Shown here: one piece after another, positions 1 through 64,000 of the stretch
Numbering within the stretch: position 1 is the stretch's first letter
Layout of the letters: the number at the start of each line of letters is the position of its first letter
DNA from: Pseudomonadota bacterium
GTDB taxonomy: Bacteria > Pseudomonadota > Gammaproteobacteria > Burkholderiales > SG8-39
NCBI GenBank assembly: GCA_021811085.1
Contig: JAJZPQ010000004.1
Coordinates: forward strand, 1-64,000
DNA length: 64,000 nt
Reading direction: 5' to 3'
Made by a program: the position numbers and the translations under genes
The notes under the pieces: model-generated
Databases searched by the model: none
Seen by the model: the letters and a program-made list of their open reading frames with translations, nothing else
Told to the model about the DNA's origin: nothing

Positions 1-621
1 GCCGCTGCCGGCGCGCGCCGCGGCCTGCAGGCGGACTGGCACGAGATCACGAACGAGTACCGCCGCCGTTCGATGAAGGGCATGGTCGGGCAGATTCGTC
101 CCGAATTCAACTTCGACGACGTGCATCGCCGTACGTTGGACGAGGTGATCGCGCATTACAAGCTCGATGCGCTCAGCGCCGATGACAGGGATGGCATCTG
201 GCGCACCTGGCACGCACTCGATGCCTGGCCGGATTTCCCCGCAGTGCAGGCGCGTCTGCGGCGCAAGTACGTCGTCGCTTCGCTCACGCTCCTGACCACC
301 TCGCTGGTGATCGACGTGGCGAAAAAGAACGGCTTCGACTGGGATGCGATCATTTCCTGCGAGATGATCGGCATCTACAAGACGCGGCCGGAAGCCTATC
401 TGACGGCGGCGAAGTGGCTGCAGCTCGATCCGTCCGAAATCATGATGGTCGCATGCCACAACTTCGATCTGAACGCCGCGCGCGAAAATGGCTATAAGAC
501 CGCATTTGTCAAGCGGCCCGCCGAGTGGGGGCCGTCGGGGCCTCCCGACCCGACGCCCAACCCGGCGCACGACCTGATCGTCGAGGACTTCCCGGAACTG
601 GCGACGCGGCTGGGGGCGTAG
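1..621 (+). CDS. haloacid dehalogenase-like hydrolase (HAD, type II), 5' partial
   Basis: The reading frame is open from the first base, so the start codon and the catalytic Asp motif lie outside the window. Visible HAD features are the motif II region around LLTTSLV, the lysine of motif III in IYKTRPEAY, and the motif IV region MVACHNFDLNAAR. The following TAFVKRPAEWGP stretch is typical of type II 2-haloacid dehalogenases. The family hydrolyses 2-haloacids or phosphate esters in the cytoplasm; the substrate here is unknown. The gene ends head-on against the next gene, with stop codons directly adjacent. Confidence 0.85.
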   Translation, partial: AAAGARRGLQADWHEITNEYRRRSMKGMVGQIRPEFNFDDVHRRTLDEVIAHYKLDALSADDRDGIWRTWHALDAWPDFPAVQARLRRKYVVASLTLLTTSLVIDVAKKNGFDWDAIISCEMIGIYKTRPEAYLTAAKWLQLDPSEIMMVACHNFDLNAARENGYKTAFVKRPAEWGPSGPPDPTPNPAHDLIVEDFPELATRLGA

Positions 622-1563
622 TCAGGCCGCAGTGAGGTCTGCCCTGCCCCCCAGGCGGAACTTCGGTCCATAGGCGATGCGCTCGAAGTAGGACAGCCAG
701 GCGGGCGAACCCTCGGGCCAGTTCTCGAGAAAGCTTAGTCGCCAGCCCGGATCGTCGTAGTGAATTGCGAGCGCGTCCACGTACACCTCCCGCAAGCGTT
801 CGCCGTAAAGGCGGGGATGGGGTGAAGGGGTAATTCCGACCCGGGTCAGGATGCCGAACCGCGTTCCATGCGCATTCGGCATGCCCGCGGCGCCGTTGTT
901 GGCGACCACCTTGATCCCGCCAAAATCGTAGGACCGCATGACAGGCAGGCAGGTATGAGTACTCGCAAATACGTCCACGCCCGCCCCCGCGAAGGCGTGG
1001 GCGCGCCAGGCGTGTTCCTTGGGATCATCCAGGGTGCCGACATCGAAGCGCCAGCCTGCCAGTGCTTCGGCATCGCCGTGTACGACGCCGACGCGTACTT
1101 CTCCCACGCGGTAGCGCGCCACCATCGGCAGCGCGCCGAGGCGGTCAAGCAGATCGGGATGGCGCGCTGCTGTGCGCTTCAGTCTTGCGTGAATCTGGTT
1201 CGAGCGTTCGACGGCGCGCTGGTCGACCGACTCCGGATAGGCGCAGCCGCATCCGGCCGCATCCGAATCTTCACCCAATTCGGCCTCGACGTTGCCCAGG
1301 ATGGCGTCGTGGCGCAGCACGCGCTCGTTGATTGCGCGAAAGCCGGCGTCATCGACGTTGAACCAATTGAAGTCCCCGTTGAAGCAAAGGGTTACCGGCC
1401 CCGGTTCGGCGCGCGCCATGGCTTCGACAGCGGCTAAAGCCTGGGGATTGCCATACAGACCGCCGATCACATACAGCGTTTCGGCAGACCGCTCTGGCGC
1501 TCCGGCAATCGCACCCGGTCCGTAGCGATAGCGCAGCGGGCAGATTCGTCCGGGTGCGCTCAT
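622..1563 (-). CDS. metallophosphoesterase family protein
   Basis: About 313 aa. Calcineurin-like phosphoesterase motifs are visible but partly degenerate: GGLYGN where D-x-H-G-N is usual, NGDFNWF for the GDxxD block, GNVE for GNHE, and VVHGD late in the protein. The start at 1563 is chosen because its ATG overlaps the TGA of the upstream symporter gene (ATGA), which implies translational coupling; an in-frame start further upstream would lie inside that gene. It probably hydrolyses phosphoesters, but loss of first-block ligands makes activity uncertain. It shares a minus-strand unit with the symporter and the ArsS-like gene. Confidence 0.8.
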   Translation of the reverse strand: MSAPGRICPLRYRYGPGAIAGAPERSAETLYVIGGLYGNPQALAAVEAMARAEPGPVTLCFNGDFNWFNVDDAGFRAINERVLRHDAILGNVEAELGEDSDAAGCGCAYPESVDQRAVERSNQIHARLKRTAARHPDLLDRLGALPMVARYRVGEVRVGVVHGDAEALAGWRFDVGTLDDPKEHAWRAHAFAGAGVDVFASTHTCLPVMRSYDFGGIKVVANNGAAGMPNAHGTRFGILTRVGITPSPHPRLYGERLREVYVDALAIHYDDPGWRLSFLENWPEGSPAWLSYFERIAYGPKFRLGGRADLTAA

Positions 1564-2957
1564 GCCGTGCCGCCGGCGGAGCTCGTGCGGTAGCGCGGCA
1601 AGGCGAGCGGCAGGAAGAAGCCCGCCGTGCACAGCGCCAGCCCGTAGAGATTCGTTCCAAGCAGAATGCCGTATTTCCCGCTGCCGATCGCCCAGCTCAG
1701 CGGAATCAGATTCAGCGCCTGCAACAGGCCCAGACCGATACCGGTCCAGAATGCCAGATGAAAGGAGAGCGGAGAGTAGCCGACCCGACCTGAGAACAGG
1801 AATATCGGTGCGAGGCCGATGACCATTGTGCCGCTGATGGTCGTGGCTTTGAGTATGTCGGTACCGGCGATCATCGGCAGGTTGCCGAGCAGCGCGAACG
1901 CCACCATCGTCAGCGAGCCGATGGTCATCGCCTTGGGCGAAGGTAGCCGTCCCGCGAGCAGCGGGAGCTCGCGCGCCACCAGCTTGGACAGCGAAGTGAA
2001 AGTCGAGTCGAGCGTCGAGCCGGCCGAAGTGACCATGACCACGATCATCGCGAAGAAACCCGCGATACCCAGGCCCCGCGCCACTTCGGCGGGCACGTTG
2101 CCGCTGGGCTTCATGCCCTCCAGGCGCGCGTGCACGCCCACCAGGCTGAACGCGAAAATCGCGAGGAAGCCGAGTATGCCTGCAACGATGAACGCTCTGA
2201 GCATGGTCTTCTCGCGCGTGATGAAGCCCCGGTCCGTGAGCACCGGATCGTGAAACGGGTAGGACAGCGCCTGCAGCAGCGCGACCAGCAACAAGTCCCC
2301 GCCGGAGTCCAGCGCGAAAGTTCCTTGGGACAGCAGCTGACCCGGCGCATGGGCGGGAAGCACATAGGCCAATACCACGCCGAGAAACAGCATGAACACG
2401 ACGGCTTGAATCACGTCGCTGAAAATCGAACTGCGCAGTCCGCCCTTGAGACTGTAGAACAGCACCGCCGCCGTGAACAGCAAGGCCGAGCCTATGAAGC
2501 CGGCCGAGCCGCTATGGCCGTAATAGCCGCCGACCACCTCCGTGTTGCTCCAGACTTCGTTGAACAGCCGGATCAGGATCGCGAAGGAAAACGCGAGTGC
2601 TGCACCGCGCCCGTATTTGCCGATGAGGTAGGGTATCAGGCCGGTGGCGCCTTCGCGCGTGCGCAGACGGTAGATGACGATGCCCGCGACCGGGATCGAC
2701 AGCCAGTAGCTCGCGTAGGCGAGCCCGCCGACGATGCCGTAGGCAGCGCCCAAATTGGCGGCGTTGGTCACCGATTTGGCGAAAATCCAGCTGATGAAAA
2801 TGCTCATCATCAGGGCCCATTCCGATGCCGGACGCCCTTCGGCATCGTGGCCGCGAAAGAAGCCGGCTTCGTCCTTGGAGCGCGGCGCGACCAGATACAT
2901 CAGGACGCCGAACACCAGCAGAAATCCCCAGAAGAACAGTCCTTGCAGTTCGCCCAT
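1560..2957 (-). CDS. sodium:solute symporter family protein
   Basis: About 465 aa, with roughly thirteen hydrophobic segments and the SSS (SLC5-like) layout. The N-terminal helix is followed by a polar loop rich in charged residues, then a long run of membrane helices. The start MGELQGLF at 2957 gives a normal family N-terminus; longer in-frame options add a charged, non-membrane extension. The transported substrate cannot be named. It lies 26 bp after the radical SAM gene and overlaps the metallophosphoesterase by 4 bp, so the three are likely cotranscribed. Confidence 0.85.
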   Translation of the reverse strand: MGELQGLFFWGFLLVFGVLMYLVAPRSKDEAGFFRGHDAEGRPASEWALMMSIFISWIFAKSVTNAANLGAAYGIVGGLAYASYWLSIPVAGIVIYRLRTREGATGLIPYLIGKYGRGAALAFSFAILIRLFNEVWSNTEVVGGYYGHSGSAGFIGSALLFTAAVLFYSLKGGLRSSIFSDVIQAVVFMLFLGVVLAYVLPAHAPGQLLSQGTFALDSGGDLLLVALLQALSYPFHDPVLTDRGFITREKTMLRAFIVAGILGFLAIFAFSLVGVHARLEGMKPSGNVPAEVARGLGIAGFFAMIVVMVTSAGSTLDSTFTSLSKLVARELPLLAGRLPSPKAMTIGSLTMVAFALLGNLPMIAGTDILKATTISGTMVIGLAPIFLFSGRVGYSPLSFHLAFWTGIGLGLLQALNLIPLSWAIGSGKYGILLGTNLYGLALCTAGFFLPLALPRYRTSSAGGTA

Positions 2958-2983
2958 GTCGATGTCCTCGATCGAATCGAAAA

Positions 2984-3985
2984 TTATCCGTTGCTGCAGC
3001 TCGGCGCCGGCGCGGTTGCGCTCTCCAAGGCGCCGCCGCAACTGGAACCCTGGCCCGCGGTGCAGCCGTAGCAATGGTCAGCGACCCGAATCGGCAGGCC
3101 TTCGAGCAAGGCGGCGGTCACGTCGGTGATGTGCAGGCGGGAGTGGTTCTCGTCCGTCAGTGCGAGTCCGAGTTGCTGATTGAAGTCGCAGTCGTAGATA
3201 TAACCTTGCCAGTCGACGCTGACGAGGCTGCGGCACATCACTGTGTCCAGATTCCCGTCGCGGTGGGCTTCGCGCAGCGTCGTCATGTAAGCGTTGAACT
3301 GACCCTTGGAGATCAGCATGCTGCCGAAGCGCTGAATCGGCATGTTCGCGAGCGTGAACAGTTCATTGAAGACGATGCCGTATTGTTCGCCCAGATGTCG
3401 CTTGTAGGCGATTTCCAGCGCGGCTTGCGCCGGCGGCAGGCTGGCGCCCTGGGGATTGTAGACCAGGTTGAGGACGAGGCCGCTGTCGACGCGTCCGTAG
3501 CCCAGCGCGTTCAGCCGCCTGAGTCCTTTGATGCTGGCGCCGAAAGTGCCTTTGCCGCGCTGCTTTTCGACGTTCTCTTCCAGATAGCAGGGCATGGAGG
3601 CGACGACTTCGACGCCATGGGCAGCAAGAAACGCCGCCAGATCTTCCTGGCCGGGCTCCTCCAATATGGTCAGGTTGCAGCGGTCGATCACGCGCAAACC
3701 CCGCGCACGGGCGGCGATGACCAGGCGGCGGAAATGGCGATTCAGTTCGGGCGCTCCCCCGGTAAGGTCGACGGTGGCGATCTCGGGGCTGGCGGCGAGA
3801 AACTCAATGGCAGCGTCTATGGTTTCGGTTGTCATCTCCTCTTTGCGATTCGGTCCTGCGTTCACGTGGCAATGGACGCAGCTCTGATTGCAGCGGTACC
3901 CCAGGTTCAATTGCAGCGTGTTGATGACTCGGCGCGTCAGGCGGGGGAAATCAGTGTTGGTCAGAAGGTGAATGGTGGCGTGCAT
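2984..3985 (-). CDS. arsS: radical SAM protein, ArsS-like (arsenosugar biosynthesis family)
   Basis: About 333 aa. The radical SAM cluster motif CNQSCVHCH (CxxxCxxC) sits near residue 30 and the GGAPEL block follows. The segment SMPCYLEENVEKQRGKG and the Cys-rich C-terminal region CYGCTAGQGSSCGG match the radical SAM/Cys-rich family that includes ArsS, which makes the dimethylarsinoyl-ribofuranoside precursor of arsenosugars. The start at 3985 has a GGAGA ribosome site a few bases upstream. No arsM lies next to it, so the arsenic role rests on family identity alone. Confidence 0.75.
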   Translation of the reverse strand: MHATIHLLTNTDFPRLTRRVINTLQLNLGYRCNQSCVHCHVNAGPNRKEEMTTETIDAAIEFLAASPEIATVDLTGGAPELNRHFRRLVIAARARGLRVIDRCNLTILEEPGQEDLAAFLAAHGVEVVASMPCYLEENVEKQRGKGTFGASIKGLRRLNALGYGRVDSGLVLNLVYNPQGASLPPAQAALEIAYKRHLGEQYGIVFNELFTLANMPIQRFGSMLISKGQFNAYMTTLREAHRDGNLDTVMCRSLVSVDWQGYIYDCDFNQQLGLALTDENHSRLHITDVTAALLEGLPIRVADHCYGCTAGQGSSCGGALESATAPAPSCSNG

Positions 3986-4174
3986 AGGCGATTCTCCAAG
4001 AGGTCTTGTGCGATTGGTCGTCGCTCGCCGGCAATTTCTTACAGCAGACTCAGAGAAATAGTCGATCGCGAGATCCCCTGAGACGCAGGTCTCCTTGCAG
4101 GGTGAATGCAATGTTGAAACCCTGGGACAGGCATCACAGTTTCGCCTCCAAAGAAGCGTCGCGCAATGCTTCGA

Positions 4175-5323
4175 TTAACGCTGCGGGCGGAGCAAGCCCT
4201 TTGCCCCTTCAGCCAATGCCGCCGCTGCAAGGTCAATTTCCCGCGGCGTCGTCATCCATCCCACTGAAAGCCGGATCGCCCCCATCGCGCGGCGCGCGTC
4301 CAAGCCCATCGCGGCGAGAACGCCGCTCACCGCCTCGGCTTCGGAGTGGCAGGCCGAACCGACCGAAGCCGCGACGCTTGCGGCGACGTGCGACAGCAAT
4401 TCGCGCCCGACGATACCCGGAAACGAAACGTTCAGGGTCGTGGGCAGGCGCTCGCTCGGATGGCCGTTGAGCATCAGGCCGGGAACCGCAGCCGCCAGCC
4501 GCCGGTGCAGCGCATCGCGCATTAACCGTAGTCTTTCCGTCGCTGCCGGCAGGCGCGCGCTCGCCAATCTTGCCGCCGCGCCGAGACCGACCATCTGCGC
4601 CACGTTCTCCGTTCCCGGACGCAGCCCGTTCTCCTGCCCCGCGCCGAACTGGATCGGCGCAATCGGCGTTCCCGTGCGGACATAGAGCGCGCCCACCCCT
4701 TTGGGCGCATAGAACTTGTGCCCCGCCAGAGTCAGCAGATCGACCCCCAGCGCATCGACGTCGAGCGCGATCTTGCCCGCGGATTGCGCGGCATCTGTGT
4801 GCAGCAGGATGCCGCGCGCCCTGGTGATCGCCGCGATCTGCGCAATCGGCTGGATCGTGCCCACCTCGTTGTTGGCGTGCATGATGGAGACGAGCGCGGT
4901 ATCCGGCCGCAACGCGGCGGCAAGCTCCGCGGGATCCACGCGCCCGTACGCGTCGACCGGAATCACGCTCAGCTCCCATCCTTCGCTGCGCAAATGCAGG
5001 GCCGGCTCGATCACCGCCGGATGTTCCACCGCGCTTACAACCAGATGCCGCTTCGCACCCGCCAGCGCGCGCGCGACGCCGAGCAGCGCCAGATTGTTGG
5101 CTTCGGTGGCGCTGCCGGTGAACACGATTTCGTCCGCGGCAGCGCCCAGAAGCGCCGCGACCGATGCGCGCGCTACATGCACCGCCTCGGCGGCCTTACC
5201 ACCGTGCGCATGCGACGAGGACGGGTTGCCGTAGTGCTGCGCCAGGTAGGGCAGCATCGCCTCCAGCACTTCGGCTGCGACCGGGGTGGTGGCGTTGTAG
5301 TCGAGATAGACCGGGTTATTCAT
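4175..5323 (-). CDS. cysteine desulfurase, NifS/IscS family
   Basis: 382 aa, full length for the family. It begins VYLDYNATTPV, contains the PLP-lysine motif LAGHKFYAPKG, the NNEVGT block, and the C-terminal SVGSACHSEAEAVS loop bearing the catalytic cysteine. It takes sulfur from cysteine as an enzyme persulfide for Fe-S clusters or thio-modifications. No iscU or iscR lies nearby, so this is a stand-alone paralogue. A decayed copy of its last thirty or so codons is present near 43.3 kb. Confidence 0.9.
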   Translation of the reverse strand: MNNPVYLDYNATTPVAAEVLEAMLPYLAQHYGNPSSSHAHGGKAAEAVHVARASVAALLGAAADEIVFTGSATEANNLALLGVARALAGAKRHLVVSAVEHPAVIEPALHLRSEGWELSVIPVDAYGRVDPAELAAALRPDTALVSIMHANNEVGTIQPIAQIAAITRARGILLHTDAAQSAGKIALDVDALGVDLLTLAGHKFYAPKGVGALYVRTGTPIAPIQFGAGQENGLRPGTENVAQMVGLGAAARLASARLPAATERLRLMRDALHRRLAAAVPGLMLNGHPSERLPTTLNVSFPGIVGRELLSHVAASVAASVGSACHSEAEAVSGVLAAMGLDARRAMGAIRLSVGWMTTPREIDLAAAALAEGAKGLLRPQR

Positions 5324-5414
5324 AGCCTCGCTTGTGTGGTGTAGGCGATCGGCTTATCAAGGCTTCAAGGCTCAAGACCGAAGGATATGCCAGCATCGCG
5401 ATCCACGCTCGACG

Positions 5415-6635
5415 TCAGAATTCGTAACGAACCTGGAGATACGCGTTGTCGTCGCGCGAGAGTTGCCCGAACTGACCCCAGGGTTTGCCGCCGAAGAAAT
5501 TGGCGCCGAGCGCTCCCCACACCTTGTCGGTGAAGCTGTAGCGCAGCTCCGGGTTCACGTAATGGTCGCCATTGCTCGCGTTGTACGAAGCGTATGCGGA
5601 AAGCCGCAGCGTCTGATGCCGGAAGAACTGCGTCAGCCGCGCCGTGACGGTGTGGCTCCAGCGCTTTTCCATCGGGAAACCGGGAGGCAGCGCGGCGACA
5701 TAGGCGCCGTAGTCCTGCATGATTTCGGCGTAGTACTGGAAGCCGAGAGTAAGATCCTCCGCCGGTTGAATCTGGTAGCCCGCCAGCAGCCGGGTCTGCG
5801 AGTTGGGCACGGCGAAATCATTGCCGGACCGGTCCTGACGCGAGTCGTAGTAGGCCGCCTCCAGACTCAGCACGCCGTCGCCCGCCCGGCCCGAGACGCT
5901 GGCGCCATAGACGGAGAGCTGCGGGTAGAAATAGCTGATTTTCGTCGGCGCGGTCATGCTGTCCGGGCGCATCGACGGCGTGCGCTGGAAACCGCGGTAC
6001 AGGTAGAGCGCGGCATCGTAGCCGGCGACATCGCGGTAGATGCGCAGGCCGACATCGCCTTGGCCCGGCTTGACGGTCTCGCGCTTAGCGACCGCCGGCA
6101 TCGGGTCGTAGAGGTGGAAGCGGCGTGCATCCGGTATGCGGCTTTCGCGGAAACCCGGCGACAGCACCAGTTCGAAGTTGGCGAATTCGGGATAGGCGCC
6201 CAGCTTGACGGCATCCACGCCGCGCTTGAGGTACTCCAGCGGCCTCCCGGCGAAGAGCGCCTCGTGATCCTTGGGAAAGACGTCGTTCACGAACACCAGG
6301 TCGCCCAGGCCCCAGGTGATGACCTGCCGGCCCGCGCGCAGATCCCAACGGCTGGCGGTGTAATCGACATAGCCCTCGCGCAGTTCGGACTGGTCCTGGC
6401 GGCCGAGGTGGTCATACGCCAGATCGCCCTTGGCGAGCAGCCGCCACGCGCCGCCCGAGGCATCGAGCTTGAGCTGGGCGCGCTCCTCCAGCCACTTGGT
6501 GTGGCGGCCGTCCGGGTTCGCCGCCGCGGTGTTTGCAGCCGTGTTCTGCTGCAGGAAGCCCGAGAGCGCGACCTCGGCGCGCGCCGCCGTGGGCACCAGC
6601 AGCAGGACTGCGCAGAGTGCGGCGAAACGCGCCAT
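5415..6635 (-). CDS. outer-membrane beta-barrel protein
   Basis: About 406 aa with a Sec signal peptide ending near VPTAARA. Alternating aromatic beta-strand sequence continues throughout, and the C-terminal residues VRYEF match the barrel assembly signature. The chosen ATG at 6635 overlaps the TGA of the upstream gene (TGATG); an in-frame ATG at 6647 is an alternative. It follows a LolA-like protein and an MMPL transporter, a recurrent trio thought to move lipids or other hydrophobic compounds between membranes. The cargo is unknown. Confidence 0.8.
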   Translation of the reverse strand: MARFAALCAVLLLVPTAARAEVALSGFLQQNTAANTAAANPDGRHTKWLEERAQLKLDASGGAWRLLAKGDLAYDHLGRQDQSELREGYVDYTASRWDLRAGRQVITWGLGDLVFVNDVFPKDHEALFAGRPLEYLKRGVDAVKLGAYPEFANFELVLSPGFRESRIPDARRFHLYDPMPAVAKRETVKPGQGDVGLRIYRDVAGYDAALYLYRGFQRTPSMRPDSMTAPTKISYFYPQLSVYGASVSGRAGDGVLSLEAAYYDSRQDRSGNDFAVPNSQTRLLAGYQIQPAEDLTLGFQYYAEIMQDYGAYVAALPPGFPMEKRWSHTVTARLTQFFRHQTLRLSAYASYNASNGDHYVNPELRYSFTDKVWGALGANFFGGKPWGQFGQLSRDDNAYLQVRYEF

Positions 6636-7474
6636 CAGTCGATCCACTTGCGCGGCGGCTGGCGCAGGAACCTCTCCGTGAACAGGCTGTCCTCGATGCC
6701 CAGGTTGTAGCCGGACTTGAGGTATGCGACCTCGGTGCGATGGCCCGTCTGCAGGTTCTTCATGCTGCGCTTGACCACCGTGGGAATGCCCTGAACGTCC
6801 GCGACCTCGTCCGCGGTGAACAGCTTGTAGCGGGCTCCCTTCTTGTCGTACTGCTCCTCCTTCAACGGCAGGAAGTTCGCCTTGTCCACCCAGGTCAGTT
6901 TGTAGCCGAAGTCGGCGTCGCTGCCTTTGGGCGTGCTCTTTACCACGTAGCAGTCGCGGCCTCCGATCTTTTCTTCGCGTTCGAGGGCGTGGGTATCGTC
7001 CTCAAGGTCGCGGCCGGAGACATCCTCGTAGGTAAAGTCCGAGCCGACGAAGCTCGAGCGCTTATCCTGCGCTGCGATGCGCTTGACCATGTTGATGGCG
7101 GGAATGAACATCCAGCGATCGTCGTCCCTGGCCGGGTACTTGTAGGTCATGAAGGTCATGTCCTTCACGTCCGCCGGCTGGAAGAAGTACATGAAGTATT
7201 TCTGCTCGCCCCCCGCTTCGCCCACATTCTTGCGCAGCATGGTGAGCTCGCGCACCCGCTCCTGACCATCCTTGTTGATGAGTTTCATCACCACCCGCGC
7301 CTTGAAGTCCTTGCCCGGGTAGAGGAAGGCCGCCTGCGATTTCTTCATCACCTCCTCGCCCGATAAGGCCAGCGCCTGCAACGGCAGCAGGCCGGCGATG
7401 ATCCATATCCACCAGCGTTTAGTTACGGCGTAACGCGCTTCGCGCATTAGCCTTCTCTGAAACTTCGTTTTCAT
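6635..7474 (-). CDS. outer membrane lipoprotein-sorting protein (LolA-like)
   Basis: 279 aa, with one hydrophobic N-terminal segment (residues about 20-37) acting as signal or anchor. The remainder has the LolA/LolB-like fold signature of MMPL-associated proteins, including KDMTFMTYKYPARDDD and the region around SSFVGSDFTYEDVSGRD. It has a strong ribosome site (AAAGGAGA) 5 bp before the ATG. It sits between the MMPL transporter and the barrel protein, and probably carries a hydrophobic ligand across the periplasm. Confidence 0.85.
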   Translation of the reverse strand: MKTKFQRRLMREARYAVTKRWWIWIIAGLLPLQALALSGEEVMKKSQAAFLYPGKDFKARVVMKLINKDGQERVRELTMLRKNVGEAGGEQKYFMYFFQPADVKDMTFMTYKYPARDDDRWMFIPAINMVKRIAAQDKRSSFVGSDFTYEDVSGRDLEDDTHALEREEKIGGRDCYVVKSTPKGSDADFGYKLTWVDKANFLPLKEEQYDKKGARYKLFTADEVADVQGIPTVVKRSMKNLQTGHRTEVAYLKSGYNLGIEDSLFTERFLRQPPRKWID

Positions 7475-7523
7475 GTCAGTCTCCTTTGGTAGGTGCGGCA
7501 GCCGCTGCGGCCGCCGGTTTAAG

Positions 7524-9815
7524 TTAGGCGACGAGCCAGCGCCGGCCCAGCATCACCAGCGCCGGGATCAAGAGCAGGGTGAGCAGCGCCGAGAGCAGCA
7601 TCATCGAAACGATGAAGGCGCCCACCACGACGTAAGGCGTCAGCGGCGCGAACATCATCACCGAGAACGCAGCGGCGAACAGCACCGCGTTGCGCATGAT
7701 CCCCTTGCCCGGCCGCGCTGCCGTCCAGGCGAGCGCGCCGGGCAGATCCGCGCCGCCCACCTCGGCCAGGCGCTGACGCAGGCGACTGACGAAATGGATC
7801 GCGAAGTCCACCGCCATGCCGAGGGACAGCGTGCTCATCACCGACAGCGGCATGTCGAAATCCTTGCCCACGAATCCGACCACGCCGTAGATGAACAAAA
7901 TGGTGAACAGCAGCGGCGCATAGGCGACCAACGCCCATTTGAACGAGCGAAAGTCGAGCGCCAGAATGGCGAATACCACCACGAGGGCGAGGCTGAAGCC
8001 GCGCACCAGATCGCCCAGTACCTCGTCGTTCCAAACCAGGTTGAAGTAGGCGATGCCCGCCGGCTTCACCGTAAGCGGCAGCGGATTGGCTTTCTCGTAG
8101 CGCTCCGCGGCGGCGATTACCTGCCGCATCGCGTCCGCATCCCAGGTCTTCATTTGCACCCAGATGTTCGCCTTGCCGAACGCGGAATCCACCACGTTAT
8201 CCAGGTCCGACGGCTTGGCCGACATGCTGAACAGGAAGAGATATTGTCCGACCATGTCCTTGGTTTGCGGCACGGCATCGTATTTGGGATCGTCGTCGTG
8301 CAGGACGCGGTTGATGCGCTTCACGTAATCGACCACCGAAAAGGTCTTACCCACTTCCGGCAAGGCTTCCAGGTGACGCTGCAGGCCCTCGATCCAGCGC
8401 TCGGCCTCGGGCTGCTTCATGAACTCGGGTTCCTTGGACTGCACCACCAGATAGCCGAGGGACGTGCCTCCGAGCGCCGCGTTCATGGCGGTATCGGCGA
8501 CACGGATCTCGCTCGATGGCTTGAACCATGCCACCAGGTTGTTGTTGACGTGTATTTTCGAGGTGCCCCAGACGGAGACCGCCACCAGCGCAAGCGCCAC
8601 CGCCACCGTCATGCCCGGCCGGGCGGCGCCGAAGGCACCCAGGCGGCCGAGCGCCCGGGCCGTCCTGTCGCCCTCCACGCTCTCGCTCCCCGCGGCGCGG
8701 ACGAGTCGGTCCTCGCGCACAAAGGTGAGCACGGCCGGGATGAAGCTGAAGGAGAGCAGGCGCAGCACCACCGTGCCGAACGCGATCAGGCCGCCGAACA
8801 CTTGCACCGGAACGATGTTCATGAACAGCAGCACCGCGAAGCCCGCCGCCGTGGCAAGCGCGGTGAAGCGCACCGGACGGCTCACCGCCGCCATGGTCTC
8901 GCGGATCGCCGCGAGCTTGTCGCCCTTCTCCTTGTAGCGGAAATAGAACTCGTTGAAGATGTGGATGCTGTCGGTGGCGATCGCCATGAGGAACACCGGC
9001 GCCATCGAACTCATGATATGCACCGGAAAGCCGACACCGATCAACAGGCCCATGCTCCAGATGATCGCCACCATGGACACGCCCATCATGGCCGCCGACA
9101 GCGCCAGGTTGCGGAACATGTACTGGATCGCCGCGAACATGATCATGCCGGCGATGGGCGAGAACATCGCCATCAGCTTGAACATCTCCGCGCCGAAGGT
9201 ATCGCGCGCCACCGGGTCGCCGGCGATATAGTAGCGTTCCGGCCCCTTTTCCTGCGCCACGATGGCGCGGATTTTGTCGGCAATCTCGGCACCGTTCGCG
9301 CCCTTCTCCAGCGGCACGTAAATGGCGGTGGTCTTGCCGTCCTTGGAAATGACGCGATTGACGAACAACGGGTTGCCGAACAGGGCCGCGCGCAATGCCT
9401 CGACCTCGGCGTGCGTCTTCGGCGCGGCCGGCATCAAGGGCCCGACCTTGAGCGTACCGGCTTCAGCCGTGACATTGGTGATCGTGGTGAAACCGTTCAC
9501 GTCGCGGCTGGCGACCCCCGGAAGCGCGAGGATGCCGTCGGTGATGCGAGCGATGCGGCCTAGGGTTTCGCGGTTGAGCACGCCGGCGTCGTTTTCCACC
9601 CCGACCACGATGGTGTCCTCGTACAGCCCGAAGGTCTTGTCCACCTCGTCGTTCCAGACGCGCACGTCGGAAGTGGCCGGCAGCATGTGCTTGGGATTGG
9701 TGTCGGTGCGGATTTTGGGGAATTGAGTGAGAAACAACAGCGTGATCAGCCCTGTAAGCAATAGCACCCACTTCGGGCGGCGGATGGAGAATTCGACCAG
9801 TGAGAATTTCATCAT
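7524..9815 (-). CDS. MMPL/RND family transporter
   Basis: 763 aa. Two repeats each consist of one membrane helix, a large periplasmic domain and a cluster of five helices, as in MMPL exporters. The second repeat carries SLGMAVDFAIHFVSRL, a typical proton-relay helix region. It is the first gene of the three-gene MMPL/LolA/barrel operon. It is likely a proton-driven exporter of lipids or hydrophobic molecules; the substrate is not evident. Confidence 0.88.
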   Translation of the reverse strand: MMKFSLVEFSIRRPKWVLLLTGLITLLFLTQFPKIRTDTNPKHMLPATSDVRVWNDEVDKTFGLYEDTIVVGVENDAGVLNRETLGRIARITDGILALPGVASRDVNGFTTITNVTAEAGTLKVGPLMPAAPKTHAEVEALRAALFGNPLFVNRVISKDGKTTAIYVPLEKGANGAEIADKIRAIVAQEKGPERYYIAGDPVARDTFGAEMFKLMAMFSPIAGMIMFAAIQYMFRNLALSAAMMGVSMVAIIWSMGLLIGVGFPVHIMSSMAPVFLMAIATDSIHIFNEFYFRYKEKGDKLAAIRETMAAVSRPVRFTALATAAGFAVLLFMNIVPVQVFGGLIAFGTVVLRLLSFSFIPAVLTFVREDRLVRAAGSESVEGDRTARALGRLGAFGAARPGMTVAVALALVAVSVWGTSKIHVNNNLVAWFKPSSEIRVADTAMNAALGGTSLGYLVVQSKEPEFMKQPEAERWIEGLQRHLEALPEVGKTFSVVDYVKRINRVLHDDDPKYDAVPQTKDMVGQYLFLFSMSAKPSDLDNVVDSAFGKANIWVQMKTWDADAMRQVIAAAERYEKANPLPLTVKPAGIAYFNLVWNDEVLGDLVRGFSLALVVVFAILALDFRSFKWALVAYAPLLFTILFIYGVVGFVGKDFDMPLSVMSTLSLGMAVDFAIHFVSRLRQRLAEVGGADLPGALAWTAARPGKGIMRNAVLFAAAFSVMMFAPLTPYVVVGAFIVSMMLLSALLTLLLIPALVMLGRRWLVA

Positions 9816-9875
9816 GACCCCCTCGCTTCTATAGTTATTACATTCAGTGATGTTCCGGCGCGGTTCGGCGCATGC

Positions 9876-10232
9876 TCAAAATACGACCACTCTGTCCGCC
9901 CATTCGCCGGTCCAGCTCGCAAGTTCCTCCATGCTGCTGCGGCGCGTGCCTTGCGCGAGGTCCGCATCTGCGATGCCGCGGGCATCGAGACAGCTGCCGC
10001 AGATGCCGACCTCTCCGCGGTTTTGCAGCAAGGTGCTCAACATCGTTTCAAGACTGTAATAACCGGCAGGCAGCCGTTGACCGCGTTTGGCGCAGGCGAC
10101 TGCGTCGCCGATCAAGAAAACCCGCACCTGCATGCTCTCGCGCTTGGCCATGGCACCGGCCAGCCGCAGGCCGTTGTAGGTGCGATCGCTGCCGTACGGA
10201 GGTTCGTTGAGTATCACCAAAGCCTTGCCCAT
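9876..10232 (-). CDS. DsrE family protein (first of a pair)
   Basis: About 118 aa. DsrE/DsrF-like fold: N-terminal KALVILNEPPYGSDR, central RVFLIGDAVACAKRGQ, and a CxxC in GICGSCLDARG. The family relays sulfur as persulfides, or has a related redox role. The ATG at 10232 has GGAG eight bases upstream; the GTG at 10241 is too close to that site. It lies downstream of a pentaheme cytochrome gene that has a second, closely similar DsrE gene on its other side. Confidence 0.85.
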   Translation of the reverse strand: MGKALVILNEPPYGSDRTYNGLRLAGAMAKRESMQVRVFLIGDAVACAKRGQRLPAGYYSLETMLSTLLQNRGEVGICGSCLDARGIADADLAQGTRRSSMEELASWTGEWADRVVVF

Positions 10233-10300
10233 CGCATGCACTCCTTGAAGTCAATAAACTCTCAGCTCTGCGCAATGTAACCGGCGTGCGCCGCCTCGCC

Positions 10301-11518
10301 TCACTGCGCCCGCTGCAGCGCGATGCGACTGCGAAACACCTCGTAGGCGATCGGCTCCGTGTTGTCGTAACCGATGCGCGCGCGCCGCGCCTCGTCGAGC
10401 AGGTGGTAACGAACCGTGGCCTCGACCGCCGCCGGCGCGGGCTTGCCCGCTGCCGGAAACTCGATGCGATAGCTGCGCGGCTTGCCGCGCGGCAGACGCG
10501 TGTCCCACAGGTCGACGATGAAGGGGCGCCACATGGTGGTACGTTTCAGGAAGTGATTTTCTTCTTCGAGCGTCTGCCCGTCCCGGTCGAGCACGCGCAG
10601 GCGCACGGTCAGATGGCGATCCGGCGTCCCCGTGGGCAAGTAATGGGCCGCGCCAACATTTGTCAGCGTCAGCGCGAACGCGCGCCGATCCGCGCCCGCC
10701 ACGATCTCGGCAAACTGGATATCCAGACCTTGTTTCACCATCGCCGGATCGTGGCCGCCGCGCCACAGGTGGCGGCGCGCCTGCCTCACCCGTCCGCCCT
10801 CGACCAGCGCCCGCTCGACCACCGGCATGTGACACTGCACACAGCCGAGTTCGCTCACATTGCGCACGGCCAGCTCGCCGCTGCGCCCTTGCCAGCGCCC
10901 GGCGTCGGCCTCGATCTCGGCCGCGGTGCCGCATGGGGGATAGCGGTAGAAGGTGTCCCAGCGCGCGCCCTGGACGATGTGACAACGCAGGCAGATCGCG
11001 TTCGGGTCGGAGAGCTTCTCTACCGGATGCGGCGCATCGAGGTCGCCATGAGTGCCGAGGATCTTGCCGTCTTTGAAGTGGCACGCGGCGCAGGTCACGC
11101 CTTCGTGCTGCAGCTTGGGATCGAAATCGGGGTTGCCGGCGAGGATGGGCTCCAATTTCTCCGTGTCGCGGAAACCGAGTACCCTGTCTTCCTGCTGCCG
11201 GTCGAGCGGAATGTGACAGTTCTTGCAAACCTGCTGCGACTCGTCGAACTTCCAGTCGACCCGAAAATAGGGATCGGTCCAAGCCTGGCTATGGATGCTC
11301 GTTTTCCATTCCGCATAGATCTCGCCGTGACAGGCGCCGCAAGTGCCGGCCCGCAGTGCGTCCGTCGGCATTGACGTGCTGCTGGTGTCAATCGGCCGCT
11401 CGAAGTGCTCCGACACCACGAAGATATTCATCGGGCGCACCAAGCGCCAGCCCAGGAACACCGCGAAAATAGCGATACCGATTCCGGCGATGAGGGCTCG
11501 TTTTCGAGTCATGGCCAT
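10301..11518 (-). CDS. pentaheme cytochrome c, membrane anchored
   Basis: 405 aa. An uncleaved N-terminal helix (residues about 8-25) anchors it facing the periplasm. Five CxxCH heme sites are visible at residues about 60, 98, 143, 176 and 226. The C-terminal 170 residues lack heme motifs and look like a beta-rich domain. It has no close resemblance to NrfA or NapC that I can recognise. It sits exactly between two DsrE genes, which suggests electron transfer coupled to a sulfur-handling step; that role is inferred from context. Confidence 0.85.
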   Translation of the reverse strand: MAMTRKRALIAGIGIAIFAVFLGWRLVRPMNIFVVSEHFERPIDTSSTSMPTDALRAGTCGACHGEIYAEWKTSIHSQAWTDPYFRVDWKFDESQQVCKNCHIPLDRQQEDRVLGFRDTEKLEPILAGNPDFDPKLQHEGVTCAACHFKDGKILGTHGDLDAPHPVEKLSDPNAICLRCHIVQGARWDTFYRYPPCGTAAEIEADAGRWQGRSGELAVRNVSELGCVQCHMPVVERALVEGGRVRQARRHLWRGGHDPAMVKQGLDIQFAEIVAGADRRAFALTLTNVGAAHYLPTGTPDRHLTVRLRVLDRDGQTLEEENHFLKRTTMWRPFIVDLWDTRLPRGKPRSYRIEFPAAGKPAPAAVEATVRYHLLDEARRARIGYDNTEPIAYEVFRSRIALQRAQ

Positions 11519-11548
11519 AGGCGGCCTCTTCGCTAAATCGCATTCGCC

Positions 11549-11899
11549 TCAGAATACGATCACTTTGTCCGCCCACTGGGTCCAGGTCGTCAATTCGGCG
11601 AGCGTGCTTCTGCGACTACCGTCGATCAGTTCCGCGTCCATGATGGCGCGCGCGTCCATGCAGGTTCCGCACGCACCGACTTCGGCCTTGTTGCGCACCA
11701 CGCGACCGAGCATGAGCTGGATGTTGTAGAAACCATCGGCAACCTTCTGCCCGCGCTTCGCGCAAGCTGCGGCATCGCCCAGCAGAAACAGCTTCACTTC
11801 CTCGCCTTCGGCATTGGACAACGTCCCGGCGAGGCGCAAGCCGTTATAGCTGCGCTCGCTGCCGTAGGGCGCGTCGTTCAGGATGAATAAAGTCTTCAT
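11549..11899 (-). CDS. DsrE family protein (second of a pair)
   Basis: About 116 aa, clearly paralogous to the DsrE protein on the other side of the cytochrome gene. Shared blocks are FILNDAPYGSERSYNGLRLAG, AACAKRGQ and GACGTCMDARA with its CxxC. The start at 11899 has an AAGGAG site upstream. A sulfur-carrier or redox function is inferred from the family. Confidence 0.85.
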   Translation of the reverse strand: MKTLFILNDAPYGSERSYNGLRLAGTLSNAEGEEVKLFLLGDAAACAKRGQKVADGFYNIQLMLGRVVRNKAEVGACGTCMDARAIMDAELIDGSRRSTLAELTTWTQWADKVIVF

Positions 11900-11919
11900 G
11901 CCGCAGTGCTCCTTGTTCT

Positions 11920-12906
11920 TTACGAATTGGTTTCGCGCGCGACCGTGAGCCCTTCGCGATTCCATTGCTCCATGCCGCCGCGCAGGATACTGACGTCGCT
12001 AAAGCCCGCTTGTTGGAGCTGAAGCGCGGCCGTTTGCGAGCGCTTATGGGTGCGGCACACCAACGTCAGCGCTTGCTGCTTCGACGGCTCGAGTTCCGCC
12101 AGGCGCGCAGGCAGTTCCTCCAGCGGAATGTTGCGCGCACCCGGGATGTGGCCGAGCGGACCGATAAAATCCCCTGCTGTGCGGACGTCGATCAGCAGCG
12201 GCCGGTCGCTTTGTTCAAGCCTGCCTTTGAGGCTGCCGCTATCGATCCAGCGGATGCCGACTTGGCGATAGCGCCGTATCAGCCGCGGCAGGAAGGCGAC
12301 GAACGCGAGCAGCGCCAGCGCCAGCAGGGCGCTGCGGATTGCCCCCTCCCCGCCGCCGAGTGCCGCGCGTCCCGCGTAGCCGAGCCAGGCGTACGCGAGC
12401 GCGCCCGGAAACATGCAGACGAAAGACGCAGCCGCGTAGGCAAGCAGCGGGATACGCGTCAGGCCGAGCGCATAGTTGACCAGGTTGAACGGAAACAGCG
12501 GCACCAGGCGCACGAAAGCGACAAAGCGCCAGCCCTCGGCTTCCACGCCCTCGATCAGCTGCTTCAGCCTGCCGCCTGCCCTGCGCGCGACCCAGTCCGC
12601 CGCGAGGTAGCGCGCGATGACGAACGCGAGCAATGCGCCGAGCGTAGCACCGGTGAGGCTGTACAGCGCGCCCGGGACCGCGCCGAACAGCGCGCCTGCC
12701 GCGAGCGTGAGCACCGCCCCCGGAAAAAAGACTACCGTCGCGGCGGCATAAACCACGATGAAAGCCACGGGCGCCCAGGCGCCGGCTGCGGCGAGCCAGC
12801 GCGAAAGCGCGTCGCCGCTCAGCGCCTGGCGGTTCGCGAATGCCAGGAGCAAGCCCGCAGCCAGCGCCAGTGCAAGTCCAATGCGGGCTGTGTTACCGCG
12901 CTTCAT
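11920..12906 (-). CDS. TVP38/TMEM64 (VTT/DedA-like) membrane protein fused to rhodanese domain
   Basis: About 328 aa. Residues 1-210 form a multi-helix VTT/SNARE-associated domain with the family glycine-rich block around FFPGAVLTLAAGALFG. Residues about 225-325 form a rhodanese domain with active-site loop CRTHKRS and a preceding LIDVRTAGDF. The rhodanese domain likely faces one side of the membrane and accepts sulfane sulfur. The start MKRGN overlaps the end of the upstream hydroxylase gene by about 14 bp. The neighbours (DsrE pair, multiheme cytochrome, ArsR-rhodanese) support a role in sulfur metabolism. Confidence 0.85.
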   Translation of the reverse strand: MKRGNTARIGLALALAAGLLLAFANRQALSGDALSRWLAAAGAWAPVAFIVVYAAATVVFFPGAVLTLAAGALFGAVPGALYSLTGATLGALLAFVIARYLAADWVARRAGGRLKQLIEGVEAEGWRFVAFVRLVPLFPFNLVNYALGLTRIPLLAYAAASFVCMFPGALAYAWLGYAGRAALGGGEGAIRSALLALALLAFVAFLPRLIRRYRQVGIRWIDSGSLKGRLEQSDRPLLIDVRTAGDFIGPLGHIPGARNIPLEELPARLAELEPSKQQALTLVCRTHKRSQTAALQLQQAGFSDVSILRGGMEQWNREGLTVARETNS

Positions 12907-13756
12907 GACTGGACTCCGGCGCGCTGCCGATGGCATAGCCGCCGCCCGCTCGCGCGAACGGAAGCGCAAGCATGCCGGTGAGCTTTACCGCTGCGTCGCT
13001 GCCGGTGAGCCCCTTCACGCCGATCGCCATGCTCTCCTGCGGCAGGCGCGCGCGCGCGCGATAGGTGCCGCACAGCCGGTCCCACCAGGGCAGATTGAAG
13101 CCGAAGTTGCTGTTCGCCTCGGCCGGCTCCATCGAATGATGGATGCGATGCATCTCGGGCGTCACCAGTATCCGGCGCAGCCGGCGGTCAACGGCTTCGG
13201 GCAGCCGCAGATTCGCGTGATTGAACATCGCGGTCGCGTTCAGCAGCACCTCGAACGCGAGCACCGCGGCCGCGGGCGCCCCGAGCACCGCGATGGCCGC
13301 GAACTTGATCAGCATCGACAGCAGAATCTCGATCGGATGAAAGCGCGCGCCGGTGGTCACGTCGAAATCCGCGTCGGCGTGATGCACCCGGTGCAAGCGC
13401 CACAGCAGCGGCACGGCGTGGAACATGACATGCTGCAGATAGACGGCAAAGTCGAGCGCGATCACCGACAGCGCAAACGCCCACCAGAACGGGACTGCGA
13501 AGGCGTTCAACAAGCCCCAGCCGCGCCCGGCGGCGAGCAGGGCGAAGCCGACCGCCGCGAGCGGAAACAGCAGGCGCAGGATCACGCTGTTCAGCACCAC
13601 CAGCGCCAGGTTGTGCAGCCAGCGCACGCGCCGCGGCAGCAGGCGCGCACGCCGCGGCGAGAGCGCCTCCCATACGGCCATCAGCGCGAATACGCCGAAA
13701 AACGCGCCCAGGCGCACGGCCGGCTCGTGGGCCAGCGCCCACTGATTAAATGTCAT
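12893..13756 (-). CDS. fatty acid hydroxylase / sterol desaturase superfamily protein
   Basis: About 287 aa, multi-helix membrane protein with the eight-histidine pattern of the superfamily: LQHVMFH, HRVHHADADF and MHRIHHS. These bind a di-iron centre that oxidises lipid C-H bonds with oxygen. The start MTFNQ at 13756 is chosen because longer options run into the regulatory region. It is divergent from the ArsR-rhodanese regulator and the two share the intergenic dyad region. The substrate is unknown. Confidence 0.85.
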   Translation of the reverse strand: MTFNQWALAHEPAVRLGAFFGVFALMAVWEALSPRRARLLPRRVRWLHNLALVVLNSVILRLLFPLAAVGFALLAAGRGWGLLNAFAVPFWWAFALSVIALDFAVYLQHVMFHAVPLLWRLHRVHHADADFDVTTGARFHPIEILLSMLIKFAAIAVLGAPAAAVLAFEVLLNATAMFNHANLRLPEAVDRRLRRILVTPEMHRIHHSMEPAEANSNFGFNLPWWDRLCGTYRARARLPQESMAIGVKGLTGSDAAVKLTGMLALPFARAGGGYAIGSAPESSHEAR

Positions 13757-13806
13757 AATTGTCGCTCGTTCACTGGGACCTTGCCCGATCCCGCCGATTA
13801 GGTACA

Positions 13807-13834
13807 ATTCAATTACTCAACTAGTACGTTGAAT
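13807..13834. promoter_or_regulatory. candidate ArsR-type operator
   Basis: The A/T-rich intergenic stretch holds ATTCAA and TTGAAT as inverted arms (13807-13812 and 13829-13834), and a tighter dyad with arms TCAAC and GTTGA at 13817-13821 and 13828-13832. It lies 20 bp before the ArsR-rhodanese ATG and also upstream of the divergent hydroxylase gene. ArsR/SmtB repressors bind such dyads, so autoregulation and joint control are likely. The block TTGAATAGTA recurs at 17049. Confidence 0.55.
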
Positions 13835-13854
13835 AGTAGAAGGACACGACCGCG

Positions 13855-14514
13855 ATGTCAACAGACCATTTCAAACAGGACGTGCATGCGCAGCTGGCGC
13901 GGGTGGGAAAGGCGCTGTCGCACGGCAACCGGCTGGAGTTGCTCGACTTCGTCGCGCAGGGGCCGCGCGGCGTGGACGAGCTTGCGCGCATGACGCGGCT
14001 CTCAGTCGCCAACGCATCGAAGCATTTGCAGGAGCTGCGCCGCGCCGGGCTGGTGCGGGCGCGAAAAGAGGGCTTGCGGGTGTTCTACGAAGTGGCGGGC
14101 CCCGACGTGGTGGCTTTGATCGCAGCGCTGGGAGTGGTGGCCGAGACGCGGCTCGCCGAAATGGCGCACTTGGTGCGGACCTACATCACCACGCGCGACG
14201 AGCTGGAGCCGATTCCCGCCGCCGAACTGCTGAAGCGTGCGAAGCAGGGGCTCGTGACCGTGCTCGACGTGCGCCCGGCGAAGGAGTTCGCCGCGGGGCA
14301 TTTGCCGGGCGCGATCAACGTCCCCGTCGAAAACATGAGCAAACGCTTGAGAAAATTCCCCAAGGGGCGCGAAGTCATCGCCTATTGCCGCGGCCCCTAC
14401 TGCCTGTTGTCGGTGGATGCGGTAGCGATGCTGCGCACCAAGGGCTACAAGGCGCGCCGGCTGCAGGACGGGTTCCCCGAATGGAAAGCGGCCGGATTGC
14501 CGGTTGAGGCCTGA
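13855..14514 (+). CDS. ArsR family regulator with C-terminal rhodanese domain
   Basis: 219 aa. Residues 10-100 form a winged-helix ArsR domain (recognition helix region SVANASKHLQELRRAG). Residues about 120-215 form a rhodanese domain with LDVRPAKEFAAGHLPGA and active-site loop YCRGPYC. No classical As/Cd ligand pair is visible in the DNA-binding domain, so the signal is probably read by the rhodanese cysteines, for example as persulfide. That is inference. A fragment missing the DNA-binding part lies at 17549-17924 and is nearly identical. Confidence 0.88.
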   Translation: MSTDHFKQDVHAQLARVGKALSHGNRLELLDFVAQGPRGVDELARMTRLSVANASKHLQELRRAGLVRARKEGLRVFYEVAGPDVVALIAALGVVAETRLAEMAHLVRTYITTRDELEPIPAAELLKRAKQGLVTVLDVRPAKEFAAGHLPGAINVPVENMSKRLRKFPKGREVIAYCRGPYCLLSVDAVAMLRTKGYKARRLQDGFPEWKAAGLPVEA

Positions 14515-14526
14515 GCGGGCAGGCAG

Positions 14527-14655
14527 TCAGGCGGGAGAACAACAGCCGCTGTGCTGCATCGGCGGACACTTCACCGAGCCGTAGGAACAAAACGCACAGC
14601 AGTCGCCGGGCTTCGGACGCAGCACCGACCCGCAATCGCGGCACTCATAGAAAGT
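14527..14655 (-). pseudogene. GDCCVxC-type gene remnant, 3' part only
   Basis: The reverse strand encodes FYECRDCGSVLRPKPGDCC, then the AFCSYGSVKCPPMQ tail and CCSPA before a stop. This matches the C-terminal half of the intact proteins at 17203 and 52507. The N-terminal half, with the first CxxC and the start codon, is missing where the following methyltransferase begins. Confidence 0.7.
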
Positions 14656-14669
14656 TCGTTGGAGCACAG

Positions 14670-15284
14670 ATGAGCCTTTACGACAGGTGGATCCTGCCGC
14701 GCGTGCTGGACGTTGTCATGCGCAACAGGGAGATGACACGCTACCGCGCGGGGCTCGTGCCGGGAGCCCGCGGCGTCGTCCTCGAGGTGGGAATCGGCTC
14801 GGGCCTGAACTTGCCGTTCTACGGGCCGCAAGTCGAGCGGCTCTATGCCATCGATCCATCGGAGGAGCTATTGCGCATGGCGCGCAAGAGAGCTCAGTCG
14901 ATGCCGTTTCCGGTGGAGTTCTTCGCGCGCTCGGGGGAGGCGATTCCGATCGATGACCATTGTGTCGACACCGTCGTCACCACGTTCACCTTGTGCACGA
15001 TTGCCGATCCGCTTGCGGCGCTGCGGGAGATGCGGCGCGTGCTCAGACCTACCGGCCGGCTGCTGTTCGCGGAGCACGGTCTGGCCCCCGACCGGTCGGT
15101 ACAACGCTGGCAGCATCGTTGCAACCCGGTGTGGAAGAGGATCGCCGGAGGCTGCAATCTCGACCGGAAAATGGACGGGTTGATCGGTACCGCGGGTTTC
15201 CATATCGCGGAATTGACAGTCGAATACGCCAAAGGGCCGCGGGCGTTGAGTTACATCTATGCCGGATCGGCGCGGCCTGCGTGA
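14670..15284 (+). CDS. class I SAM-dependent methyltransferase
   Basis: 204 aa. SAM-binding motif I is VLEVGIGSGLNLPFYG, followed by an acidic YAIDPSEELL and the post-motif TTFTLCTIADP. It resembles the UbiE/phospholipid methyltransferase-like group of small soluble enzymes. Substrate unknown. A 5'-truncated near-copy lies at 52076-52467, again beside a GDCCVxC gene, so this pair has travelled or been duplicated together. Confidence 0.85.
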   Translation: MSLYDRWILPRVLDVVMRNREMTRYRAGLVPGARGVVLEVGIGSGLNLPFYGPQVERLYAIDPSEELLRMARKRAQSMPFPVEFFARSGEAIPIDDHCVDTVVTTFTLCTIADPLAALREMRRVLRPTGRLLFAEHGLAPDRSVQRWQHRCNPVWKRIAGGCNLDRKMDGLIGTAGFHIAELTVEYAKGPRALSYIYAGSARPA

Positions 15285-15356
15285 CCAACGGTCAAGGGCC
15301 GAAAAGAATCAAAGCTGACGCGCTCAGTCAACGGGAGCCTCGGTTTAAAGTCCCCG

Positions 15357-16511
15357 TTACAGCCAGAGCGCCTGTGCGGCGCGCTCGAGCTCGTGCTTCT
15401 CCCGATGATAGCGCGACGACGCCGGTTCGAGATCCACCGTGGGGACCGGGATTCCATAAAAGTTGCCGGCGCCATATGCGGCCAGTTCGTCGCCCACCTC
15501 GATGTAGCAGAAACCGTGGCCGTTGAAGCGCTTGGTGCCGGGCTTGCCTGCAATCTCGGCCGCGATATTCGCGGCGACGACGCGCGCCTGCTCGTCGGCA
15601 AAGACACCAGCCTTGGGTAAGAACATGCCGACGGGCAAGCGGATCGCGGTTGCGTCGCCGATCGCGTAAACGCCCGCGTAGCGGGTTTGCAGTGTGGCCG
15701 GGTCGACTGGCACCCAACCCGAGGCATCGGCGAGCTTGGCCGCGCGCAGCACCTGCGGTACCCGGTGTGGCGGCACGCCGATGAGCAGGTCGAAGGTCGT
15801 GTCCTCGAGCTCGAAGCGAGCGCGGCGGGCGGCCGGGTCGATCTTCATGACGATTTGCTCGGCATGAAACTCGATCCCCCGTTCCCGGAGCATTTGCACC
15901 AGCGTCGTGCCCACGGCAGGTCCCGCGACCGGCATGGGAAGGTCCTCGGGAGTGTACACGGCGATCTCGCTGCCCTGCCGCACGCCGCGCCGGCGCAGCA
16001 AGCTGTCGACGAGGAAGGCGGCCTCGTAGGGCGCCGAAGGACACGAGAATGGAGTACGCGCAACGAGGACAACCACCCGGCCGCCACTGAACCGCTCGAG
16101 GGCTTGCCGGATGCGCAGCGCTCCGGCGGCCTCGTACAGGTCGAGCGCGGCCTCGGCGAACCCGGGCACCGCCTGCGGATGCCGGTCGGCGCCGAGGGCG
16201 ATGACGAGGTAGTCGCCCTCCAGGCGACCGGCGCTGGTCTGGACCGCCCTTGCGACCGGGTCGATGCTCTCGATCTCGGCCTGCACCCATTCGATGCCAT
16301 GCTCGGCGAGACGCGACAGGTCGCGCTCGCCCTCCTCGGGCCGCTGGCGCTCGCCAGTCATCAACCACAGGTTCGCCATGCGCAACGCGAAGGTCGCGCT
16401 GCGCTCGATCACGACCACCCGGTGCCCGGGCGCGCACGAACGACGCAGGCTGCCTGCGGCCATGATGCCGCCGAGGCCGCCGCCCAGGACGAGGATTGTC
16501 TTGTTGCTCAC
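15357..16511 (-). CDS. FAD/NAD(P)-binding oxidoreductase, sulfide:quinone reductase-like
   Basis: 384 aa. An N-terminal dinucleotide fold (ILVLGGGLGGIMAA) is followed by the SQR/flavocytochrome-type segment TPFSCPSAPYEAAFLVD and a second FAD block, GVYAIGDATAIRLP. The C-terminal region FCYIEVGDELAAYGAGNFYG resembles SQR-type flavoproteins. The full cysteine set of classical SQR is not present in what I can see, so a sulfide role is tentative. It lies 15 bp downstream of a DsrE gene, probably in one operon, which favours a sulfur substrate. Confidence 0.8.
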   Translation of the reverse strand: MSNKTILVLGGGLGGIMAAGSLRRSCAPGHRVVVIERSATFALRMANLWLMTGERQRPEEGERDLSRLAEHGIEWVQAEIESIDPVARAVQTSAGRLEGDYLVIALGADRHPQAVPGFAEAALDLYEAAGALRIRQALERFSGGRVVVLVARTPFSCPSAPYEAAFLVDSLLRRRGVRQGSEIAVYTPEDLPMPVAGPAVGTTLVQMLRERGIEFHAEQIVMKIDPAARRARFELEDTTFDLLIGVPPHRVPQVLRAAKLADASGWVPVDPATLQTRYAGVYAIGDATAIRLPVGMFLPKAGVFADEQARVVAANIAAEIAGKPGTKRFNGHGFCYIEVGDELAAYGAGNFYGIPVPTVDLEPASSRYHREKHELERAAQALWL

Positions 16512-16526
16512 GGGTGCCTCCTGCCG

Positions 16527-16850
16527 CTAGCCAAAGGTGAGGACGCGGTCGGCCTCTTCGGTGAGGCGCGCGAGGTCGTCCATCGACGACATCGGGCAGA
16601 CCGCGGCGGCGTCCATCTTGCGAATGCGCAGGCAGGTGGTGCAGCTCAACACGACGCCGCCCAGCTCATCGAAGCGCAACAGCAGCTTGTGCACGTCGAA
16701 GCGCTCATTGCCGAGGTGCTCGATCTCGACCGCCGAGCCAAGCAGGAAGATGCTCGCCTCCTGGCCTCGCGACAGCACCGCCGAACCGAAGCGAAGCGCG
16801 TTCCAGACTATTTCCGGGTCGTTGTTGTTGATGATGAGAAGGTACTTCAC
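16527..16850 (-). CDS. DsrE family protein (third copy)
   Basis: 107 aa from a GTG start at 16850, with AAAGGAGAA six to eight bases upstream. It begins MKYLLIINNNDPE and contains FLLGSAVEIEHL and a CxxC in LSCTTCLRIRK, as in the two DsrE proteins near 10-12 kb but more divergent. Its GTG overlaps the stop of an ArsR-like remnant (GTGA). A sulfur-relay role next to the SQR-like flavoprotein is inferred. Confidence 0.8.
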   Translation of the reverse strand: MKYLLIINNNDPEIVWNALRFGSAVLSRGQEASIFLLGSAVEIEHLGNERFDVHKLLLRFDELGGVVLSCTTCLRIRKMDAAAVCPMSSMDDLARLTEEADRVLTFG

Positions 16851-17023
16851 CGTGATTCTCCTTTCGCCCGGTATTGGCGGCGATGTGACTCCTGCGCGCA
16901 AGCGCCGACTGACAACCTCGCTTCGAGAACATCGATGAGATCGATGCGCTTGGAGCTGGCGAACGCCGAGGCAATCTCGGCGAAGCGGGAGGACGGCGCG
17001 TTCTTGAACTCACCGCCTTGCAT
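16847..17023 (-). pseudogene. ArsR family regulator remnant, N-terminal part
   Basis: A 58-codon reading frame. Its residues 13-33 (RFAEIASAFASSKRIDLID and following) match the first helices of an ArsR winged-helix domain, comparable with ARVGKALSHGNRLELLDF in the intact regulator at 13855. The rest of the domain is missing; the frame continues into unrelated sequence and stops on the GTG of the DsrE gene. It was probably the operon's own repressor before an internal deletion. The likely operator upstream is retained. Confidence 0.6.
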
Positions 17024-17034
17024 GGCAACGCCTT

Positions 17035-17058
17035 ATTCAATCGTTCAATTGAATAGTA
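17035..17058. promoter_or_regulatory. candidate ArsR-type operator
   Basis: ATTCAA at 17035-17040 and TTGAAT at 17049-17054 form an inverted pair, with an overlapping perfect palindrome TTCAATTGAA at 17044-17053. The block TTGAATAGTA is identical to that at 13829-13838 before the ArsR-rhodanese gene. It lies just upstream of the truncated ArsR/DsrE/flavoprotein operon and may now be bound by the surviving ArsR-rhodanese protein. Confidence 0.55.
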
Positions 17059-17073
17059 ATCCAGAGCGTGACC

Positions 17074-17202
17074 TCAGTCAAGGGTGAGAGGCAACCGCGG
17101 TGGGGAGAAGCGCGGGACGGCGTCGATGGAAGGCGCGCGCGGCACGAAATCGCTGACCTGCCCGGCCGCGTCCAGGCGCACCTGGCAGGCGTGCGTGACC
17201 GT
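17074..17202 (-). pseudogene. sigma-factor C-terminal tail remnant
   Basis: The reverse strand encodes ACQVRLDAAGQVSDFVPR before unrelated codons and a stop. It is very similar to the last 23 residues of the intact ECF sigma factor at 53850 (VCQVSVDAAGQVSDFVPR). It follows the GDCCVxC stop codon immediately, with no start codon of its own. A second such tail sits at about 40.25 kb, also beside a GDCCVxC fragment. Confidence 0.6.
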
Positions 17203-17421
17203 TTAGGGTGGATTGCGGCAACCGTGTTGCTGTTGGATCGGCGGGCAGCTTACCGAGCCGAACGAGCAGAAAACACAGCTGTCACCGGACTTGGGACGCA
17301 GCACGGCTCCGCAGTTGCGACATTCGTAGAAAAACTGGCAGGCGTCCGCGGGCATGGTTTCCTGCCTCGCGAAACCGCAGTGCGGGCAGATAAGCACGGA
17401 CTCGAGCACGACGGCGTTCAT
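17203..17421 (-). CDS. GDCCVxC domain-containing small protein
   Basis: 72 aa, Cys-rich. It has a CPHCGF zinc-ribbon-like pair near residue 12, CRNCGAVLRPKSGDSCVFC in the middle and SCPPIQQQHGC near the end. The signature reads GDSC rather than GDCC, so one signature cysteine is serine here. In this family a position near here can be selenocysteine, but all codons here are ordinary. Function unknown; it commonly lies near mercury or redox genes. The start MNAVVLES at 17421 matches the copy at 52722. A merP remnant lies 7 bp upstream, as in the intact mer cluster. Confidence 0.75.
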   Translation of the reverse strand: MNAVVLESVLICPHCGFARQETMPADACQFFYECRNCGAVLRPKSGDSCVFCSFGSVSCPPIQQQHGCRNPP

Positions 17422-17428
17422 TCCGGAT

Positions 17429-17548
17429 TCACTGGTGCACCGACGAAGGATAGCCCGCATCGGTCGTGGCCCTAACCAAAGCCGCGATATGGGTCCGGTC
17501 CGGGTCGAATTTCACGGTGGCGGTCTTTTTGCCGAAATCGACTTTGAT
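17429..17548 (-). pseudogene. merP remnant, C-terminal part
   Basis: The reverse strand encodes IKVDFGKKTATVKFDPDR and ends DAGYPSSVHQ then stop, closely matching the last 39 or so residues of the intact MerP at 52730 (VDFDKKTATVKFDPDR, NAGYPSSAHK). The metal-binding half is missing; the sequence breaks at 17548-17550 into an ArsR-rhodanese fragment on the other strand. The 7-bp spacing to the GDCCVxC start is the same as in the intact cluster. Confidence 0.75.
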
Positions 17549-17924
17549 CGCGGCGCTGGGAGTGGTGGCCGAGACGCGGCTCGCCGAAATGACGCACCTG
17601 GTGCGGACCTACATCACCGCACGCGACGAGCTGGAGCCGATCCCCGCCGCCGAACTGCTGAAGCGTTCCAAGCAGGGGCTGGTGACCGTACTCGACGTGC
17701 GCCCGGCAAAGGAGTTCGCCGCCGGGCATTTGCCGGGCGCGATCAACGTCGCGGTCGAAGACCTGGGCAAGCAGCTGCGCAAATTGCCCAAGGGGCGCGA
17801 AGTCATCGCCTATTGCCGCGGCCCGTACTGCCTGCTGTCGGTGGATGCGGTCACCATGCTGCGCACCAAGGGCTACAAGGCGCGCCGGCTGCAGGACGGG
17901 TTCCCCGAATGGAAAGCTATTTGA
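17549..17924 (+). pseudogene. ArsR-rhodanese fragment (rhodanese part only)
   Basis: From IAALGVVAETRLAEM to GFPEWKA the translation differs at only about ten of some 122 positions from residues 86-213 of the intact protein at 13855. The rhodanese loop YCRGPYC is intact. The winged-helix DNA-binding half is gone. A GTG at 17466 could start a chimeric protein reading antisense through the merP remnant into this domain, but no convincing ribosome site was found. The copy ends abruptly at about 17917 inside a different gene. Confidence 0.75.
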
Positions 17925-19875
17925 CCGGCGCGTGGTCTGCGGCTGGAACTGCCCCTGCGTCGGCATCCGCGAGACCGTCGGTTTCGCGTTCCGGGAAAAG
18001 ACCCTGCGCAGCAGTACGGCCTGGCACTGGCGCTACACCAAATGGTTTTTCTTCGCGCTCTATATGATCGCGTTCGTGCTGATCATGTTCTCGGGGACGG
18101 CCTACGTGTCGCCGTTCTACAGTGGATTCCTCGCGCTGGTGGGTCTCACCTATTTCGGGTCCTTCTTCGTCGCACCCCTGACCGGCAACCGCTTTTATTG
18201 CCGTTACCTTTGCCCGTACGGCGCCACGTTCGGACTGCTCAACCACATCGGCTATTACGGTATCCGCATGGACAAGAATGCCTGCGTCGATTGCCGACGC
18301 TGTGAACAGGTCTGCGATATGGGCATTCCCGTCTGGCAGCAGGGCAAGGATCACGGGCGTGTCACCGGCTTGGAAGATTGCATGGGATGCGGACGCTGCG
18401 TGGCGTCCTGCCCCACCGACGCGCTGGAGTTCCGCGACGTGCGCAATGAATTTCTGCCCAAACTGCGCATGGACGGCTCCTACCTCATGCGACGCTCAGG
18501 CCCGCCGGCAATCGCTCCGCGGGTCGAGCCGCTGCAGCGCGCCGCTTCGGCCCGGCGCCAAGACTGGCAGGACGGCCGCCAGCCATTGAACCTGATCGAC
18601 GCCATGGCCCAGGCCCGGCGCTGTCTCGATTGCGGTGTGCCCGGCTGCCGGAATGCCTGTCCGCTGCACAACCGCATTCCGGAATGGCTCGAAGCATTGG
18701 GCCGAGGCAAGGTCGAGGCGGCGGCAGCCATCAGCCACAGCACAAGCAACCTGCCGGAAATCTGCGGCAGCGTATGTCCCAGCCATCGCCTGTGCGAAGG
18801 CGCTTGCACGCTCAACGCCGGGAATGGGCCCGTCATCATCGGCGCATTGGAACGCTTCGTTAGCGAAGAGGCCTTCCGCAGAGGGTGGAAGCCGCAGGGC
18901 CGGATCGCGCCCGCCAAAGGCAACACGGTCGCCGTCGTCGGCGCCGGTCCGGCGGGATTGGCCTGCGCGGACCAGCTCAACCAGTCCGGCTTCGATGTAA
19001 CCGTGTTCGATAAGCGCGACGAAATCGGCGGCCTGCTGACCTACGGCGTTCCGTCGTTCAAGCTGGACAAGGCGGCGATCGTTCGCCGCAGGAGCCTGCT
19101 TGAACAGGCGGGTATTCGTTTCTCGCTCGGCGTCGACGTCGATGCGGAACAGTTGCAGCGGCTGATCGAAACCAACGACGCCGTGTTCCTCGGGTCCGGA
19201 GCCCAGCGGCCGCGTGCAACGAATCTTACGGGGCAAGAGCTTGCGGGCGTCATCGACGGACTGGCCTATCTCTCCGACCTCAACACCAGCCGGCTCCGCG
19301 GATCCCTGCCCACCCCGGCAATGACGGGCAAGCGTGTCCTGGTTCTCGGCGGCGGCGATACCGCGATCGACTGCGCGCGCAGCGCCGTGCGCCAGAGCGC
19401 GGAGGACGTGACCGTCGCCTACCGGCGCGGGCCGGAGCAGATGCGTGCCTCGCAGAAAGAAATCGCCGCCGCCCGGGACGAGGGTGTGCACTTCGTTTTC
19501 CACAGGAAACCCGAAGTATTCGTCGGCAAGGAGAAGCTACTCGCTGTCCGCTTCAGTGAAGCAAGCGACGGCCACGACATTGACCACGCCTGCGACATCG
19601 CCATCGTCGCCTTTGGCCAGGAAGTGGATCACAAGGGCTGGCTCGAACGCCTGAACATCGCCACCGACGATCGCGGTTATATCGTCGCGGATGAATACGG
19701 CCGCACGACTCACCCCAAGGTTTTCGTCGGCGGAGACAACAGCCACGGACCCGATCTCGTCGTAACCGCCATTGCGGCAGGGCGACGCGCGAGCCAAGGG
19801 ATCCAGGCTGCGTTGGCCTGCAATTCGAATCGCTCAGTCCAACCCGAAGCGCTGAATGAGCCAGCTCTTCATTAG
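17919..19875 (+). pseudogene. 4Fe-4S membrane/ferredoxin domain fused to GltD-like NAD(P)H oxidoreductase, 5' truncated
   Basis: The frame enters at VVCGWNCPCVGIRE without a start of its own. In order it shows: a NapH/NosR-like membrane part with two or more helices and CRYLCPYGATFG; two 4Fe-4S motifs, CVDCRRCEQVCD and CMGCGRCVASCP; then a GltD-like region with CLDCGVPGCRNACPLHNR, an FAD fold (VVGAGPAGLACADQL) and an NAD(P) fold (VLGGGDTAIDCARSA). The full protein probably couples NAD(P)H to a membrane electron carrier. The upstream helices were replaced by the rhodanese fragment at about 17917, so the gene is probably dead unless translated as a chimera. Its 3' end overlaps mgtA by 42 bp, tail to tail. 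Confidence 0.7.
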
Positions 19876-22539
19876 CTGCGTCACGCCGAGATAGGCCAGC
19901 AGCATGGCGGCAAGCACCGGCCAATAGCCCTGCGGCAGCGGCGTGAACCCCAGCGCCGCCGCGAACGTCGAATACGGCAGCCACATCCCGACCACGCAGA
20001 TCGATACGGTCGTGACCATCAGGGGCAGGCTGGCCTTGCTCTGGAAAAACGGGATCTTGCCGGTACGGATGACGTGCACGATCAGCGTTTGCGACAGCAG
20101 CGACTCCACGAACCAGCCGGTCTGGAACAGCGCCGGCTTGTCCCAGGCGTCGAAGATGTAGAGCATGGTGAAATACGTCGCGTAATCGAATATCGAACTA
20201 AGGGGGCCGATATAGAGCATGAAGCGGCCGATATTGCCGATGTCCCATTTTCGCGGCTTCGCCACGTACTCCGCGTCGATATTGTCGGTCGCCACCGCCG
20301 TCTGCGAAAAATCGTAGAGCAGGTTGTTCAGCAATATCTGCACCGGCGCCATCGGCAGGAAAGGCAGGAAGGCGGAAGCCCCGATCACGCTGAACATATT
20401 GCCGAAGTTGGAACTGGCGCCCATCTTGATGTATTTCACAATATTGCCGAAAACCTTGCGCCCTTCGATGACGCCCTCCTCCAGCACCAGCAGGCTTTTC
20501 TCCAGCAGGATGATGTCGGCCGATTCCTTGGCGATATCGACCGCGGTGTCGACCGATATGCCCACATCGGCGGCCTTCAGCGCCGGCCCGTCGTTGATGC
20601 CGTCCCCGAGGAAGCCGACCACATGGCCCCTGCGGTGCAGCGCCCGGATGACGCGCGCCTTCTGCTGCGGCGAGAGCTTGGCGAACACGGCGGCCTCCTC
20701 GGCGACAGCCGCGAGCGCCGCGTCGTCCATCGCTTCGATTTCGCTGCCGAGCACGACGTGCCCCACGTCCAGCCCGACGTGGCGGCAGACGTTGCGCGTA
20801 ACGATTTCGTTGTCGCCGGTCAGCACTTTCACCTGCACGCCGTGGCGTTTGAGCACGTCGATGGCCGCTGCGGCGGATTCCTTCGGCGGATCGAGAAACG
20901 CGATGTAGCCGCTCAGAACGAGGTCCGCCTCGTCGGCCACGCCGTAGGCCTGCGCGCGCGCCGGGACCTCCTTGTAGGCCACCGCGATGACCCTGAAGCC
21001 GTCTTCGTTGAGTTCGCGGATGACCGATTGCAGGTCGGCGACGTGCTCGGGCACGAGCGCGACGGTTTCGCCGTGGCGCTCGGCCTTGGTGCACACGCTG
21101 AATATTTCCTCGACCGCGCCCTTGCAGATCAGGATGTGCGTCTGGTGGTCCTTTTCCACCACGACCGACATGCGCCGGCGCTGGAAGTCGAACGGGATCT
21201 CGTCCAGCTTGGCAAAGTGCTCCGCCACGTGCAGTTGCGCATCGACTTCGGCGTGCTGCAGGATCGCCACGTCGAGCAGATTCTTCAGCCCGGACTGGTA
21301 ATAGCTGTTGAGATAGGCGAGCTGCAGCACGTGCCCGCTCTCTTCCCCGAAAATGTCGACGTGCTTCTCCAGGATCACCTTGTCCTGGGTCAGCGTTCCG
21401 GTCTTGTCGGTGCACAGCACGTCCATTGCGCCGAAGTTCTGGATCGAGCTCAGGCGCTTCACGATGACCTTCTTGCGCGACATCGCCAGGGCCCCTTTCG
21501 CCAGATTGATGGTCACGATCATCGGCAGCATCTCGGGCGCAAGGCCCACGGCCACCGCCACCGCGAAAATCAGGGCCTCCATCCAGTCGCCCTTGGTGAA
21601 CCAGTTGATGAGGAACACCAGCGGAACCATGACCAGCATGAAGCGGATGATGAGCCAGATGAAGCGGTTGACCCCGAGATCGAAGCTGGTGAGTTGGCGC
21701 TGTTCCGTGATGGAGGAGGCAATCGAGCCGAAATAGGTTCGCCCCCCGGTTGCGATGACCACGGCGCTTGCGGTTCCGCTGATCACGTTGCTGCCCATGA
21801 AGCAGATATTGGGCAGTTCGATGCCGGAGCCCGCGGGCGCCGCGGCGGCAAATTTTTCCACCGGCATCGATTCCCCGGTGAGCGCCGCCTGGTTGATGAA
21901 CAGGTCCTTGGCCGACAGCAGGCGCAGATCCGCCGGTATCATGTCGCCCGCCGACAGGCGCACGATATCTCCGGGCACCACCTGCGCCAGCGGCACTTCC
22001 ACGAACATAGAGCCGCCGCGTTGAACCTGGAACGCGCGGTTCGCCTCTTCGGGCGCATTCGGGCTCGTGTCCCGGCGCAGTACCGTCGCCGTGGTATGCA
22101 CCATGGAGCGCAGCTTTTCGGCCGCCTTGCTCGAACGGAACTCCTGCACGAAGGACAGCAGCACCGACAACACCACCATGACGCTGATCACGATCGCGCC
22201 GTGGACCTCCCCGGTGAGCTCCGCGACCAACGCAAGCGACAGCAGCATCAGCGACAGCGGCGCGAGAAACAGCTCGAGCAGCCGGCGCAGCGGACCCTTG
22301 TGCTCTTCGTGCGCGACCGAGTTCTCGCCAAAACGCTCCAGCCGCTCCGCCGCTTCGGCCGCCGGCAGCCCGTCCATGGACGTCTCCAGGCGCGCGAGCG
22401 CGGCATCGGTTTCGAGCCGCGCGTACTGAAGCAGCTCCGACGATGGCGGCTTCGACGGCGGCGGGGTCTTACCGTTGGCGCCGCCCTGCGGCCCGAAAAA
22501 CGAAGAAAAAAATGCGAATCCGCAAAACTTCAGTCTCAT
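19834..22539 (-). CDS. mgtA: magnesium-translocating P-type ATPase
   Basis: About 901 aa, usual for MgtA/MgtB. It shows the phosphorylation motif CTDKTGTLTQDK, the TGES actuator block (ALTGESMPVEKF), the hinge LGDGINDGPALKAADVG, and ten membrane segments including the long C-terminal set. It imports Mg2+ into the cytoplasm. ATG 22539 has GGAG six bases upstream; an in-frame ATG at 22551 lacks a good site. The leader of nearly 280 nt contains a promoter and elaborate hairpins, as expected for a Mg2+-controlled mgtA transcript. Confidence 0.92.
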   Translation of the reverse strand: MRLKFCGFAFFSSFFGPQGGANGKTPPPSKPPSSELLQYARLETDAALARLETSMDGLPAAEAAERLERFGENSVAHEEHKGPLRRLLELFLAPLSLMLLSLALVAELTGEVHGAIVISVMVVLSVLLSFVQEFRSSKAAEKLRSMVHTTATVLRRDTSPNAPEEANRAFQVQRGGSMFVEVPLAQVVPGDIVRLSAGDMIPADLRLLSAKDLFINQAALTGESMPVEKFAAAAPAGSGIELPNICFMGSNVISGTASAVVIATGGRTYFGSIASSITEQRQLTSFDLGVNRFIWLIIRFMLVMVPLVFLINWFTKGDWMEALIFAVAVAVGLAPEMLPMIVTINLAKGALAMSRKKVIVKRLSSIQNFGAMDVLCTDKTGTLTQDKVILEKHVDIFGEESGHVLQLAYLNSYYQSGLKNLLDVAILQHAEVDAQLHVAEHFAKLDEIPFDFQRRRMSVVVEKDHQTHILICKGAVEEIFSVCTKAERHGETVALVPEHVADLQSVIRELNEDGFRVIAVAYKEVPARAQAYGVADEADLVLSGYIAFLDPPKESAAAAIDVLKRHGVQVKVLTGDNEIVTRNVCRHVGLDVGHVVLGSEIEAMDDAALAAVAEEAAVFAKLSPQQKARVIRALHRRGHVVGFLGDGINDGPALKAADVGISVDTAVDIAKESADIILLEKSLLVLEEGVIEGRKVFGNIVKYIKMGASSNFGNMFSVIGASAFLPFLPMAPVQILLNNLLYDFSQTAVATDNIDAEYVAKPRKWDIGNIGRFMLYIGPLSSIFDYATYFTMLYIFDAWDKPALFQTGWFVESLLSQTLIVHVIRTGKIPFFQSKASLPLMVTTVSICVVGMWLPYSTFAAALGFTPLPQGYWPVLAAMLLAYLGVTQLMKSWLIQRFGLD

Positions 22540-22572
22540 GCGCAGCTCCATGCTTCGCTTGTGGCATGCGTA

Positions 22573-22615
22573 CGCCGGAACTGCAGGGACGCTGCGCGTC
22601 CACGCAGTTCCGGCG
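22573..22615 (-). promoter_or_regulatory. long hairpin just upstream of mgtA
   Basis: Two perfect 12-base arms (22573-22584 and 22604-22615, core CCGGAACTGC/GCAGTTCCGG) enclose an inner 6-bp stem GGACGC/GCGTCC with a 3-base loop. No U-run follows in the mgtA direction, so it is not a classical terminator. It lies 33 bases before the likely ATG and may control ribosome access, Rho entry or RNA stability. Confidence 0.6.
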
Positions 22616-22668
22616 CGGGTTCAATCAATCGGAAGTAGGGCCGAGACCAGCGGCAGGACGCCGCGGAT

Positions 22669-22764
22669 GACTGCTCCGACCTTCCCCAAGGTTTTCGGCC
22701 TAGCGGGGAATTTCGCGAGCAGTCTGAAAAGACTGGATTACGAAAAGCTTAGGACGCTAGGCCG
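22669..22764 (-). ncRNA. bistable structured leader of mgtA (candidate Mg2+-sensing element)
   Basis: In the mgtA transcript two sets of stems compete. Set one is a 10-bp stem (22755-22764 with 22696-22705, CGGCCTAGCG/CGCTAGGCCG) enclosing a hairpin CAGTCT-TTTC-AGACTG (22720-22735). Set two is GACTGCTC with GAGCAGTC (22717-22724 with 22669-22676) enclosing TTCCCC with GGGGAA (22705-22710 with 22682-22687). They share bases and so exclude each other. This is the logic of known mgtA leaders, but the sequence does not match the M-box consensus I know. Confidence 0.55.
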
Positions 22765-22823
22765 GTTTAGTACCGCTGCTGCAACTGTCCAAGGCCAGTG
22801 CCCTTCTGTTATGCGAGGCCGCG

Positions 22824-22853
22824 AATTTACCCTTTGCGCGGAGCGAATGTCAA
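22824..22853 (-). promoter_or_regulatory. sigma70-type promoter for mgtA
   Basis: On the minus strand TTGACA (22848-22853) and TAAATT (22824-22829) are separated by 18 bp. Transcription would begin near 22817, giving a leader of nearly 280 nt. Confidence 0.6.
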
Positions 22854-23169
22854 CCAGTTTTCCGATTTATTGCGCCGGTTCCGACCTGCGGTCCTGAATT
22901 GTTGCCTTTGCTATAGCTTCGCGGGGTTCCTCCGTTTAGGTTACACGGTCTTACCGATTCAGGCCTTTCAAGCTGGGTCTGCGCTGTCGGGCTTCCAGGA
23001 GTATTACTGCGCCGGCATGAAGCCCGGAATAATTTTCGAGCAGCCCGTCGAACCCGATTGGGCGACACCAGCGGACGAGCCTAGATTATAGGGTCGTCGT
23101 GCAGTCGGCCATAGCCGGCCGGGGCCGCACATGGCGCGCCATCGCAGGCAATATGCCTAAAGTCTTCAT
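22854..23169. other. intergenic region between mgtA promoter and moaA end
   Basis: About 316 bp. Only short reading frames without ribosome sites or recognisable products are present. I see no RNA gene or mobile element; moaA ends at its left-hand border, reading away from it. Confidence 0.5.
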
Positions 23170-24165
23170 CTATCCGCCGGTTGCGCTCATTACGCGAATG
23201 ATTTTGCCGGGGAGCTCGCGAAACTCATGGCGTTCTGGCTTCAGTTCAATGGCGGCGCGAATGGCGGATTCGATTTGATCTCCGGAAGCGCCCGAGCGAA
23301 GCAACGAGCGGAAATCACTCTTTTCATCCTGCCCCAGGCACATATACAAAGTGCCGTCGACGCTGAGCCGGACACGATTGCACGCCTCACAGAAATGCTG
23401 GGAAATCGGGGTGATGAAGCCGACATTAAATCGACCGTCGCTCGAACGCAAATAACGCGCGGGCCCGCCTCCAGGAATCAGCGCATCGACCAGATCGAAT
23501 CGCCTCCGCAGGCGCTCGCGCACCGGCTGCAGATCAAGATACCGGGTGGTGCGACCGGTTTTGCCCATCGGCATGGTCTCGATCAAGCGCAGAACGAATT
23601 CATTGCTCTGGCAAAACATGGCCATGTCGTCAATTTCGTCGTCATTGACCCCGCGCATGACCACCATATTGATCTTGACTGGGGCGAGACCCGCGCGCTT
23701 TCCGGCCGTCAGTCCGGAAAGTATCCGGTCGTAGCAGTCCCGTCCGGTAATGCGCGCGATGCGCTCACGCCGGAGCGAGTCGAGGCTCACGTTGATGCGC
23801 GACAAGCCGGCCGCTTTCAGGTCAATCGCCTGTCTATCGAGCTGGGTCGCATTGGTGCTCAAGGAAATATCGTCGATACCCTCGAGGCGATGCAGCCGCG
23901 CGACCAGGTCCGGCAGACCTCGACGCAGCAGGGGTTCGCCCCCGGTAATTCTTACCCGATGAACGCCGAGCTTCCCAAATACCGCTATCAGCCGTTCAAG
24001 CTCGTCGAAATTTAGCCAGTTCGCAGGCTCCTCGAAGCCACAAAAACCTTTCGGCATGCAATAGCTGCAGCGCAGATCGCACCGATCCGTCACCGAAATG
24101 CGCAAGTAATCGATGCGCCGGCCAAAGCGGTCGGCCAACAAGGCGGAAGTTTGGTCAGATGTCAT
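23170..24165 (-). CDS. moaA: GTP 3',8-cyclase MoaA
   Basis: 331 aa. The N-terminal radical SAM motif CDLRCSYC, the GGEPLLRRGL block, the second cluster motif in HFCEACNRVR with CLGQ, and the C-terminal Gly-Gly tail needed for catalysis are all present. It makes the first intermediate of molybdenum cofactor from GTP. It follows the first molybdoenzyme operon on the same strand by 18 bp, so cofactor and enzyme production are probably coordinated. Confidence 0.95.
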   Translation of the reverse strand: MTSDQTSALLADRFGRRIDYLRISVTDRCDLRCSYCMPKGFCGFEEPANWLNFDELERLIAVFGKLGVHRVRITGGEPLLRRGLPDLVARLHRLEGIDDISLSTNATQLDRQAIDLKAAGLSRINVSLDSLRRERIARITGRDCYDRILSGLTAGKRAGLAPVKINMVVMRGVNDDEIDDMAMFCQSNEFVLRLIETMPMGKTGRTTRYLDLQPVRERLRRRFDLVDALIPGGGPARYLRSSDGRFNVGFITPISQHFCEACNRVRLSVDGTLYMCLGQDEKSDFRSLLRSGASGDQIESAIRAAIELKPERHEFRELPGKIIRVMSATGG

Positions 24166-24183
24166 GCACTGGATGTTCCCGAC

Positions 24184-25773
24184 TCAGTCGGCCATCGTTG
24201 CATGCTGGCGGCAGGCCGGGCACATCTTGAGCCGTTGGACGCCCTCCGGTCCAAGCACCGGGTGGCCCGCAATCCGCTTCAAGCTGGAAGCAAGCAGCCG
24301 CCGGCTGATAAACGGCGTGTCGCATGCAGTGCAGGAAAACAGTTCATCCTCGTGCAGCAGTCGCGCTTCGCTGCGTGCCGCGGCATCGGGCAGGAAACGC
24401 GGTTTGAGCGCAATCGCATGCTCGGGACATCCGGGCTCGCACAAGCCGCACTGCAAGCAGTTTGCCTCGATAAAACGCAGTCTAGGCACAGGCTCAGCCT
24501 CTACCGCAAAAGCCCCCGCCGGGCACACATTGGCGCAGCCGAAACAAAGCGTGCAATGCGCACGGTTCACCAGGACTTCGCCAAATGGCATCCCCGGCGC
24601 CAGTGCAACTGGCGCACCTGCGCCATCCGATGCAGCGTGCAGTGCATCAAGTGCGGCAAGCAGCGCCCTCCGCTTGGCCGTGCCGGCTGCCAGCAGTTCG
24701 TTCACCCTCGCTGCGTTTTGCGGCATCGCATCGACCGCCGCCGCCATTGCGCCCGACGCCACCAACGCCACTCGCAAAGGCGATACACCGATGCCGCGAA
24801 GCAGCACTTGAGCCTCGGCGACTTTTCGATCGAGCAGCGCCTGCTCTTCCTTAGCGGCGCGTGCGTCGCGGACCAATACCACGCCCGCCGCTCCCATAGC
24901 GAGCGCCTCAATCCAGAGTTCCTCGCCGAAAGCGGGAAGCGCGTCGATCTGCAGGGTTTGCGCGCGTGCGGGCAGGCGGTCCGCCTCGACCCGCGCGGAC
25001 GACTCCGGTACATGGGCAACGATCACTGGCGACGGTCCGCTTTTGCGTCGCTCCAGCATACGCCGCAGCGATGCGCGCAACGCCGCGCGCGAGGGCCGTT
25101 TGAATGACAGCGCCCCCGTCGGACAGGCGAGCGTGCAACTTGCACAACCCTGACACAGTCTCGGGTCGAGCGCGACGACATCGCCCACCGAGCGCAACGC
25201 CCGCGCCGGGCACACCTGCAGGCACTGGGTGCAGCCGCGCAAGCCCTTCGCGCCATGCGTGCATAGCGATGCCTCATAATCGACGAACTTCGGCTTGCTA
25301 AAACGTCCTACGAGACCGCAAAGCCCGGCAATCGCGTCGGCAAGCGCCGCCTGATCCGCTTGCGGCGCGAAATAGCCGAGCCGAACGATGTTGTCCGACA
25401 GTAGCGGCTTATGGGACAGATCGAGCACCAGATCGAAACTGCCGTCTGCATTCGGGCTGAATCTTCCGATGTCGGCCGCGCCACCACCCGGCGTCGCCGC
25501 CTGGGCATGAAAGGCACCGAATTCACCGGAGATCGAAACGATGCGTCCGCCTACTGCGACGACGTTTGCTCCGCCAGATTTGAATTCCGAAAGGTCCGGC
25601 GCAAAAGCGACGACCTTCAATATCCCGGCCAGTGCACTGACCGCCGGGACAACAGACCGCCCGTCGCCGAAAACCAGTACGACACCGCGCGACTCGAACA
25701 GGACCGCACCCGATGCGACGGCCGCGCCGGGTGCAAGCGGCGTAAGCGCAGCGAGGCAAGAGGACGGGGTCAT
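24184..25773 (-). CDS. multi-cluster ferredoxin-type 4Fe-4S protein
   Basis: About 529 aa with no signal peptide. At least four 4Fe-4S motif sets are visible: CTQCLQVCP and CQGCASCTLACP near residues 185-220, CTLCFGCANVCP and CLQCGLCEPGCP near 420-460, plus CTACDTPF and CPACRQH near the end. A helical region without cysteines separates the two halves. It resembles cytoplasmic ferredoxin proteins encoded beside DMSO-reductase-type enzymes. The ATG at 25773 is chosen; a TTG at 25779 would overlap the TorD stop. A role in electron transfer or cofactor maturation is inferred. Confidence 0.75.
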   Translation of the reverse strand: MTPSSCLAALTPLAPGAAVASGAVLFESRGVVLVFGDGRSVVPAVSALAGILKVVAFAPDLSEFKSGGANVVAVGGRIVSISGEFGAFHAQAATPGGGAADIGRFSPNADGSFDLVLDLSHKPLLSDNIVRLGYFAPQADQAALADAIAGLCGLVGRFSKPKFVDYEASLCTHGAKGLRGCTQCLQVCPARALRSVGDVVALDPRLCQGCASCTLACPTGALSFKRPSRAALRASLRRMLERRKSGPSPVIVAHVPESSARVEADRLPARAQTLQIDALPAFGEELWIEALAMGAAGVVLVRDARAAKEEQALLDRKVAEAQVLLRGIGVSPLRVALVASGAMAAAVDAMPQNAARVNELLAAGTAKRRALLAALDALHAASDGAGAPVALAPGMPFGEVLVNRAHCTLCFGCANVCPAGAFAVEAEPVPRLRFIEANCLQCGLCEPGCPEHAIALKPRFLPDAAARSEARLLHEDELFSCTACDTPFISRRLLASSLKRIAGHPVLGPEGVQRLKMCPACRQHATMAD

Positions 25774-25775
25774 GA

Positions 25776-26483
25776 TCAAGCTGGACAGTCCGCGTGCGCA
25801 TCTCTCGCCCGGCCCGCCTGCTCGATGAGCAGAGCGACGTCCGCTCGGTCCACCTGACAGGCTCGGCCGATCAAGGTCGCAGCCGCGCGATAAAACCTAG
25901 TCTCGGCTTCCTGTGCCAGACGCTCGCAGTGCCGCGGAACCCATGCCAGCAGGTGCTCATCCAGAAAACTCCGCTCGCGCTCGACCCAAGTCGCTGCCGT
26001 TGCGTGATCGCTCGCACCCCAAGCTTCCATCTCCTGGTGGCAAGCCAGTGCAAGAAAGCGCAATTCGGCGCCGAGATGGTCGGGTGGGCCGGCTTCGGGG
26101 ACGGGCGCATCGAAGCCGGCCTCGCGGTAGGCGGCTTCCACGGCGACCGTCGAATCGCCCATCAGGCGCGACTCCAGGGCTACGGATTCGAAAGGTGCCG
26201 GCAGCTTATGACGTTTGGCGACCCCGCCAAATAGCCGCGTATGATCAACTTCCAGCGCTTCGAGCGCTTTCGGGTCGCCCAGCATCGCGCGAACGGCTGC
26301 ACCCAACCTCACGACTTCATCTGCGAGCGGCTCATCTTCTTCAGTCGCATCGGCCGCCACAGGCAGAGCCCCATCCAGCTCCGCCAGCAGCGCAGCGTCG
26401 GGACGTTCTAGCACCAGCCGCGCAAGCAGCCAGTACATCCGGCTGCGGCGCGCAGCCGCTTTCGCCAGCTCTTCCTGCTTCAA
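25776..26483 (-). CDS. TorD/DmsD family molybdoenzyme chaperone
   Basis: About 235 aa, all-helical. The TorD signature is recognisable in EVDHTRLFGG and in PPDHLGAELRFLALACHQE, then in ERSFLDEHLLAWVPRHCE. It binds the Tat signal peptide and apo-enzyme of the molybdenum subunit before export. A TTG at 26483 overlaps the TGA of the diheme cytochrome gene (TTGA) and is the most plausible start; the first in-frame ATG lies inside the conserved fold. Its partner is most likely the catalytic subunit at 27478. Confidence 0.8.
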   Translation of the reverse strand: MKQEELAKAAARRSRMYWLLARLVLERPDAALLAELDGALPVAADATEEDEPLADEVVRLGAAVRAMLGDPKALEALEVDHTRLFGGVAKRHKLPAPFESVALESRLMGDSTVAVEAAYREAGFDAPVPEAGPPDHLGAELRFLALACHQEMEAWGASDHATAATWVERERSFLDEHLLAWVPRHCERLAQEAETRFYRAAATLIGRACQVDRADVALLIEQAGRARDAHADCPA

Positions 26484-26773
26484 TGGGTTACAACCCCGTA
26501 CCAGGCCGGCTTGCTGCCTTCCTTGTGGCAATCGAGGCAAACCTGCCGATCGACGACCTTGGCGCGAGGCACCTGCAGCAGAACGCCTCCCTGCTCCGAC
26601 TGGTGACAGGTTCCGCAGTCCAGGGCCAACTTCTTTGTATGAATCTGGTGGAAGCGGCCGTTTTGCGCAAGGGATTTCTTCGCGGGCGCCGAACCGGCGC
26701 TTTTCGTCGCGCTTAAGGCCGGCATGGCAGCAAGGGCGAGCCCCATGACCAGGAACGCAATAAGCCGTTTCAT
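26480..26773 (-). CDS. small diheme cytochrome c
   Basis: 97 aa with a Sec signal peptide (residues 1-21, ending PALSA). Two heme sites, CGTCH and CLDCH, are visible, with additional histidines as likely axial ligands. It has a strong ribosome site and its ATG overlaps the stop of the ferredoxin subunit gene (ATGA). It probably carries electrons between the periplasmic molybdoenzyme and the respiratory chain, replacing a membrane anchor subunit. Confidence 0.8.
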   Translation of the reverse strand: MKRLIAFLVMGLALAAMPALSATKSAGSAPAKKSLAQNGRFHQIHTKKLALDCGTCHQSEQGGVLLQVPRAKVVDRQVCLDCHKEGSKPAWYGVVTH

Positions 26774-27462
26774 GATTTCGCTCCTTCCTCGATCACATAG
26801 TAAACCTGCGGCCCGGTACCAAACTGCTTGCGCAACTGAGTCGCATTGGTCGCCTTGATGCGCTTGGAGACTTCGGAATTCGGATCATCGATGTCGCCAA
26901 ACATCCTGGCCTGAACCGGACAAACGATATCGCAGCTCGGCGTGTAAGCCTGGTCCTTGCCGATACGGTCGGTTTTTCCGTCAGCCACCGCCTGTTCCAG
27001 CTTATGCGTGCAGAAGGTGCATTTCTCCGCAGTCTTCGCCTTCTTGCGATGGGTAGGATGCCGATCCGCGTTAGCGATCGTTTCTGCGCCATTCTTGCCT
27101 TTGCCCGGGTAAAGCGCCTTCACTTCCGTGTTCAGGTGCGGTACGCCATAAGGGCATACCGCGGCGCAATAGCCGCAGCCTATGCACTTGTTGTAATCGA
27201 TCAGCACCACACCGAACTCGTTTTTGGAAATCGCCTTTGCACCGACCGAATCACAAGCGGCCTTGCACGAAGGCCGCTCACAATGCATGCAGTTCAAGGT
27301 GTTGTAGATCTTCTTCACGGAGGGATAGGTGCCGACCTCGTACTCGATCATCGAGTTCCAGGGCGCCTCCGGAGTGAAGTAGTTCTCGGCGGCACAGGCG
27401 GAAAGGCAAGCCCGGCACCCCATGCAGCGTTTTTGGTCTATCAGTCTTACGAACTTGGTCAT
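26770..27462 (-). CDS. 4Fe-4S dicluster electron-transfer subunit of molybdoenzyme 1
   Basis: 230 aa, DmsB/NrfC/PhsB-like. Four cluster motif sets are visible: CMGCRACLSAC, CMHCERPSCKAAC, CIGCGYCAAVCPYG and CTFCTHKL with CDIVCP. It has no signal of its own and is probably exported with the Tat-dependent catalytic subunit. It starts 15 bp after the catalytic gene and overlaps the cytochrome gene by 4 bp. Confidence 0.9.
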   Translation of the reverse strand: MTKFVRLIDQKRCMGCRACLSACAAENYFTPEAPWNSMIEYEVGTYPSVKKIYNTLNCMHCERPSCKAACDSVGAKAISKNEFGVVLIDYNKCIGCGYCAAVCPYGVPHLNTEVKALYPGKGKNGAETIANADRHPTHRKKAKTAEKCTFCTHKLEQAVADGKTDRIGKDQAYTPSCDIVCPVQARMFGDIDDPNSEVSKRIKATNATQLRKQFGTGPQVYYVIEEGAKS

Positions 27463-27477
27463 GGTCGCGCGCTCCCT

Positions 27478-30081
27478 TTACGCCTTGTACAGCTTGCACT
27501 TGGTGTCGTTGAACGAGTTGTGCCCGGAGATCAGGTCCGGGTGATGCTCGAGCACCTGATTGATCGCCGTTCCCTTGCGCCCCTCCGGATCGTAGCCCTT
27601 GCTCCATTGGCCGTAGTGGTAGGACACCGCGATGGTGTCCGGCCGGATCCCTTGCACCGCCTGAGCGGTGCCGTTGATCTTGCCGACGCGGGTTTCGATC
27701 GTGACCGTATCGCCGCTCTTGATGCCGAGCTGCGCTGCTGCGGCAACGTTGATCTGCACGTAGTTGGTCGCCGCATCGGCGCCCAGCGCCTGGTTGAGAA
27801 TCGCGTTGTCGACGGTAAGGCCAGTCTGATTGCGGTACATGCGCTTGTGCGTGATCACGTAGAACGGGTAGTCCTTCGCCTCGCGGTGCGGCGTCGGGAA
27901 CGCAAGATCCTTGTTCGGCAGCGGCGAGTAGGCGATCTTGTATTTGGGCAGGTCGATTTTCGCGAGATTGTTCTTCTTCGCGATGCCTTCGACCTTGTAG
28001 TAGGTGTCGATCAATTGATCGGCATAGAACTTTATTTTCGCCTTGCCCGGCCCCTTGAACTTGTCCTCGGCGCCGCCCAGATACTTGCTTTTTACACTCT
28101 TCTTGCTGCCGACGAAGCCCTGTTCCACCGCGACGGAGAAGTCCTTCTTCGTCCTGTCGGCCCAGATCACCTCAACGCCCTCGCGCGTCGTATAGTCGCG
28201 GCCGGGCTTGAACTTGACTTGCTTGAGATTCCAGGACGCGTTGCACGCCTCGGCGAATTTGTCGCGCAGGTTCAAGCGCTTCATCAACTCCCACATGATG
28301 GTGAAGGCGTCGTGCTCCAGATTGTACGGGTTGGTCATCGGCTGGCGGATTGCATTGTGTCCCGTGTCCGGAGTGCCGCGCGTAGGCGCGTAGTGCCAGG
28401 ATTCCAGGTAGGTCTTGTCGGGCAGCACGATATCCGCATACCAGGCCGTCTCGGTCATGAGCACGTCGATCACCACGTTAAAGGTCTTGGCCAATCCTTC
28501 GAACTGCTGTCCCGAATTCGGGATCGACATCGGGCGGTTCGTGCCGTAGAAGATCTGCATCTCCGGCGTGTACTCAAGCCCCCAGGCCTTCGGATCCTGT
28601 ACCGTGATATTGGTCTGCTGCGCGATGTGGTGATTCGAATACGGGAAGAACACGCTTTGCGCCAGGTCCGTACGCTTGGGCGGAAATTGGCACACACTGA
28701 CGTCGAAATACTGCGGTTTGCTGTAGGCCCCGCCGAGCATCAAGCCGCCGACTGCGTCGATCGATCCCACCAGCATGTTGAGTATCAGTCCGGTGCGCCA
28801 GCCCTGAACCCCGTACTCTTTCGCCGTGATGCCGCGGAAAGTGTAAAGGACCGCGGGGCGGTAGCGCAGCGTCTGGCCGTCGATCACGATCGTCTCGCCG
28901 ATGCGCGCTTCCTTCGCGAACAATTGCGCCAGGCGCACGATGGTCGCGGCAGGCACGCCAGCCACTTCTTCGGCGTATTGCGGCGTCACGTCCTTGAGGC
29001 TGTCGGCGAGCACCTGAAACGCGGTGCGCATCGGCTTGCCGTCCACTGTATAGCCGCCTTTCAGTGCAGGCTTGACCCCTGCGGCATAGGGCTTCGCGGA
29101 TGCCGTTACCGTATCCCATACCAGCGGCGTCTTGCCGTCCTTGTCCTTTGCGATAATGCCGGCGGCATCGACCAGTTGCGGCGCATTGGTGAATTCCACC
29201 AGGAAAGCCTCGTCGATCGTGTTCGCGTCGATGAGCACTTTAGCCATCGCCAGCAGCATCACGATGTCCTTGCCCGGCCGCACCGGCACCCACTCGTCGG
29301 CTTTTGCCGCGCAACCGGACAGCCGCGGCTCGACCACCACTACTTTCATCGCATTCTGCTCGCGGCCCATCGCCGTCTGCCAGTCGAGCCAGCGCGACGC
29401 CTGCTCGCCCTCGTGGTAGTTGGCGCCGAAATTGAGCAGCAGCTTCGAATACTTGAGATCCGGCAGGATTCCGGCGTTGGCCCAGGTCAGTTCATCCGCA
29501 ACGTGGCGTGCGGACTCGCAGGCTGTAGTCCGGTGCACCATGTTCGGCGTGCCGAACGCTTTGGTGAATGCCGCGCAAAATTCCTCCCCGATAAGGTACT
29601 TGCCCTGGCCGTGCTGCCACACGAGCTTCGACGGGTTGTCGGCGTGGATGCGCGCCAAACGGATGGTAATTTCGTTAAACGCTTCTTCCCAGCTCATCTC
29701 GACCCATCTCGGATCCTCGTCCCGCCCCTTCTTCGGATTGGTGCGCTTGAGCGGTTTTTTCAGACGGTAGGGGTCATAGGTGTTGTACATGCCAGAGGCA
29801 CCTTTGGGACAGATACCGTGGTTGTAGAACTCCGCGCGCGCCGCGTCCGGATAGATCGTGCGTACGATTCCATTGACGACAGTCGCGTCAATGCCGCAGA
29901 AGTTCGGGCAGATCGCGCAGCCTGACTTGATATGCTTGACTTCCAGCGCGCGGGCTCCAGCCTTCGCCGGCGATTTGGCTTTTGCCGCAGCCTTCGCGAT
30001 GACATCCAGACTCACCCCAGACGCGGCCACCCCGCCCGCCGCGCCCACACTCTTCAAAAAGCCCCTTCTGCTCAGTTCCAT
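27478..30081 (-). CDS. Tat-exported molybdopterin oxidoreductase (CISM), system 1
   Basis: 867 aa. A Tat signal, SRRGFLKSVG, is followed by the cluster motif CAICPNFCG with a fourth cysteine in GICPKGASG, then bis-MGD-binding domains and a C-terminal nucleotide-binding barrel. This is the DMSO-reductase superfamily; features around YHEGEQASRW and the barrel suggest a polysulfide, thiosulfate or tetrathionate-type member, but the substrate is not diagnosable. No NrfD/PsrC-type membrane subunit accompanies it; a diheme cytochrome c does. Confidence 0.88.
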   Translation of the reverse strand: MELSRRGFLKSVGAAGGVAASGVSLDVIAKAAAKAKSPAKAGARALEVKHIKSGCAICPNFCGIDATVVNGIVRTIYPDAARAEFYNHGICPKGASGMYNTYDPYRLKKPLKRTNPKKGRDEDPRWVEMSWEEAFNEITIRLARIHADNPSKLVWQHGQGKYLIGEEFCAAFTKAFGTPNMVHRTTACESARHVADELTWANAGILPDLKYSKLLLNFGANYHEGEQASRWLDWQTAMGREQNAMKVVVVEPRLSGCAAKADEWVPVRPGKDIVMLLAMAKVLIDANTIDEAFLVEFTNAPQLVDAAGIIAKDKDGKTPLVWDTVTASAKPYAAGVKPALKGGYTVDGKPMRTAFQVLADSLKDVTPQYAEEVAGVPAATIVRLAQLFAKEARIGETIVIDGQTLRYRPAVLYTFRGITAKEYGVQGWRTGLILNMLVGSIDAVGGLMLGGAYSKPQYFDVSVCQFPPKRTDLAQSVFFPYSNHHIAQQTNITVQDPKAWGLEYTPEMQIFYGTNRPMSIPNSGQQFEGLAKTFNVVIDVLMTETAWYADIVLPDKTYLESWHYAPTRGTPDTGHNAIRQPMTNPYNLEHDAFTIMWELMKRLNLRDKFAEACNASWNLKQVKFKPGRDYTTREGVEVIWADRTKKDFSVAVEQGFVGSKKSVKSKYLGGAEDKFKGPGKAKIKFYADQLIDTYYKVEGIAKKNNLAKIDLPKYKIAYSPLPNKDLAFPTPHREAKDYPFYVITHKRMYRNQTGLTVDNAILNQALGADAATNYVQINVAAAAQLGIKSGDTVTIETRVGKINGTAQAVQGIRPDTIAVSYHYGQWSKGYDPEGRKGTAINQVLEHHPDLISGHNSFNDTKCKLYKA

Positions 30082-30235
30082 TCAAGCCCCCGCTGATCAA
30101 GTTTTGCGATTGAGGACGAATACCCTTCCAAGCACGTACCGATCCGACCGTAGTCCCGCGGATCAAAACGCCTTGCCGCAGACATCCCGGCGATGATATT
30201 ATAATCCCGGGCGAGGGCTTCGTTTGATTAGGCGT

Positions 30236-30850
30236 AATTTCCGGTTTGAGCGCGTTCAATGAATCCCACACGTAACTATCCACCGAGGCGCCATGGGCGA
30301 GCCCATCGGCGACGGCTTCGACGAGTTTGCCGTGGGAATACGTAAAGAAAGTCCGCGAGAAAAATCTTTCCGGATCTTCGCCCATCTTGCGCAATTGATA
30401 GCGCGGAACAAGATGCCCGGTCAGTGAATAGGGGTCGGCGTAGGCAAACACCTTTCCCCGCAACTGCGACAGGCTCTTGATGTCCCGGTTCTTCACCGAG
30501 ACGATCAGGTAGGCGCGGTAAAACGGTTGCGACAGATAAAGCGGCACGGCAACCAGTCGCAGCTGCTTTTTGAGGTAGACGTAAGGATAGGAGCAAACCC
30601 AGGCAAAATCGACTTGCTCCAGCCGCAGCAGATCCATAGTCTCACGGTAGCTGTCGCGCTGCACGATTTCAATCGGGCGGTCGAGCTTCGCCTGCATGTA
30701 TTCACGCCATTTGGCTAGCAGACCATACTGGGTATTCAGGAACGCCGGCGTCATGCCGACGCGCAGCACCGTGGCTGGAAACGCCGGCTTGGGTGGCGCC
30801 ATCGCCATCGCCGCGCAGACGCCCAGGAACGTCCTACGTGTTACCTTCAT
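30236..30850 (-). pseudogene. PhnD-like periplasmic binding protein, frameshifted
   Basis: Residues 1-205 form a good PhnD/phosphonate-binding-like protein with a Tat-like signal (TRRTFLG), RVGMTPAFLNTQYG, DFAWVCSYPYV and GASVDSYVWDSL. After PEIT (30236) the family continuation is lost: this frame runs on into the molybdoenzyme gene without its own stop, while the next frame shows LIKRSP, as expected for the family, then stops. A third frame is open up to a TGA at 30072, overlapping the molybdoenzyme start. Such binding proteins often act as sensors beside tetrathionate or molybdoenzyme genes. A sequencing error is an alternative explanation. Confidence 0.65.
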
Positions 30851-31168
30851 TCTTGCGCTCGCTGCTCAGATCCTGGCTCCATTATCGCACTACCGGGTTC
30901 GCGCGAGCGCTTGAGCGGACCAATGCCAGGGCGTCGCGATCCCTATCGAATCAGCAATCGCCTGACCCGGCCGTTTACAGTTCGTAGGTAAGATCAATCT
31001 TAATCATTACCGCACTGCGGAAAACGCCGTTACCGGCCCAATTCTCTAGCGCCCCCAATCCTGTCTTCGACAACGCATTCATTACGATTCCGGCACGCTC
31101 TTGTAATCGTTGTCGCGGCGTAACCCCAGCGGCTTGCACGGCGGCTCGGGCCAGGCGTACGCGGGATC
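30851..31168. other. intergenic region upstream of the first molybdoenzyme operon
   Basis: 318 bp. The reverse strand near 30975-31080 encodes a short tail ending SAVMIKIDLTYEL, which resembles the last strand of an outer-membrane barrel and may be a gene remnant. No convincing promoter or RNA gene was recognised. Confidence 0.35.
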
Positions 31169-31843
31169 TTAGGCCACATCCACCGATTCGATCGCCGGCC
31201 TGCTCACCAGCTTCTTCGCATACGCCCATTGCACATTCTGAAACAGGTCGATGTCCGCCGGCTCGAATTTGCCCGATTCGATCTTCTTCATCTGCGTGCG
31301 CACGTCCTGGGGATAGGTAGCCGCGCCGATGACGACGCGCACGCTTTTTCCGGTGGATATCCGCCGGACTACGAAATCGCTTTCCTTCAGCGCCGGGTCG
31401 ATCAGGTGCGAGCCGAAGCGGGCGCGCGCGCCGGTGAGATACGCCGCGACATCGCCGCCGCAGGCGGAATTGTTGGAGGCGATCGCCAGGTCGGTGCGGT
31501 CGATGATCGCGTCCGGGAACAAGCGGTCAAAGGCCACTTTCAGCGCCGCGGCGCTTTCCACCAGACCGCCGCAGAAATGCCCGTGGAATTTGATCAGATC
31601 CTTGATCGTTATAGTCTTGGTCTCGGCGGCGTAGCGGCCGTACTGGTTGACCGTGTCGCGCACCCCGAACAGCGGCGCATGGGGAGCCTCGGCGAGCCAT
31701 TGCGGGTAGTGCCAGTCTGGCGTTCCGGCGTCGGGCTGCGCCGCGACGGCCGGCGAGGCGGCGCACAGGGCCAATGCAGCCGACGCGGCTGGTCTTATCG
31801 CGGACCGTCTCGCGAAGCCGCCCTGTGTCCGCGCACTTTTCAT
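31169..31843 (-). CDS. exported FmdE-like protein
   Basis: About 224 aa. A twin-arginine-containing signal sequence (ARRSAIRPAAS..., cleavage after AVAA) precedes an FmdE domain with the hallmark KFHGHFCGGLV and NNSACGGDVAAYLTG. FmdE is named after a formylmethanofuran dehydrogenase subunit but is widespread in bacteria, where its role is unknown; the Cys/His residues bind metal. The signal places it in the periplasm. The start at 31843 is weak in ribosome site but gives a sensible signal. Confidence 0.75.
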   Translation of the reverse strand: MKSARTQGGFARRSAIRPAASAALALCAASPAVAAQPDAGTPDWHYPQWLAEAPHAPLFGVRDTVNQYGRYAAETKTITIKDLIKFHGHFCGGLVESAAALKVAFDRLFPDAIIDRTDLAIASNNSACGGDVAAYLTGARARFGSHLIDPALKESDFVVRRISTGKSVRVVIGAATYPQDVRTQMKKIESGKFEPADIDLFQNVQWAYAKKLVSRPAIESVDVA

Positions 31844-31901
31844 CGTTGTTCTCGATTTGCCATTTGGACGAGTGGTGTTGGCGAGGTGAGCGGCCGCTAG
31901 G

Positions 31902-32132
31902 TCATGCCGGCATGCCGAGCACTCGGCCCGTGATTTTTCGCGCCATCGGGGCAAGAAAGAATATTACCGGCACACCCACTACATAGGCGATCAGAAATGC
32001 CCGCAACCAGCGTCCGACGAAATCTTCCACCAAGCCGACGTTGACAAAGGTGATCACCAGGGTCATCAAAGAGATCATCAAGGCTCCCATGACCAGGGAA
32101 AACACAAGGTGAAACTTTTTTTGGGGGTTCAT
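31902..32132 (-). CDS. DUF2798 family small membrane protein
   Basis: 76 aa with two membrane helices separated by a short loop (VEDFVGRWLRAFL), the typical DUF2798 layout. The start has AGGAG nine bases upstream. Function unknown. It lies 21 bp after the thioredoxin-like gene in the same direction and may belong to its unit. Confidence 0.75.
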   Translation of the reverse strand: MNPQKKFHLVFSLVMGALMISLMTLVITFVNVGLVEDFVGRWLRAFLIAYVVGVPVIFFLAPMARKITGRVLGMPA

Positions 32133-32153
32133 GCGGTCGGTGCTCCTATCGGA

Positions 32154-32396
32154 TCAGGCGGCGGCGAGCCACTGTTCGATCTTGGCGCGGCTGGGTACGC
32201 CGCCCGCATGCACCACCTTGCCATCGATCACCACGCCCGGGGTGGACATGATCCCGTGGCGCATGACCTCCTTCAGGTCTTCGATTTTCTGCAGGTTGAC
32301 GGCGACGCCTTTGGCCTGCGCCACCTGCTCGATCAGCGCGACCGTGGTAGTGCAGCTGCCGCAGCAGCCGGTGCCTAGCACCTTGATTTCTTTCAT
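32154..32396 (-). CDS. redox-active disulfide / thioredoxin-like small protein
   Basis: 80 aa, thioredoxin fold of the TM0996/MTH895 type. The active site region is GTGCCGSCTT (adjacent cysteines plus CxxC) and the cis-Pro loop is STPGVVIDG. It has a strong AAGGAG site. Such proteins are regularly encoded directly beside ArsP-like permeases, as here (18 bp apart), and probably reduce or deliver thiol-bound metal or organoarsenical. Confidence 0.85.
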   Translation of the reverse strand: MKEIKVLGTGCCGSCTTTVALIEQVAQAKGVAVNLQKIEDLKEVMRHGIMSTPGVVIDGKVVHAGGVPSRAKIEQWLAAA

Positions 32397-32414
32397 GACG
32401 ACTCCTTGTTTCGA

Positions 32415-33461
32415 TTAGAGAACAGCGTTGAACACGTAACCCACGATCAGGATGCCCGTGGCGACAACGCCGACGAACGTGGCAATCAAGCGCAGCTTGA
32501 GCACCTTGCGCAAAATCACCATTTCCGGGAACGACAGCGCGATCACGCTCATCATGAACGCGAGCACCGTCCCCAGCGCTGCGCCCTTGGCGAGCAGCGC
32601 CTGCACGATCGGGATCACGCCGGCGGCGTTGGTGTACATGGGCACGCCTATCACCACCGCCAGCGGCACCGCCCACCAGACATCCCGGCCCATGAACGAG
32701 GCCATGAAGTCCGCAGGCACATAGCCATGGATGCCGGCGCCGATCGCGATGCCGACGAGGATATACGGCCAGACCTTGCCCACGATCTCGCGCACCGCGG
32801 CAAAGCCCGAGTCGAGCCGCTCGCCCAGGCTGAGCCGGTCCTCCCCGACGGCCGCGGTGGCGTGCGGCATGTCGCGCACCCAGTCCTCCAGGTAGGCTTC
32901 CATTTTGAGCCGGCCGATCACCCAGCCGGCGACGATCGCCACCGACAGGCCGAGCCCGAGGTAGAGCAGCGCGACGTTCCAGCCGAACATCGCGAACAGG
33001 AGCGTCAGCGCGACTTCATTTACCATCGGCGCCGAAATCAGGAAGGAGAAGGTCACCCCGAGCGGCACGCCCGCCTGCACGAAGCCGATGAACAGCGGCA
33101 CCGCCGAGCAGGAGCAGAACGGCGTGACGATGCCCAGGCTCGCGGCCATGACGTTGGCCGCGCCCTCGCTGCGTCCGGCCAGAAGCGCGCGCGTGCGCTC
33201 CGGCGTGAAATAGGAGTTGATCATGCCCATCACGAACACGATGCCGGTCAAGAGCAGCAACACCTTGGGCGTATCGTAGAAAAAGAACTGCAGCGCACCG
33301 CCGAGGCGGCTGTCGCGCTCCACCGGCAATGCGGCCACCAGCGCGTCGGCGGCTGGCATCAGGGTCTGATACAGCCCAAACCAGGCCGCGGCGGCCAAGA
33401 TCAGGAACAGCAGCGGCTGCCGGCTGGGCCAGCGCCTCAACGGGGCGAGAACAGCGCTCAC
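32415..33461 (-). CDS. permease, ArsP/DUF318 family
   Basis: About 348 aa from a GTG at 33461 preceded by GAAGGAAAT; an ATG at 33605 would add a 48-residue hydrophilic extension untypical of the family. It has eight or more membrane helices and the family motif TPFCSCSAVPLFIGF, with cysteines that bind trivalent organoarsenicals or metals in ArsP. A second half-repeat carries GVPMYTNAAGVIPI. It likely exports methylarsenite or a metal. It is paired with the thioredoxin-like gene. Confidence 0.82.
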   Translation of the reverse strand: MSAVLAPLRRWPSRQPLLFLILAAAAWFGLYQTLMPAADALVAALPVERDSRLGGALQFFFYDTPKVLLLLTGIVFVMGMINSYFTPERTRALLAGRSEGAANVMAASLGIVTPFCSCSAVPLFIGFVQAGVPLGVTFSFLISAPMVNEVALTLLFAMFGWNVALLYLGLGLSVAIVAGWVIGRLKMEAYLEDWVRDMPHATAAVGEDRLSLGERLDSGFAAVREIVGKVWPYILVGIAIGAGIHGYVPADFMASFMGRDVWWAVPLAVVIGVPMYTNAAGVIPIVQALLAKGAALGTVLAFMMSVIALSFPEMVILRKVLKLRLIATFVGVVATGILIVGYVFNAVL

Positions 33462-33720
33462 GGGTGCATTTCCTTCGTCATCTTCAGCGCGGGCACGGAT
33501 TGCGCCCTTACCACTGGAGACGAACGACCCTGCAAAAGGATGCAGCCCGGCCCCTTTTCCGCGAGCGTATTCCTCCTGCGGAGCCAGGGGGATATTGGCT
33601 GTCAAGCCGGCTATAAGCGCCGCTGCGAACGATGCCCTTTTTCCGAAGTTTGGCGGTTGCGCCGAATACGTTGGTCGGTGTAGAACCGGCCCTTAGCGAC
33701 CTTGCCGTGCCGTGCCTTAG

Positions 33721-34293
33721 CTATTCCAAGCCCGATCGCCAACCATGCGGCGATGGTCTTGGCAAGCTCGAAATCTCGCCAATCGACATACCAAGGTAAC
33801 CGACAATGAAACTGGCGACGCCGCGCACGTCATCGGGCGCCAATATCGGGCGCGGGCACTGAATTTCGGCATCAGTCACCACGGCGACTACCGTCTCGAA
33901 CTCCGGCCAAAGCGGCGGACGACCGAGGTCCGGGCGATAAACTTCGATCATCGGGATCGGCGCAGACTTAAAGCCCTCGACGAGCACGATGTCGACGGTG
34001 GCCATCCGACGCGCAAGCGGTTCCGGTTCCGGGTCGCCCCGATATTCATGAAGCAGCGCCCAGCGCCGGTCCCCCACCACCATCACTTCGCGACACCCAG
34101 CTTCACGCAGGCGGTGGGAGTCCTTGCCGGGTTGATCCAAATCGAAGCCATTGTGTGCGCGCTTGATGGCCGCCACGCTGAAGCCGTCGACACGCAGATG
34201 CGCGATAACTTGGGCGATCAGCGTGGTCTTGCCGCTGCCAGAGCGATCCACAAAGCCGAAAACGGCGGACGAGGCAGAGCGATTAGAGCTCAA
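33721..34293 (-). CDS. mobB: molybdopterin-guanine dinucleotide biosynthesis protein MobB
   Basis: 190 aa. The P-loop DRSGSGKTTLIAQVI lies near residue 18, followed by IKRAHNGFDLDQPGKDS, a typical MobB segment, and VLVEGFKSAPIPMIEV. It binds GTP and assists MobA in making bis-MGD. No ATG precedes the P-loop; a TTG at 34293 is the likely start. Its position between the two molybdoenzyme systems supports a shared cofactor supply. Confidence 0.9.
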   Translation of the reverse strand: MSSNRSASSAVFGFVDRSGSGKTTLIAQVIAHLRVDGFSVAAIKRAHNGFDLDQPGKDSHRLREAGCREVMVVGDRRWALLHEYRGDPEPEPLARRMATVDIVLVEGFKSAPIPMIEVYRPDLGRPPLWPEFETVVAVVTDAEIQCPRPILAPDDVRGVASFIVGYLGMSIGEISSLPRPSPHGWRSGLE

Positions 34294-34546
34294 GGGCAGC
34301 TAAGTAGAGCGAGACTATTTTCATCATGGCGGAATAGCCTCCGCGGGCCTTCGAAGACAAAGCACCGACCTCAGCCACGCGGGCGCTCAACTAAGCGGCC
34401 CGTAGGACACCCAGCGCCGTTGTTGTCGAGATAGAGGGAGAATTGCACCGCGCGGCGACGCGCCACCGCCCCACGGCAACGTAATTCGCGGGTCTATGAC
34501 GGACAGAGCCTAGACCATGGCCGGCTTCCGAATCGGCCGCGGCAAG

Positions 34547-35239
34547 TCAGCATTCCGGTTGCGATGCCTCTTCATCGAGCAGTAAGACTAATAGCAACGT
34601 GACCGCTGCCCGGATGAAATCGTGCGAAGTCGCTCCCAGTACGTCTGAAGCAAAGCGCGGCACCCATTGCGACATATGGCCACGCACGAAGCCGGCGCGT
34701 CGTCCACACGATGCCTGAGCCGTATCGTCGTCGCCGCTGGCCTGTGCCAAGGCGATTGCCCGCTCGAGAAAGTACACAAAATCGAGCTCCAGACCGAGAT
34801 GGTCGTCGGGAATACGCACATCACTTCGGCGTGCAACCCCCGCGTCGACATACCGCCGGCGAACAGCGAGCGTCTCTTCGGTCATAACGAGGCGGCTCGG
34901 CGACAGGTAGAACGACGCGTACGGTACCGCAGGCGTCTGCGCGGGGCCCACGATCAGTCGGGTAAACTCAACCGCCAACTCACTCATCCATGGCTCGCCT
35001 GCGTCGATACCGGCCTCGGTTGCGACCCGCAGTGCATCGACTGCGTTCGCGAGCGCGGGAGTTCCGCCGGGCGCCTCTGCCGCAGTCAGCGCCAATCCGA
35101 GCACCTCGTCGCTGGGGCCGAAAAGAAACAGGCGCCGCAACAGATCGATGGCGAGAAGCGGCCGCGACCTGACCACCTGATCCGCCGCAGCCGCCGGCAA
35201 CCATCCTTCCGTCGCCCTGTCTTGCGTTGCCAGGCTCAT
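34547..35239 (-). CDS. TorD family molybdoenzyme chaperone
   Basis: 230 aa, helical. The TorD features are EFTRLIVGPAQTPAVPYASFYL and IPDDHLGLELDFVYFLERA. Its ATG overlaps the TGA of the molybdoenzyme gene (ATGA), so it is translationally coupled and presumably serves that subunit. It is clearly different from the TorD at 25776, so each catalytic subunit has its own chaperone. Confidence 0.85.
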   Translation of the reverse strand: MSLATQDRATEGWLPAAAADQVVRSRPLLAIDLLRRLFLFGPSDEVLGLALTAAEAPGGTPALANAVDALRVATEAGIDAGEPWMSELAVEFTRLIVGPAQTPAVPYASFYLSPSRLVMTEETLAVRRRYVDAGVARRSDVRIPDDHLGLELDFVYFLERAIALAQASGDDDTAQASCGRRAGFVRGHMSQWVPRFASDVLGATSHDFIRAAVTLLLVLLLDEEASQPEC

Positions 35240-38088
35240 GCCTTCCTGACCGCCACAATCATGTCGGCAAACGCGGGGAAGCCCATGATCGGACTCAAGG
35301 CCGTCGGATCGACCATTTCGTTGTGCAACGGCGTGTAGCTGCGGCTTTGATACGCCGGCCCCAACCCGGGGCTGAAGCGGCCACCGGTGCCGAACCCCAT
35401 CTTGATGACGCCGGGCCGCATGCCGCCCGAGGCGAACACCTTGCCACGGGTGGAACGGTTCAACGGATTCGTGACAACCACCAGGTCACCCGTCTTCAAA
35501 CCGAGGCGTTTCGCATCCCCATTGTTCATCCAGACAGTGCCGACCGAGTAGCTGTTCGCCTTGATTTTCTTCTTGACGGCTTTGATCGGCTCGCGGCCCA
35601 CCGCTTGTCCTTCGGGCAGCTCACATTCGAACGCGTTGTTGAGCGGCTGCCACGTACCTTCGGTCTTGAGCTCCCCGAGCCAAGGCACCATCTGTGTTCC
35701 GCTCATCGCATGGTGCACCTTGCCGCAGATCAGCTGGAACGGATAGTCCTTGCCGTACTTGGCGTACTCCGGATTCGTGTGTGGATTCCAAACCGTCTCG
35801 AACCAGAAGAAGGTCGGCGGATATTTCTTGAAGCCAACCCGCTTCAGTCCTTCGGGCGACTCGTTATTGGCTTTCTCGATTTTCTCGTTGTACGACCGAT
35901 AGCCACCGAAACGCTTGCCGCCCTCGGTCCAGTCGAATTTAAATTCGATTCGGTGCGTCGACGTTGGAGGGAAGACGCCGTTCGGTTCGTCCGCGTTCGA
36001 TTTCTTGTAGCGGTACCAGCTCATCGGCCACACCGCCACGCCCTTGTTCGCGCGCAGCCATTCGACCGTGACCGGCTTGCCGATAATGCGCTTCTTCGCG
36101 TCGTCGATCGTGACGTCGCCCTTTTCCAGCGATTCCGGGTTGCCGATGATGGTGTAGCCCTCGGGGTACTTGGGATAGGGCAGCGGCGTGCCAATGTTGG
36201 CTTTGCCTGGCGCGGGCGCCAGCATCTCGTTGACGAAGTCCTCTTCGGTCCGGTACTTCTGCCAGAAGTCCGCTCCCTTTAGATCGGTATCGCCGAGATC
36301 CGCCAGACGCTTCGCGAGCAGGTTCATGATCTCGATCGGCTTCTTCGATTCGTATAGGGGCTCGATGACCGCGTCCCGGTTGTAGATCAATGGGTGCGAC
36401 GGGTAGATGTCGGCAACGCTTTGTCGCTCGGCGTAGCTCGCCTCCGGCAGGATCACGTCGGCGTACAGCGCGCTTTCAAGATACAAGGTGTCGATGACGA
36501 CCATCAACTCGAGCTTGTGATTGCCCGCTGCATCCTTGGCCGCGAGCGCCTTCTGCCAGGCATACGGCGCCGATCCGGTGTAGACCGAATTGCCAGTGCG
36601 CAGAACGTATCCCTTCATCGGATAGCGATGGCCTCTGAATGGGCCGTAGCGGATTTCGACGCCATTCTCGATCACGTCAGGATAGTCGGCTACCACGTCA
36701 TCCCAGGCCGCCGGGAACTTGCTCCCGAACGCGTCCATGTGCAGGTGCTCGACTTCACCCTCGACCTCCTTGCCGGCTAGCCTGCGCACCACCTTCCGTT
36801 TCTTGAACTGCTTGCCGGTGGCGCTGCCGCCCTTGTCCGATTTCACGAGCTCGGTGTCGATCACGCCTCCGGGCGCTTCGAAGTTGCCGGTGATCACGTT
36901 GAGCGCCACGCCGATGATCGAGGCGCAGTAGCCGTTAAAGTGGTGCCCGGGCGACTGCATTCCCCAGACCAGCGCGGCCGGCTTGGTGATGCCAAACAGG
37001 TGCGCGACTTCCTGGATCTGCGCCTTGGTCAATCCGGTGCGTCCGGCAGCCCAGTCGAGGCTGAAATACGGCAGGCCATTGATCGGATCGTTCTTCGTCC
37101 ACCACGATTTGAACGCCGCCTCGAACTCGTCCCAGCCGACCGAATATTTCTTGAAGTTCCAGTCGATGTATTTGTGCGCCGGATCGCTCTGATTGTCGTT
37201 CTCCAGGATGTATCGGAGCATCGCGCCAAACAGGTCGCCGTCGGTGCCCGCGCGCGGCGCGAGCCACATGTCGGCCTTGGCGGCGGTATTGCTGAGCGCC
37301 GGATCGACGACGATGACCTTGCAACCCGATTCCTGCTGCGCCGCCACCGTGCCGCGGCTCTCATACGCGATCCGCGTGGCGACAAACGGGTTCCAGCCGT
37401 TGTAGACGATGAGCTTGGTGCGATAGGTCCAGTCGTGCTTCAGGCTGCCGTCCGCTTGGCGCACGAGCTGCGGCCGCATCAGGTCCGGCTCCCAGCGTTT
37501 GCCGTTGACCATCAGCTTCGGGCCATGGCGCCGCGGCGTATCGCAAATCGCGCCGTGCTCGACGCAGTTCGGCGTGCCATAGGCGAAGAACAGCCGGTGG
37601 TAGTGATCTCGGTCGGTCACGTCGCCGGCGTCCATCACCACGGACTCGGCGCCATATTTCTTCTTGATGTCGGTGAGTTTCCGGGCGATTAGGTCGATTG
37701 CCTCGTCCCAGCTCGCCTGGCGGAACTTGCCTTCGCCGCGCTCGCCGACTCGGATGAGTGGGTGTTTCAGGCGATACGGCGAGTAGATCAGCTGCTGCCC
37801 CGATGCGCCCTTGGCGCAGCAGGCGCCGTCGTTCATCGGCACTGCCTTGTTGCCGTAGATCTTGGCGAGGCGACCGTTCTGCACCCACATTTCCATGCCG
37901 CATTCGGCCGGACACATGACGTCGGCCGTATACCGTACTTGATACGTTCCCATTCCGAGCTGCACGGCCTTCGCCTCGGACGCGGTCAACGTATTGAGCG
38001 CAAGCAGGCCGCTGCCTTGGAGCGCCGTGGCGCTCGCGGCGTAACCCGCCGACTTCAAGAATTCCCTACGCGAAACTTTTATGTCCAT
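35236..38088 (-). CDS. Tat-exported molybdopterin oxidoreductase (CISM), system 2
   Basis: 950 aa. The Tat signal is SRREFLKSAG. The iron-sulfur region reads DVMCPAECGME and later GACCAKGASG, so the first ligand position of the usual CxxCxxxC is Asp. bis-MGD-binding domains follow, with GAICDTPRRHG near the probable Mo ligand. The length and the region around SYAERQS suggest a PsrA/PhsA-type or related enzyme, but the substrate is unknown. A strong GGAGG site precedes the ATG. It has a ferredoxin subunit upstream and TorD downstream, with no membrane anchor gene. Confidence 0.88.
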   Translation of the reverse strand: MDIKVSRREFLKSAGYAASATALQGSGLLALNTLTASEAKAVQLGMGTYQVRYTADVMCPAECGMEMWVQNGRLAKIYGNKAVPMNDGACCAKGASGQQLIYSPYRLKHPLIRVGERGEGKFRQASWDEAIDLIARKLTDIKKKYGAESVVMDAGDVTDRDHYHRLFFAYGTPNCVEHGAICDTPRRHGPKLMVNGKRWEPDLMRPQLVRQADGSLKHDWTYRTKLIVYNGWNPFVATRIAYESRGTVAAQQESGCKVIVVDPALSNTAAKADMWLAPRAGTDGDLFGAMLRYILENDNQSDPAHKYIDWNFKKYSVGWDEFEAAFKSWWTKNDPINGLPYFSLDWAAGRTGLTKAQIQEVAHLFGITKPAALVWGMQSPGHHFNGYCASIIGVALNVITGNFEAPGGVIDTELVKSDKGGSATGKQFKKRKVVRRLAGKEVEGEVEHLHMDAFGSKFPAAWDDVVADYPDVIENGVEIRYGPFRGHRYPMKGYVLRTGNSVYTGSAPYAWQKALAAKDAAGNHKLELMVVIDTLYLESALYADVILPEASYAERQSVADIYPSHPLIYNRDAVIEPLYESKKPIEIMNLLAKRLADLGDTDLKGADFWQKYRTEEDFVNEMLAPAPGKANIGTPLPYPKYPEGYTIIGNPESLEKGDVTIDDAKKRIIGKPVTVEWLRANKGVAVWPMSWYRYKKSNADEPNGVFPPTSTHRIEFKFDWTEGGKRFGGYRSYNEKIEKANNESPEGLKRVGFKKYPPTFFWFETVWNPHTNPEYAKYGKDYPFQLICGKVHHAMSGTQMVPWLGELKTEGTWQPLNNAFECELPEGQAVGREPIKAVKKKIKANSYSVGTVWMNNGDAKRLGLKTGDLVVVTNPLNRSTRGKVFASGGMRPGVIKMGFGTGGRFSPGLGPAYQSRSYTPLHNEMVDPTALSPIMGFPAFADMIVAVRKA

Positions 38089-38147
38089 GATAAAACCTCC
38101 AAACCGCTTGTCTCGATGATAAATTCGTCAGAGTCCCGATGGCCTGG

Positions 38148-38816
38148 TCAGCTTGGATTCAAACTTCCGTCGGCGGCGTCAAACACCTTTTTGTCCGGTG
38201 CGATGTAGTACACCCGCGGCTTGGTTCCGAACTCGGGATGGCGGACATCGGGCTTTTCTGATGCCACCAGTTTCGAGATGCGACTGTTCGGATCGGCCAG
38301 ATCGCCGAACACAATCGCTTTGCCGAAGCAGTTCCGGGCACACGCCGTCTCTTCCTGCCCGGCCTCGAGCCGCGCGCTGCAGAAATCGCACTTGTCGACG
38401 ACGCGGAGATTTTTGACCGGCGTCTTGGCGAGCTCAGGTACATCCTTCACATACGGCTTCGGATTGTTCTTGATCGGCAGATACTCGTGCAGGTAGCGGG
38501 CGCCGTACGGGCAGGCCGGAACGCATCGGGCGCAACCGATGCAGAGGTCGCGGTTGACCAAGACGGCGCCGTCCTCCCCCTTGTAGGTCGCCCCCTTGAC
38601 CGGGCAGGCCTGGATGCACGGCGCGTCGTCACAGTGGTTGCAGAACTTCGGCAGGAAATAACGTTTGGCCGCCGGATAATCGCCGTCGTCCTGGATCTCG
38701 ACGCGCGAGCGAAAACCGCCTATAGGCACACCATTTTCCATCTTGCAGCCAACCTGACAGGATGTGCAGCCGATACACCGGCGCAAGTCAATCAGCATTC
38801 CGTATTGCTTTGCCAT
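38148..38816 (-). CDS. 4Fe-4S dicluster electron-transfer subunit of molybdoenzyme 2
   Basis: 222 aa, DmsB-like. Cluster motifs are CIGCTSCQVGC, CNHCDDAPCIQACP, CIGCARCVPACPYG and CDFCSARLEAG with CARNC. A GGAGG ribosome site precedes the ATG. It is the first gene of the unit ferredoxin subunit, catalytic subunit, TorD, and lies about 70 bp downstream of a perfect FNR/ANR box. Confidence 0.9.
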   Translation of the reverse strand: MAKQYGMLIDLRRCIGCTSCQVGCKMENGVPIGGFRSRVEIQDDGDYPAAKRYFLPKFCNHCDDAPCIQACPVKGATYKGEDGAVLVNRDLCIGCARCVPACPYGARYLHEYLPIKNNPKPYVKDVPELAKTPVKNLRVVDKCDFCSARLEAGQEETACARNCFGKAIVFGDLADPNSRISKLVASEKPDVRHPEFGTKPRVYYIAPDKKVFDAADGSLNPS

Positions 38817-38884
38817 GATCCCTCCAGAAACGAATCCGTACGCTTACGACACACGCCAGTTTGGCGCGCCATCGTGGATTTCGT

Positions 38885-38898
38885 TTGATGTAGATCAA
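38885..38898. promoter_or_regulatory. FNR/ANR-type box
   Basis: TTGATGTAGATCAA is a perfect match to TTGAT-N4-ATCAA. Its centre lies about 75 bp before the ATG of the ferredoxin subunit gene, suitable for class II activation with a leader of about 34 nt. It implies that molybdoenzyme system 2 is induced under low oxygen. Confidence 0.75.
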
Positions 38899-39027
38899 AG
38901 CCGACAGCGGCTAACGCCCGGGTAGTTCATTTGCGTCATGCGTGCGGCAACGGACTCGGCGTCAATATCAATCAGTGATCCTGCCATCTCCATTAAAGGG
39001 AGATGCGTCGTGGACAGGAAGCTCACG

Positions 39028-40179
39028 CTATCGGGTGCCCTGCACTACATGTATGACATGATCCGACGAACGCAGCGCGGCCTTATCGCCCGCTACAAGC
39101 CGCAAAGCAAAAGCAATCTGCGCCCGCTTGCCGACCCCCAGCTTGCGCATGATCTTGCGCAGATGATTGCGCACGGTATGAAAGCTCAGATCCAGCATGA
39201 AAGCGATGCGCTTGTCGGCCAGCCCCTGAGCCACGAGCGTCAGCACCTCCGCTTCGCGAGCCGTGAGCGCGGCGCGCAGCTTAGCGGGAAAGGCGTCTGC
39301 TGCTTCACGCTGGGACAAGCGCGGCTGTTGATCCACACGCAACGCGGAGGCTGTAAGCGCGTGCAGCAAACCGATTCGTGCGGCGTCATGCGTACCCCCC
39401 AACAGCAGCAGCAACCAGCCCGGACGGGGACTGGCAGGCAGCACGTATAGGGCGTGCGGGCCCGGTTGCGCCCGCAGACGCAAGGTGAAAGGTGAGGTGT
39501 TGTCGGGCAATTCGCGACGCGCCGCCTGTGCCGCGGCGACGATCTGCTCATGCTTCGCCCCCTTGGGCAGTCGTCCCACCGACAGCAGTAGCTCGGTCGT
39601 TGCATCATCATGCTCGGCGAGCCAGCCGATCCATTTCGGACCCACCAGCGGGCGTATCCATTGATCGGATAGCAAGCGCAGCCAAGCTGTACGGTCGGCA
39701 TGCTGGGCGCGCAGCTGTGACAACAAGCTGTCCAGCGCGAACTGGCTTGCGGGTTCCGGCAGCGGGGTCAGCGGATCAAGATGAACGAGATAGGCCCGCG
39801 TACCTCCGCTCAGACCGATGGGTTCGACACGCGTCAGCACCACCAGCGGCGATTCATGCGGTCGCGGTATCAAAGCCAGCGCAGGCTCGGAAATATCGTC
39901 CGCGCCCGATACGAAGTCCAGGCAGCAGCCCTGCGCCTCGCCACAGCTTGTCACGCGCGTGCAAGCCAACGGTCCCAGCGCACGAGCGCTCTTGCCCAAC
40001 AATTGTGCCAGGGAGGCCGATAATGCCAGCACCGAGCGGTCCGGTGCCACCAGCATCAGCAACCCCGGCCAGCCGGCCACCAACCGCGACAGGATCTCTG
40101 TTTCCGGCAGCGCTCCCGCCGAAGGCGTGGCGCTGGCGTCCGGCGTGAACGCGGAAAATCTGGTCTCGGTCATGGTCAC
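39028..40179 (-). CDS. LuxR family transcriptional regulator
   Basis: 383 aa. The C-terminal GerE-type helix-turn-helix begins at LTAREAEVLTLVAQGLADK and includes FHTVRNHLRKIMRKLGV. The first 300 residues hold a PAS-like sensory region with several cysteines (VTSCGEAQGCCLDF) that might bind metal or a redox signal. There is no response-regulator receiver domain. It lies directly upstream of molybdoenzyme system 2 on the same strand and may regulate it; that link is inferred. Confidence 0.85.
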   Translation of the reverse strand: MTMTETRFSAFTPDASATPSAGALPETEILSRLVAGWPGLLMLVAPDRSVLALSASLAQLLGKSARALGPLACTRVTSCGEAQGCCLDFVSGADDISEPALALIPRPHESPLVVLTRVEPIGLSGGTRAYLVHLDPLTPLPEPASQFALDSLLSQLRAQHADRTAWLRLLSDQWIRPLVGPKWIGWLAEHDDATTELLLSVGRLPKGAKHEQIVAAAQAARRELPDNTSPFTLRLRAQPGPHALYVLPASPRPGWLLLLLGGTHDAARIGLLHALTASALRVDQQPRLSQREAADAFPAKLRAALTAREAEVLTLVAQGLADKRIAFMLDLSFHTVRNHLRKIMRKLGVGKRAQIAFALRLVAGDKAALRSSDHVIHVVQGTR

Positions 40180-40239
40180 CAGCTCGCGGGTGGGTCACGC
40201 CAATAGTACACCATGGTAAGTGAATGGCTGATCGCGTTG

Positions 40240-40393
40240 AGGAGAAGCGCGGGACGGCGTCGATGGTCGGCGCGCGCGGCGCGAAATCGCTGACTTGCCC
40301 TGCCGTGTCTAGGCGCACCAGGTAGGCGCGCGCGGCCCATTAACGTGGATGCACAGCAACTGCCTTGCTGTTGTTGGATCGGCGGGCAGAGGT
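40240..40393 (-). pseudogene. sigma-factor tail plus GDCCVxC tail remnant
   Basis: This block is a diverged copy of 17103-17250. In reverse, RLDTAGQVSDFAPRAP matches a sigma-factor C-terminus and LCPPIQQQQGSCC matches the end of a GDCCVxC protein. No start codon or N-terminal half of either is present. It lies in the gap between the LuxR and MerR genes. Confidence 0.55.
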
Positions 40394-40451
40394 CGAAAGC
40401 GCGGTGTCGAACCATAGATATCGGTCACCGGCAAAGTCGCGTGCGTCCTTC

Positions 40452-40895
40452 TCAAGGCCGGATCGACACTTTCTTATCTGCAGACTTGCGACTCTCACTT
40501 TCCGTCACCAGCGCCAAGTCCTGCAGGATACCGCAGCCACGCACTTGCATTGACGGGTGACAGTCGACGCGCAGTGCTTTTAGCTGTCGCTCGAGCTTCG
40601 CGAGGTCGCGCCGCTGCTCGCGCACCTTTCTAATGTGCTCGTCGAGCAGCGCGTCTACCTCGCCGCAGTAGGCACCCGGCGCCTCGGCCAGCTTGAGCAG
40701 CGGCTGTATCTCCTTCAGGCTGATGCCAAGCGACCGGCACTGGCGAATGAAGCCCAGCCGCTTGGTCGCCTCCCCGCCGTAGCTCCGGTAGTTGGACTCA
40801 GACCGCGCCGGGTTCTCCAACAGTCCCTGTCGCTCGTAGTAGCGGATAGTCTCCACCGAGACTCCCACCTGCTCCGCCAGTTCACCGATACGCAT
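40452..40895 (-). CDS. MerR family regulator, CadR/PbrR-like
   Basis: About 147 aa. The N-terminal MerR helix-turn-helix reads MRIGELAEQVGVSVETIRYYERQGLL. Metal-site cysteines are in AYCGEVDALLDEHI (usual Cys79 region) and CHPSMQVRGCGIL, the arrangement of Cd/Pb/Zn-responsive CadR/PbrR proteins. The start at 40895 is chosen because the longer option overlaps the operator. It is divergent from the MtrA-like gene, whose promoter has a MerR-type 19-bp spacer. Confidence 0.85.
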   Translation of the reverse strand: MRIGELAEQVGVSVETIRYYERQGLLENPARSESNYRSYGGEATKRLGFIRQCRSLGISLKEIQPLLKLAEAPGAYCGEVDALLDEHIRKVREQRRDLAKLERQLKALRVDCHPSMQVRGCGILQDLALVTESESRKSADKKVSIRP

Positions 40896-40899
40896 GGGC

Positions 40900-40930
40900 T
40901 TGACCCTCAAGTCACTTCAGGGTTTCTAAT
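40900..40930 (+). promoter_or_regulatory. MerR-type promoter/operator of the MtrA-like gene
   Basis: TTGACC (40900-40905) and TCTAAT (40925-40930) are separated by 19 bp, the over-long spacer typical of MerR-activated promoters. Within it lies the dyad ACCCT...AGGGT (40903-40923) with near-symmetric inner arms. The promoter points toward the MtrA-like gene. Confidence 0.7.
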
Positions 40931-40955
40931 ATGCCAGACCCGAGCAAACAGCAGC

Positions 40956-40969
40956 TTGATGTGGATCAA
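40956..40969. promoter_or_regulatory. FNR/ANR-type box
   Basis: TTGATGTGGATCAA fits TTGAT-N4-ATCAA perfectly. It lies 26 bp downstream of the MerR-type -10 element and 38 bp before the likely ATG. That placement suits repression, or activation of a second promoter with a very short leader. Confidence 0.6.
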
Positions 40970-41006
40970 AGTCACCGACGACAAAGGAGAGCGGCCGAGC
41001 TTGCCG

Positions 41007-42200
41007 ATGAAATCAGCAATGGAACAAATCAGGACTGTCGCACCCCGCGCCGACGCGCTTCGCGTCGTACGCGACGCGTTCGAGCAAGCTGCCGCCGCCA
41101 CCAAATGCCATGGCTGCGGTTGCCTGCTGCATGCAATCGAGGCATTGGAGCAAGCCGCTCACGGAGTATCGAAACTGACGCCGGTTCTCGACAGCGCGCG
41201 TCGCGTGCTGACACCGAAGAAGTATGACTGCCTCGGCTGTGAGATATGTTATCCGGCAATTGCCAGCAACGCGTTCGCTGAGGCGTTTCCGGATGCGATG
41301 CCCGAAGGCGCGATGTGTCCAACCGAGGCGCCGGAGGAGCGCCACGGCTGGCCGCCCCTACCCGGCGAATATTCTGTCGTCCGTTACGCGGCGTCCGTCG
41401 CAGTTTGCACACTAAACAGCGAGCATCTTGCTGCGGAACTCGCGAAATGCGCAGCGGAAGGACTGGCCATCGTGGGCACCATGCACACCGAAAACCTGGG
41501 CATAGAGCGCGTCATTCGCAATGTCCTTGCCAACCCGAACATTCGATTTCTCGTTCTGTGCGGCGAGGATACCCGTCAGCTGATCGGCCATTTGCCGGGA
41601 CAGTCGATGGAAAGCCTTTTCGCCAGCGGCCTCGACGAAAAGAACCGCATCGTCGGCGCGAAGGGCAAACGCCCCTTCTTGAAGAACGTTTTGCCCGAGC
41701 AAATCCAGGCCTTCAGGGAACAGGTGCAGCTCGTTTCGATAATTGGGGAGCAGGATCTCGCCACCGTAACGCGGCAAATTGTCGACCGCCACTCGGAGGG
41801 CTTGCCGCCGTTCTCCGGCACGCTATGCAACTTTGCGGTTGAAACGGTTCATGCCACGGAGCCCCAGTTCTACAAATCGGACCCCGCCGGTTTCTTCGTC
41901 GTGTACCCTGACGTCCGAACGAAACAACTGGTGGTCGAGCACTACACCAATGCCGGTGTGCTGAATTGCGTCGTCGAAGGGCTCACGAGCACAGCCGTCT
42001 ATGCAGAAATCGTGAAGCGGGAGTTGGTCAGCCAGCTTGATCATGCCGCGTACCTGGGACGCGAGCTCGCGACTGCGGAACGTTGCCTGCGGACGAGAGA
42101 TCCCTACATTCAGGACAAGGCACCCGGCGCGCCGATGCCGGTGAAGGGGCCGATTAAGGCGGATAATTGTGACGCGGGTTGCGCATCCTGTATGACTTGA
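41007..42200 (+). CDS. Cys-rich protein with MtrA-like (tetrahydromethanopterin S-methyltransferase subunit A) domain
   Basis: 397 aa, soluble, without signal peptide. An N-terminal region carries CHGCGC (residues 34-39) and CLGCEIC (75-81). The central part matches the MtrA/DUF4346 family: SVVRYAASVAVCTLNSE, MHTENLGIERVIRNVL, LCGEDTRQLIGHLPGQS and NRIVGAKGKRPFLKN. The C-terminus has CDAGCASC. Archaeal MtrA binds a corrinoid through a histidine and passes a methyl group; the GHLPG histidine is a candidate. The ATG at 41007 has AAAGGAGA 16 bases upstream; TTG 41001 and ATG 41019 are alternatives. Its bacterial role is unknown; metal (MerR) and oxygen (FNR) sites precede it. Confidence 0.75.
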   Translation: MKSAMEQIRTVAPRADALRVVRDAFEQAAAATKCHGCGCLLHAIEALEQAAHGVSKLTPVLDSARRVLTPKKYDCLGCEICYPAIASNAFAEAFPDAMPEGAMCPTEAPEERHGWPPLPGEYSVVRYAASVAVCTLNSEHLAAELAKCAAEGLAIVGTMHTENLGIERVIRNVLANPNIRFLVLCGEDTRQLIGHLPGQSMESLFASGLDEKNRIVGAKGKRPFLKNVLPEQIQAFREQVQLVSIIGEQDLATVTRQIVDRHSEGLPPFSGTLCNFAVETVHATEPQFYKSDPAGFFVVYPDVRTKQLVVEHYTNAGVLNCVVEGLTSTAVYAEIVKRELVSQLDHAAYLGRELATAERCLRTRDPYIQDKAPGAPMPVKGPIKADNCDAGCASCMT

Positions 42201-42253
42201 GACATTGGCTGGACGCGAACCAATCGAGGATCGTAAACGAGGTCAGGCAGCGT

Positions 42254-42283
42254 AGCCGCCCAATTGGGCACAATTCGGCGGCT
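42254..42283 (+). promoter_or_regulatory. 30-nt hairpin upstream of SHOCT gene
   Basis: AGCCGCC and GGCGGCT arms enclose, after a single C-C mismatch, a 5-bp inner stem AATTG/CAATT with loop GGCA. No U-run follows. It lies 54 bp after the MtrA-like stop and 26 bp before the next ATG, so it may be an operator, a Rho-type end or an mRNA processing element. Confidence 0.4.
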
Positions 42284-42309
42284 GCGAGAACCTAGGAGGT
42301 AGGGTAATC

Positions 42310-42537
42310 ATGTGGACGTATGGACCGTGGGGTGGGTTTCCCTGGATGTGGATATTTCCGCTGCTCTTTCTCGTAGTGATGGTGCTGTTCTTGTTTCGGG
42401 GGGCGGGCTGGCCTATGTGCGGCGGCCATGGAATGCACAAGCGAGAAGAAAGCGCGCGGGAAATTCTTGACCGACGCTACGCTCGCGGGGAAACCAGCCG
42501 CGCGGACTATCAGCAGATGAAAAAAGATCTCGAATAA
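42310..42537 (+). CDS. SHOCT domain small membrane protein
   Basis: 75 aa. One membrane helix follows a Trp/Pro/Gly-rich start (WTYGPWGGFPW). The C-terminal SHOCT motif is AREILDRRYARGETSRADYQQM. The AGGAGG ribosome site at the 42295 region is strong. Two related proteins lie at 49191 and 51532; all three sit beside metal-stress genes. Function unknown. Confidence 0.8.
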   Translation: MWTYGPWGGFPWMWIFPLLFLVVMVLFLFRGAGWPMCGGHGMHKREESAREILDRRYARGETSRADYQQMKKDLE

Positions 42538-42555
42538 CGACGAAGGAATTATCGA

Positions 42556-43191
42556 ATGACGCTTCAAGACCGCTTGTTTCCGGCCACGATCATGCCTGAC
42601 CAGGACTGGTGGCACGCCTTGTGGCCCGATCCCGATGGCGTCGTCAAGGCCCTGCACATCGAATCCGGGATGACGGTTGTCGACTTGGGTTGCGGAGATG
42701 GCTATTTCACCGCCGCCATCGCGCGGCGGATCGGTCCCGGCCGCGTCATCGGATTCGACCTCGATCCGGCGATGCTGGAGCAAGCAAAAGCGTACTGCAG
42801 TGGAATGGCGAACTGCGACTGGCTGCTCGGCGATGCAATGGAGCTAAGCCGTCTAATCGGTGCGCCGGCCGACTATGTCCTGATCGCGAATACCTTCCAC
42901 GGCGTGCCGGGCAAGACGGCATTGGCGCGCGCGATCGCCGCCGTTCTCCGGCCCGGCGGTCGCTTCGCCATCGTCAATTGGCATCCGATTGCGCGTGAAC
43001 AGACACCGGTTTTGGGCCAGCCCCGAGGTCCGCGCACCGAGCTGCGCATGTCCACCGAGCAGACCCAGGCAGTAATTGAACCTGCCGGCTTCGGGCTGGA
43101 AGCGCTAGTCGAGTTGCCGCCCTATCACTACGGCGCAATTTTCCGCAAGCTGTCAGCAACTGAAATGAGTGCGGAGGTCAAGCGCGGCTGA
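42556..43191 (+). CDS. class I SAM-dependent methyltransferase
   Basis: 211 aa. Motif I reads VVDLGCGDGYFTAAIARR, the acidic end of strand two is GFDLDPAMLEQ, and VLRPGGRFAIVNWHP marks the post-motif region. It begins 18 bp after the SHOCT gene, so both are probably cotranscribed. It resembles the general UbiE/ArsM-like fold but lacks a recognisable ArsM cysteine set. Substrate unknown. Confidence 0.85.
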   Translation: MTLQDRLFPATIMPDQDWWHALWPDPDGVVKALHIESGMTVVDLGCGDGYFTAAIARRIGPGRVIGFDLDPAMLEQAKAYCSGMANCDWLLGDAMELSRLIGAPADYVLIANTFHGVPGKTALARAIAAVLRPGGRFAIVNWHPIAREQTPVLGQPRGPRTELRMSTEQTQAVIEPAGFGLEALVELPPYHYGAIFRKLSATEMSAEVKRG

Positions 43192-43274
43192 ATCGAACAA
43201 TTGCGCGAGCCGTGAGGAACGGCACTGTCAAGCCGAAGGGCCGGTGCAATACTCGATTGACAGCGCCCCAGGAG

Positions 43275-43385
43275 CAAATCATTGGCACCTTCAGCCAATG
43301 CCGTCGCCGCGACGTCGAGTCACTGCAGCGTCGTCATCCATCCGACCGAGAGCTTGATCGCGCCCGCTGCCCGACTCGCATCGCA
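43275..43385 (-). pseudogene. cysteine desulfurase 3' remnant
   Basis: The reverse strand reads AIKLSVGWMTT, then LQ, an in-frame TGA, then LDVAATALAEGAND. This matches the last thirty or so residues of the cysteine desulfurase at 4175 (AIRLSVGWMTTPREIDLAAAA). Only this tail remains. Confidence 0.65.
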
Positions 43386-43466
43386 GCCCAAGTGAATCGG
43401 CTTATTCGGCGTTACTTTCCATACGTAAAGTGGGCCGACGCGGTAGAGGCTTGAGCGCACCGGCGA

Positions 43467-43611
43467 TCAGCTGCTGTGCTGCATCGGCGAACACTTCAGC
43501 GAGCCGTAGGAGCAGAACACGCAGCAGTCGCCGGGCTTCGGACGCAGCAGCGTTTTGCATCGCGTGTATTCGTAACGGAACTGGCAGGCGTTGGCGGGCA
43601 TAGTTTCCTGC
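43467..43611 (-). pseudogene. GDCCVxC-type gene remnant
   Basis: The reverse strand encodes RQETMPANACQFRYEYT, then CKTLLRPKPGDCCVFC and KCSPMQHSS before a TGA. The first CxxC segment and the start codon are missing, and the second zinc-ribbon cysteine pair is damaged (YTRCK for CxNCG). It is joined at about 43611 to a broken nitroreductase gene in the same direction, giving an apparent hybrid frame. Confidence 0.7.
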
Positions 43612-44014
43612 CGCTCGACAGTCCCGCGCCGAATCCCATCGCGTGGGCGGCCAGCAGCATGTTTTGAATGGCGCAGCCCACGGAAATGATGCGTTCCTGC
43701 GGATGGGTCGGTCCCAGCTCAGGATCGAGACGCGCAACCATGAGGATCAGGAAAGGAGCACGAAGAGCCTTCGCCCTCGCCTCCTGCTTCTGCACCGCGG
43801 TTGCCTCGGCATCGCGTTCGGCCAGCGCCTCGGCAAAGGCGTCGCCCAGAAGATGGCGCCGCTCGGGCGGAATGATGATCAGGCGCTAAGGAGTCAGAAG
43901 TCCGTGATCCGGCGCGGCGCCCGCTGCGCTCAGGATTTGTTCGATTTGCTCGCGGTCCGGACTCGGATCGCCGAGCCGCTTGGGCGAAGTACGTTGGCGC
44001 GAATGAATCAGCAT
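43612..44014 (-). pseudogene. nitroreductase family protein, broken
   Basis: It begins MLIHSRQRTSPKRLGDPSPD and continues PDHGLLTP, a normal nitroreductase start. A TAG then stands where the family has Trp (TGG) before RLIIIPPERR. The frame continues with FLILMVARLDPELGP and VGCAIQNMLLAAHAMGFGAG and is then cut off by the GDCCVxC remnant. Both a nonsense change and a 3' truncation mark it as dead. Confidence 0.75.
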
Positions 44015-44197
44015 TAGGGTAGCGTCTAGCACTGTTGCGTCTAGCACTTCCTGGTCAGCAGCCGAATTCATGCCGGCCAATAGGCGGACTCAGGTTGCTC
44101 GATGGGTCGGATGCAATGACGCAAGCCAAGCGACTTCGGCGCTTCGCCGAAACGCGGAAAAACGATCAACACCTCTCCATGATTGCTCTTGCATTTT

Positions 44198-44217
44198 ATT
44201 GTCATGTGTATGATAAT
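44198..44217. promoter_or_regulatory. candidate ArsR/SmtB operator
   Basis: ATTGTCATGTGTATGATAAT is a 20-bp imperfect dyad (one mismatch in eight pairs), flanked by perfect outer arms TTGCATT/AATGCAA (44189-44195, 44215-44221). It lies 6 bp before the ATG of the ArsR gene, as expected for autorepression of the ArsR-PAP2-ATPase operon. Confidence 0.6.
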
Positions 44218-44223
44218 GCAACT

Positions 44224-44664
44224 ATGCACTTAGTAGCTGTGAAACCAGAAGACGTCTTCCAGGCGCTCGGCGACCCCACACGCATTCGCGTCGTGCGGCT
44301 GCTGGTAAGCACGGGAGAGGAATCCTGTATGTGCGAACTGGTCGATAGTCTTCTTGAACCGCATTACAAGCTCTCGCGCCATGTGAAAAGCCTGCGGCAA
44401 GCCGGGCTGCTGTCGATGGAGAAGAGTGGCCGTTGGGTTTATCACCGCCTAGTGAACGACGTACCCTACCTGCTCCATCTCTATGAGATGGTGCGTGCGC
44501 TCCCCGACAGGGAACGCGTGTTCGCGCGGGACTTGCAGCGCTTCAAGGCGCGCCTGTGTCTCAGAGAAGGCGGGCGCTGCCGGCTGGGCATCCAAGCCCC
44601 CGAGTTTGCGATGGGACAAAACGTAACGAAAAGCAGGAAAACACACGATGACCCAGTGTTGTGA
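44224..44664 (+). CDS. ArsR/SmtB family metalloregulator
   Basis: About 146 aa. Winged-helix domain: VFQALGDPTRIRVVRLL, then ESCMCELVDSLLEPHYKLSRHVKSLRQAG. The CMCEL segment resembles the metal-binding CxC helix of As/Cd-type ArsR proteins. The C-terminal region adds RLCLREGGRC, possibly a second metal site. The start at 44224 follows the operator dyad; longer options read through it. It heads an operon with PAP2 and P1B ATPase genes. Confidence 0.85.
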   Translation: MHLVAVKPEDVFQALGDPTRIRVVRLLVSTGEESCMCELVDSLLEPHYKLSRHVKSLRQAGLLSMEKSGRWVYHRLVNDVPYLLHLYEMVRALPDRERVFARDLQRFKARLCLREGGRCRLGIQAPEFAMGQNVTKSRKTHDDPVL

Positions 44665-44773
44665 CAACGGGGCGTGCAGCGAACCGGTGCGCGGCCAACC
44701 GTGGGTATCTCGCAGACGGCGCACTGCGCGCGGAGTTCTTACTGGTTCGGACTTCGGGCGGTCATGGCGACTT
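44648..44773 (+). CDS. small Cys-rich open reading frame
   Basis: 41 codons overlapping the end of the arsR gene and the start of the PAP2 gene. It starts MTQCCDNGACSEP, which resembles the cysteine-rich leader often found at the N-terminus of heavy-metal ATPases. It may be a metal-binding peptide, a remnant of an older ATPase start displaced by the PAP2 gene, or chance. Confidence 0.35.
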
Positions 44774-45426
44774 TGAATATCTGGTACGGTTGGGACGGGC
44801 TTAACGTTTGGCTCTTTGAGCTCGCGCAGCAAGCCCGCTCGCCTGCGCTCGACCCGGCCCTGGTCCTGGTCTCGGTCTTCGGTTCGTTCTGGCTCGCGCC
44901 GTACTATGGGCGCGTCATCGGCGCGCAGGCGTTGCGCATCGTGCGCTGCCCGGACCGGCACACAATCGTGGGCTGTCAATTGGTGCGCGGGTGGGAAGCC
45001 GTGTTCTTCCGCTATCTGCTGGCAACCGCTGTGGCTGCAGCACTCGTGTGGGTGCTCAAGACCGCCTTTGACTTGCCGCGGCCGTGGGAGTTGTATGGCC
45101 CCGGCATCGGCCAAGCTCCGCTACCGGTCAACTCCGAGGGGAGCTTTCCGAGTGGTCATGCGGCCTTTGCCGCGGTCCTCGTCGGCAGTCTCTGGCCGCG
45201 CTTCAACGGGCGCGCGGCGCGGGCCATGTTGGTGCTGTTGCTGGTGTGCGTCGGACTTTCGCGGGTGTTGATCGGCGCGCACTTTCCGGCCGATGTGGTC
45301 GCAGGTTATAGCGTCGGGCTGGCGAGCGTTTGGATTTCGGACAGGCTGTTGAAGCGAGCCGAAAGGGCTTGGACGGAACGGGTAACGAATGGGCACGAAG
45401 AGCCGAATGGGAGTGCAAAAGGATGA
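44764..45426 (+). CDS. PAP2 family phosphatase, membrane protein
   Basis: 220 aa with about six helices. The three PAP2 motifs are KTAFDLPRP, PSGHAAFA and SRVLIGAHFPADVVAG. Family members dephosphorylate lipid phosphates such as undecaprenyl pyrophosphate at the membrane. Its TGA overlaps the ATG of the P1B ATPase gene (ATGA), an unusual coupling. Confidence 0.85.
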   Translation: MATLNIWYGWDGLNVWLFELAQQARSPALDPALVLVSVFGSFWLAPYYGRVIGAQALRIVRCPDRHTIVGCQLVRGWEAVFFRYLLATAVAAALVWVLKTAFDLPRPWELYGPGIGQAPLPVNSEGSFPSGHAAFAAVLVGSLWPRFNGRAARAMLVLLLVCVGLSRVLIGAHFPADVVAGYSVGLASVWISDRLLKRAERAWTERVTNGHEEPNGSAKG

Positions 45427-47549
45427 CGACAAAGCAGCTTGAATTGCGGGTAGCGAATCTCGATTGCGAGCACGACGCCGCCGCCATCGAGCGTGGCGTC
45501 CGGGGACAGGGGGGCGTCGTCAACCTGAAGGTCTATCCCAAGTCGGCCAAGGTTGCCCTCACCTACGATCCGGCGCTGACCAAGCCCGAGACGCTCAAGC
45601 ACCGCCTGAAGGATCTCGGCTTTGCGCCCCTCGATGCGCAGGAGATGGCGGCACCGCCCGCGCTTTGGCGCAACCCTAAGGTACTCACCTCTGTCTTGTC
45701 AGGAGTGCTGCTGGTCGCCGGATGGCTGATTGGGCTCTTCGGCGCGCCCGAAGCGGTCCCGATCGGCTTCTACGTGGCCGCGATCCTTGTCGGCGGCTAC
45801 TTTTTCGGGCGTGAAGCGATCGAGGAGTTGGTCTTCGAGCGCGAGATCGGAATTGAGCTGCTCATGAGCGTGGCGGCGATCGTCGCGGCGGTCATGGGAC
45901 AGCCCGGCGAGGGCGCGGCACTCGTATTCCTTTATTCGATCAGCGAGGCCGCGGAAGGCTATACCGAGGAAAAGACGCGCGCCGCGATCAAGGCGTTGAT
46001 GAAGCTTGTGCCGAAGGTCGCGCTGGTGCGGCGCGGCGGATCGGAGCGGGAAATCCCGGTCGAAGACCTTGCCGTGGGCGAAGTTTTCATCGTCAAGCCC
46101 GGTCAGGCCATCGCGACCGACGGCGTCGTGCTGACGGGCGCCTCCAGCGTCAACCAGGCGCCGGTGACCGGCGAGAGCGTGCCGGTTGAAAAGCATCCCG
46201 GCGAAACGCTCTTCGCGGGGAGCATCAACGGCGAAGGCGCACTCGAAGCTCGGGCGACCAAGACGTTCGCCGAGAACACCATCGCCCGCATCATTCACAT
46301 GGTCGAGGAGGCGCAGGAGAAAAAGGGTAAGAGCCAGCGCTTCATCGAGCGGTTCGGGGCCGTTTACAGCCCGCTCGTGCTGCTCGTCGGCATCCTGATC
46401 GCCGTCGTGCCGCCGATTCTTCTCGGTATGGAGTGGGCGACGTGGATCGCGCGCGCCACCGTGTTTATAGTCGCCGCCGCCCCGTGCGCGCTCGTCATTT
46501 CGATTCCGATCACGCTCGTCGCTTCCCTGGGCACCGGTGCGCGGAACGGCGTGCTGATCAAGGGCGGCATCTACGTCGAGGAGTTGGCGAAGATCAGGGT
46601 CGTCGCGCTGGACAAGACCGGTACCCTGACGCGGGGCGAGCCGGATGTCACCGATGTCATCGTCTGCGCAGGCAAAACGGGCGATCCGATCGGCTCCCAA
46701 CAGGAGGTGCTGGCGCTCGCCGCCGGGGTGGAAGAGCGTAGCGAGCATCCGCTGGCGCGCGCCATCGCGCGTCATGCCCGAGCGCAGGCAGTGACTCCGG
46801 TGAAGGCGGATCAGTTCCGCGCGCTCACCGGCGCCGGCGCCTCGGCGCAGGTTGCGGGCGCAACCCTGTACGTCGGCAGCCCGGACCTGTTCGAATCGCG
46901 CCTCGGCGTCGGTCTCGATGGCGTTCGGGGCGACATCGAGCGAATGCAAAGCGAAGGCAAGACGGTCATCGTCGTCGGTGATGAACGGGGTCCTCGCGGC
47001 ATCATCGGGATCCGCGACAACATCCGGCCGAATGCGCGCAAGGCGATCGATGCGCTTCACGCCGTCGGTGTGCAGAAGGTGGTGATGCTGACCGGCGACA
47101 ATGATCGAACTGCGCGGGCAATCGCGCTGGAACTGGGCATCGACGAGATCTACGCCAGCCTGAAGCCGGAGGACAAGGTCGCCAAAGTGCGCGAACTTGC
47201 GCAGCGCTACGGGCATGTCGCGATGGTGGGTGACGGCGTGAACGATGCGCCCGCGCTTGCCGAGGCCACGGTCGGCGTGGCGATGGGCGCGGCGGGTACG
47301 GACGTCGCCCTGGAGACCGCCGACGTTGCGCTGATGGCGGACGATCTGGAGAAGCTCGCCTACGCGCTTCGCCTCGCGCAGCGCAACCGCTCGGTGGTGA
47401 ACCAGAATCTGGCGCTGTCGGTAGTGGTCATCGGTGTTCTGGTGGTCGGTGCCGTCACCGGCGCGTTCTCGCTGCCGGTCGCAGTCATAGGGCATGAACT
47501 GAGTGAGTTTGTTGTGATTGGGAGCGCGCTACGCATGCTCAGAGCATGA
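45423..47549 (+). CDS. heavy-metal translocating P-type ATPase (P1B), APC variant
   Basis: 708 aa. A degenerate N-terminal HMA-like domain has RVANLDCEHDAA with a single cysteine in place of CxxC. It has TGES (PVTGESVPVEKH), the phosphorylation motif LDKTGTLTRGEPD and hinge VGDGVNDAPALAEA. The metal-site helix reads AAAPCALVISIP, that is APC rather than the CPC of CadA/ZntA, and the last helix pair carries AVIGHELSEFVVIGS. The specificity is therefore uncertain; export of a divalent metal is likely given the ArsR regulator. Confidence 0.88.
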   Translation: MTTKQLELRVANLDCEHDAAAIERGVRGQGGVVNLKVYPKSAKVALTYDPALTKPETLKHRLKDLGFAPLDAQEMAAPPALWRNPKVLTSVLSGVLLVAGWLIGLFGAPEAVPIGFYVAAILVGGYFFGREAIEELVFEREIGIELLMSVAAIVAAVMGQPGEGAALVFLYSISEAAEGYTEEKTRAAIKALMKLVPKVALVRRGGSEREIPVEDLAVGEVFIVKPGQAIATDGVVLTGASSVNQAPVTGESVPVEKHPGETLFAGSINGEGALEARATKTFAENTIARIIHMVEEAQEKKGKSQRFIERFGAVYSPLVLLVGILIAVVPPILLGMEWATWIARATVFIVAAAPCALVISIPITLVASLGTGARNGVLIKGGIYVEELAKIRVVALDKTGTLTRGEPDVTDVIVCAGKTGDPIGSQQEVLALAAGVEERSEHPLARAIARHARAQAVTPVKADQFRALTGAGASAQVAGATLYVGSPDLFESRLGVGLDGVRGDIERMQSEGKTVIVVGDERGPRGIIGIRDNIRPNARKAIDALHAVGVQKVVMLTGDNDRTARAIALELGIDEIYASLKPEDKVAKVRELAQRYGHVAMVGDGVNDAPALAEATVGVAMGAAGTDVALETADVALMADDLEKLAYALRLAQRNRSVVNQNLALSVVVIGVLVVGAVTGAFSLPVAVIGHELSEFVVIGSALRMLRA

Positions 47550-47716
47550 GCGGCCAGTACCGTGAAATCGTCCTACCGAGGTGGCGCGTGGATCTTCGGC
47601 GTGGCGGGTTGTGAAGAGCCGGTTATGACCACCTGGGTGCCGGGCGCGTTGAGAATCTCGAGCCCATCAACTGTAACGGCAGCGAAAAACTTTCAATTAA
47701 TGAGAGGAGAAGCAGT

Positions 47717-48106
47717 ATGACCAAGTATGGATTCGGCAAGATTGTCGACTTGTCGTTCGATGACGCGATCGAACGCGTGACCGTCGCACTTCAGGGCGAG
47801 GGCTTTGGCGTACTCGCCGATATCGACGTCGCGGGCGCGATGAAAAAGAAACTCAACCAGGACATGCCGCCTTACCGGATTCTCGGCGCATGCAATCCGC
47901 CCTTGGCGCATCGCGCCCTGGAATGCGAGCCATCCATCGGTTTGCTGCTGCCCTGCAACGTCGTGGTGCGGCAGGACGGCGCCGGCGCGGTTCACGTGGA
48001 GTTCATGGACCCCAACGCCGTACTCGAACTCGTGGGAAAACCGGAGATCGTCCAACTGGCCGGCGAGGTGAGGGAACGCCTGGAGAGAGTGATGCAGGCG
48101 CTATGA
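47717..48106 (+). CDS. DUF302 family protein
   Basis: 129 aa, cytoplasmic. It has the DUF302 fold with VALQGEGFGVLADIDV, YRILGACNPPLAH and an IGLLLPCNVVV strand. A GAGGAGAAGCAGT site precedes the ATG. DUF302 genes often accompany metal-transport and thiol-redox genes; function unknown. Confidence 0.85.
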   Translation: MTKYGFGKIVDLSFDDAIERVTVALQGEGFGVLADIDVAGAMKKKLNQDMPPYRILGACNPPLAHRALECEPSIGLLLPCNVVVRQDGAGAVHVEFMDPNAVLELVGKPEIVQLAGEVRERLERVMQAL

Positions 48107-48284
48107 CGCCGTGAGGCTAGCCTTCTTGGTTTGAACGGAAGCGTCACAGGTTCTACGTGGATGATCTTGCGTGCTGTTGGAGCGGTGGATGCGGCGCGAT
48201 GGCGGCCAATGCAGGTGGAGATATTTGGGGGATAAAGCGTGGAGTGCGCTGTTTGCAAAGAAGTCCAATCGAAGGAGAAAGATC

Positions 48285-48554
48285 ATGAAATGCCCGGTAT
48301 GCAAAGACGCGAATCTGCTGATGACCGAGCGCCAAGGAATCGAGATTGATTATTGCCCCGAATGCCGCGGCGTGTGGCTGGATCGCGGCGAGCTGGACAA
48401 GTTCATCGGGCATGCGGAACGCCAGGCCGGCGACCGGCCGCGCGGCGATGCCTCCGAGTGGGGGCGCGCGCCCGAACGGCAAGAGCGCGACTGCCGCGAT
48501 GATGAGTACCGGGGCAAGCCGCGCAAATCCTTCCTGCGCGATTTGTTCGACTGA
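48285..48554 (+). CDS. zf-TFIIB-type zinc-ribbon protein
   Basis: 89 aa. The zinc ribbon is MKCPVCKDAN then YCPECRGVWLDRGELDK, followed by a charged, probably disordered tail. AAGGAGAAAG precedes the ATG. Function unknown; the downstream membrane-protein gene starts 9 bp later, so the two form a unit. Confidence 0.85.
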   Translation: MKCPVCKDANLLMTERQGIEIDYCPECRGVWLDRGELDKFIGHAERQAGDRPRGDASEWGRAPERQERDCRDDEYRGKPRKSFLRDLFD

Positions 48555-48563
48555 GGGGCGGGT

Positions 48564-49124
48564 ATGAGCAGATGGCTCTGGATCGGCGGTCTTGGCCTGG
48601 TGATTTTACCGGTGCTGCTCGTCTGGGGCGTTATCGCCGGCGTCGGCCTGGCCACGGACAGGCTTCCGCAGTGGCTGGCTGGCGGAAAACAAATCGCCGC
48701 GCAGTCCGTGCAAAAGGCCGACGAGGTGTTCCCCGGACTCCAGGAGCGAGTTAAGACGCTCCTGCCGCCCGTGCTGGGGAGCAAGATCGACGAGTGGGCG
48801 CCGGGCGCGGCCCTGCCCGGGCAGGACGTGGGCGGCGAGGACATCGCGGGCATCCCGCGTTTTCCCGGCATGGTGCGAGTCGCCTTTGGTTTCCATGAGC
48901 AGAAACGGAGCGTGGCCTACAAGGGCGCGGCCGGTTTCGCCGAGGTCATCGCGTTCTACACGCGCGAGATGGCTGCACTGAAATTCACCGGACAGGTGAC
49001 CTCCGCCTCTCCCACGGAAGAGACCCACGTTTACGCCAGTGACGACCGGCGCCTCGCGTTCAAGTTCGTGAAAACGTCGCGGCTCGGCACGGAGATGACT
49101 GAGGTGGAAGCCCGAGAATTGTAA
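48564..49124 (+). CDS. membrane-anchored protein of unknown function
   Basis: 186 aa, not recognised. One N-terminal helix (LWIGGLGLVILPVLLVWGVI) is followed by a soluble domain with GMVRVAFGFHEQKRSVAYKG and a C-terminal alpha/beta region (AFYTREMAALKF). The layout suggests a single-pass protein with a small extracytoplasmic domain. It is paired with the zinc-ribbon gene. Confidence 0.75.
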   Translation: MSRWLWIGGLGLVILPVLLVWGVIAGVGLATDRLPQWLAGGKQIAAQSVQKADEVFPGLQERVKTLLPPVLGSKIDEWAPGAALPGQDVGGEDIAGIPRFPGMVRVAFGFHEQKRSVAYKGAAGFAEVIAFYTREMAALKFTGQVTSASPTEETHVYASDDRRLAFKFVKTSRLGTEMTEVEAREL

Positions 49125-49190
49125 ACCTGCCGCTCATGGCGGCGGGCACGTATTTTCCCAACGGATAAATTGAAGGAGAGTGATGTGTGG

Positions 49191-49436
49191 ATGAATTATG
49201 AAGGCTACGGCATGGGCTGGCATTGGTGGTCATGGCTAGGTATGGCGTTGTTCTGGCTGATTCCGATACTACTGCTGGTAGCGGTGGTGAAGTACCTGAT
49301 GGGTGATCGCCGCTCAAACGCCTCGGAAAGTGAAAAAAAGCCCGATGCGCTGGCCGTCCTGGAGGAACGATATGCGCGCGGAGAAGTCGGTCGCGAGGAG
49401 TACTTGCAGAAACGCGACGATCTGAAGCGGGGTTAG
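49191..49436 (+). CDS. SHOCT domain small membrane protein
   Basis: About 81 aa. It starts NYEGYGMGWHWWSW, has one helix (ALFWLIPILLLVAVVKYL) and a SHOCT tail, LAVLEERYARGEVGREEYLQ. GGAG lies 12 bases before the ATG, while a GTG at 49185 is nearer. It sits directly before the Spy-like gene, an association repeated in decayed form at 51.3-51.8 kb. Confidence 0.8.
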   Translation: MNYEGYGMGWHWWSWLGMALFWLIPILLLVAVVKYLMGDRRSNASESEKKPDALAVLEERYARGEVGREEYLQKRDDLKRG

Positions 49437-49495
49437 GTGCGCCTAGGAAATTACAAGCACCATGTTGTTGAACTTTAACGATCTAGGAGATGAAT

Positions 49496-50002
49496 ATGAT
49501 TGCGAAGAAACGAGTACTGTCAATGCTGACCGCCTTGCTGTTGGCGGGAGGCACTTCAGTTGCGCTTGCTTGTGACTGGGATTACGGAGGATATGGCTAT
49601 GGCATGGGACGCTGGACGATGGGAATGGGGCGGGGCATGATGGGCCATGGAATGGTGGGACCCGGAATGATAGGTGGCTACGGTTACGGTGCCGGCCCGG
49701 GGATGCTCAATCTCACCGAACAGCAGCAGAACAAGATGGCACAGATACAAGAGGAGGTAGGCAGAAAGCACTGGGACCTCATGGCTAGGATCAATGCCGA
49801 GCAAATAAAGCTTCAACAACTTTACTACTCCGGCAAGCAAGACTCCGCGGCGATCGAGGCGCAACACAAGAAGATCTACCAGCTTCAGCGCGAGATGGAC
49901 GAGTCCTGGATGGACGCACAGGGCCGTATGGATGCAGTTTTGACCACGGAGCAGAAAGAGCGGTTTCGCGGCGGTTACGGTCCTGGCCGGATGATGCGGT
50001 AG
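49496..50002 (+). CDS. Spy/CpxP-like periplasmic protein, Met/Gly-rich
   Basis: About 168 aa. A signal peptide ends at SVALA. A Gly/Met-rich stretch (residues about 30-70) precedes a helical Spy-like region with LTEQQQNKMAQIQ and a second LTTEQKERF repeat. Such proteins are metal-binding periplasmic chaperones (ZraP/Spy type). The ATG at 49496 has GGAG with ideal spacing; the ATG at 49490 overlaps it. Confidence 0.75.
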   Translation: MIAKKRVLSMLTALLLAGGTSVALACDWDYGGYGYGMGRWTMGMGRGMMGHGMVGPGMIGGYGYGAGPGMLNLTEQQQNKMAQIQEEVGRKHWDLMARINAEQIKLQQLYYSGKQDSAAIEAQHKKIYQLQREMDESWMDAQGRMDAVLTTEQKERFRGGYGPGRMMR

Positions 50003-50072
50003 AAAATAACAGGCGCCTGCCGTCAGCGGATATGGAAAACTCGGCACGTCGGATCGCGTACTTGTCGCAGTC

Positions 50073-51308
50073 ATGAGCGTGCTCACTTACCCACCTTCCC
50101 GATGGGCTCGCTTCGCGGTGGTCGCTGGCCCTGGCATGGTCGTCATGCTGGCCGACACCGATGCCGGGAGCATCATTACGGCCGCCCAAAGCGGGGCGCA
50201 GTGGGGTTACCGCTTGCTCTTGTTGCAGTTGGTCCTGGTCCCCATCCTGTTCGTGGTGCAGGAGTTGACGGTGCGCCTGGGCATCGTGAGCGGCAAAGGC
50301 CATGGCGAGCTGATTGGTGATCACTTCGGCCGAGGTTGGGCGTGGGTTTCGGTCGGCACGCTCGTCTTGGCCTGCGTCGGGGCACTGTTGAGCGAGCTAA
50401 GTGGCCTGGCCGGGGTGGGATTGCTGTTCGGTGTGCCGTCGTGGGTCACGATGACAGTCGTCGTCGGTGGGTTGACGCTCATGGCCTATACCGGCTCGTA
50501 TGTGTCGGTCGAGCGGATCGCGATGGCCATTGGCGCTTTCGAACTGGTGTTCCTGCTGGTGGCGTGGAAAGCCCAGCCGCAGGCAACGGCCATGATGTCG
50601 GGCGCGTTGAGCATTCCATGGCGCGAGCCGAAATATCTGTACCTGGTAGCCGCCAATATCGGCGCGGTGATCATGCCGTGGATGGTGTTTTACCAGCAGT
50701 CCGCAGTGGTGGAGAAGAAGCTGACCACCGACGACTTGCCGGCGGCGCGGTGGGACACGGCGTTCGGCGCCCTTATCACGCAGGTGATTATGGCCAGCGT
50801 GCTGGTCGCCGTGGCCGCAACATTGGGCCGGGCCGATACCCATGCCGCGCTCGATACGGTACAGCAGATCGCCCAGGCGATCACGCCATATGTGGGCGTG
50901 GCCACGGGCAAGCTGCTATTCGGGCTGGGCATGACCGGCTCAGCGCTGGTAGCGACTATCGTGGTGACGCTGACCGCCGCGCGCAGCTTGGGCGAAGTGC
51001 TGGGCGTAAAGCATTCGCTGGAATATGCGCCAAGTGAGGCGCCATGGTTCTATGGTTGCTACACGGTGTCATTGGCAGCCGGCGGCCTGCTCGTTGCCTC
51101 CGGCGTCAATCTCGTTAGGCTCAGCGTCGGCGTGCAGGTGATGAACGCCTTGCTGTTGCCGATCGTGCTGGGGTTTCTATATCTGCTTGCGCGCCGCCTG
51201 CCCATGCCCCATCGGCTGAGCGGCGGCTACGCAGTAGTGGTGGCGCTCATCATCGCGCTGACCGCGGGGTTCGGTGTCTACGCAGGCTTAGCGGGCGTAG
51301 CGGGATAG
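50073..51308 (+). CDS. Nramp family transporter, non-canonical
   Basis: 411 aa with about eleven helices. The first helix reads AGPGMVVMLADTDAGSIITA, where canonical Nramp proteins have DPGN, and the sixth-helix region reads NIGAVIMPWMVFYQQSA in place of the usual MPH metal motif. It is therefore an Nramp-related transporter with altered metal ligands; substrate uncertain. It follows the Spy-like gene by 70 bp. Confidence 0.8.
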   Translation: MSVLTYPPSRWARFAVVAGPGMVVMLADTDAGSIITAAQSGAQWGYRLLLLQLVLVPILFVVQELTVRLGIVSGKGHGELIGDHFGRGWAWVSVGTLVLACVGALLSELSGLAGVGLLFGVPSWVTMTVVVGGLTLMAYTGSYVSVERIAMAIGAFELVFLLVAWKAQPQATAMMSGALSIPWREPKYLYLVAANIGAVIMPWMVFYQQSAVVEKKLTTDDLPAARWDTAFGALITQVIMASVLVAVAATLGRADTHAALDTVQQIAQAITPYVGVATGKLLFGLGMTGSALVATIVVTLTAARSLGEVLGVKHSLEYAPSEAPWFYGCYTVSLAAGGLLVASGVNLVRLSVGVQVMNALLLPIVLGFLYLLARRLPMPHRLSGGYAVVVALIIALTAGFGVYAGLAGVAG

Positions 51309-51354
51309 GAAATCATGTGAACGCCGTTGAACTCTAGCGATCTGGGAGATGAAT

Positions 51355-51477
51355 ATGATTGCCAAGAAACGAGCACTGCCTATGCTAACCGCCTTGTTGC
51401 CGGCGGGAGGAACTTCAGTTGCGCATGCCTGCATCGAAGTGCCAAGTTTGCCATTCACTGTGCCAAGAAGGCACTGA
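51355..51477 (+). pseudogene. Spy-like gene 5' remnant
   Basis: About 110 bp, including the ribosome site GGGAGATGAAT and the signal peptide MIAKKRALPMLTALLPAGG, repeat the start of the gene at 49496. After AHAC the similarity stops and the frame ends 14 codons later. Only the 5' end was copied or retained. Confidence 0.7.
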
Positions 51478-51531
51478 CTGGAACGGAGAGCGTCTGCGAC
51501 TCCGGTCATCGGGCACGCATCGCGCGCACGA

Positions 51532-51780
51532 TCAGGCGGCGAGGTCGTGTCTTTTCTGCCCGAACTCTTCCGTCTCGATCTCGCCGCGGGCGTAGCGCTC
51601 CTTGAGGATGTCAAGCGCAGTCTTCTCCCGGGGCCGCCCGACGGACGTGTCCGATCGCCACGCGCCCTTCACCAACACCACGATGGCGACGATAAGAAGA
51701 ATCCAGAACAGCGACATGCCGATCATGCCGAATCCCATTAAGCCCCAACCGGCGTCATAGTTGCCCAGGTAACTCCACAT
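51532..51780 (-). CDS. SHOCT domain small membrane protein
   Basis: About 82 aa, minus strand. It starts MWSYLGNYDAGWGLMGFGM, has one helix and the SHOCT tail LDILKERYARGEIETEEFGQ. GGAG lies seven bases before ATG 51780. It is the third member of the local family and faces the Spy remnant. Confidence 0.8.
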   Translation of the reverse strand: MWSYLGNYDAGWGLMGFGMIGMSLFWILLIVAIVVLVKGAWRSDTSVGRPREKTALDILKERYARGEIETEEFGQKRHDLAA

Positions 51781-52075
51781 AGCTGCTCTCCTTGTCGGCA
51801 AGAAATCACTTGTCGAACCTCGCCGCGGCGCTAAATTTAACCGCTTACGGTTCGAGCCGCACCTATTTGCCCGATCTTGTTTTAAAAAGTTGCATGCAGA
51901 AGGCGCCGTGGGCGCACATCCGAGCTGCAGGGCTGCAACGAAGTGAAGGACGGCCAGCGCCGCTATTCATTTTTTTGGGTCTTCGTGAAGTAGTGTGGGT
52001 AAATTCAGATGCTAATCGGCCGGAAACGCGCGCCAGTGCTTGATTTGCGGCATTCCACATACAGGCGGACGCGCG

Positions 52076-52467
52076 CGAGCAAAGTCGATGCCGTTTCCGG
52101 TGGCGTTCTTCGCGCGCTCGGTGGAGGCGATTCCGATCGATGACCATTGTGTCAACACCGTCGTCACCACGTTCACCTTGTGCACGATTGCCGATCCGCT
52201 TGCGGCGCTGCGGGAGATGCGGCGCGTGCTCAGACCTACGGGCCGGCTGCTGTTCGCGGAGCACGGTCTCGCCCCCGACCGGTCGGTACAACGCTGGCAG
52301 CATCGTTGCAACCCGGTGTGGAAGAGGATCGCCGGAGGCTGCAATCTTGACGGGAAAATGGACGGGTTGATCGGTACGGCAGGTTTCCATATCGCGGAAT
52401 TGACAGTCGAATACGCCAAAGGGGCGCGGCCGCTGGGTTACATCTATGCCGGATCTGCGCGGCCCAA
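52076..52467 (+). pseudogene. methyltransferase copy, 5' truncated
   Basis: From KSMPFPVAFFARS to IYAGSARP the translation differs at roughly eight of about 125 positions from the methyltransferase at 14670. The N-terminal SAM-binding motif is missing. The frame then reads on into the neighbouring GDCCVxC gene in antisense. An ATG at 52040 lies in unrelated sequence. Confidence 0.75.
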
Positions 52468-52506
52468 ACGTCCGAACTATCGATCGATGCCTCAGCGGGC
52501 CGGCGA

Positions 52507-52722
52507 TCAGGCGGGAGAACAGCAGCCGCTGTGCTGCATCGGCGGACATTTCACCGAGCCGTAGGAGCAGAACACGCAGCAGTCACCGTGCTTGGGGCGC
52601 AGCACGGATCCGCAGTTGCTGCATGCGTAGAAAAACTGGCAGGCGTCCGTAGGCATGGTTTCCTGTTTGGCGAAACCGCATTTCGGGCAGGTCAGCACGG
52701 ATTCGAGAACGACGGCGTTCAT
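52507..52722 (-). CDS. GDCCVxC domain-containing small protein
   Basis: 71 aa, intact, with CPKCGF, CSNCGSVLRPKHGDCCVFC and KCPPMQHSGCC. The full GDCC signature is present, encoded by ordinary Cys codons. It starts 7 bp after the merP stop, so it is the last gene of merT-merP-GDCCVxC. It probably binds metal or acts as a thiol protein; function unknown. Confidence 0.8.
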   Translation of the reverse strand: MNAVVLESVLTCPKCGFAKQETMPTDACQFFYACSNCGSVLRPKHGDCCVFCSYGSVKCPPMQHSGCCSPA

Positions 52723-52729
52723 CCGGGGT

Positions 52730-53005
52730 TCACTTGTGCGCGGATGAAGGGTAGCCGGCATTGGTCGTGGCCTTGACCAGCGTCGCGACATTGGCCCGGT
52801 CCGGGTCGAATTTCACCGTAGCGGTCTTCTTGTCGAAATCGACCTTCACAGCGGCCACGCCCGGCACCTTGTCCAGCGCCTTCCTGACCGTGATCGGACA
52901 GACTTCGCAGGTCATGTTCTGAACGTCGAGAACGACGGTTTGCGCTTTCGCCGCAAGGGCGGCGAGCGGCATGGCGAGCAATATGGCGGCGAGCAGGTTG
53001 CGCAT
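52730..53005 (-). CDS. merP: MerP-like periplasmic mercury/metal-binding protein
   Basis: 91 aa. A signal peptide ends near LAAKA; the HMA domain has the motif NMTCEVC and the later KKTATVKFDPD strand. MerP binds Hg2+ in the periplasm and hands it to MerT. It lies 12 bp downstream of merT. Confidence 0.88.
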   Translation of the reverse strand: MRNLLAAILLAMPLAALAAKAQTVVLDVQNMTCEVCPITVRKALDKVPGVAAVKVDFDKKTATVKFDPDRANVATLVKATTNAGYPSSAHK

Positions 53006-53017
53006 GGGAATAAGCTT

Positions 53018-53365
53018 TCAATAGAACAGAGGAGCGAACCAGGGTACGGCGAGCAGAGCGAGCAGCGAAACGGCGACCAGCCAGAAGATCAGGCGCTGGC
53101 GCGAGTTCGTCCGCGGGTCCGCGCAGGGCGTGCCGGGTGCGCACGTCTGCGGCAGCAGATAGAGCCGGCGGTAGGCGAGACCGAGGAAGACGAGGGTCAG
53201 GCCGACGAATATCGGCCGGTACGGCTCCAGCGCGGCGAGGTTGCCGATCCATGCACCGCCGATGCCCAGGGCAAGCAGCAGCAGCGGCCCGACGCAGCAC
53301 ACGGATGCGCCGATGCCGGCGAGGATCCCGGCGATCAACGAGCCCTTAGCGTTCAATACAGCCAC
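53018..53365 (-). CDS. merT: MerT-like mercuric transport membrane protein
   Basis: About 115 aa from GTG 53365, preceded by GGAGAAT. It has three helices, with a Cys pair in the first (ASVCCVGPLLL) and a second pair in the loop (TCAPGTPC), as in MerT. It imports Hg2+ from MerP. No merA (mercuric reductase) is present in the window. Confidence 0.85.
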   Translation of the reverse strand: MAVLNAKGSLIAGILAGIGASVCCVGPLLLLALGIGGAWIGNLAALEPYRPIFVGLTLVFLGLAYRRLYLLPQTCAPGTPCADPRTNSRQRLIFWLVAVSLLALLAVPWFAPLFY

Positions 53366-53397
53366 GGCGCATTCTCCAAATTGCCTGCAGTACGTGT

Positions 53398-53429
53398 AGC
53401 ATAGACTCCGTACCATGGTACGGAATCAA
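53398..53429 (-). promoter_or_regulatory. MerR-type mer promoter/operator
   Basis: For merT, TTGATT (53424-53429) and TATGCT (53398-53403) are separated by 20 bp, and an 18-bp perfect palindrome TCCGTACCATGGTACGGA (53407-53424) fills the spacer. This is the classical arrangement for MerR activation, one bp longer than usual for mer. Confidence 0.8.
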
Positions 53430-53433
53430 GGGG

Positions 53434-53841
53434 GTGAACGTGGACGGGGAACTGAGCATCGGCAGCCTGGCCAAGGCAGCCGACGTGAACGTCGAGACCA
53501 TACGCTACTACCAGCGGCGGGGCCTGGTGGACGAGCCGTCCAAGCCGCTGGGCGGGCATCGGCGCTACGCCGCCGCGGCCGCGGCGCGCGTGCGCTTCAT
53601 CAGGCGCGCGCAGCAGCTCGGCTTCACGCTGGAAGAGATCAAGGACTTATTGCTGCTGGAAGACGGTCAAAGTTGCCGCGAGGCGCGCATGTTAGCGGAG
53701 CGCAAGCTGGGACTGATCGAGAAGCGCGTCGCCGACCTGAACCGCATGCGCCGCCTGCTCAAGGGCCTGATCGCGGAATGCGGCGAAGGCAAGCGCCCGC
53801 GCTCCTGTCCCATTATCGCCACGCTGTCGGCGGATGCTTAG
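53434..53841 (+). CDS. merR: MerR-type mercury-responsive regulator
   Basis: About 135 aa from GTG 53434 (GTG 53440 fits the AAGGGGG site equally well). The helix-turn-helix is SIGSLAKAADVNVETIRYYQRRGL. The three Hg ligands are visible: one Cys in QSCREAR and a pair spaced C-x8-C in ECGEGKRPRSC. It is divergent from merT over the operator palindrome. Confidence 0.88.
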   Translation: MNVDGELSIGSLAKAADVNVETIRYYQRRGLVDEPSKPLGGHRRYAAAAAARVRFIRRAQQLGFTLEEIKDLLLLEDGQSCREARMLAERKLGLIEKRVADLNRMRRLLKGLIAECGEGKRPRSCPIIATLSADA

Positions 53842-53849
53842 GATTCTTC

Positions 53850-54383
53850 TCAGGCCAGCGGCGGGCGCGGCACGAAATCGCTCACCTGCCCGGCGGCATC
53901 CACACTCACCTGGCAAACCTCGGTGAGGCGCGCGCGCAGGCGCTTGCGCGCGCGCTGCACGCGCGACTTGGCGCCCGGCAGGCTCAGCCCCTTGCGGCGC
54001 GCGTATTCCTCCTGCGGCAGGCGCTCGAGATCGCACAGGGTGATCGCCTCGCGATCCTCCGGGCTCAGCTCGGCGAGCACGCGCGGCAGGCAGGCCGCGA
54101 GGCTGTCGACCGCGGCCGCCTCTTCGGTGTCAGCACTCAGATCATCGGGCAGTTCGACCGTAGCGCGCGCAAGGCGCAGGCGGTCGGCGAGCGCATTGCG
54201 CGCCACCTCGTACAACCAGGCGCGCGCATCGACGATCGCGCAAAAGCGTTCGCCCTGGCGCATCGCCTTCAGAAACACTTCCTGCAGCAGGTCCTCGGCA
54301 TCGGCGCCGTTGCCCAGGCGCCGGCGCAGCCAGCCGCGCAGCTCGGCTTCGTGCTGGTGCCAGGCAGTCATCAGGCAGTTCAT
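53850..54383 (-). CDS. ECF-type RNA polymerase sigma factor (SigZ-like)
   Basis: About 177 aa. The sigma-2 region has DAEDLLQEVFLKAM, and sigma-4 has LSPEDREAITLCDLERLPQEEYA and LSLPGAKSRVQRARKRLR. The C-terminal tail VCQVSVDAAGQVSDF is conserved in broken copies at 17.1 and 40.25 kb. No anti-sigma factor gene is adjacent. The start MNCLM is at 54383; MTAWH at 54371 is an alternative. Confidence 0.85.
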   Translation of the reverse strand: MNCLMTAWHQHEAELRGWLRRRLGNGADAEDLLQEVFLKAMRQGERFCAIVDARAWLYEVARNALADRLRLARATVELPDDLSADTEEAAAVDSLAACLPRVLAELSPEDREAITLCDLERLPQEEYARRKGLSLPGAKSRVQRARKRLRARLTEVCQVSVDAAGQVSDFVPRPPLA

Positions 54384-54400
54384 GGGTGGACTTACGCCGG

Positions 54401-54973
54401 CTAGGGCAAGACCGGCCCCGCAGCCCAATCGCCGCGGCGCAGCTTCTCCAGCCAGAACAAGCCGATCACGGTCTTCACGTCGGTGATTTCGCCGCTGCGC
54501 ACCCGATCGAGCAGCGTTGCGAGCGGCAGCGTGAGCACCTCCAGATGCTCGCCGTCGTCCAGTTCGCCGCCGCGATGCTCCAGGCCGCGCGCGAGATAAA
54601 TCAAAATGCGCTCGGTGGAATAGGCGACTGTGGGATGGATGGTCGCGACATAGACCCATTCGCGCGCGACATAGCCGGTTTCCTCCAGCAATTCGCGCCG
54701 GCCGGTGGCGAGCGGCTCCTCGCCCGGGTCGATTTTGCCGGCGGGCAGTTCGAGACAATGCCGGCGCAAGGCGTAGCGGTACTGGCGCTCCATCACCAAC
54801 TCGCCCGAATCGAGCACCGGGATGACCATCACCGCGCCGCCGTGCTCGATGTACTCGCGCGTCGCCGCCTGGCCGTCGTGCAGGCTGACCGTATCGCGTT
54901 TGACGCACAGCAGCTTGCCCTGAAATACGGTTTCACTCGCGACCTCGGTCTCGGTCAGGTCCACACCCTTCAT
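54401..54973 (-). CDS. NUDIX hydrolase (ADP-ribose pyrophosphatase-like)
   Basis: 190 aa. The Nudix box fits GX5EX7REUXEEXGU, ending RRELLEETGY. The flanking REYIEHGGAVMVIPVL strand is typical of ADP-ribose/sugar-nucleotide hydrolases. It starts 1 bp before the pyrF stop region and is probably cotranscribed with it. Confidence 0.88.
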   Translation of the reverse strand: MKGVDLTETEVASETVFQGKLLCVKRDTVSLHDGQAATREYIEHGGAVMVIPVLDSGELVMERQYRYALRRHCLELPAGKIDPGEEPLATGRRELLEETGYVAREWVYVATIHPTVAYSTERILIYLARGLEHRGGELDDGEHLEVLTLPLATLLDRVRSGEITDVKTVIGLFWLEKLRRGDWAAGPVLP

Positions 54974-54974
54974 A

Positions 54975-55796
54975 TTAGCGAACCTTGCGACTGGCGTTGA
55001 TTTCGTCGCGCAGTTTCAGCGCCGCCGCCCGGGCGGCCTGGGCATAATCGCCGCCGCTGCCGGCGTAGAGCACTGCGCGCGAGCTGCTAATGACGAGCCC
55101 GGTGCCATCCGCAGTCGCGCCGTTCGCGAGCACGGCAGCCACATCCCCGCCCTGCGCGCCTACGCCGGGCACCAGAATGGGCATGTCGCCGACGATGGCG
55201 CGGATTTCGCCCAGTTCCTGCGGATAGGTTGCGCCCACCACCAAGAGCACATTGGCGTTCGCGTTCCACTCGCGCACCGCTTTCTCGGCGACGAGCTGAT
55301 ACAGCGTCCTGCCGCCGATGGCGAGGTCCTGCAGGTCGCGCGCGCCGGGATTGGAGGTGCGGCACAGCACGATCACGCCCTTGTCCGCATATTCGAGAAA
55401 GGGTGCTAACGAATCGAAGCCCAGATAGGGATTCACCGTGACGGCATCGGCCTGGTAGCGCTCGAACGCTTCCTGCGCATACATCTGGGCCGTGCTGCCG
55501 ACGTCGCCGCGCTTGGCGTCCAGAATCACCGGAATCGTGGGATGGTGCCGCCGGATATGCGCGATGGTCATCTCGAGCTGGTCTTCGGCGCGCGCGGCCG
55601 CATAGTAGGCAATCTGCGGCTTGAATGCACACACCAGGTCGGCGGTGGCATCGACGATCGCCCGCCCGAACGCGAATATGGGATGCTTCGCACCGGCCAG
55701 ATGCCTGGGCAGTTTGGCCGGATCGGGGTCCAGGCCCACGCACAGCAGCGATTGCTGTGCCATCCACGCTAGGCGCAGGCGCTCGATGAATTTCAT
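54975..55796 (-). CDS. pyrF: orotidine 5'-phosphate decarboxylase
   Basis: 273 aa, the longer type of OMP decarboxylase. It shows [22 protein letters not shown], the catalytic [17 protein letters not shown] and the phosphate loop [11 protein letters not shown]. It makes UMP. It lies between nuoN and the NUDIX gene, on the same strand as nuo. Confidence 0.93.
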
Positions 55797-55893
55797 GTCT
55801 CGGTCCCGGACGCGCTGACGTCGGCGCTGCGACGGTTCGGAAAAGGCGAAGCGGTGTTGGCGGCGAGCGGCAGAGACAGGCCCGCGCCCTCGT

Positions 55894-57369
55894 TCACAGC
55901 GCTTTAATGGAAAAGTAGCACAGCGCCATCAGCGACTGCGGCATGATGCCGAGCGCGAGCACTGCCAGCCCATTGACCGAGATCAGCACGCGCACGTCGA
56001 GCGTGGGAGTGATCGGCGCGGTGTCGATCGGCTCGTCGAAGTACATGAGCTTCACGATGCGCAGGTAGTAGAACGCGCCGATGAGCGAGAACATCACCGC
56101 CACCACGGCAAGCCAGGTCATGCCCGCCGCGAGAAGCGGCTGCAGCACCGACAGCTTGGCGTAGAAGCCGACCGTGGGCGGCACGCCCGCGAGCGAGAAC
56201 ATCAGCAGCAGCATGAGGAAGGCATACCAGGGATTGCGCGCATTGAGCCCCTTGAAGTCGTCCAGGTTCTCGGCCTCGAAGCCGGCGCGCGACAACAGCA
56301 GCACCATGCCGAAGGTTCCGAGCGTGGTCAGCACGTAGACCATGACGTAGAACATGGCGGCGCTGTAGGCGTCGGCCGCGTTGAGCCAGTTGCCGTTGAC
56401 CACGCCCGCCAGCAGGCCGAGCAGCATGAAGCCCATGTGCGAGATGGTCGAATAGGCAAGCATGCGCTTGATGTTGGTCTGCGCGATCGCGGCGAGGTTG
56501 CCCACGGCCATGGACAGCACCGCCAGGATCACCAGCATTTGCTGCCAGTCCACGGCGAGGTCGAGCAGTCCCAGGACCAGCAGGCGCATCGCCATCGCGA
56601 ACGCAGCGAGTTTCGGCGCCGAGCCGATGATCAGGGTCACCGCCGTGGGCGCACCGTGATAGACGTCGGGGATCCACATATGGAACGGCACCACGCCGAG
56701 CTTGAATGCCATGCCCGACACCAGGAACACCAGGCCGAAGGTCAGCACGATCTTGTTCGGCTGGCCGCTCGCAATCGCGTGCGCGACTTCGGAAATATTG
56801 AGCGTGCCGGTGGCGCCGTAGATCATCGACATGCCGTAGAGCAAAAGGCCCGAGGCGAGCGCGCCGAGCACGAAATATTTCATCGCCGCCTCGGTCGCCC
56901 GCGCCGAGTCGCGATCGAGCGCCACCAGCGCATACAATGACAGCGACAGCAGCTCCAGGCCGAGATACAGCGTGAGGAAGTGGTTGGCCGAGATCATCAC
57001 CAGGATCCCCATCAGCGCGAACAGCACCAGCGCGAAGAACTCGCCTTTCCATATGCCGCGGTCAGACAGATACGAGCGCGAGTAGACCAGGGTCGTGAAC
57101 ACGGCGATATAGGCCGCAACCTTCAGCGCGTGCCCCATGAGGTCGGCGACGAACATATGGTTGAAGGTATAAGTGACCTGGCCCTGGGTCAGCACCGCGA
57201 CGTCGAGCGTGAGCACGGCGCAGCCGAGCAGCGTCAGCTGCGTCAGCACATAGCTTACGTAGCGCAGCGCCTGCGGCAGGAACAGGTCGAGCACGAGGAT
57301 GACCGAGACCATCACCAGCAGGAACATCTCGGGGTAGGCGGGCAGCAGGTTGGGCATGGTGAAATTCAT
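55894..57369 (-). CDS. nuoN: NADH-quinone oxidoreductase subunit N
   Basis: 491 aa, about fourteen helices. Antiporter-like features include RLLAYS-type [16 protein letters not shown] and [16 protein letters not shown]. It is the last membrane subunit of complex I and forms part of the proton path. It follows nuoM by 13 bp. Confidence 0.95.
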
Positions 57370-57382
57370 GGATTCAAGGGCC

Positions 57383-58861
57383 TCAGAGCTTGCTCACCGC
57401 GAGGTGTTGCAGCAGGCCGTTGACCGAGGCGTGCATGACCTCGGTGAAAGGCTGCGGATAAAGGCCCATGCCGAGCACGGCGAGCGCAAGCAGCGCCAAT
57501 ATCAGAAATTCGCGCGCGCCTATGTCCTTCAGCTTGGCCACGTGGTCGTTGGCCACCGCGCCGAATATCACCCGCTTGTACATCCACAGGGTGTAGGCGG
57601 CGCCGAAAATCAGCGTAGTCGCGGCGAGAAAACCGATCCAGAAGCTGTGTTTGAGCGCGCCCATGATCACCATGAACTCGCCGACGAAACCGCTCGTTGC
57701 CGGCAGGCCGCAGTTGGCCATCGCGAACAGCATCATCAGCGACGCGAACTTGGGCATGGTGTTGACCACGCCGCCGTAATCGGCGATGTTGCGGCTGTGC
57801 ATGCGGTCGTACATCACGCCGACGCACAGGAACATCGCGGCCGAAACGAAGCCGTGCGAGACCATCTGCACCAGCGCACCCTCGACGCCGTAGGCATTGA
57901 AGATGAAGAAGCCGAGCGTGACGAAGCCCATGTGCGCAATCGAGGAATACGCGATCAGCTTTTTCATGTCGGTCTGCACCAGCGCCACCAGGCCGATGTA
58001 GACCACCGCGATCAAGGACAGCGTGATCATGAAGCCGGCGAGCGCGTGGCTCGCATCTGGCAGGATCGGCAGCGAAAAACGGATGAAGCCGTAGGCCCCG
58101 AGCTTGAGCAGGATCGCCGCCAGCACCGCGGAGCCGCCGGTGGGCGCCTCCACGTGCGCGTCCGGCAGCCAGGTGTGCACCGGCCACATCGGCACCTTTA
58201 CCGCGAACGCCATGAAGAACGCAAAGAACAGCACGATCTGCGGCGCCATCGGCAGCGGCAGCTTTTGCCAGTCGAGGATGGCGAAACTGCCCCCCGACTT
58301 GTCGTACAGGTACAGCAGCGCGACCAGCATCAACAGGGACCCGAACAGGGTGTAGAGGAAGAACTTCACCGCCGCATAGACGCGGTTGGGCCCGCCCCAG
58401 ACCCCGATGATCAGATACATCGGAATCAGCGAGGCTTCGAAGAACACATAGAACAGCATCGCGTCGAGGGAAGCGAACACGCCGTTCAGCACGCCCGACA
58501 TGATGAGGAAGGCGGCCATGTACTGCGCCACGCGCTGCTTGATCGATTCCCAGCCCGCAATCACCACGAGCACCGTGATGAAGCTGTTCAACAGCACGAA
58601 CAGCAGCGAAATGCCGTCCACGCCGAGGTGGTAATTGATATTGAAGCGCGGAATCCAGGGCGAGAGTTCGACGAACTGCATCGCGCTCGTCTGCGCATCG
58701 AAGCCGGTGTACAGCGGCAGGCTGGCCGCGAGGCCGAGCAAAGCGCCGATCAGCGCGGTCTGGCGCGCCAGCGCGGCATGGCGGTCGCCGAACGCGAGCA
58801 CCAGCAGGCCGAACAGGATCGGGATCCAGATGGTGAGGCTGAGCCAGGGGGTCGGATTCAT
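57383..58861 (-). CDS. nuoM: NADH-quinone oxidoreductase subunit M
   Basis: 492 aa. It has [19 protein letters not shown] and [17 protein letters not shown], the antiporter-like proton-channel motifs, and the NuoM-type N-terminus. It lies 10 bp downstream of nuoL. Confidence 0.95.
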
Positions 58862-58871
58862 CGTCTGTCCC

Positions 58872-60884
58872 CTAAGGCCGGCCGAACCACAGGGTCAGCA
58901 GCACGAATACGCCGATGATCATGGTGAACGCATAGTGATAGATGTAGCCGGACTGGAACAGGCGCACCAGGCCTCCGATCCAGCCGACCACGCGCGCCGT
59001 GCCGTTGACCATGAGGCCGTCGATGATCGCCACGTCGCCGATTTTCCACAGGCCGCGGCCGATGCCGCGCGCGCCGCCGGCGAAGAACCAGTCGTTGAAG
59101 CGGTCGAAGCCGTACTTCTCCATCAGGATGTTGACGACGAAGCTGAACTTCTGCCGCAGCACGCCCGGCAGCGCCGGATTCACGATGTACAGGTACCAGG
59201 CCACGAGCGCGCCAGATAGCGCGAACCAGAACGGCAGGCTGCTGAGGCCGTGCAGCATCATCGTGAGCACGCCATGATATTCGTGCGCCATCTCGGCGAG
59301 ACCCTCGTGTTCGGGCGAGATATAGATGGCGGAGCCGAAATAGCCGCCGTAGAGCACCGTGCCTATGGTCCAGCCGGACGCAATCGATGGAATGGCCAGC
59401 AGCACGAGCGGCAGTGTCACCACCCACGGCGATTCGTGCGGCACGTGATCATGGCCGCCGTGGCCGTGCTCGTCATGCGCGCCATGTCCTGCATCGTGGC
59501 CGTGGGCTTCCTGCGCGCGAAAACGCTCCTCGCCATGAAAAGCGTAGAAGATCAGGCGGAAGGAATACAGGCCGCCGACGAACACTCCGGCGAGCACCAT
59601 CAGATATGCGAAACCGGCGCCCGGCGTATGCGACAGATGCACCGCCTCCAGGATCGAATCCTTGGAGAAGAATCCGGCGAACGGCGGCAGTCCCGCATTG
59701 GCGAGCGCGCCGATCAGCATGGTGAGGTAGGTGATCGGCATGTACTTGCGCAGCCCGCCCATTTTGCGCATGTCCTGCTCATGGTGCAGCGCGATGATCA
59801 CCGAACCGGCGCCGAGGAACAGCACCGCCTTGAAGAAGGCATGGGTCATGAGGTGGAACATGCCGACCGAATAGGCCGAGGCGCCCAGCGCCACGGTCAT
59901 GTAGCCGAGCTGCGACAGCGTCGAATACGCGATCACGCGCTTGATGTCGTATTGCACCACGGCGATCAGCGCCATGAAGAACGCGGTGATGCCGCCGATC
60001 ACGAGCACGAACGACAGCGCCGCGTCCGACATCTCGAACAGCGGCGACATGCGCGACACCATGAAGATGCCGGCGGTCACCATCGTCGCCGCATGGATCA
60101 GGGCCGATATCGGCGTCGGGCCTTCCATCGAATCGGGCAGCCAGACGTGCAGCGGGAACTGCGCCGACTTGCCCATGGCGCCGATGAACAGGCCGATGCA
60201 GATCACCGAAATCAGCAGCCACGGCACCCCCGGGATGATTTCGACGGTCGTCTTCACCATGCCCGGCACCTGCGCGAACACGCTGGCGTAGTCGAGCGTG
60301 CCGAAATGGGCCAGGATCAGACCGATGCCGATGAGGAAGCCGAAGTCGCCGACGCGGTTCACCAGGAACGCCTTGAGGTTGGCGTAGATCGCCGTCGGCC
60401 GGGTGTACCAGAAGCCGATCAGCAAATACGACACGACGCCCACCGCCTCCCAGCCGAAGAACAGCTGCACGAAGTTGTTGGACATCACCAGCATCAGCAT
60501 CGAGAACGTGAACAGCGAGATATAGGCGAAAAAGCGCTGGTAGCCCGGATCGTCCGCCATGTAGCCGATGGTGTAGATATGCACCATGAGCGAGACGAAG
60601 CTCACCACCACCATCATCAGCACCGACAGCCGGTCGATGAGGAAGCCGATCTCGAAGCGCGTCTCGCCCGAGGTCAGCCAGGTGTAGACGCTGCCGTTGT
60701 ACACATTGCCGTTCTGCACATCGAGGAATATCGCCACCGAAGCGAAGAACGCGATCGTCACCCCGATGATGGTCACCCAATGGGCGCCGGCGCGTCCGAT
60801 GGCGCGCCCGCCGAGGCCGGCGATCAGGGCGCCGGCCAGGGGCGCCAGCGGTACCAGCAGGTAGAGTTGCTGCATCGATGTCAT
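58872..60884 (-). CDS. nuoL: NADH-quinone oxidoreductase subunit L
   Basis: 670 aa. Proton-channel motifs FPLHVWLPDSMEGPTP and QYDIKRVIAYSTLSQLG are present, with a long C-terminal helix region characteristic of NuoL. A His-rich loop (residues about 455-480) lies between later helices. It lies 15 bp after nuoK. Confidence 0.95.
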   Translation of the reverse strand: MTSMQQLYLLVPLAPLAGALIAGLGGRAIGRAGAHWVTIIGVTIAFFASVAIFLDVQNGNVYNGSVYTWLTSGETRFEIGFLIDRLSVLMMVVVSFVSLMVHIYTIGYMADDPGYQRFFAYISLFTFSMLMLVMSNNFVQLFFGWEAVGVVSYLLIGFWYTRPTAIYANLKAFLVNRVGDFGFLIGIGLILAHFGTLDYASVFAQVPGMVKTTVEIIPGVPWLLISVICIGLFIGAMGKSAQFPLHVWLPDSMEGPTPISALIHAATMVTAGIFMVSRMSPLFEMSDAALSFVLVIGGITAFFMALIAVVQYDIKRVIAYSTLSQLGYMTVALGASAYSVGMFHLMTHAFFKAVLFLGAGSVIIALHHEQDMRKMGGLRKYMPITYLTMLIGALANAGLPPFAGFFSKDSILEAVHLSHTPGAGFAYLMVLAGVFVGGLYSFRLIFYAFHGEERFRAQEAHGHDAGHGAHDEHGHGGHDHVPHESPWVVTLPLVLLAIPSIASGWTIGTVLYGGYFGSAIYISPEHEGLAEMAHEYHGVLTMMLHGLSSLPFWFALSGALVAWYLYIVNPALPGVLRQKFSFVVNILMEKYGFDRFNDWFFAGGARGIGRGLWKIGDVAIIDGLMVNGTARVVGWIGGLVRLFQSGYIYHYAFTMIIGVFVLLTLWFGRP

Positions 60885-60899
60885 AGCGTTGTGCCGGGT

Positions 60900-61235
60900 T
60901 CAGCCCTTCAGTGCGTTCAGGTCGTCGACGTTGATGGTGGACAGGTTGCGGAACAGCACCACCAGGATGGCGAGGCCTATGGCCGACTCGGCCGCCGCCA
61001 CCGTCAGGATGAAAAACACGAATACCTGGCCGGAAATGTCATGCAGGTAATGCGAGAACGCGATGAAGTTCATGTTCACCGCGAGCAGCATCAGCTCTAT
61101 CGCCATCAGCAGAATGATGACGTTCTTGCGATTGAGGAAGATGCCGACCACGCTGATGGCGAACAGCAGCGCGCCTAGGATCAGGAAGTGCGACAGCGAC
61201 AGGACGGGCAACACCGGTAATGAGAACGACGGCAC
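60900..61235 (-). CDS. nuoK: NADH-quinone oxidoreductase subunit K
   Basis: 111 aa, three helices with the conserved glutamates in [13 protein letters not shown] and [11 protein letters not shown]. The GTG at 61235 has GGAG eight bases upstream inside the end of nuoJ; a later GTG at 61214 would give the commoner 104-residue length. Confidence 0.93.
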
Positions 61236-61237
61236 GA

Positions 61238-61846
61238 TCAGTTCTCCTTCTTTTCGGACGGCATGGAAACGAGGCGCACGCGGTCGGCGCGCTTGACCAT
61301 GACCTGCTTCGCCGGATCCTGGTGCTTGCTGTCCTTGCGCCCGCGCAGCGTCAGCGCGATCGCCGCGACGATGGCCACGAGCAGGATCACCGCGGCCAGC
61401 TCGAACGCATAGACGTAGTCGGTGTACAGGAGGCGGCCGAGTTCCTTGGTGTTGCTGTAGCCCGCGCCCGGATCGGCCGGATTGGGCAGGTGCTCCAGTC
61501 CGAAATACTTGCCGCCGAGCACCAGCACCATTTCGACCACCATCAGCAGGCCGACCGTGGCCCCGAGCGGGAGGTAGCTCCAGAAGCCCTCGCGCAGGCG
61601 GTCGAGGTTGATGTCGAGCATCATCACCACGAACAGGAACAGCACCATCACCGCGCCGACATAGACCAGCACCAGCACGATCGCGAGGAATTCGGCGCGC
61701 AGCAGCATCCAGATCGCGGACGCGGTGGAGAACGCGAGCACCAGGAACAGCGCCGCGTGCACCGGGTTGCGCGCGGTAATCACGCGCAGCGCCGACAGCA
61801 GCAGGATGGCTGCGAAGAAGTAGAAAAGTACGCCTTCGATATTCAT
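61238..61846 (-). CDS. nuoJ: NADH-quinone oxidoreductase subunit J
   Basis: 202 aa, five helices, with the family block [17 protein letters not shown]. The charged C-terminal tail is slightly longer than usual. It lies 7 bp after nuoI. Confidence 0.94.
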
Positions 61847-61853
61847 GAGTTCA

Positions 61854-62345
61854 TCACCGGTAAGCCGCGTCGTCGGCGCGGTCGCGGGCGATCTCGGCTT
61901 CGTAACGGTCCCCCACCGCTAGCAGCATCTCCTTGGTGTAATGCAGGTCGCTGCGCTTTTCGCCGTGGTATTCGAGAATGCGCGTCTCGACGATGGAGTC
62001 GACCGGGCAGGACTCCTCGCAGAAACCGCAGAAGATGCACTTGTTCAGGTCGATGTCGTAGCGCGTGGTGCGGCGCGTGCCGTCGGTGCGCTGCTCCGAC
62101 TCGATCGTGATCGCGAGCGCCGGGCATACCGCCTCGCACAGCTTGCACGCGATGCAGCGCTCCTCGCCGTTGGGATAGCGGCGCAGCGCATGCAGGCCGC
62201 GAAAACGCCTCGACTGCGGCGTGCGCTCCTCCGGATACTGCACCGTGATCTTGCGCGCGAACATGTAGCGCCCGGTGACGGCGAGCCCCTTCACCAGCTC
62301 GAACAGCAGGAAGGTCTTGAAGAATTCGCGGATTTTCTCAAGCAT
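61854..62345 (-). CDS. nuoI: NADH-quinone oxidoreductase subunit I
   Basis: 163 aa. Two 4Fe-4S motif sets, [12 protein letters not shown] and [12 protein letters not shown], form clusters N6a and N6b, with an N-terminal amphipathic helix docking on the membrane arm. Confidence 0.95.
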
Positions 62346-62351
62346 GGATGG

Positions 62352-63449
62352 TCACCTCCAGATTGAGAACGGGGTCTGCATCCACGCCGCGATCAGCACC
62401 AGCCAGACGATGGTCAGCGGGATGAACACTTTCCAGCCCAGGCGCATGATCTGGTCGTAGCGATAGCGCGGGAACGTCGCGCGGAACCACAGGAACAGGA
62501 ACAGCACGCACAGCACCTTGGCAAACAGCCAGATGAATCCGGGGATCGCATTGAAAATGGCCGAATCCAGCGGCGCGGCCCAGCCGCCGAAGAACATGAT
62601 GGTGGTGAGCGTGGCCACCAGGATCATGTTGGCGTACTCGCCCATGGAGAATACGCCGAACAGCATGCCGGAATACTCGACGTGGAAGCCGACGATCTCG
62701 GATTCGCCCTCGGCCAGATCGAACGGCGCGCGCTGGGTCTCGGCCACGCCGGAGATGAAATACACCAGCAGCATGGGCGCCAGCGGCAGCCAGTTCCAGG
62801 AGAGGAAGTTCAGCCCGATGTCGGCGAAGTGGCCTTTCGCCTGGCCGTTGACGATGTCGGAGAGGTTGAGGCTGTGCGACACCATCAGCACGCACACCAG
62901 CGCGAAGCCCATGGCGATCTCGTAGGCGACGATCTGCGCCGCCGCGCGCATTGCGCCGAGGAAAGCGTACTTGGAGTTCGACGCCCAGCCGGCGACGATG
63001 ATGCCGTACACGCCCATCGAGGTGATCGCCATCACGTAGAGCAGGCCCGCATCGATGTTGGCCAGGACCACGCCCTTGTTGAACGGCACCACGGCCCAGG
63101 CGGCCATGGCCACGGTGAGCGTGATCACCGGCGCGAGCACGAACAGGAACTTGTCGGCGCCGGAGGGAATGATGATTTCCTTGAACACGAGCTTGATGCC
63201 GTCGGCAATCGGCTGCAACAGGCCCAGCGGGCCGACGCGGTTGGGACCGATGCGCACCTGCATGTAGCCGATGACTTTGCGCTCGAGCAGCGTCAGGTAG
63301 GCCACCGCGCCCAGGAGCGGCGCGACGATCAGCATGATCAGCACCGAGGTCTTGACCAGGGTGAACAGCGCCGCGCCCAGCGCCGGACCGAACAGACCCT
63401 GGGCGAAACCGAGCCCGATCGCGATGATCTTGGCGTAGAGTTCCATCAT
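62352..63449 (-). CDS. nuoH: NADH-quinone oxidoreductase subunit H
   Basis: 365 aa, eight helices. It shows [19 protein letters not shown] and the quinone-site loop [19 protein letters not shown]. Its ATG overlaps the nuoG TGA (ATGA). It anchors the peripheral arm at the quinone chamber. Confidence 0.95.
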
Positions 63450-64000
63450 AGCGGCACCACGCTGATTTCGCCGGACATCGGCCCGAGATCTTTGGTCGCG
63501 CTATGCGCCGCGGCGATGCGCACGCAGTCGCGCGGCAGGCGCTCGTCGCAGGCAATATTCAGCGTCGCCTCGCCCTTACCCTGCTTCACTTTCACCTGCT
63601 GGCCCTCTTTGACGCCCAGCTTGGCCAGCGTTGCAGCGTTCATGCGCGCGCGCGGCGGCGCCGCATCGCGGGTCAGCTGCAGCGACGCGGCGCGGCGCAC
63701 GATCGCGTCGCTCGCGTAGATCGGCACATCGGCCACTCGTTGGAGGCCTGCGACCATGTGGAGGCCTGCGGCGGCGGCCGGGGTCTGCAAGGCGAGCCCG
63801 TTCAGCCGGCTGTCGAGCTTGCGCGCCAGCTCTTCCGGCGTGCCGATGGCGTCGCGCACTTGTTCGCTGCTGTCGTAGTCGAAACCGGGCAGCTCGAGCA
63901 GGTTGCCGAGCACGCGGAGCACTTTCCATGCCGGGCGCGCCTCGCCCAAAGGCTTGACCACGCCGTTGAAGCTTTGCCGGCGACCTTCGGCATTGACGAA
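63446..64000 (-). CDS. nuoG: NADH-quinone oxidoreductase subunit G, C-terminal part
   Basis: The frame is open to the window end, so only the last 184 residues are seen. [21 protein letters not shown] is characteristic of NuoG, and the rest matches the molybdopterin-like C-terminal domain of this complex I subunit. The Fe-S part lies outside the window. Confidence 0.9.

Follow-up and report, generated by a model that had tools for sequence, protein, structure and literature searches.

Herein, we describe a 397-residue protein encoded in the window, the whole 64,000-nucleotide stretch of DNA that was analyzed, as a putative soft-metal-induced corrinoid protein that would most likely transfer methyl groups between cobalt and a thiol-bound metal or metalloid. 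We give this reading a probability of roughly 0.45. The protein is a good candidate for the B12-based chemical alteration of toxic metals because its cobalamin-contacting residues are kept, it carries a cysteine-rich domain, and metal or antimony sensors neighbor the gene in its relatives.

Gene and Domain Architecture

The corrinoid protein gene and its downstream neighbors are located as follows.

41007 to 42200, plus strand: gene of an MtrA-like, cysteine-rich predicted corrinoid protein of 397 aa (ORF, Pfam, NCBIfam)
41007 to 41330, plus strand: N-terminal cysteine domain (CxxCxC, CxxCxxC, C; residues 34-104)
41340 to 41786, plus strand: MtrA-type corrinoid domain (residues 112-260; axial-ligand candidate H195)
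41880 to 42116, plus strand: DUF4346 domain, "PterinBD-DUF4346" (residues 292-370; Pfam)
42168 to 42191, plus strand: C-terminal cysteine tail CxxxCxxC (residues 388-395)
42310 to 42537, plus strand: downstream gene of a small membrane protein of 75 aa whose C-terminal segment resembles SHOCT (E = 6.8e-5, under the gathering score)
42556 to 43191, plus strand: downstream gene of a SAM-dependent methyltransferase, of a family also found near the corrinoid gene in the relatives L035, L037, and L041

The original prediction had described two N-terminal cysteine clusters and a C-terminal CxxxCxxC, and the reading frame and cysteine positions agreed with this description (residues 34, 37, and 39; 75, 78, and 81; 104; and 388, 392, and 395 in the tail). 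The gene starts at the ATG or possibly at an in-frame TTG at 41001, since the TTG is better spaced from the AAAGGAG at 40983-40989. Pfam recognized only two domains. The expected MtrA-like domain was recovered on residues 112-260 (PF04208, E = 1.1e-42, 146 bits against a gathering threshold of 25), and the same profile search also found PterinBD-DUF4346 on residues 292-370 (E = 2.9e-22, 79.7 bits against a cut-off of 29.6). DUF4346 also makes up the C-terminal portion of TIGR00284, a dihydropteroate synthase-like family.

The NCBIfam model NF002128 (PRK00964.1-6, 390 aa) aligned with residues 16-378 (E = 8e-148) at 492.6 bits, under its equivalog cut-off of 568, and the window protein and this model evidently belong to the same broad family. 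TIGR01111, the model for the MtrA subunit of the Mtr complex, gave 136.3 bits, under its equivalog cut-off of 249.15. As had been anticipated, the protein has no membrane anchor: no transmembrane segment was found, the highest 19-residue Kyte-Doolittle mean being 1.3. The expectation that other mtr genes would be missing also held for MtrH (PF02007), which had no match anywhere in the protein's own genome. The corrinoid protein gene is present there as a single copy. The protein is a member of the MtrA domain family, yet it falls outside the subunits of the Mtr complex by score, membrane helix, and partner subunit. The original prediction had further regarded a metal- and oxygen-regulated corrinoid or methyl-transfer protein outside methanogenesis as new. 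A bacterial MtrA outside methanogenesis is no novelty by itself, since MtrA homologues have been mentioned in bacteria before (PMC4915002) and the NF002128 model exists.

Predicted Corrinoid Pocket

In MtrA, the axial ligand of cobalamin is His84, supported by Glu54, with further contacts from Thr53, Asn55, Gly57, and Asn64 and with the base sandwiched by Tyr18 and Val61 (PMC4915002). Chain alignment placed MtrA T53, E54, N55, G57, N64, and H84 at T161, E162, N163, G165, N172, and H195 of the window protein. All 60 of the aligned members keep these residues, although the constancy of a few of them is partly a selection effect because genomes were scanned for relatives with the peptide patterns [HS]TENLGIE and CxxCxC. 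H195, Y122, N172, C75, C78, C81, and C104 were not selected for by these patterns, and in the Cys-type members that came from whole-protein searches the same residues were constant as in those from the pattern scan. Y122, the counterpart of MtrA Y18, was present in 56 of the 60 aligned members.

Searches of solved structures with the 397-residue protein returned MtrA as the sole match. An AlphaFold2 model, built from a 56-sequence alignment without the Paraburkholderia relative L010, had a mean pLDDT of 85.6. Its residues 110-271 superposed on cobalamin-bound MtrA (5laa) with a Z of 23.1 and an rmsd of 2.0 over 155 residues, and structures other than MtrA stayed below a Z of 10 against the predicted domain. 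The proposed corrinoid pocket was thus recovered by structure prediction, with H195 as a conserved axial histidine candidate among conserved contacts. On the strength of this fold match to 5laa and the conserved contact residues, the protein very probably binds a corrinoid. B12-binding domains were found in all 17 carrier genomes tested, and a corrinoid adenosyltransferase in 14 of these, including the window's own genome.

Cysteine Domain and Tail

The seven N-terminal cysteines (CxxCxC, CxxCxxC, C; residues 34-104) were invariant in 58 of 58 Cys-type members. Pfam assigned no family above threshold, and hence no Fe-S family, to any of 32 N-terminal domains. When the N-terminal domain was modeled alone, it was helical with a pLDDT of 85; Foldseek found no match to this model in the PDB, and further comparison gave only a Z of about 3. 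The missing PDB match of this model is no proof of a new fold. Most relatives end in a short, variable cysteine tail, for example, CGC...C, and the Bacillota member has CGC repeats resembling metallothionein.

Divergent Regulator and Promoter

The region upstream of the corrinoid gene contains the following features.

40452 to 40895, minus strand: CadR/PbrR-type MerR regulator gene, 147 aa, divergent from the corrinoid gene
40900 to 40930, plus strand: MerR-type promoter, TTGACC (-35), 19-bp spacer, TCTAAT (-10)
40903 to 40923, plus strand: CadR-type operator dyad ACCCTCAAGTCACTTCAGGGT (pattern match)
40956 to 40969, plus strand: perfect FNR-type box TTGATGTGGATCAA, centered at about +25 of the MerR-type promoter

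The divergent gene had been called CadR/PbrR-like, and its best NCBIfam model was TIGR02047, CadR-PbrR (1.2e-44, 151.4 bits, just under the cut-off of 151.45). The 147-residue product carries MerR Pfam domains and cysteines 77, 112, and 121. The promoter with its 19-bp spacer and dyad is likewise present as proposed. Besides its own reverse strand, ACCCTCAAGTCACTTCAGGGT was the sole match to the CadR-type pattern in the 64 kb, where 0.23 matches would be expected with up to three mismatches. In L010, whose gene is 72% identical, a divergent regulator of the same kind is accompanied by the promoter TTGACC-N19-TTCAAT.

The perfect FNR box named in the original prediction was found, and the window holds two such boxes, against about 0.009 expected by chance. 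The oxygen control that had been read from it fared less well. With its center near +25 of the MerR-type promoter, the box is poorly positioned for activation, and L010 retains only a degenerate half-site in the corresponding stretch; oxygen control of the corrinoid gene is therefore possible but not supported. Activation of the corrinoid gene by FNR was rejected, because the box center at 40962.5 requires a transcription start near 41004 and a -10 element near 40993, and no -10 was seen. Given its position, TTGATGTGGATCAA may as likely serve repression or control of the divergent cadR gene.

The second perfect FNR box, TTGATGTAGATCAA, at 38885-38898, is sensibly placed: about 70 bp separate it from the ferredoxin start in a minus-strand molybdopterin oxidoreductase operon (35236-38816) that lies downstream of it and likely encodes an anaerobic respiratory enzyme under FNR. 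Between this operon and cadR lies a LuxR-type (GerE) regulator gene (39028-40179, minus strand). On the other side, the region of 44110-44664 and 45330-47549 holds an ArsR gene and, further on, genes of a PAP2 phosphatase and of a P-type ATPase of the Zn/Cd/Pb type. This ArsR resembles the one that abuts the corrinoid gene in the relative L070.

Relatives and Their Metal-Sensor Neighbors

The non-redundant relatives of the Cys type that we collected number 61 and span about a dozen phyla, namely, Acidobacteriota, Myxococcota, Pseudomonadota, Planctomycetota, Chloroflexota, Nitrospirota, Thermodesulfobacteriota, Ignavibacteriota, Actinomycetota, Melainabacteria, Lindowbacteria, and Bacillota, named as in the records, many of which are metagenome bins. 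The distribution is patchy. Among the 369 genomes of the class, six besides the window's own had a match at E < 1e-20, the gene was absent from all 13 congeners searched, and a phylum-wide sample gave a match in 1 other genome of 398.

A same-strand ArsR/SmtB gene was located within 1.5 kb upstream in 51 of the 61 relatives, and 27 of these genes abut or overlap the start of the corrinoid gene. CadC-like regulators accounted for 26 of the ArsR neighbors, all with the CxxxC...ELCVCD cysteine set; the nearest structure to a representative was 1u2w (CadC, E = 3e-18). Another 22-23 were closest to PDB 6uvu (representative E = 1e-38), which we take to be the Sb(III) repressor AntR, and the DPC-x9-C pair was found in 21 of 23 6uvu-like regulators. 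The gene tree required several switches of regulator type, with at least seven gains or losses for the CadC label alone (starred branches), and through all of these switches the regulator remained a soft-metal-type sensor. Control by a thiophilic-metal regulator, as originally proposed, is supported by the CadR-type gene and operator in the window and, with much more weight than the window alone could give, by the soft-metal-type ArsR genes upstream of these 51 relatives. Judging from these sequences, the corrinoid gene is very likely regulated by soft metals. No single substrate is defined, because the regulators differ (Cd/Pb-type and Sb-type).

Transposase genes accompany the corrinoid gene at several loci. 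A cassette of cadC-like, HMA, cadA, corrinoid, and ISL3 transposase genes was found in L008, L009, and L080. Over 6.1 kb, it is 99.97% identical between Planococcus plasmids and a Paenibacillus chromosome, which demonstrates recent transfer of a metal island. On a gammaproteobacterial contig (L046, 7980-12747), a small gene and a Tn3-family transposase come after the corrinoid gene, and upstream of it lie an SMR pair and MacB/LolD-like genes.

MtrA-DUF4346 proteins that lack the cysteine domain occur in non-methanogenic bacteria (L006, L007, L081, and L083). None of these four loci, two of which are short, showed an ArsR neighbor. Pyrrolysine was considered for L006 and L007 and rejected, the TAG being a plain gene end.

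Partner Genes and Candidate Methyl Donors

Partners were counted within 2.5 kb of the 61 genes, using a simple ORF caller and single-linkage clusters. A DsbD_TM/CcdA-like membrane protein was encoded near 23 genes and a Trx-like, single-cysteine anchored protein near 22, with both together at 21. Another paired-cysteine membrane protein occurred near 11, a periplasmic protein judged by eye to be OB-fold-like near 9, MerC near 8, and SMR pairs near 4. Three of the 61 have a V4R protein nearby, and three have a SAM methyltransferase from the family encoded downstream in the window. The arrangement of a periplasmic cysteine protein, a paired-cysteine membrane protein or MerC, and a cytosolic cysteine-tailed protein is Mer-like, and it would point to metal processing rather than to plain sequestration. 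The CcdA- and Trx-like partners could equally serve thiol redox instead.

No conserved methyl-donor enzyme was found next to the corrinoid gene. MtrH was rejected as a conserved methyl donor, as it scored above the cut-off in none of the 17 carrier genomes tested. A dihydropteroate synthase-like partner was also rejected, with substantial TIGR00284 relatives in only 3 of the 17. Dihydropteroate synthase-like proteins that end in a DUF4346-like segment were observed in three carrier genomes, including Hyphomicrobium and Methylomonas (L091, L092, and L093).

Proposed Mechanism and Alternatives

We propose that Cd(II)- or Pb(II)-type ions would act on CadR, which would untwist the 19-bp-spaced promoter and turn the gene on, as the regulator family and the operator suggest. 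The MtrA domain would hold the corrinoid base-off, with H195 as the lower axial ligand and E162 behind it, as indicated by the fold and the invariant residues. The seven-cysteine domain and the cysteine tail would most likely take up thiol-bound metal or hold a cobalt-reducing Fe-S cluster. In the relatives, the partners with cysteine motifs (MerC, DsbD_TM/CcdA-like proteins, small membrane proteins, and periplasmic single-cysteine or OB-fold proteins) may lead metal or thiol traffic inward. The destination of this traffic would be the cytosolic corrinoid protein, much as MerP and MerT feed MerA. The most likely reaction would be a corrinoid methyl transfer, in one direction or the other, between cobalt and a thiolate-bound metal or metalloid. 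An example would be the methylation of Sb, of Cd/Pb-type metals, or of Hg for export or volatilization, for which methyl-tetrahydrofolate, through DUF4346, or SAM are candidate methyl donors. For the family as a whole, we tentatively suggest a horizontally spread corrinoid system in about a dozen phyla that methylates antimony or other soft metals or demethylates organometals, with CadC-, AntR-, or CadR-type sensors and Mer-like cysteine import.

In a rival explanation, the protein would serve sequestration or delivery: the cysteine domain and tail would buffer soft metals or pass them to efflux pumps, and the corrinoid would be only structural or sensory. The domain and tail are present in nearly all members, the Bacillota member has its metallothionein-like repeats, and P-type ATPases or RND pumps lie close to several of the relatives' loci. 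However, few parts of the protein are as invariant as the cobalamin contacts, which goes beyond what storage needs, the number of cysteines is modest in most members, and DUF4346 is kept in every full-length member. We regard this explanation as unlikely. Lower still in our estimate is reductive detoxification or corrinoid repair, in which an N-terminal Fe-S cluster and a CcdA/Trx relay would keep cob(I)alamin reduced so that it could reduce metals or shield B12-dependent methionine synthesis from them. The CxxCxC and CxxCxxC motifs could hold Fe-S clusters, and DsbD_TM/CcdA-like and Trx-like neighbors occur in more than one-third of loci. This proposal is weakened by the 32 N-terminal domains, none of which reached the Pfam threshold of an Fe-S family, and by the clusters examined, in which no MetH, MetE, or MetF was seen beside the gene.

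The transfer could also run the other way, with cob(I)alamin stripping methyl from methylmercury, organolead, or similar compounds and passing it to one-carbon metabolism. Eight loci have MerC, which NCBIfam names an organomercurial transporter, next to the gene, four have SMR pairs, and DUF4346 is shared with a dihydropteroate synthase-like protein. Nevertheless, both main types of regulator look like inorganic-ion sensors, and the conserved neighborhood showed no MerB-like or one-carbon enzyme, which makes dedicated organometal demethylation rather improbable. Finally, the protein could carry methyl groups for one-carbon metabolism (methionine or pterin) throughout the cell, in the manner of MtrA, and lie in metal islands by chance. 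Such a role would suit the NCBIfam naming of the family as an Mtr subunit and the occurrence of MtrA-DUF4346 proteins without the cysteine domain in other settings. The patchy distribution in the class and among congeners and the soft-metal-type regulators beside most loci leave this very unlikely. We favor a soft-metal-induced corrinoid protein in which cobalt and a thiol-bound metal or metalloid would exchange methyl groups.

Significance and Comparison with Known Systems

To our knowledge, HgcA is so far the only case of a corrinoid protein dedicated to toxic metals. In mostly openly accessible papers, we found no mention of DUF4346 and no description of an MtrA-like metal system or of a metal link for this family. 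The genes or enzymes of antimony methylation are still unknown according to a review (PMC8453088). If B12 is used on metals here, this would explain metal(loid) methylation or demethylation without hgcAB, arsM, or merB and would provide the first gene candidate for antimony methylation. It would also set right the public name "tetrahydromethanopterin S-methyltransferase subunit A", which is misleading for non-methanogenic bacteria. With such clear metalloregulators, the function can be tested directly.

The window protein shares with MtrA of the methyl-H4MPT:coenzyme M methyltransferase (5laa, 5l8x) the Rossmann-type domain, the axial histidine (His84/H195), the supporting glutamate (Glu54/E162), and the cobalamin contacts. 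Unlike MtrA, it is bacterial, has no membrane helix and no other Mtr subunits, adds a cysteine domain, DUF4346, and a cysteine tail, and is associated with soft-metal regulators. The name attached to NF002128 implies a methanogenic complex, which the hosts lack.

HgcAB is the nearest concept to the window system, as HgcA and HgcB also combine a corrinoid protein with a cysteine-rich partner. HgcA is marked by a corrinoid domain with a cap-helix cysteine and by a transmembrane part, and its corrinoid domain presumably belongs to a different family from the MtrA domain of the window protein. In contrast to HgcA and HgcB, the window system is one soluble polypeptide, and no hgcB-like gene was noticed beside the corrinoid gene. 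ArsR-like regulators have been reported upstream of hgcAB (PMC7438021).

The regulators are the same as in Cd/Pb resistance by CadC-CadA or CadR, and in Bacillota the corrinoid gene shares one operon with CadA; we know of no cad operon that includes a corrinoid protein. About one-third of the relatives have a regulator like that of 6uvu (AntR). The known ant operon holds a P-type ATPase, whereas the downstream gene here encodes the corrinoid protein. In mercury resistance, MerP and MerT lead mercury to MerA. The relatives resemble this MerP/MerT/MerC to MerA route in their periplasmic cysteine protein, their paired-cysteine membrane protein or MerC, and their cytosolic cysteine-tailed protein, but MerA was not seen here, and the cytosolic protein is instead the predicted corrinoid protein.
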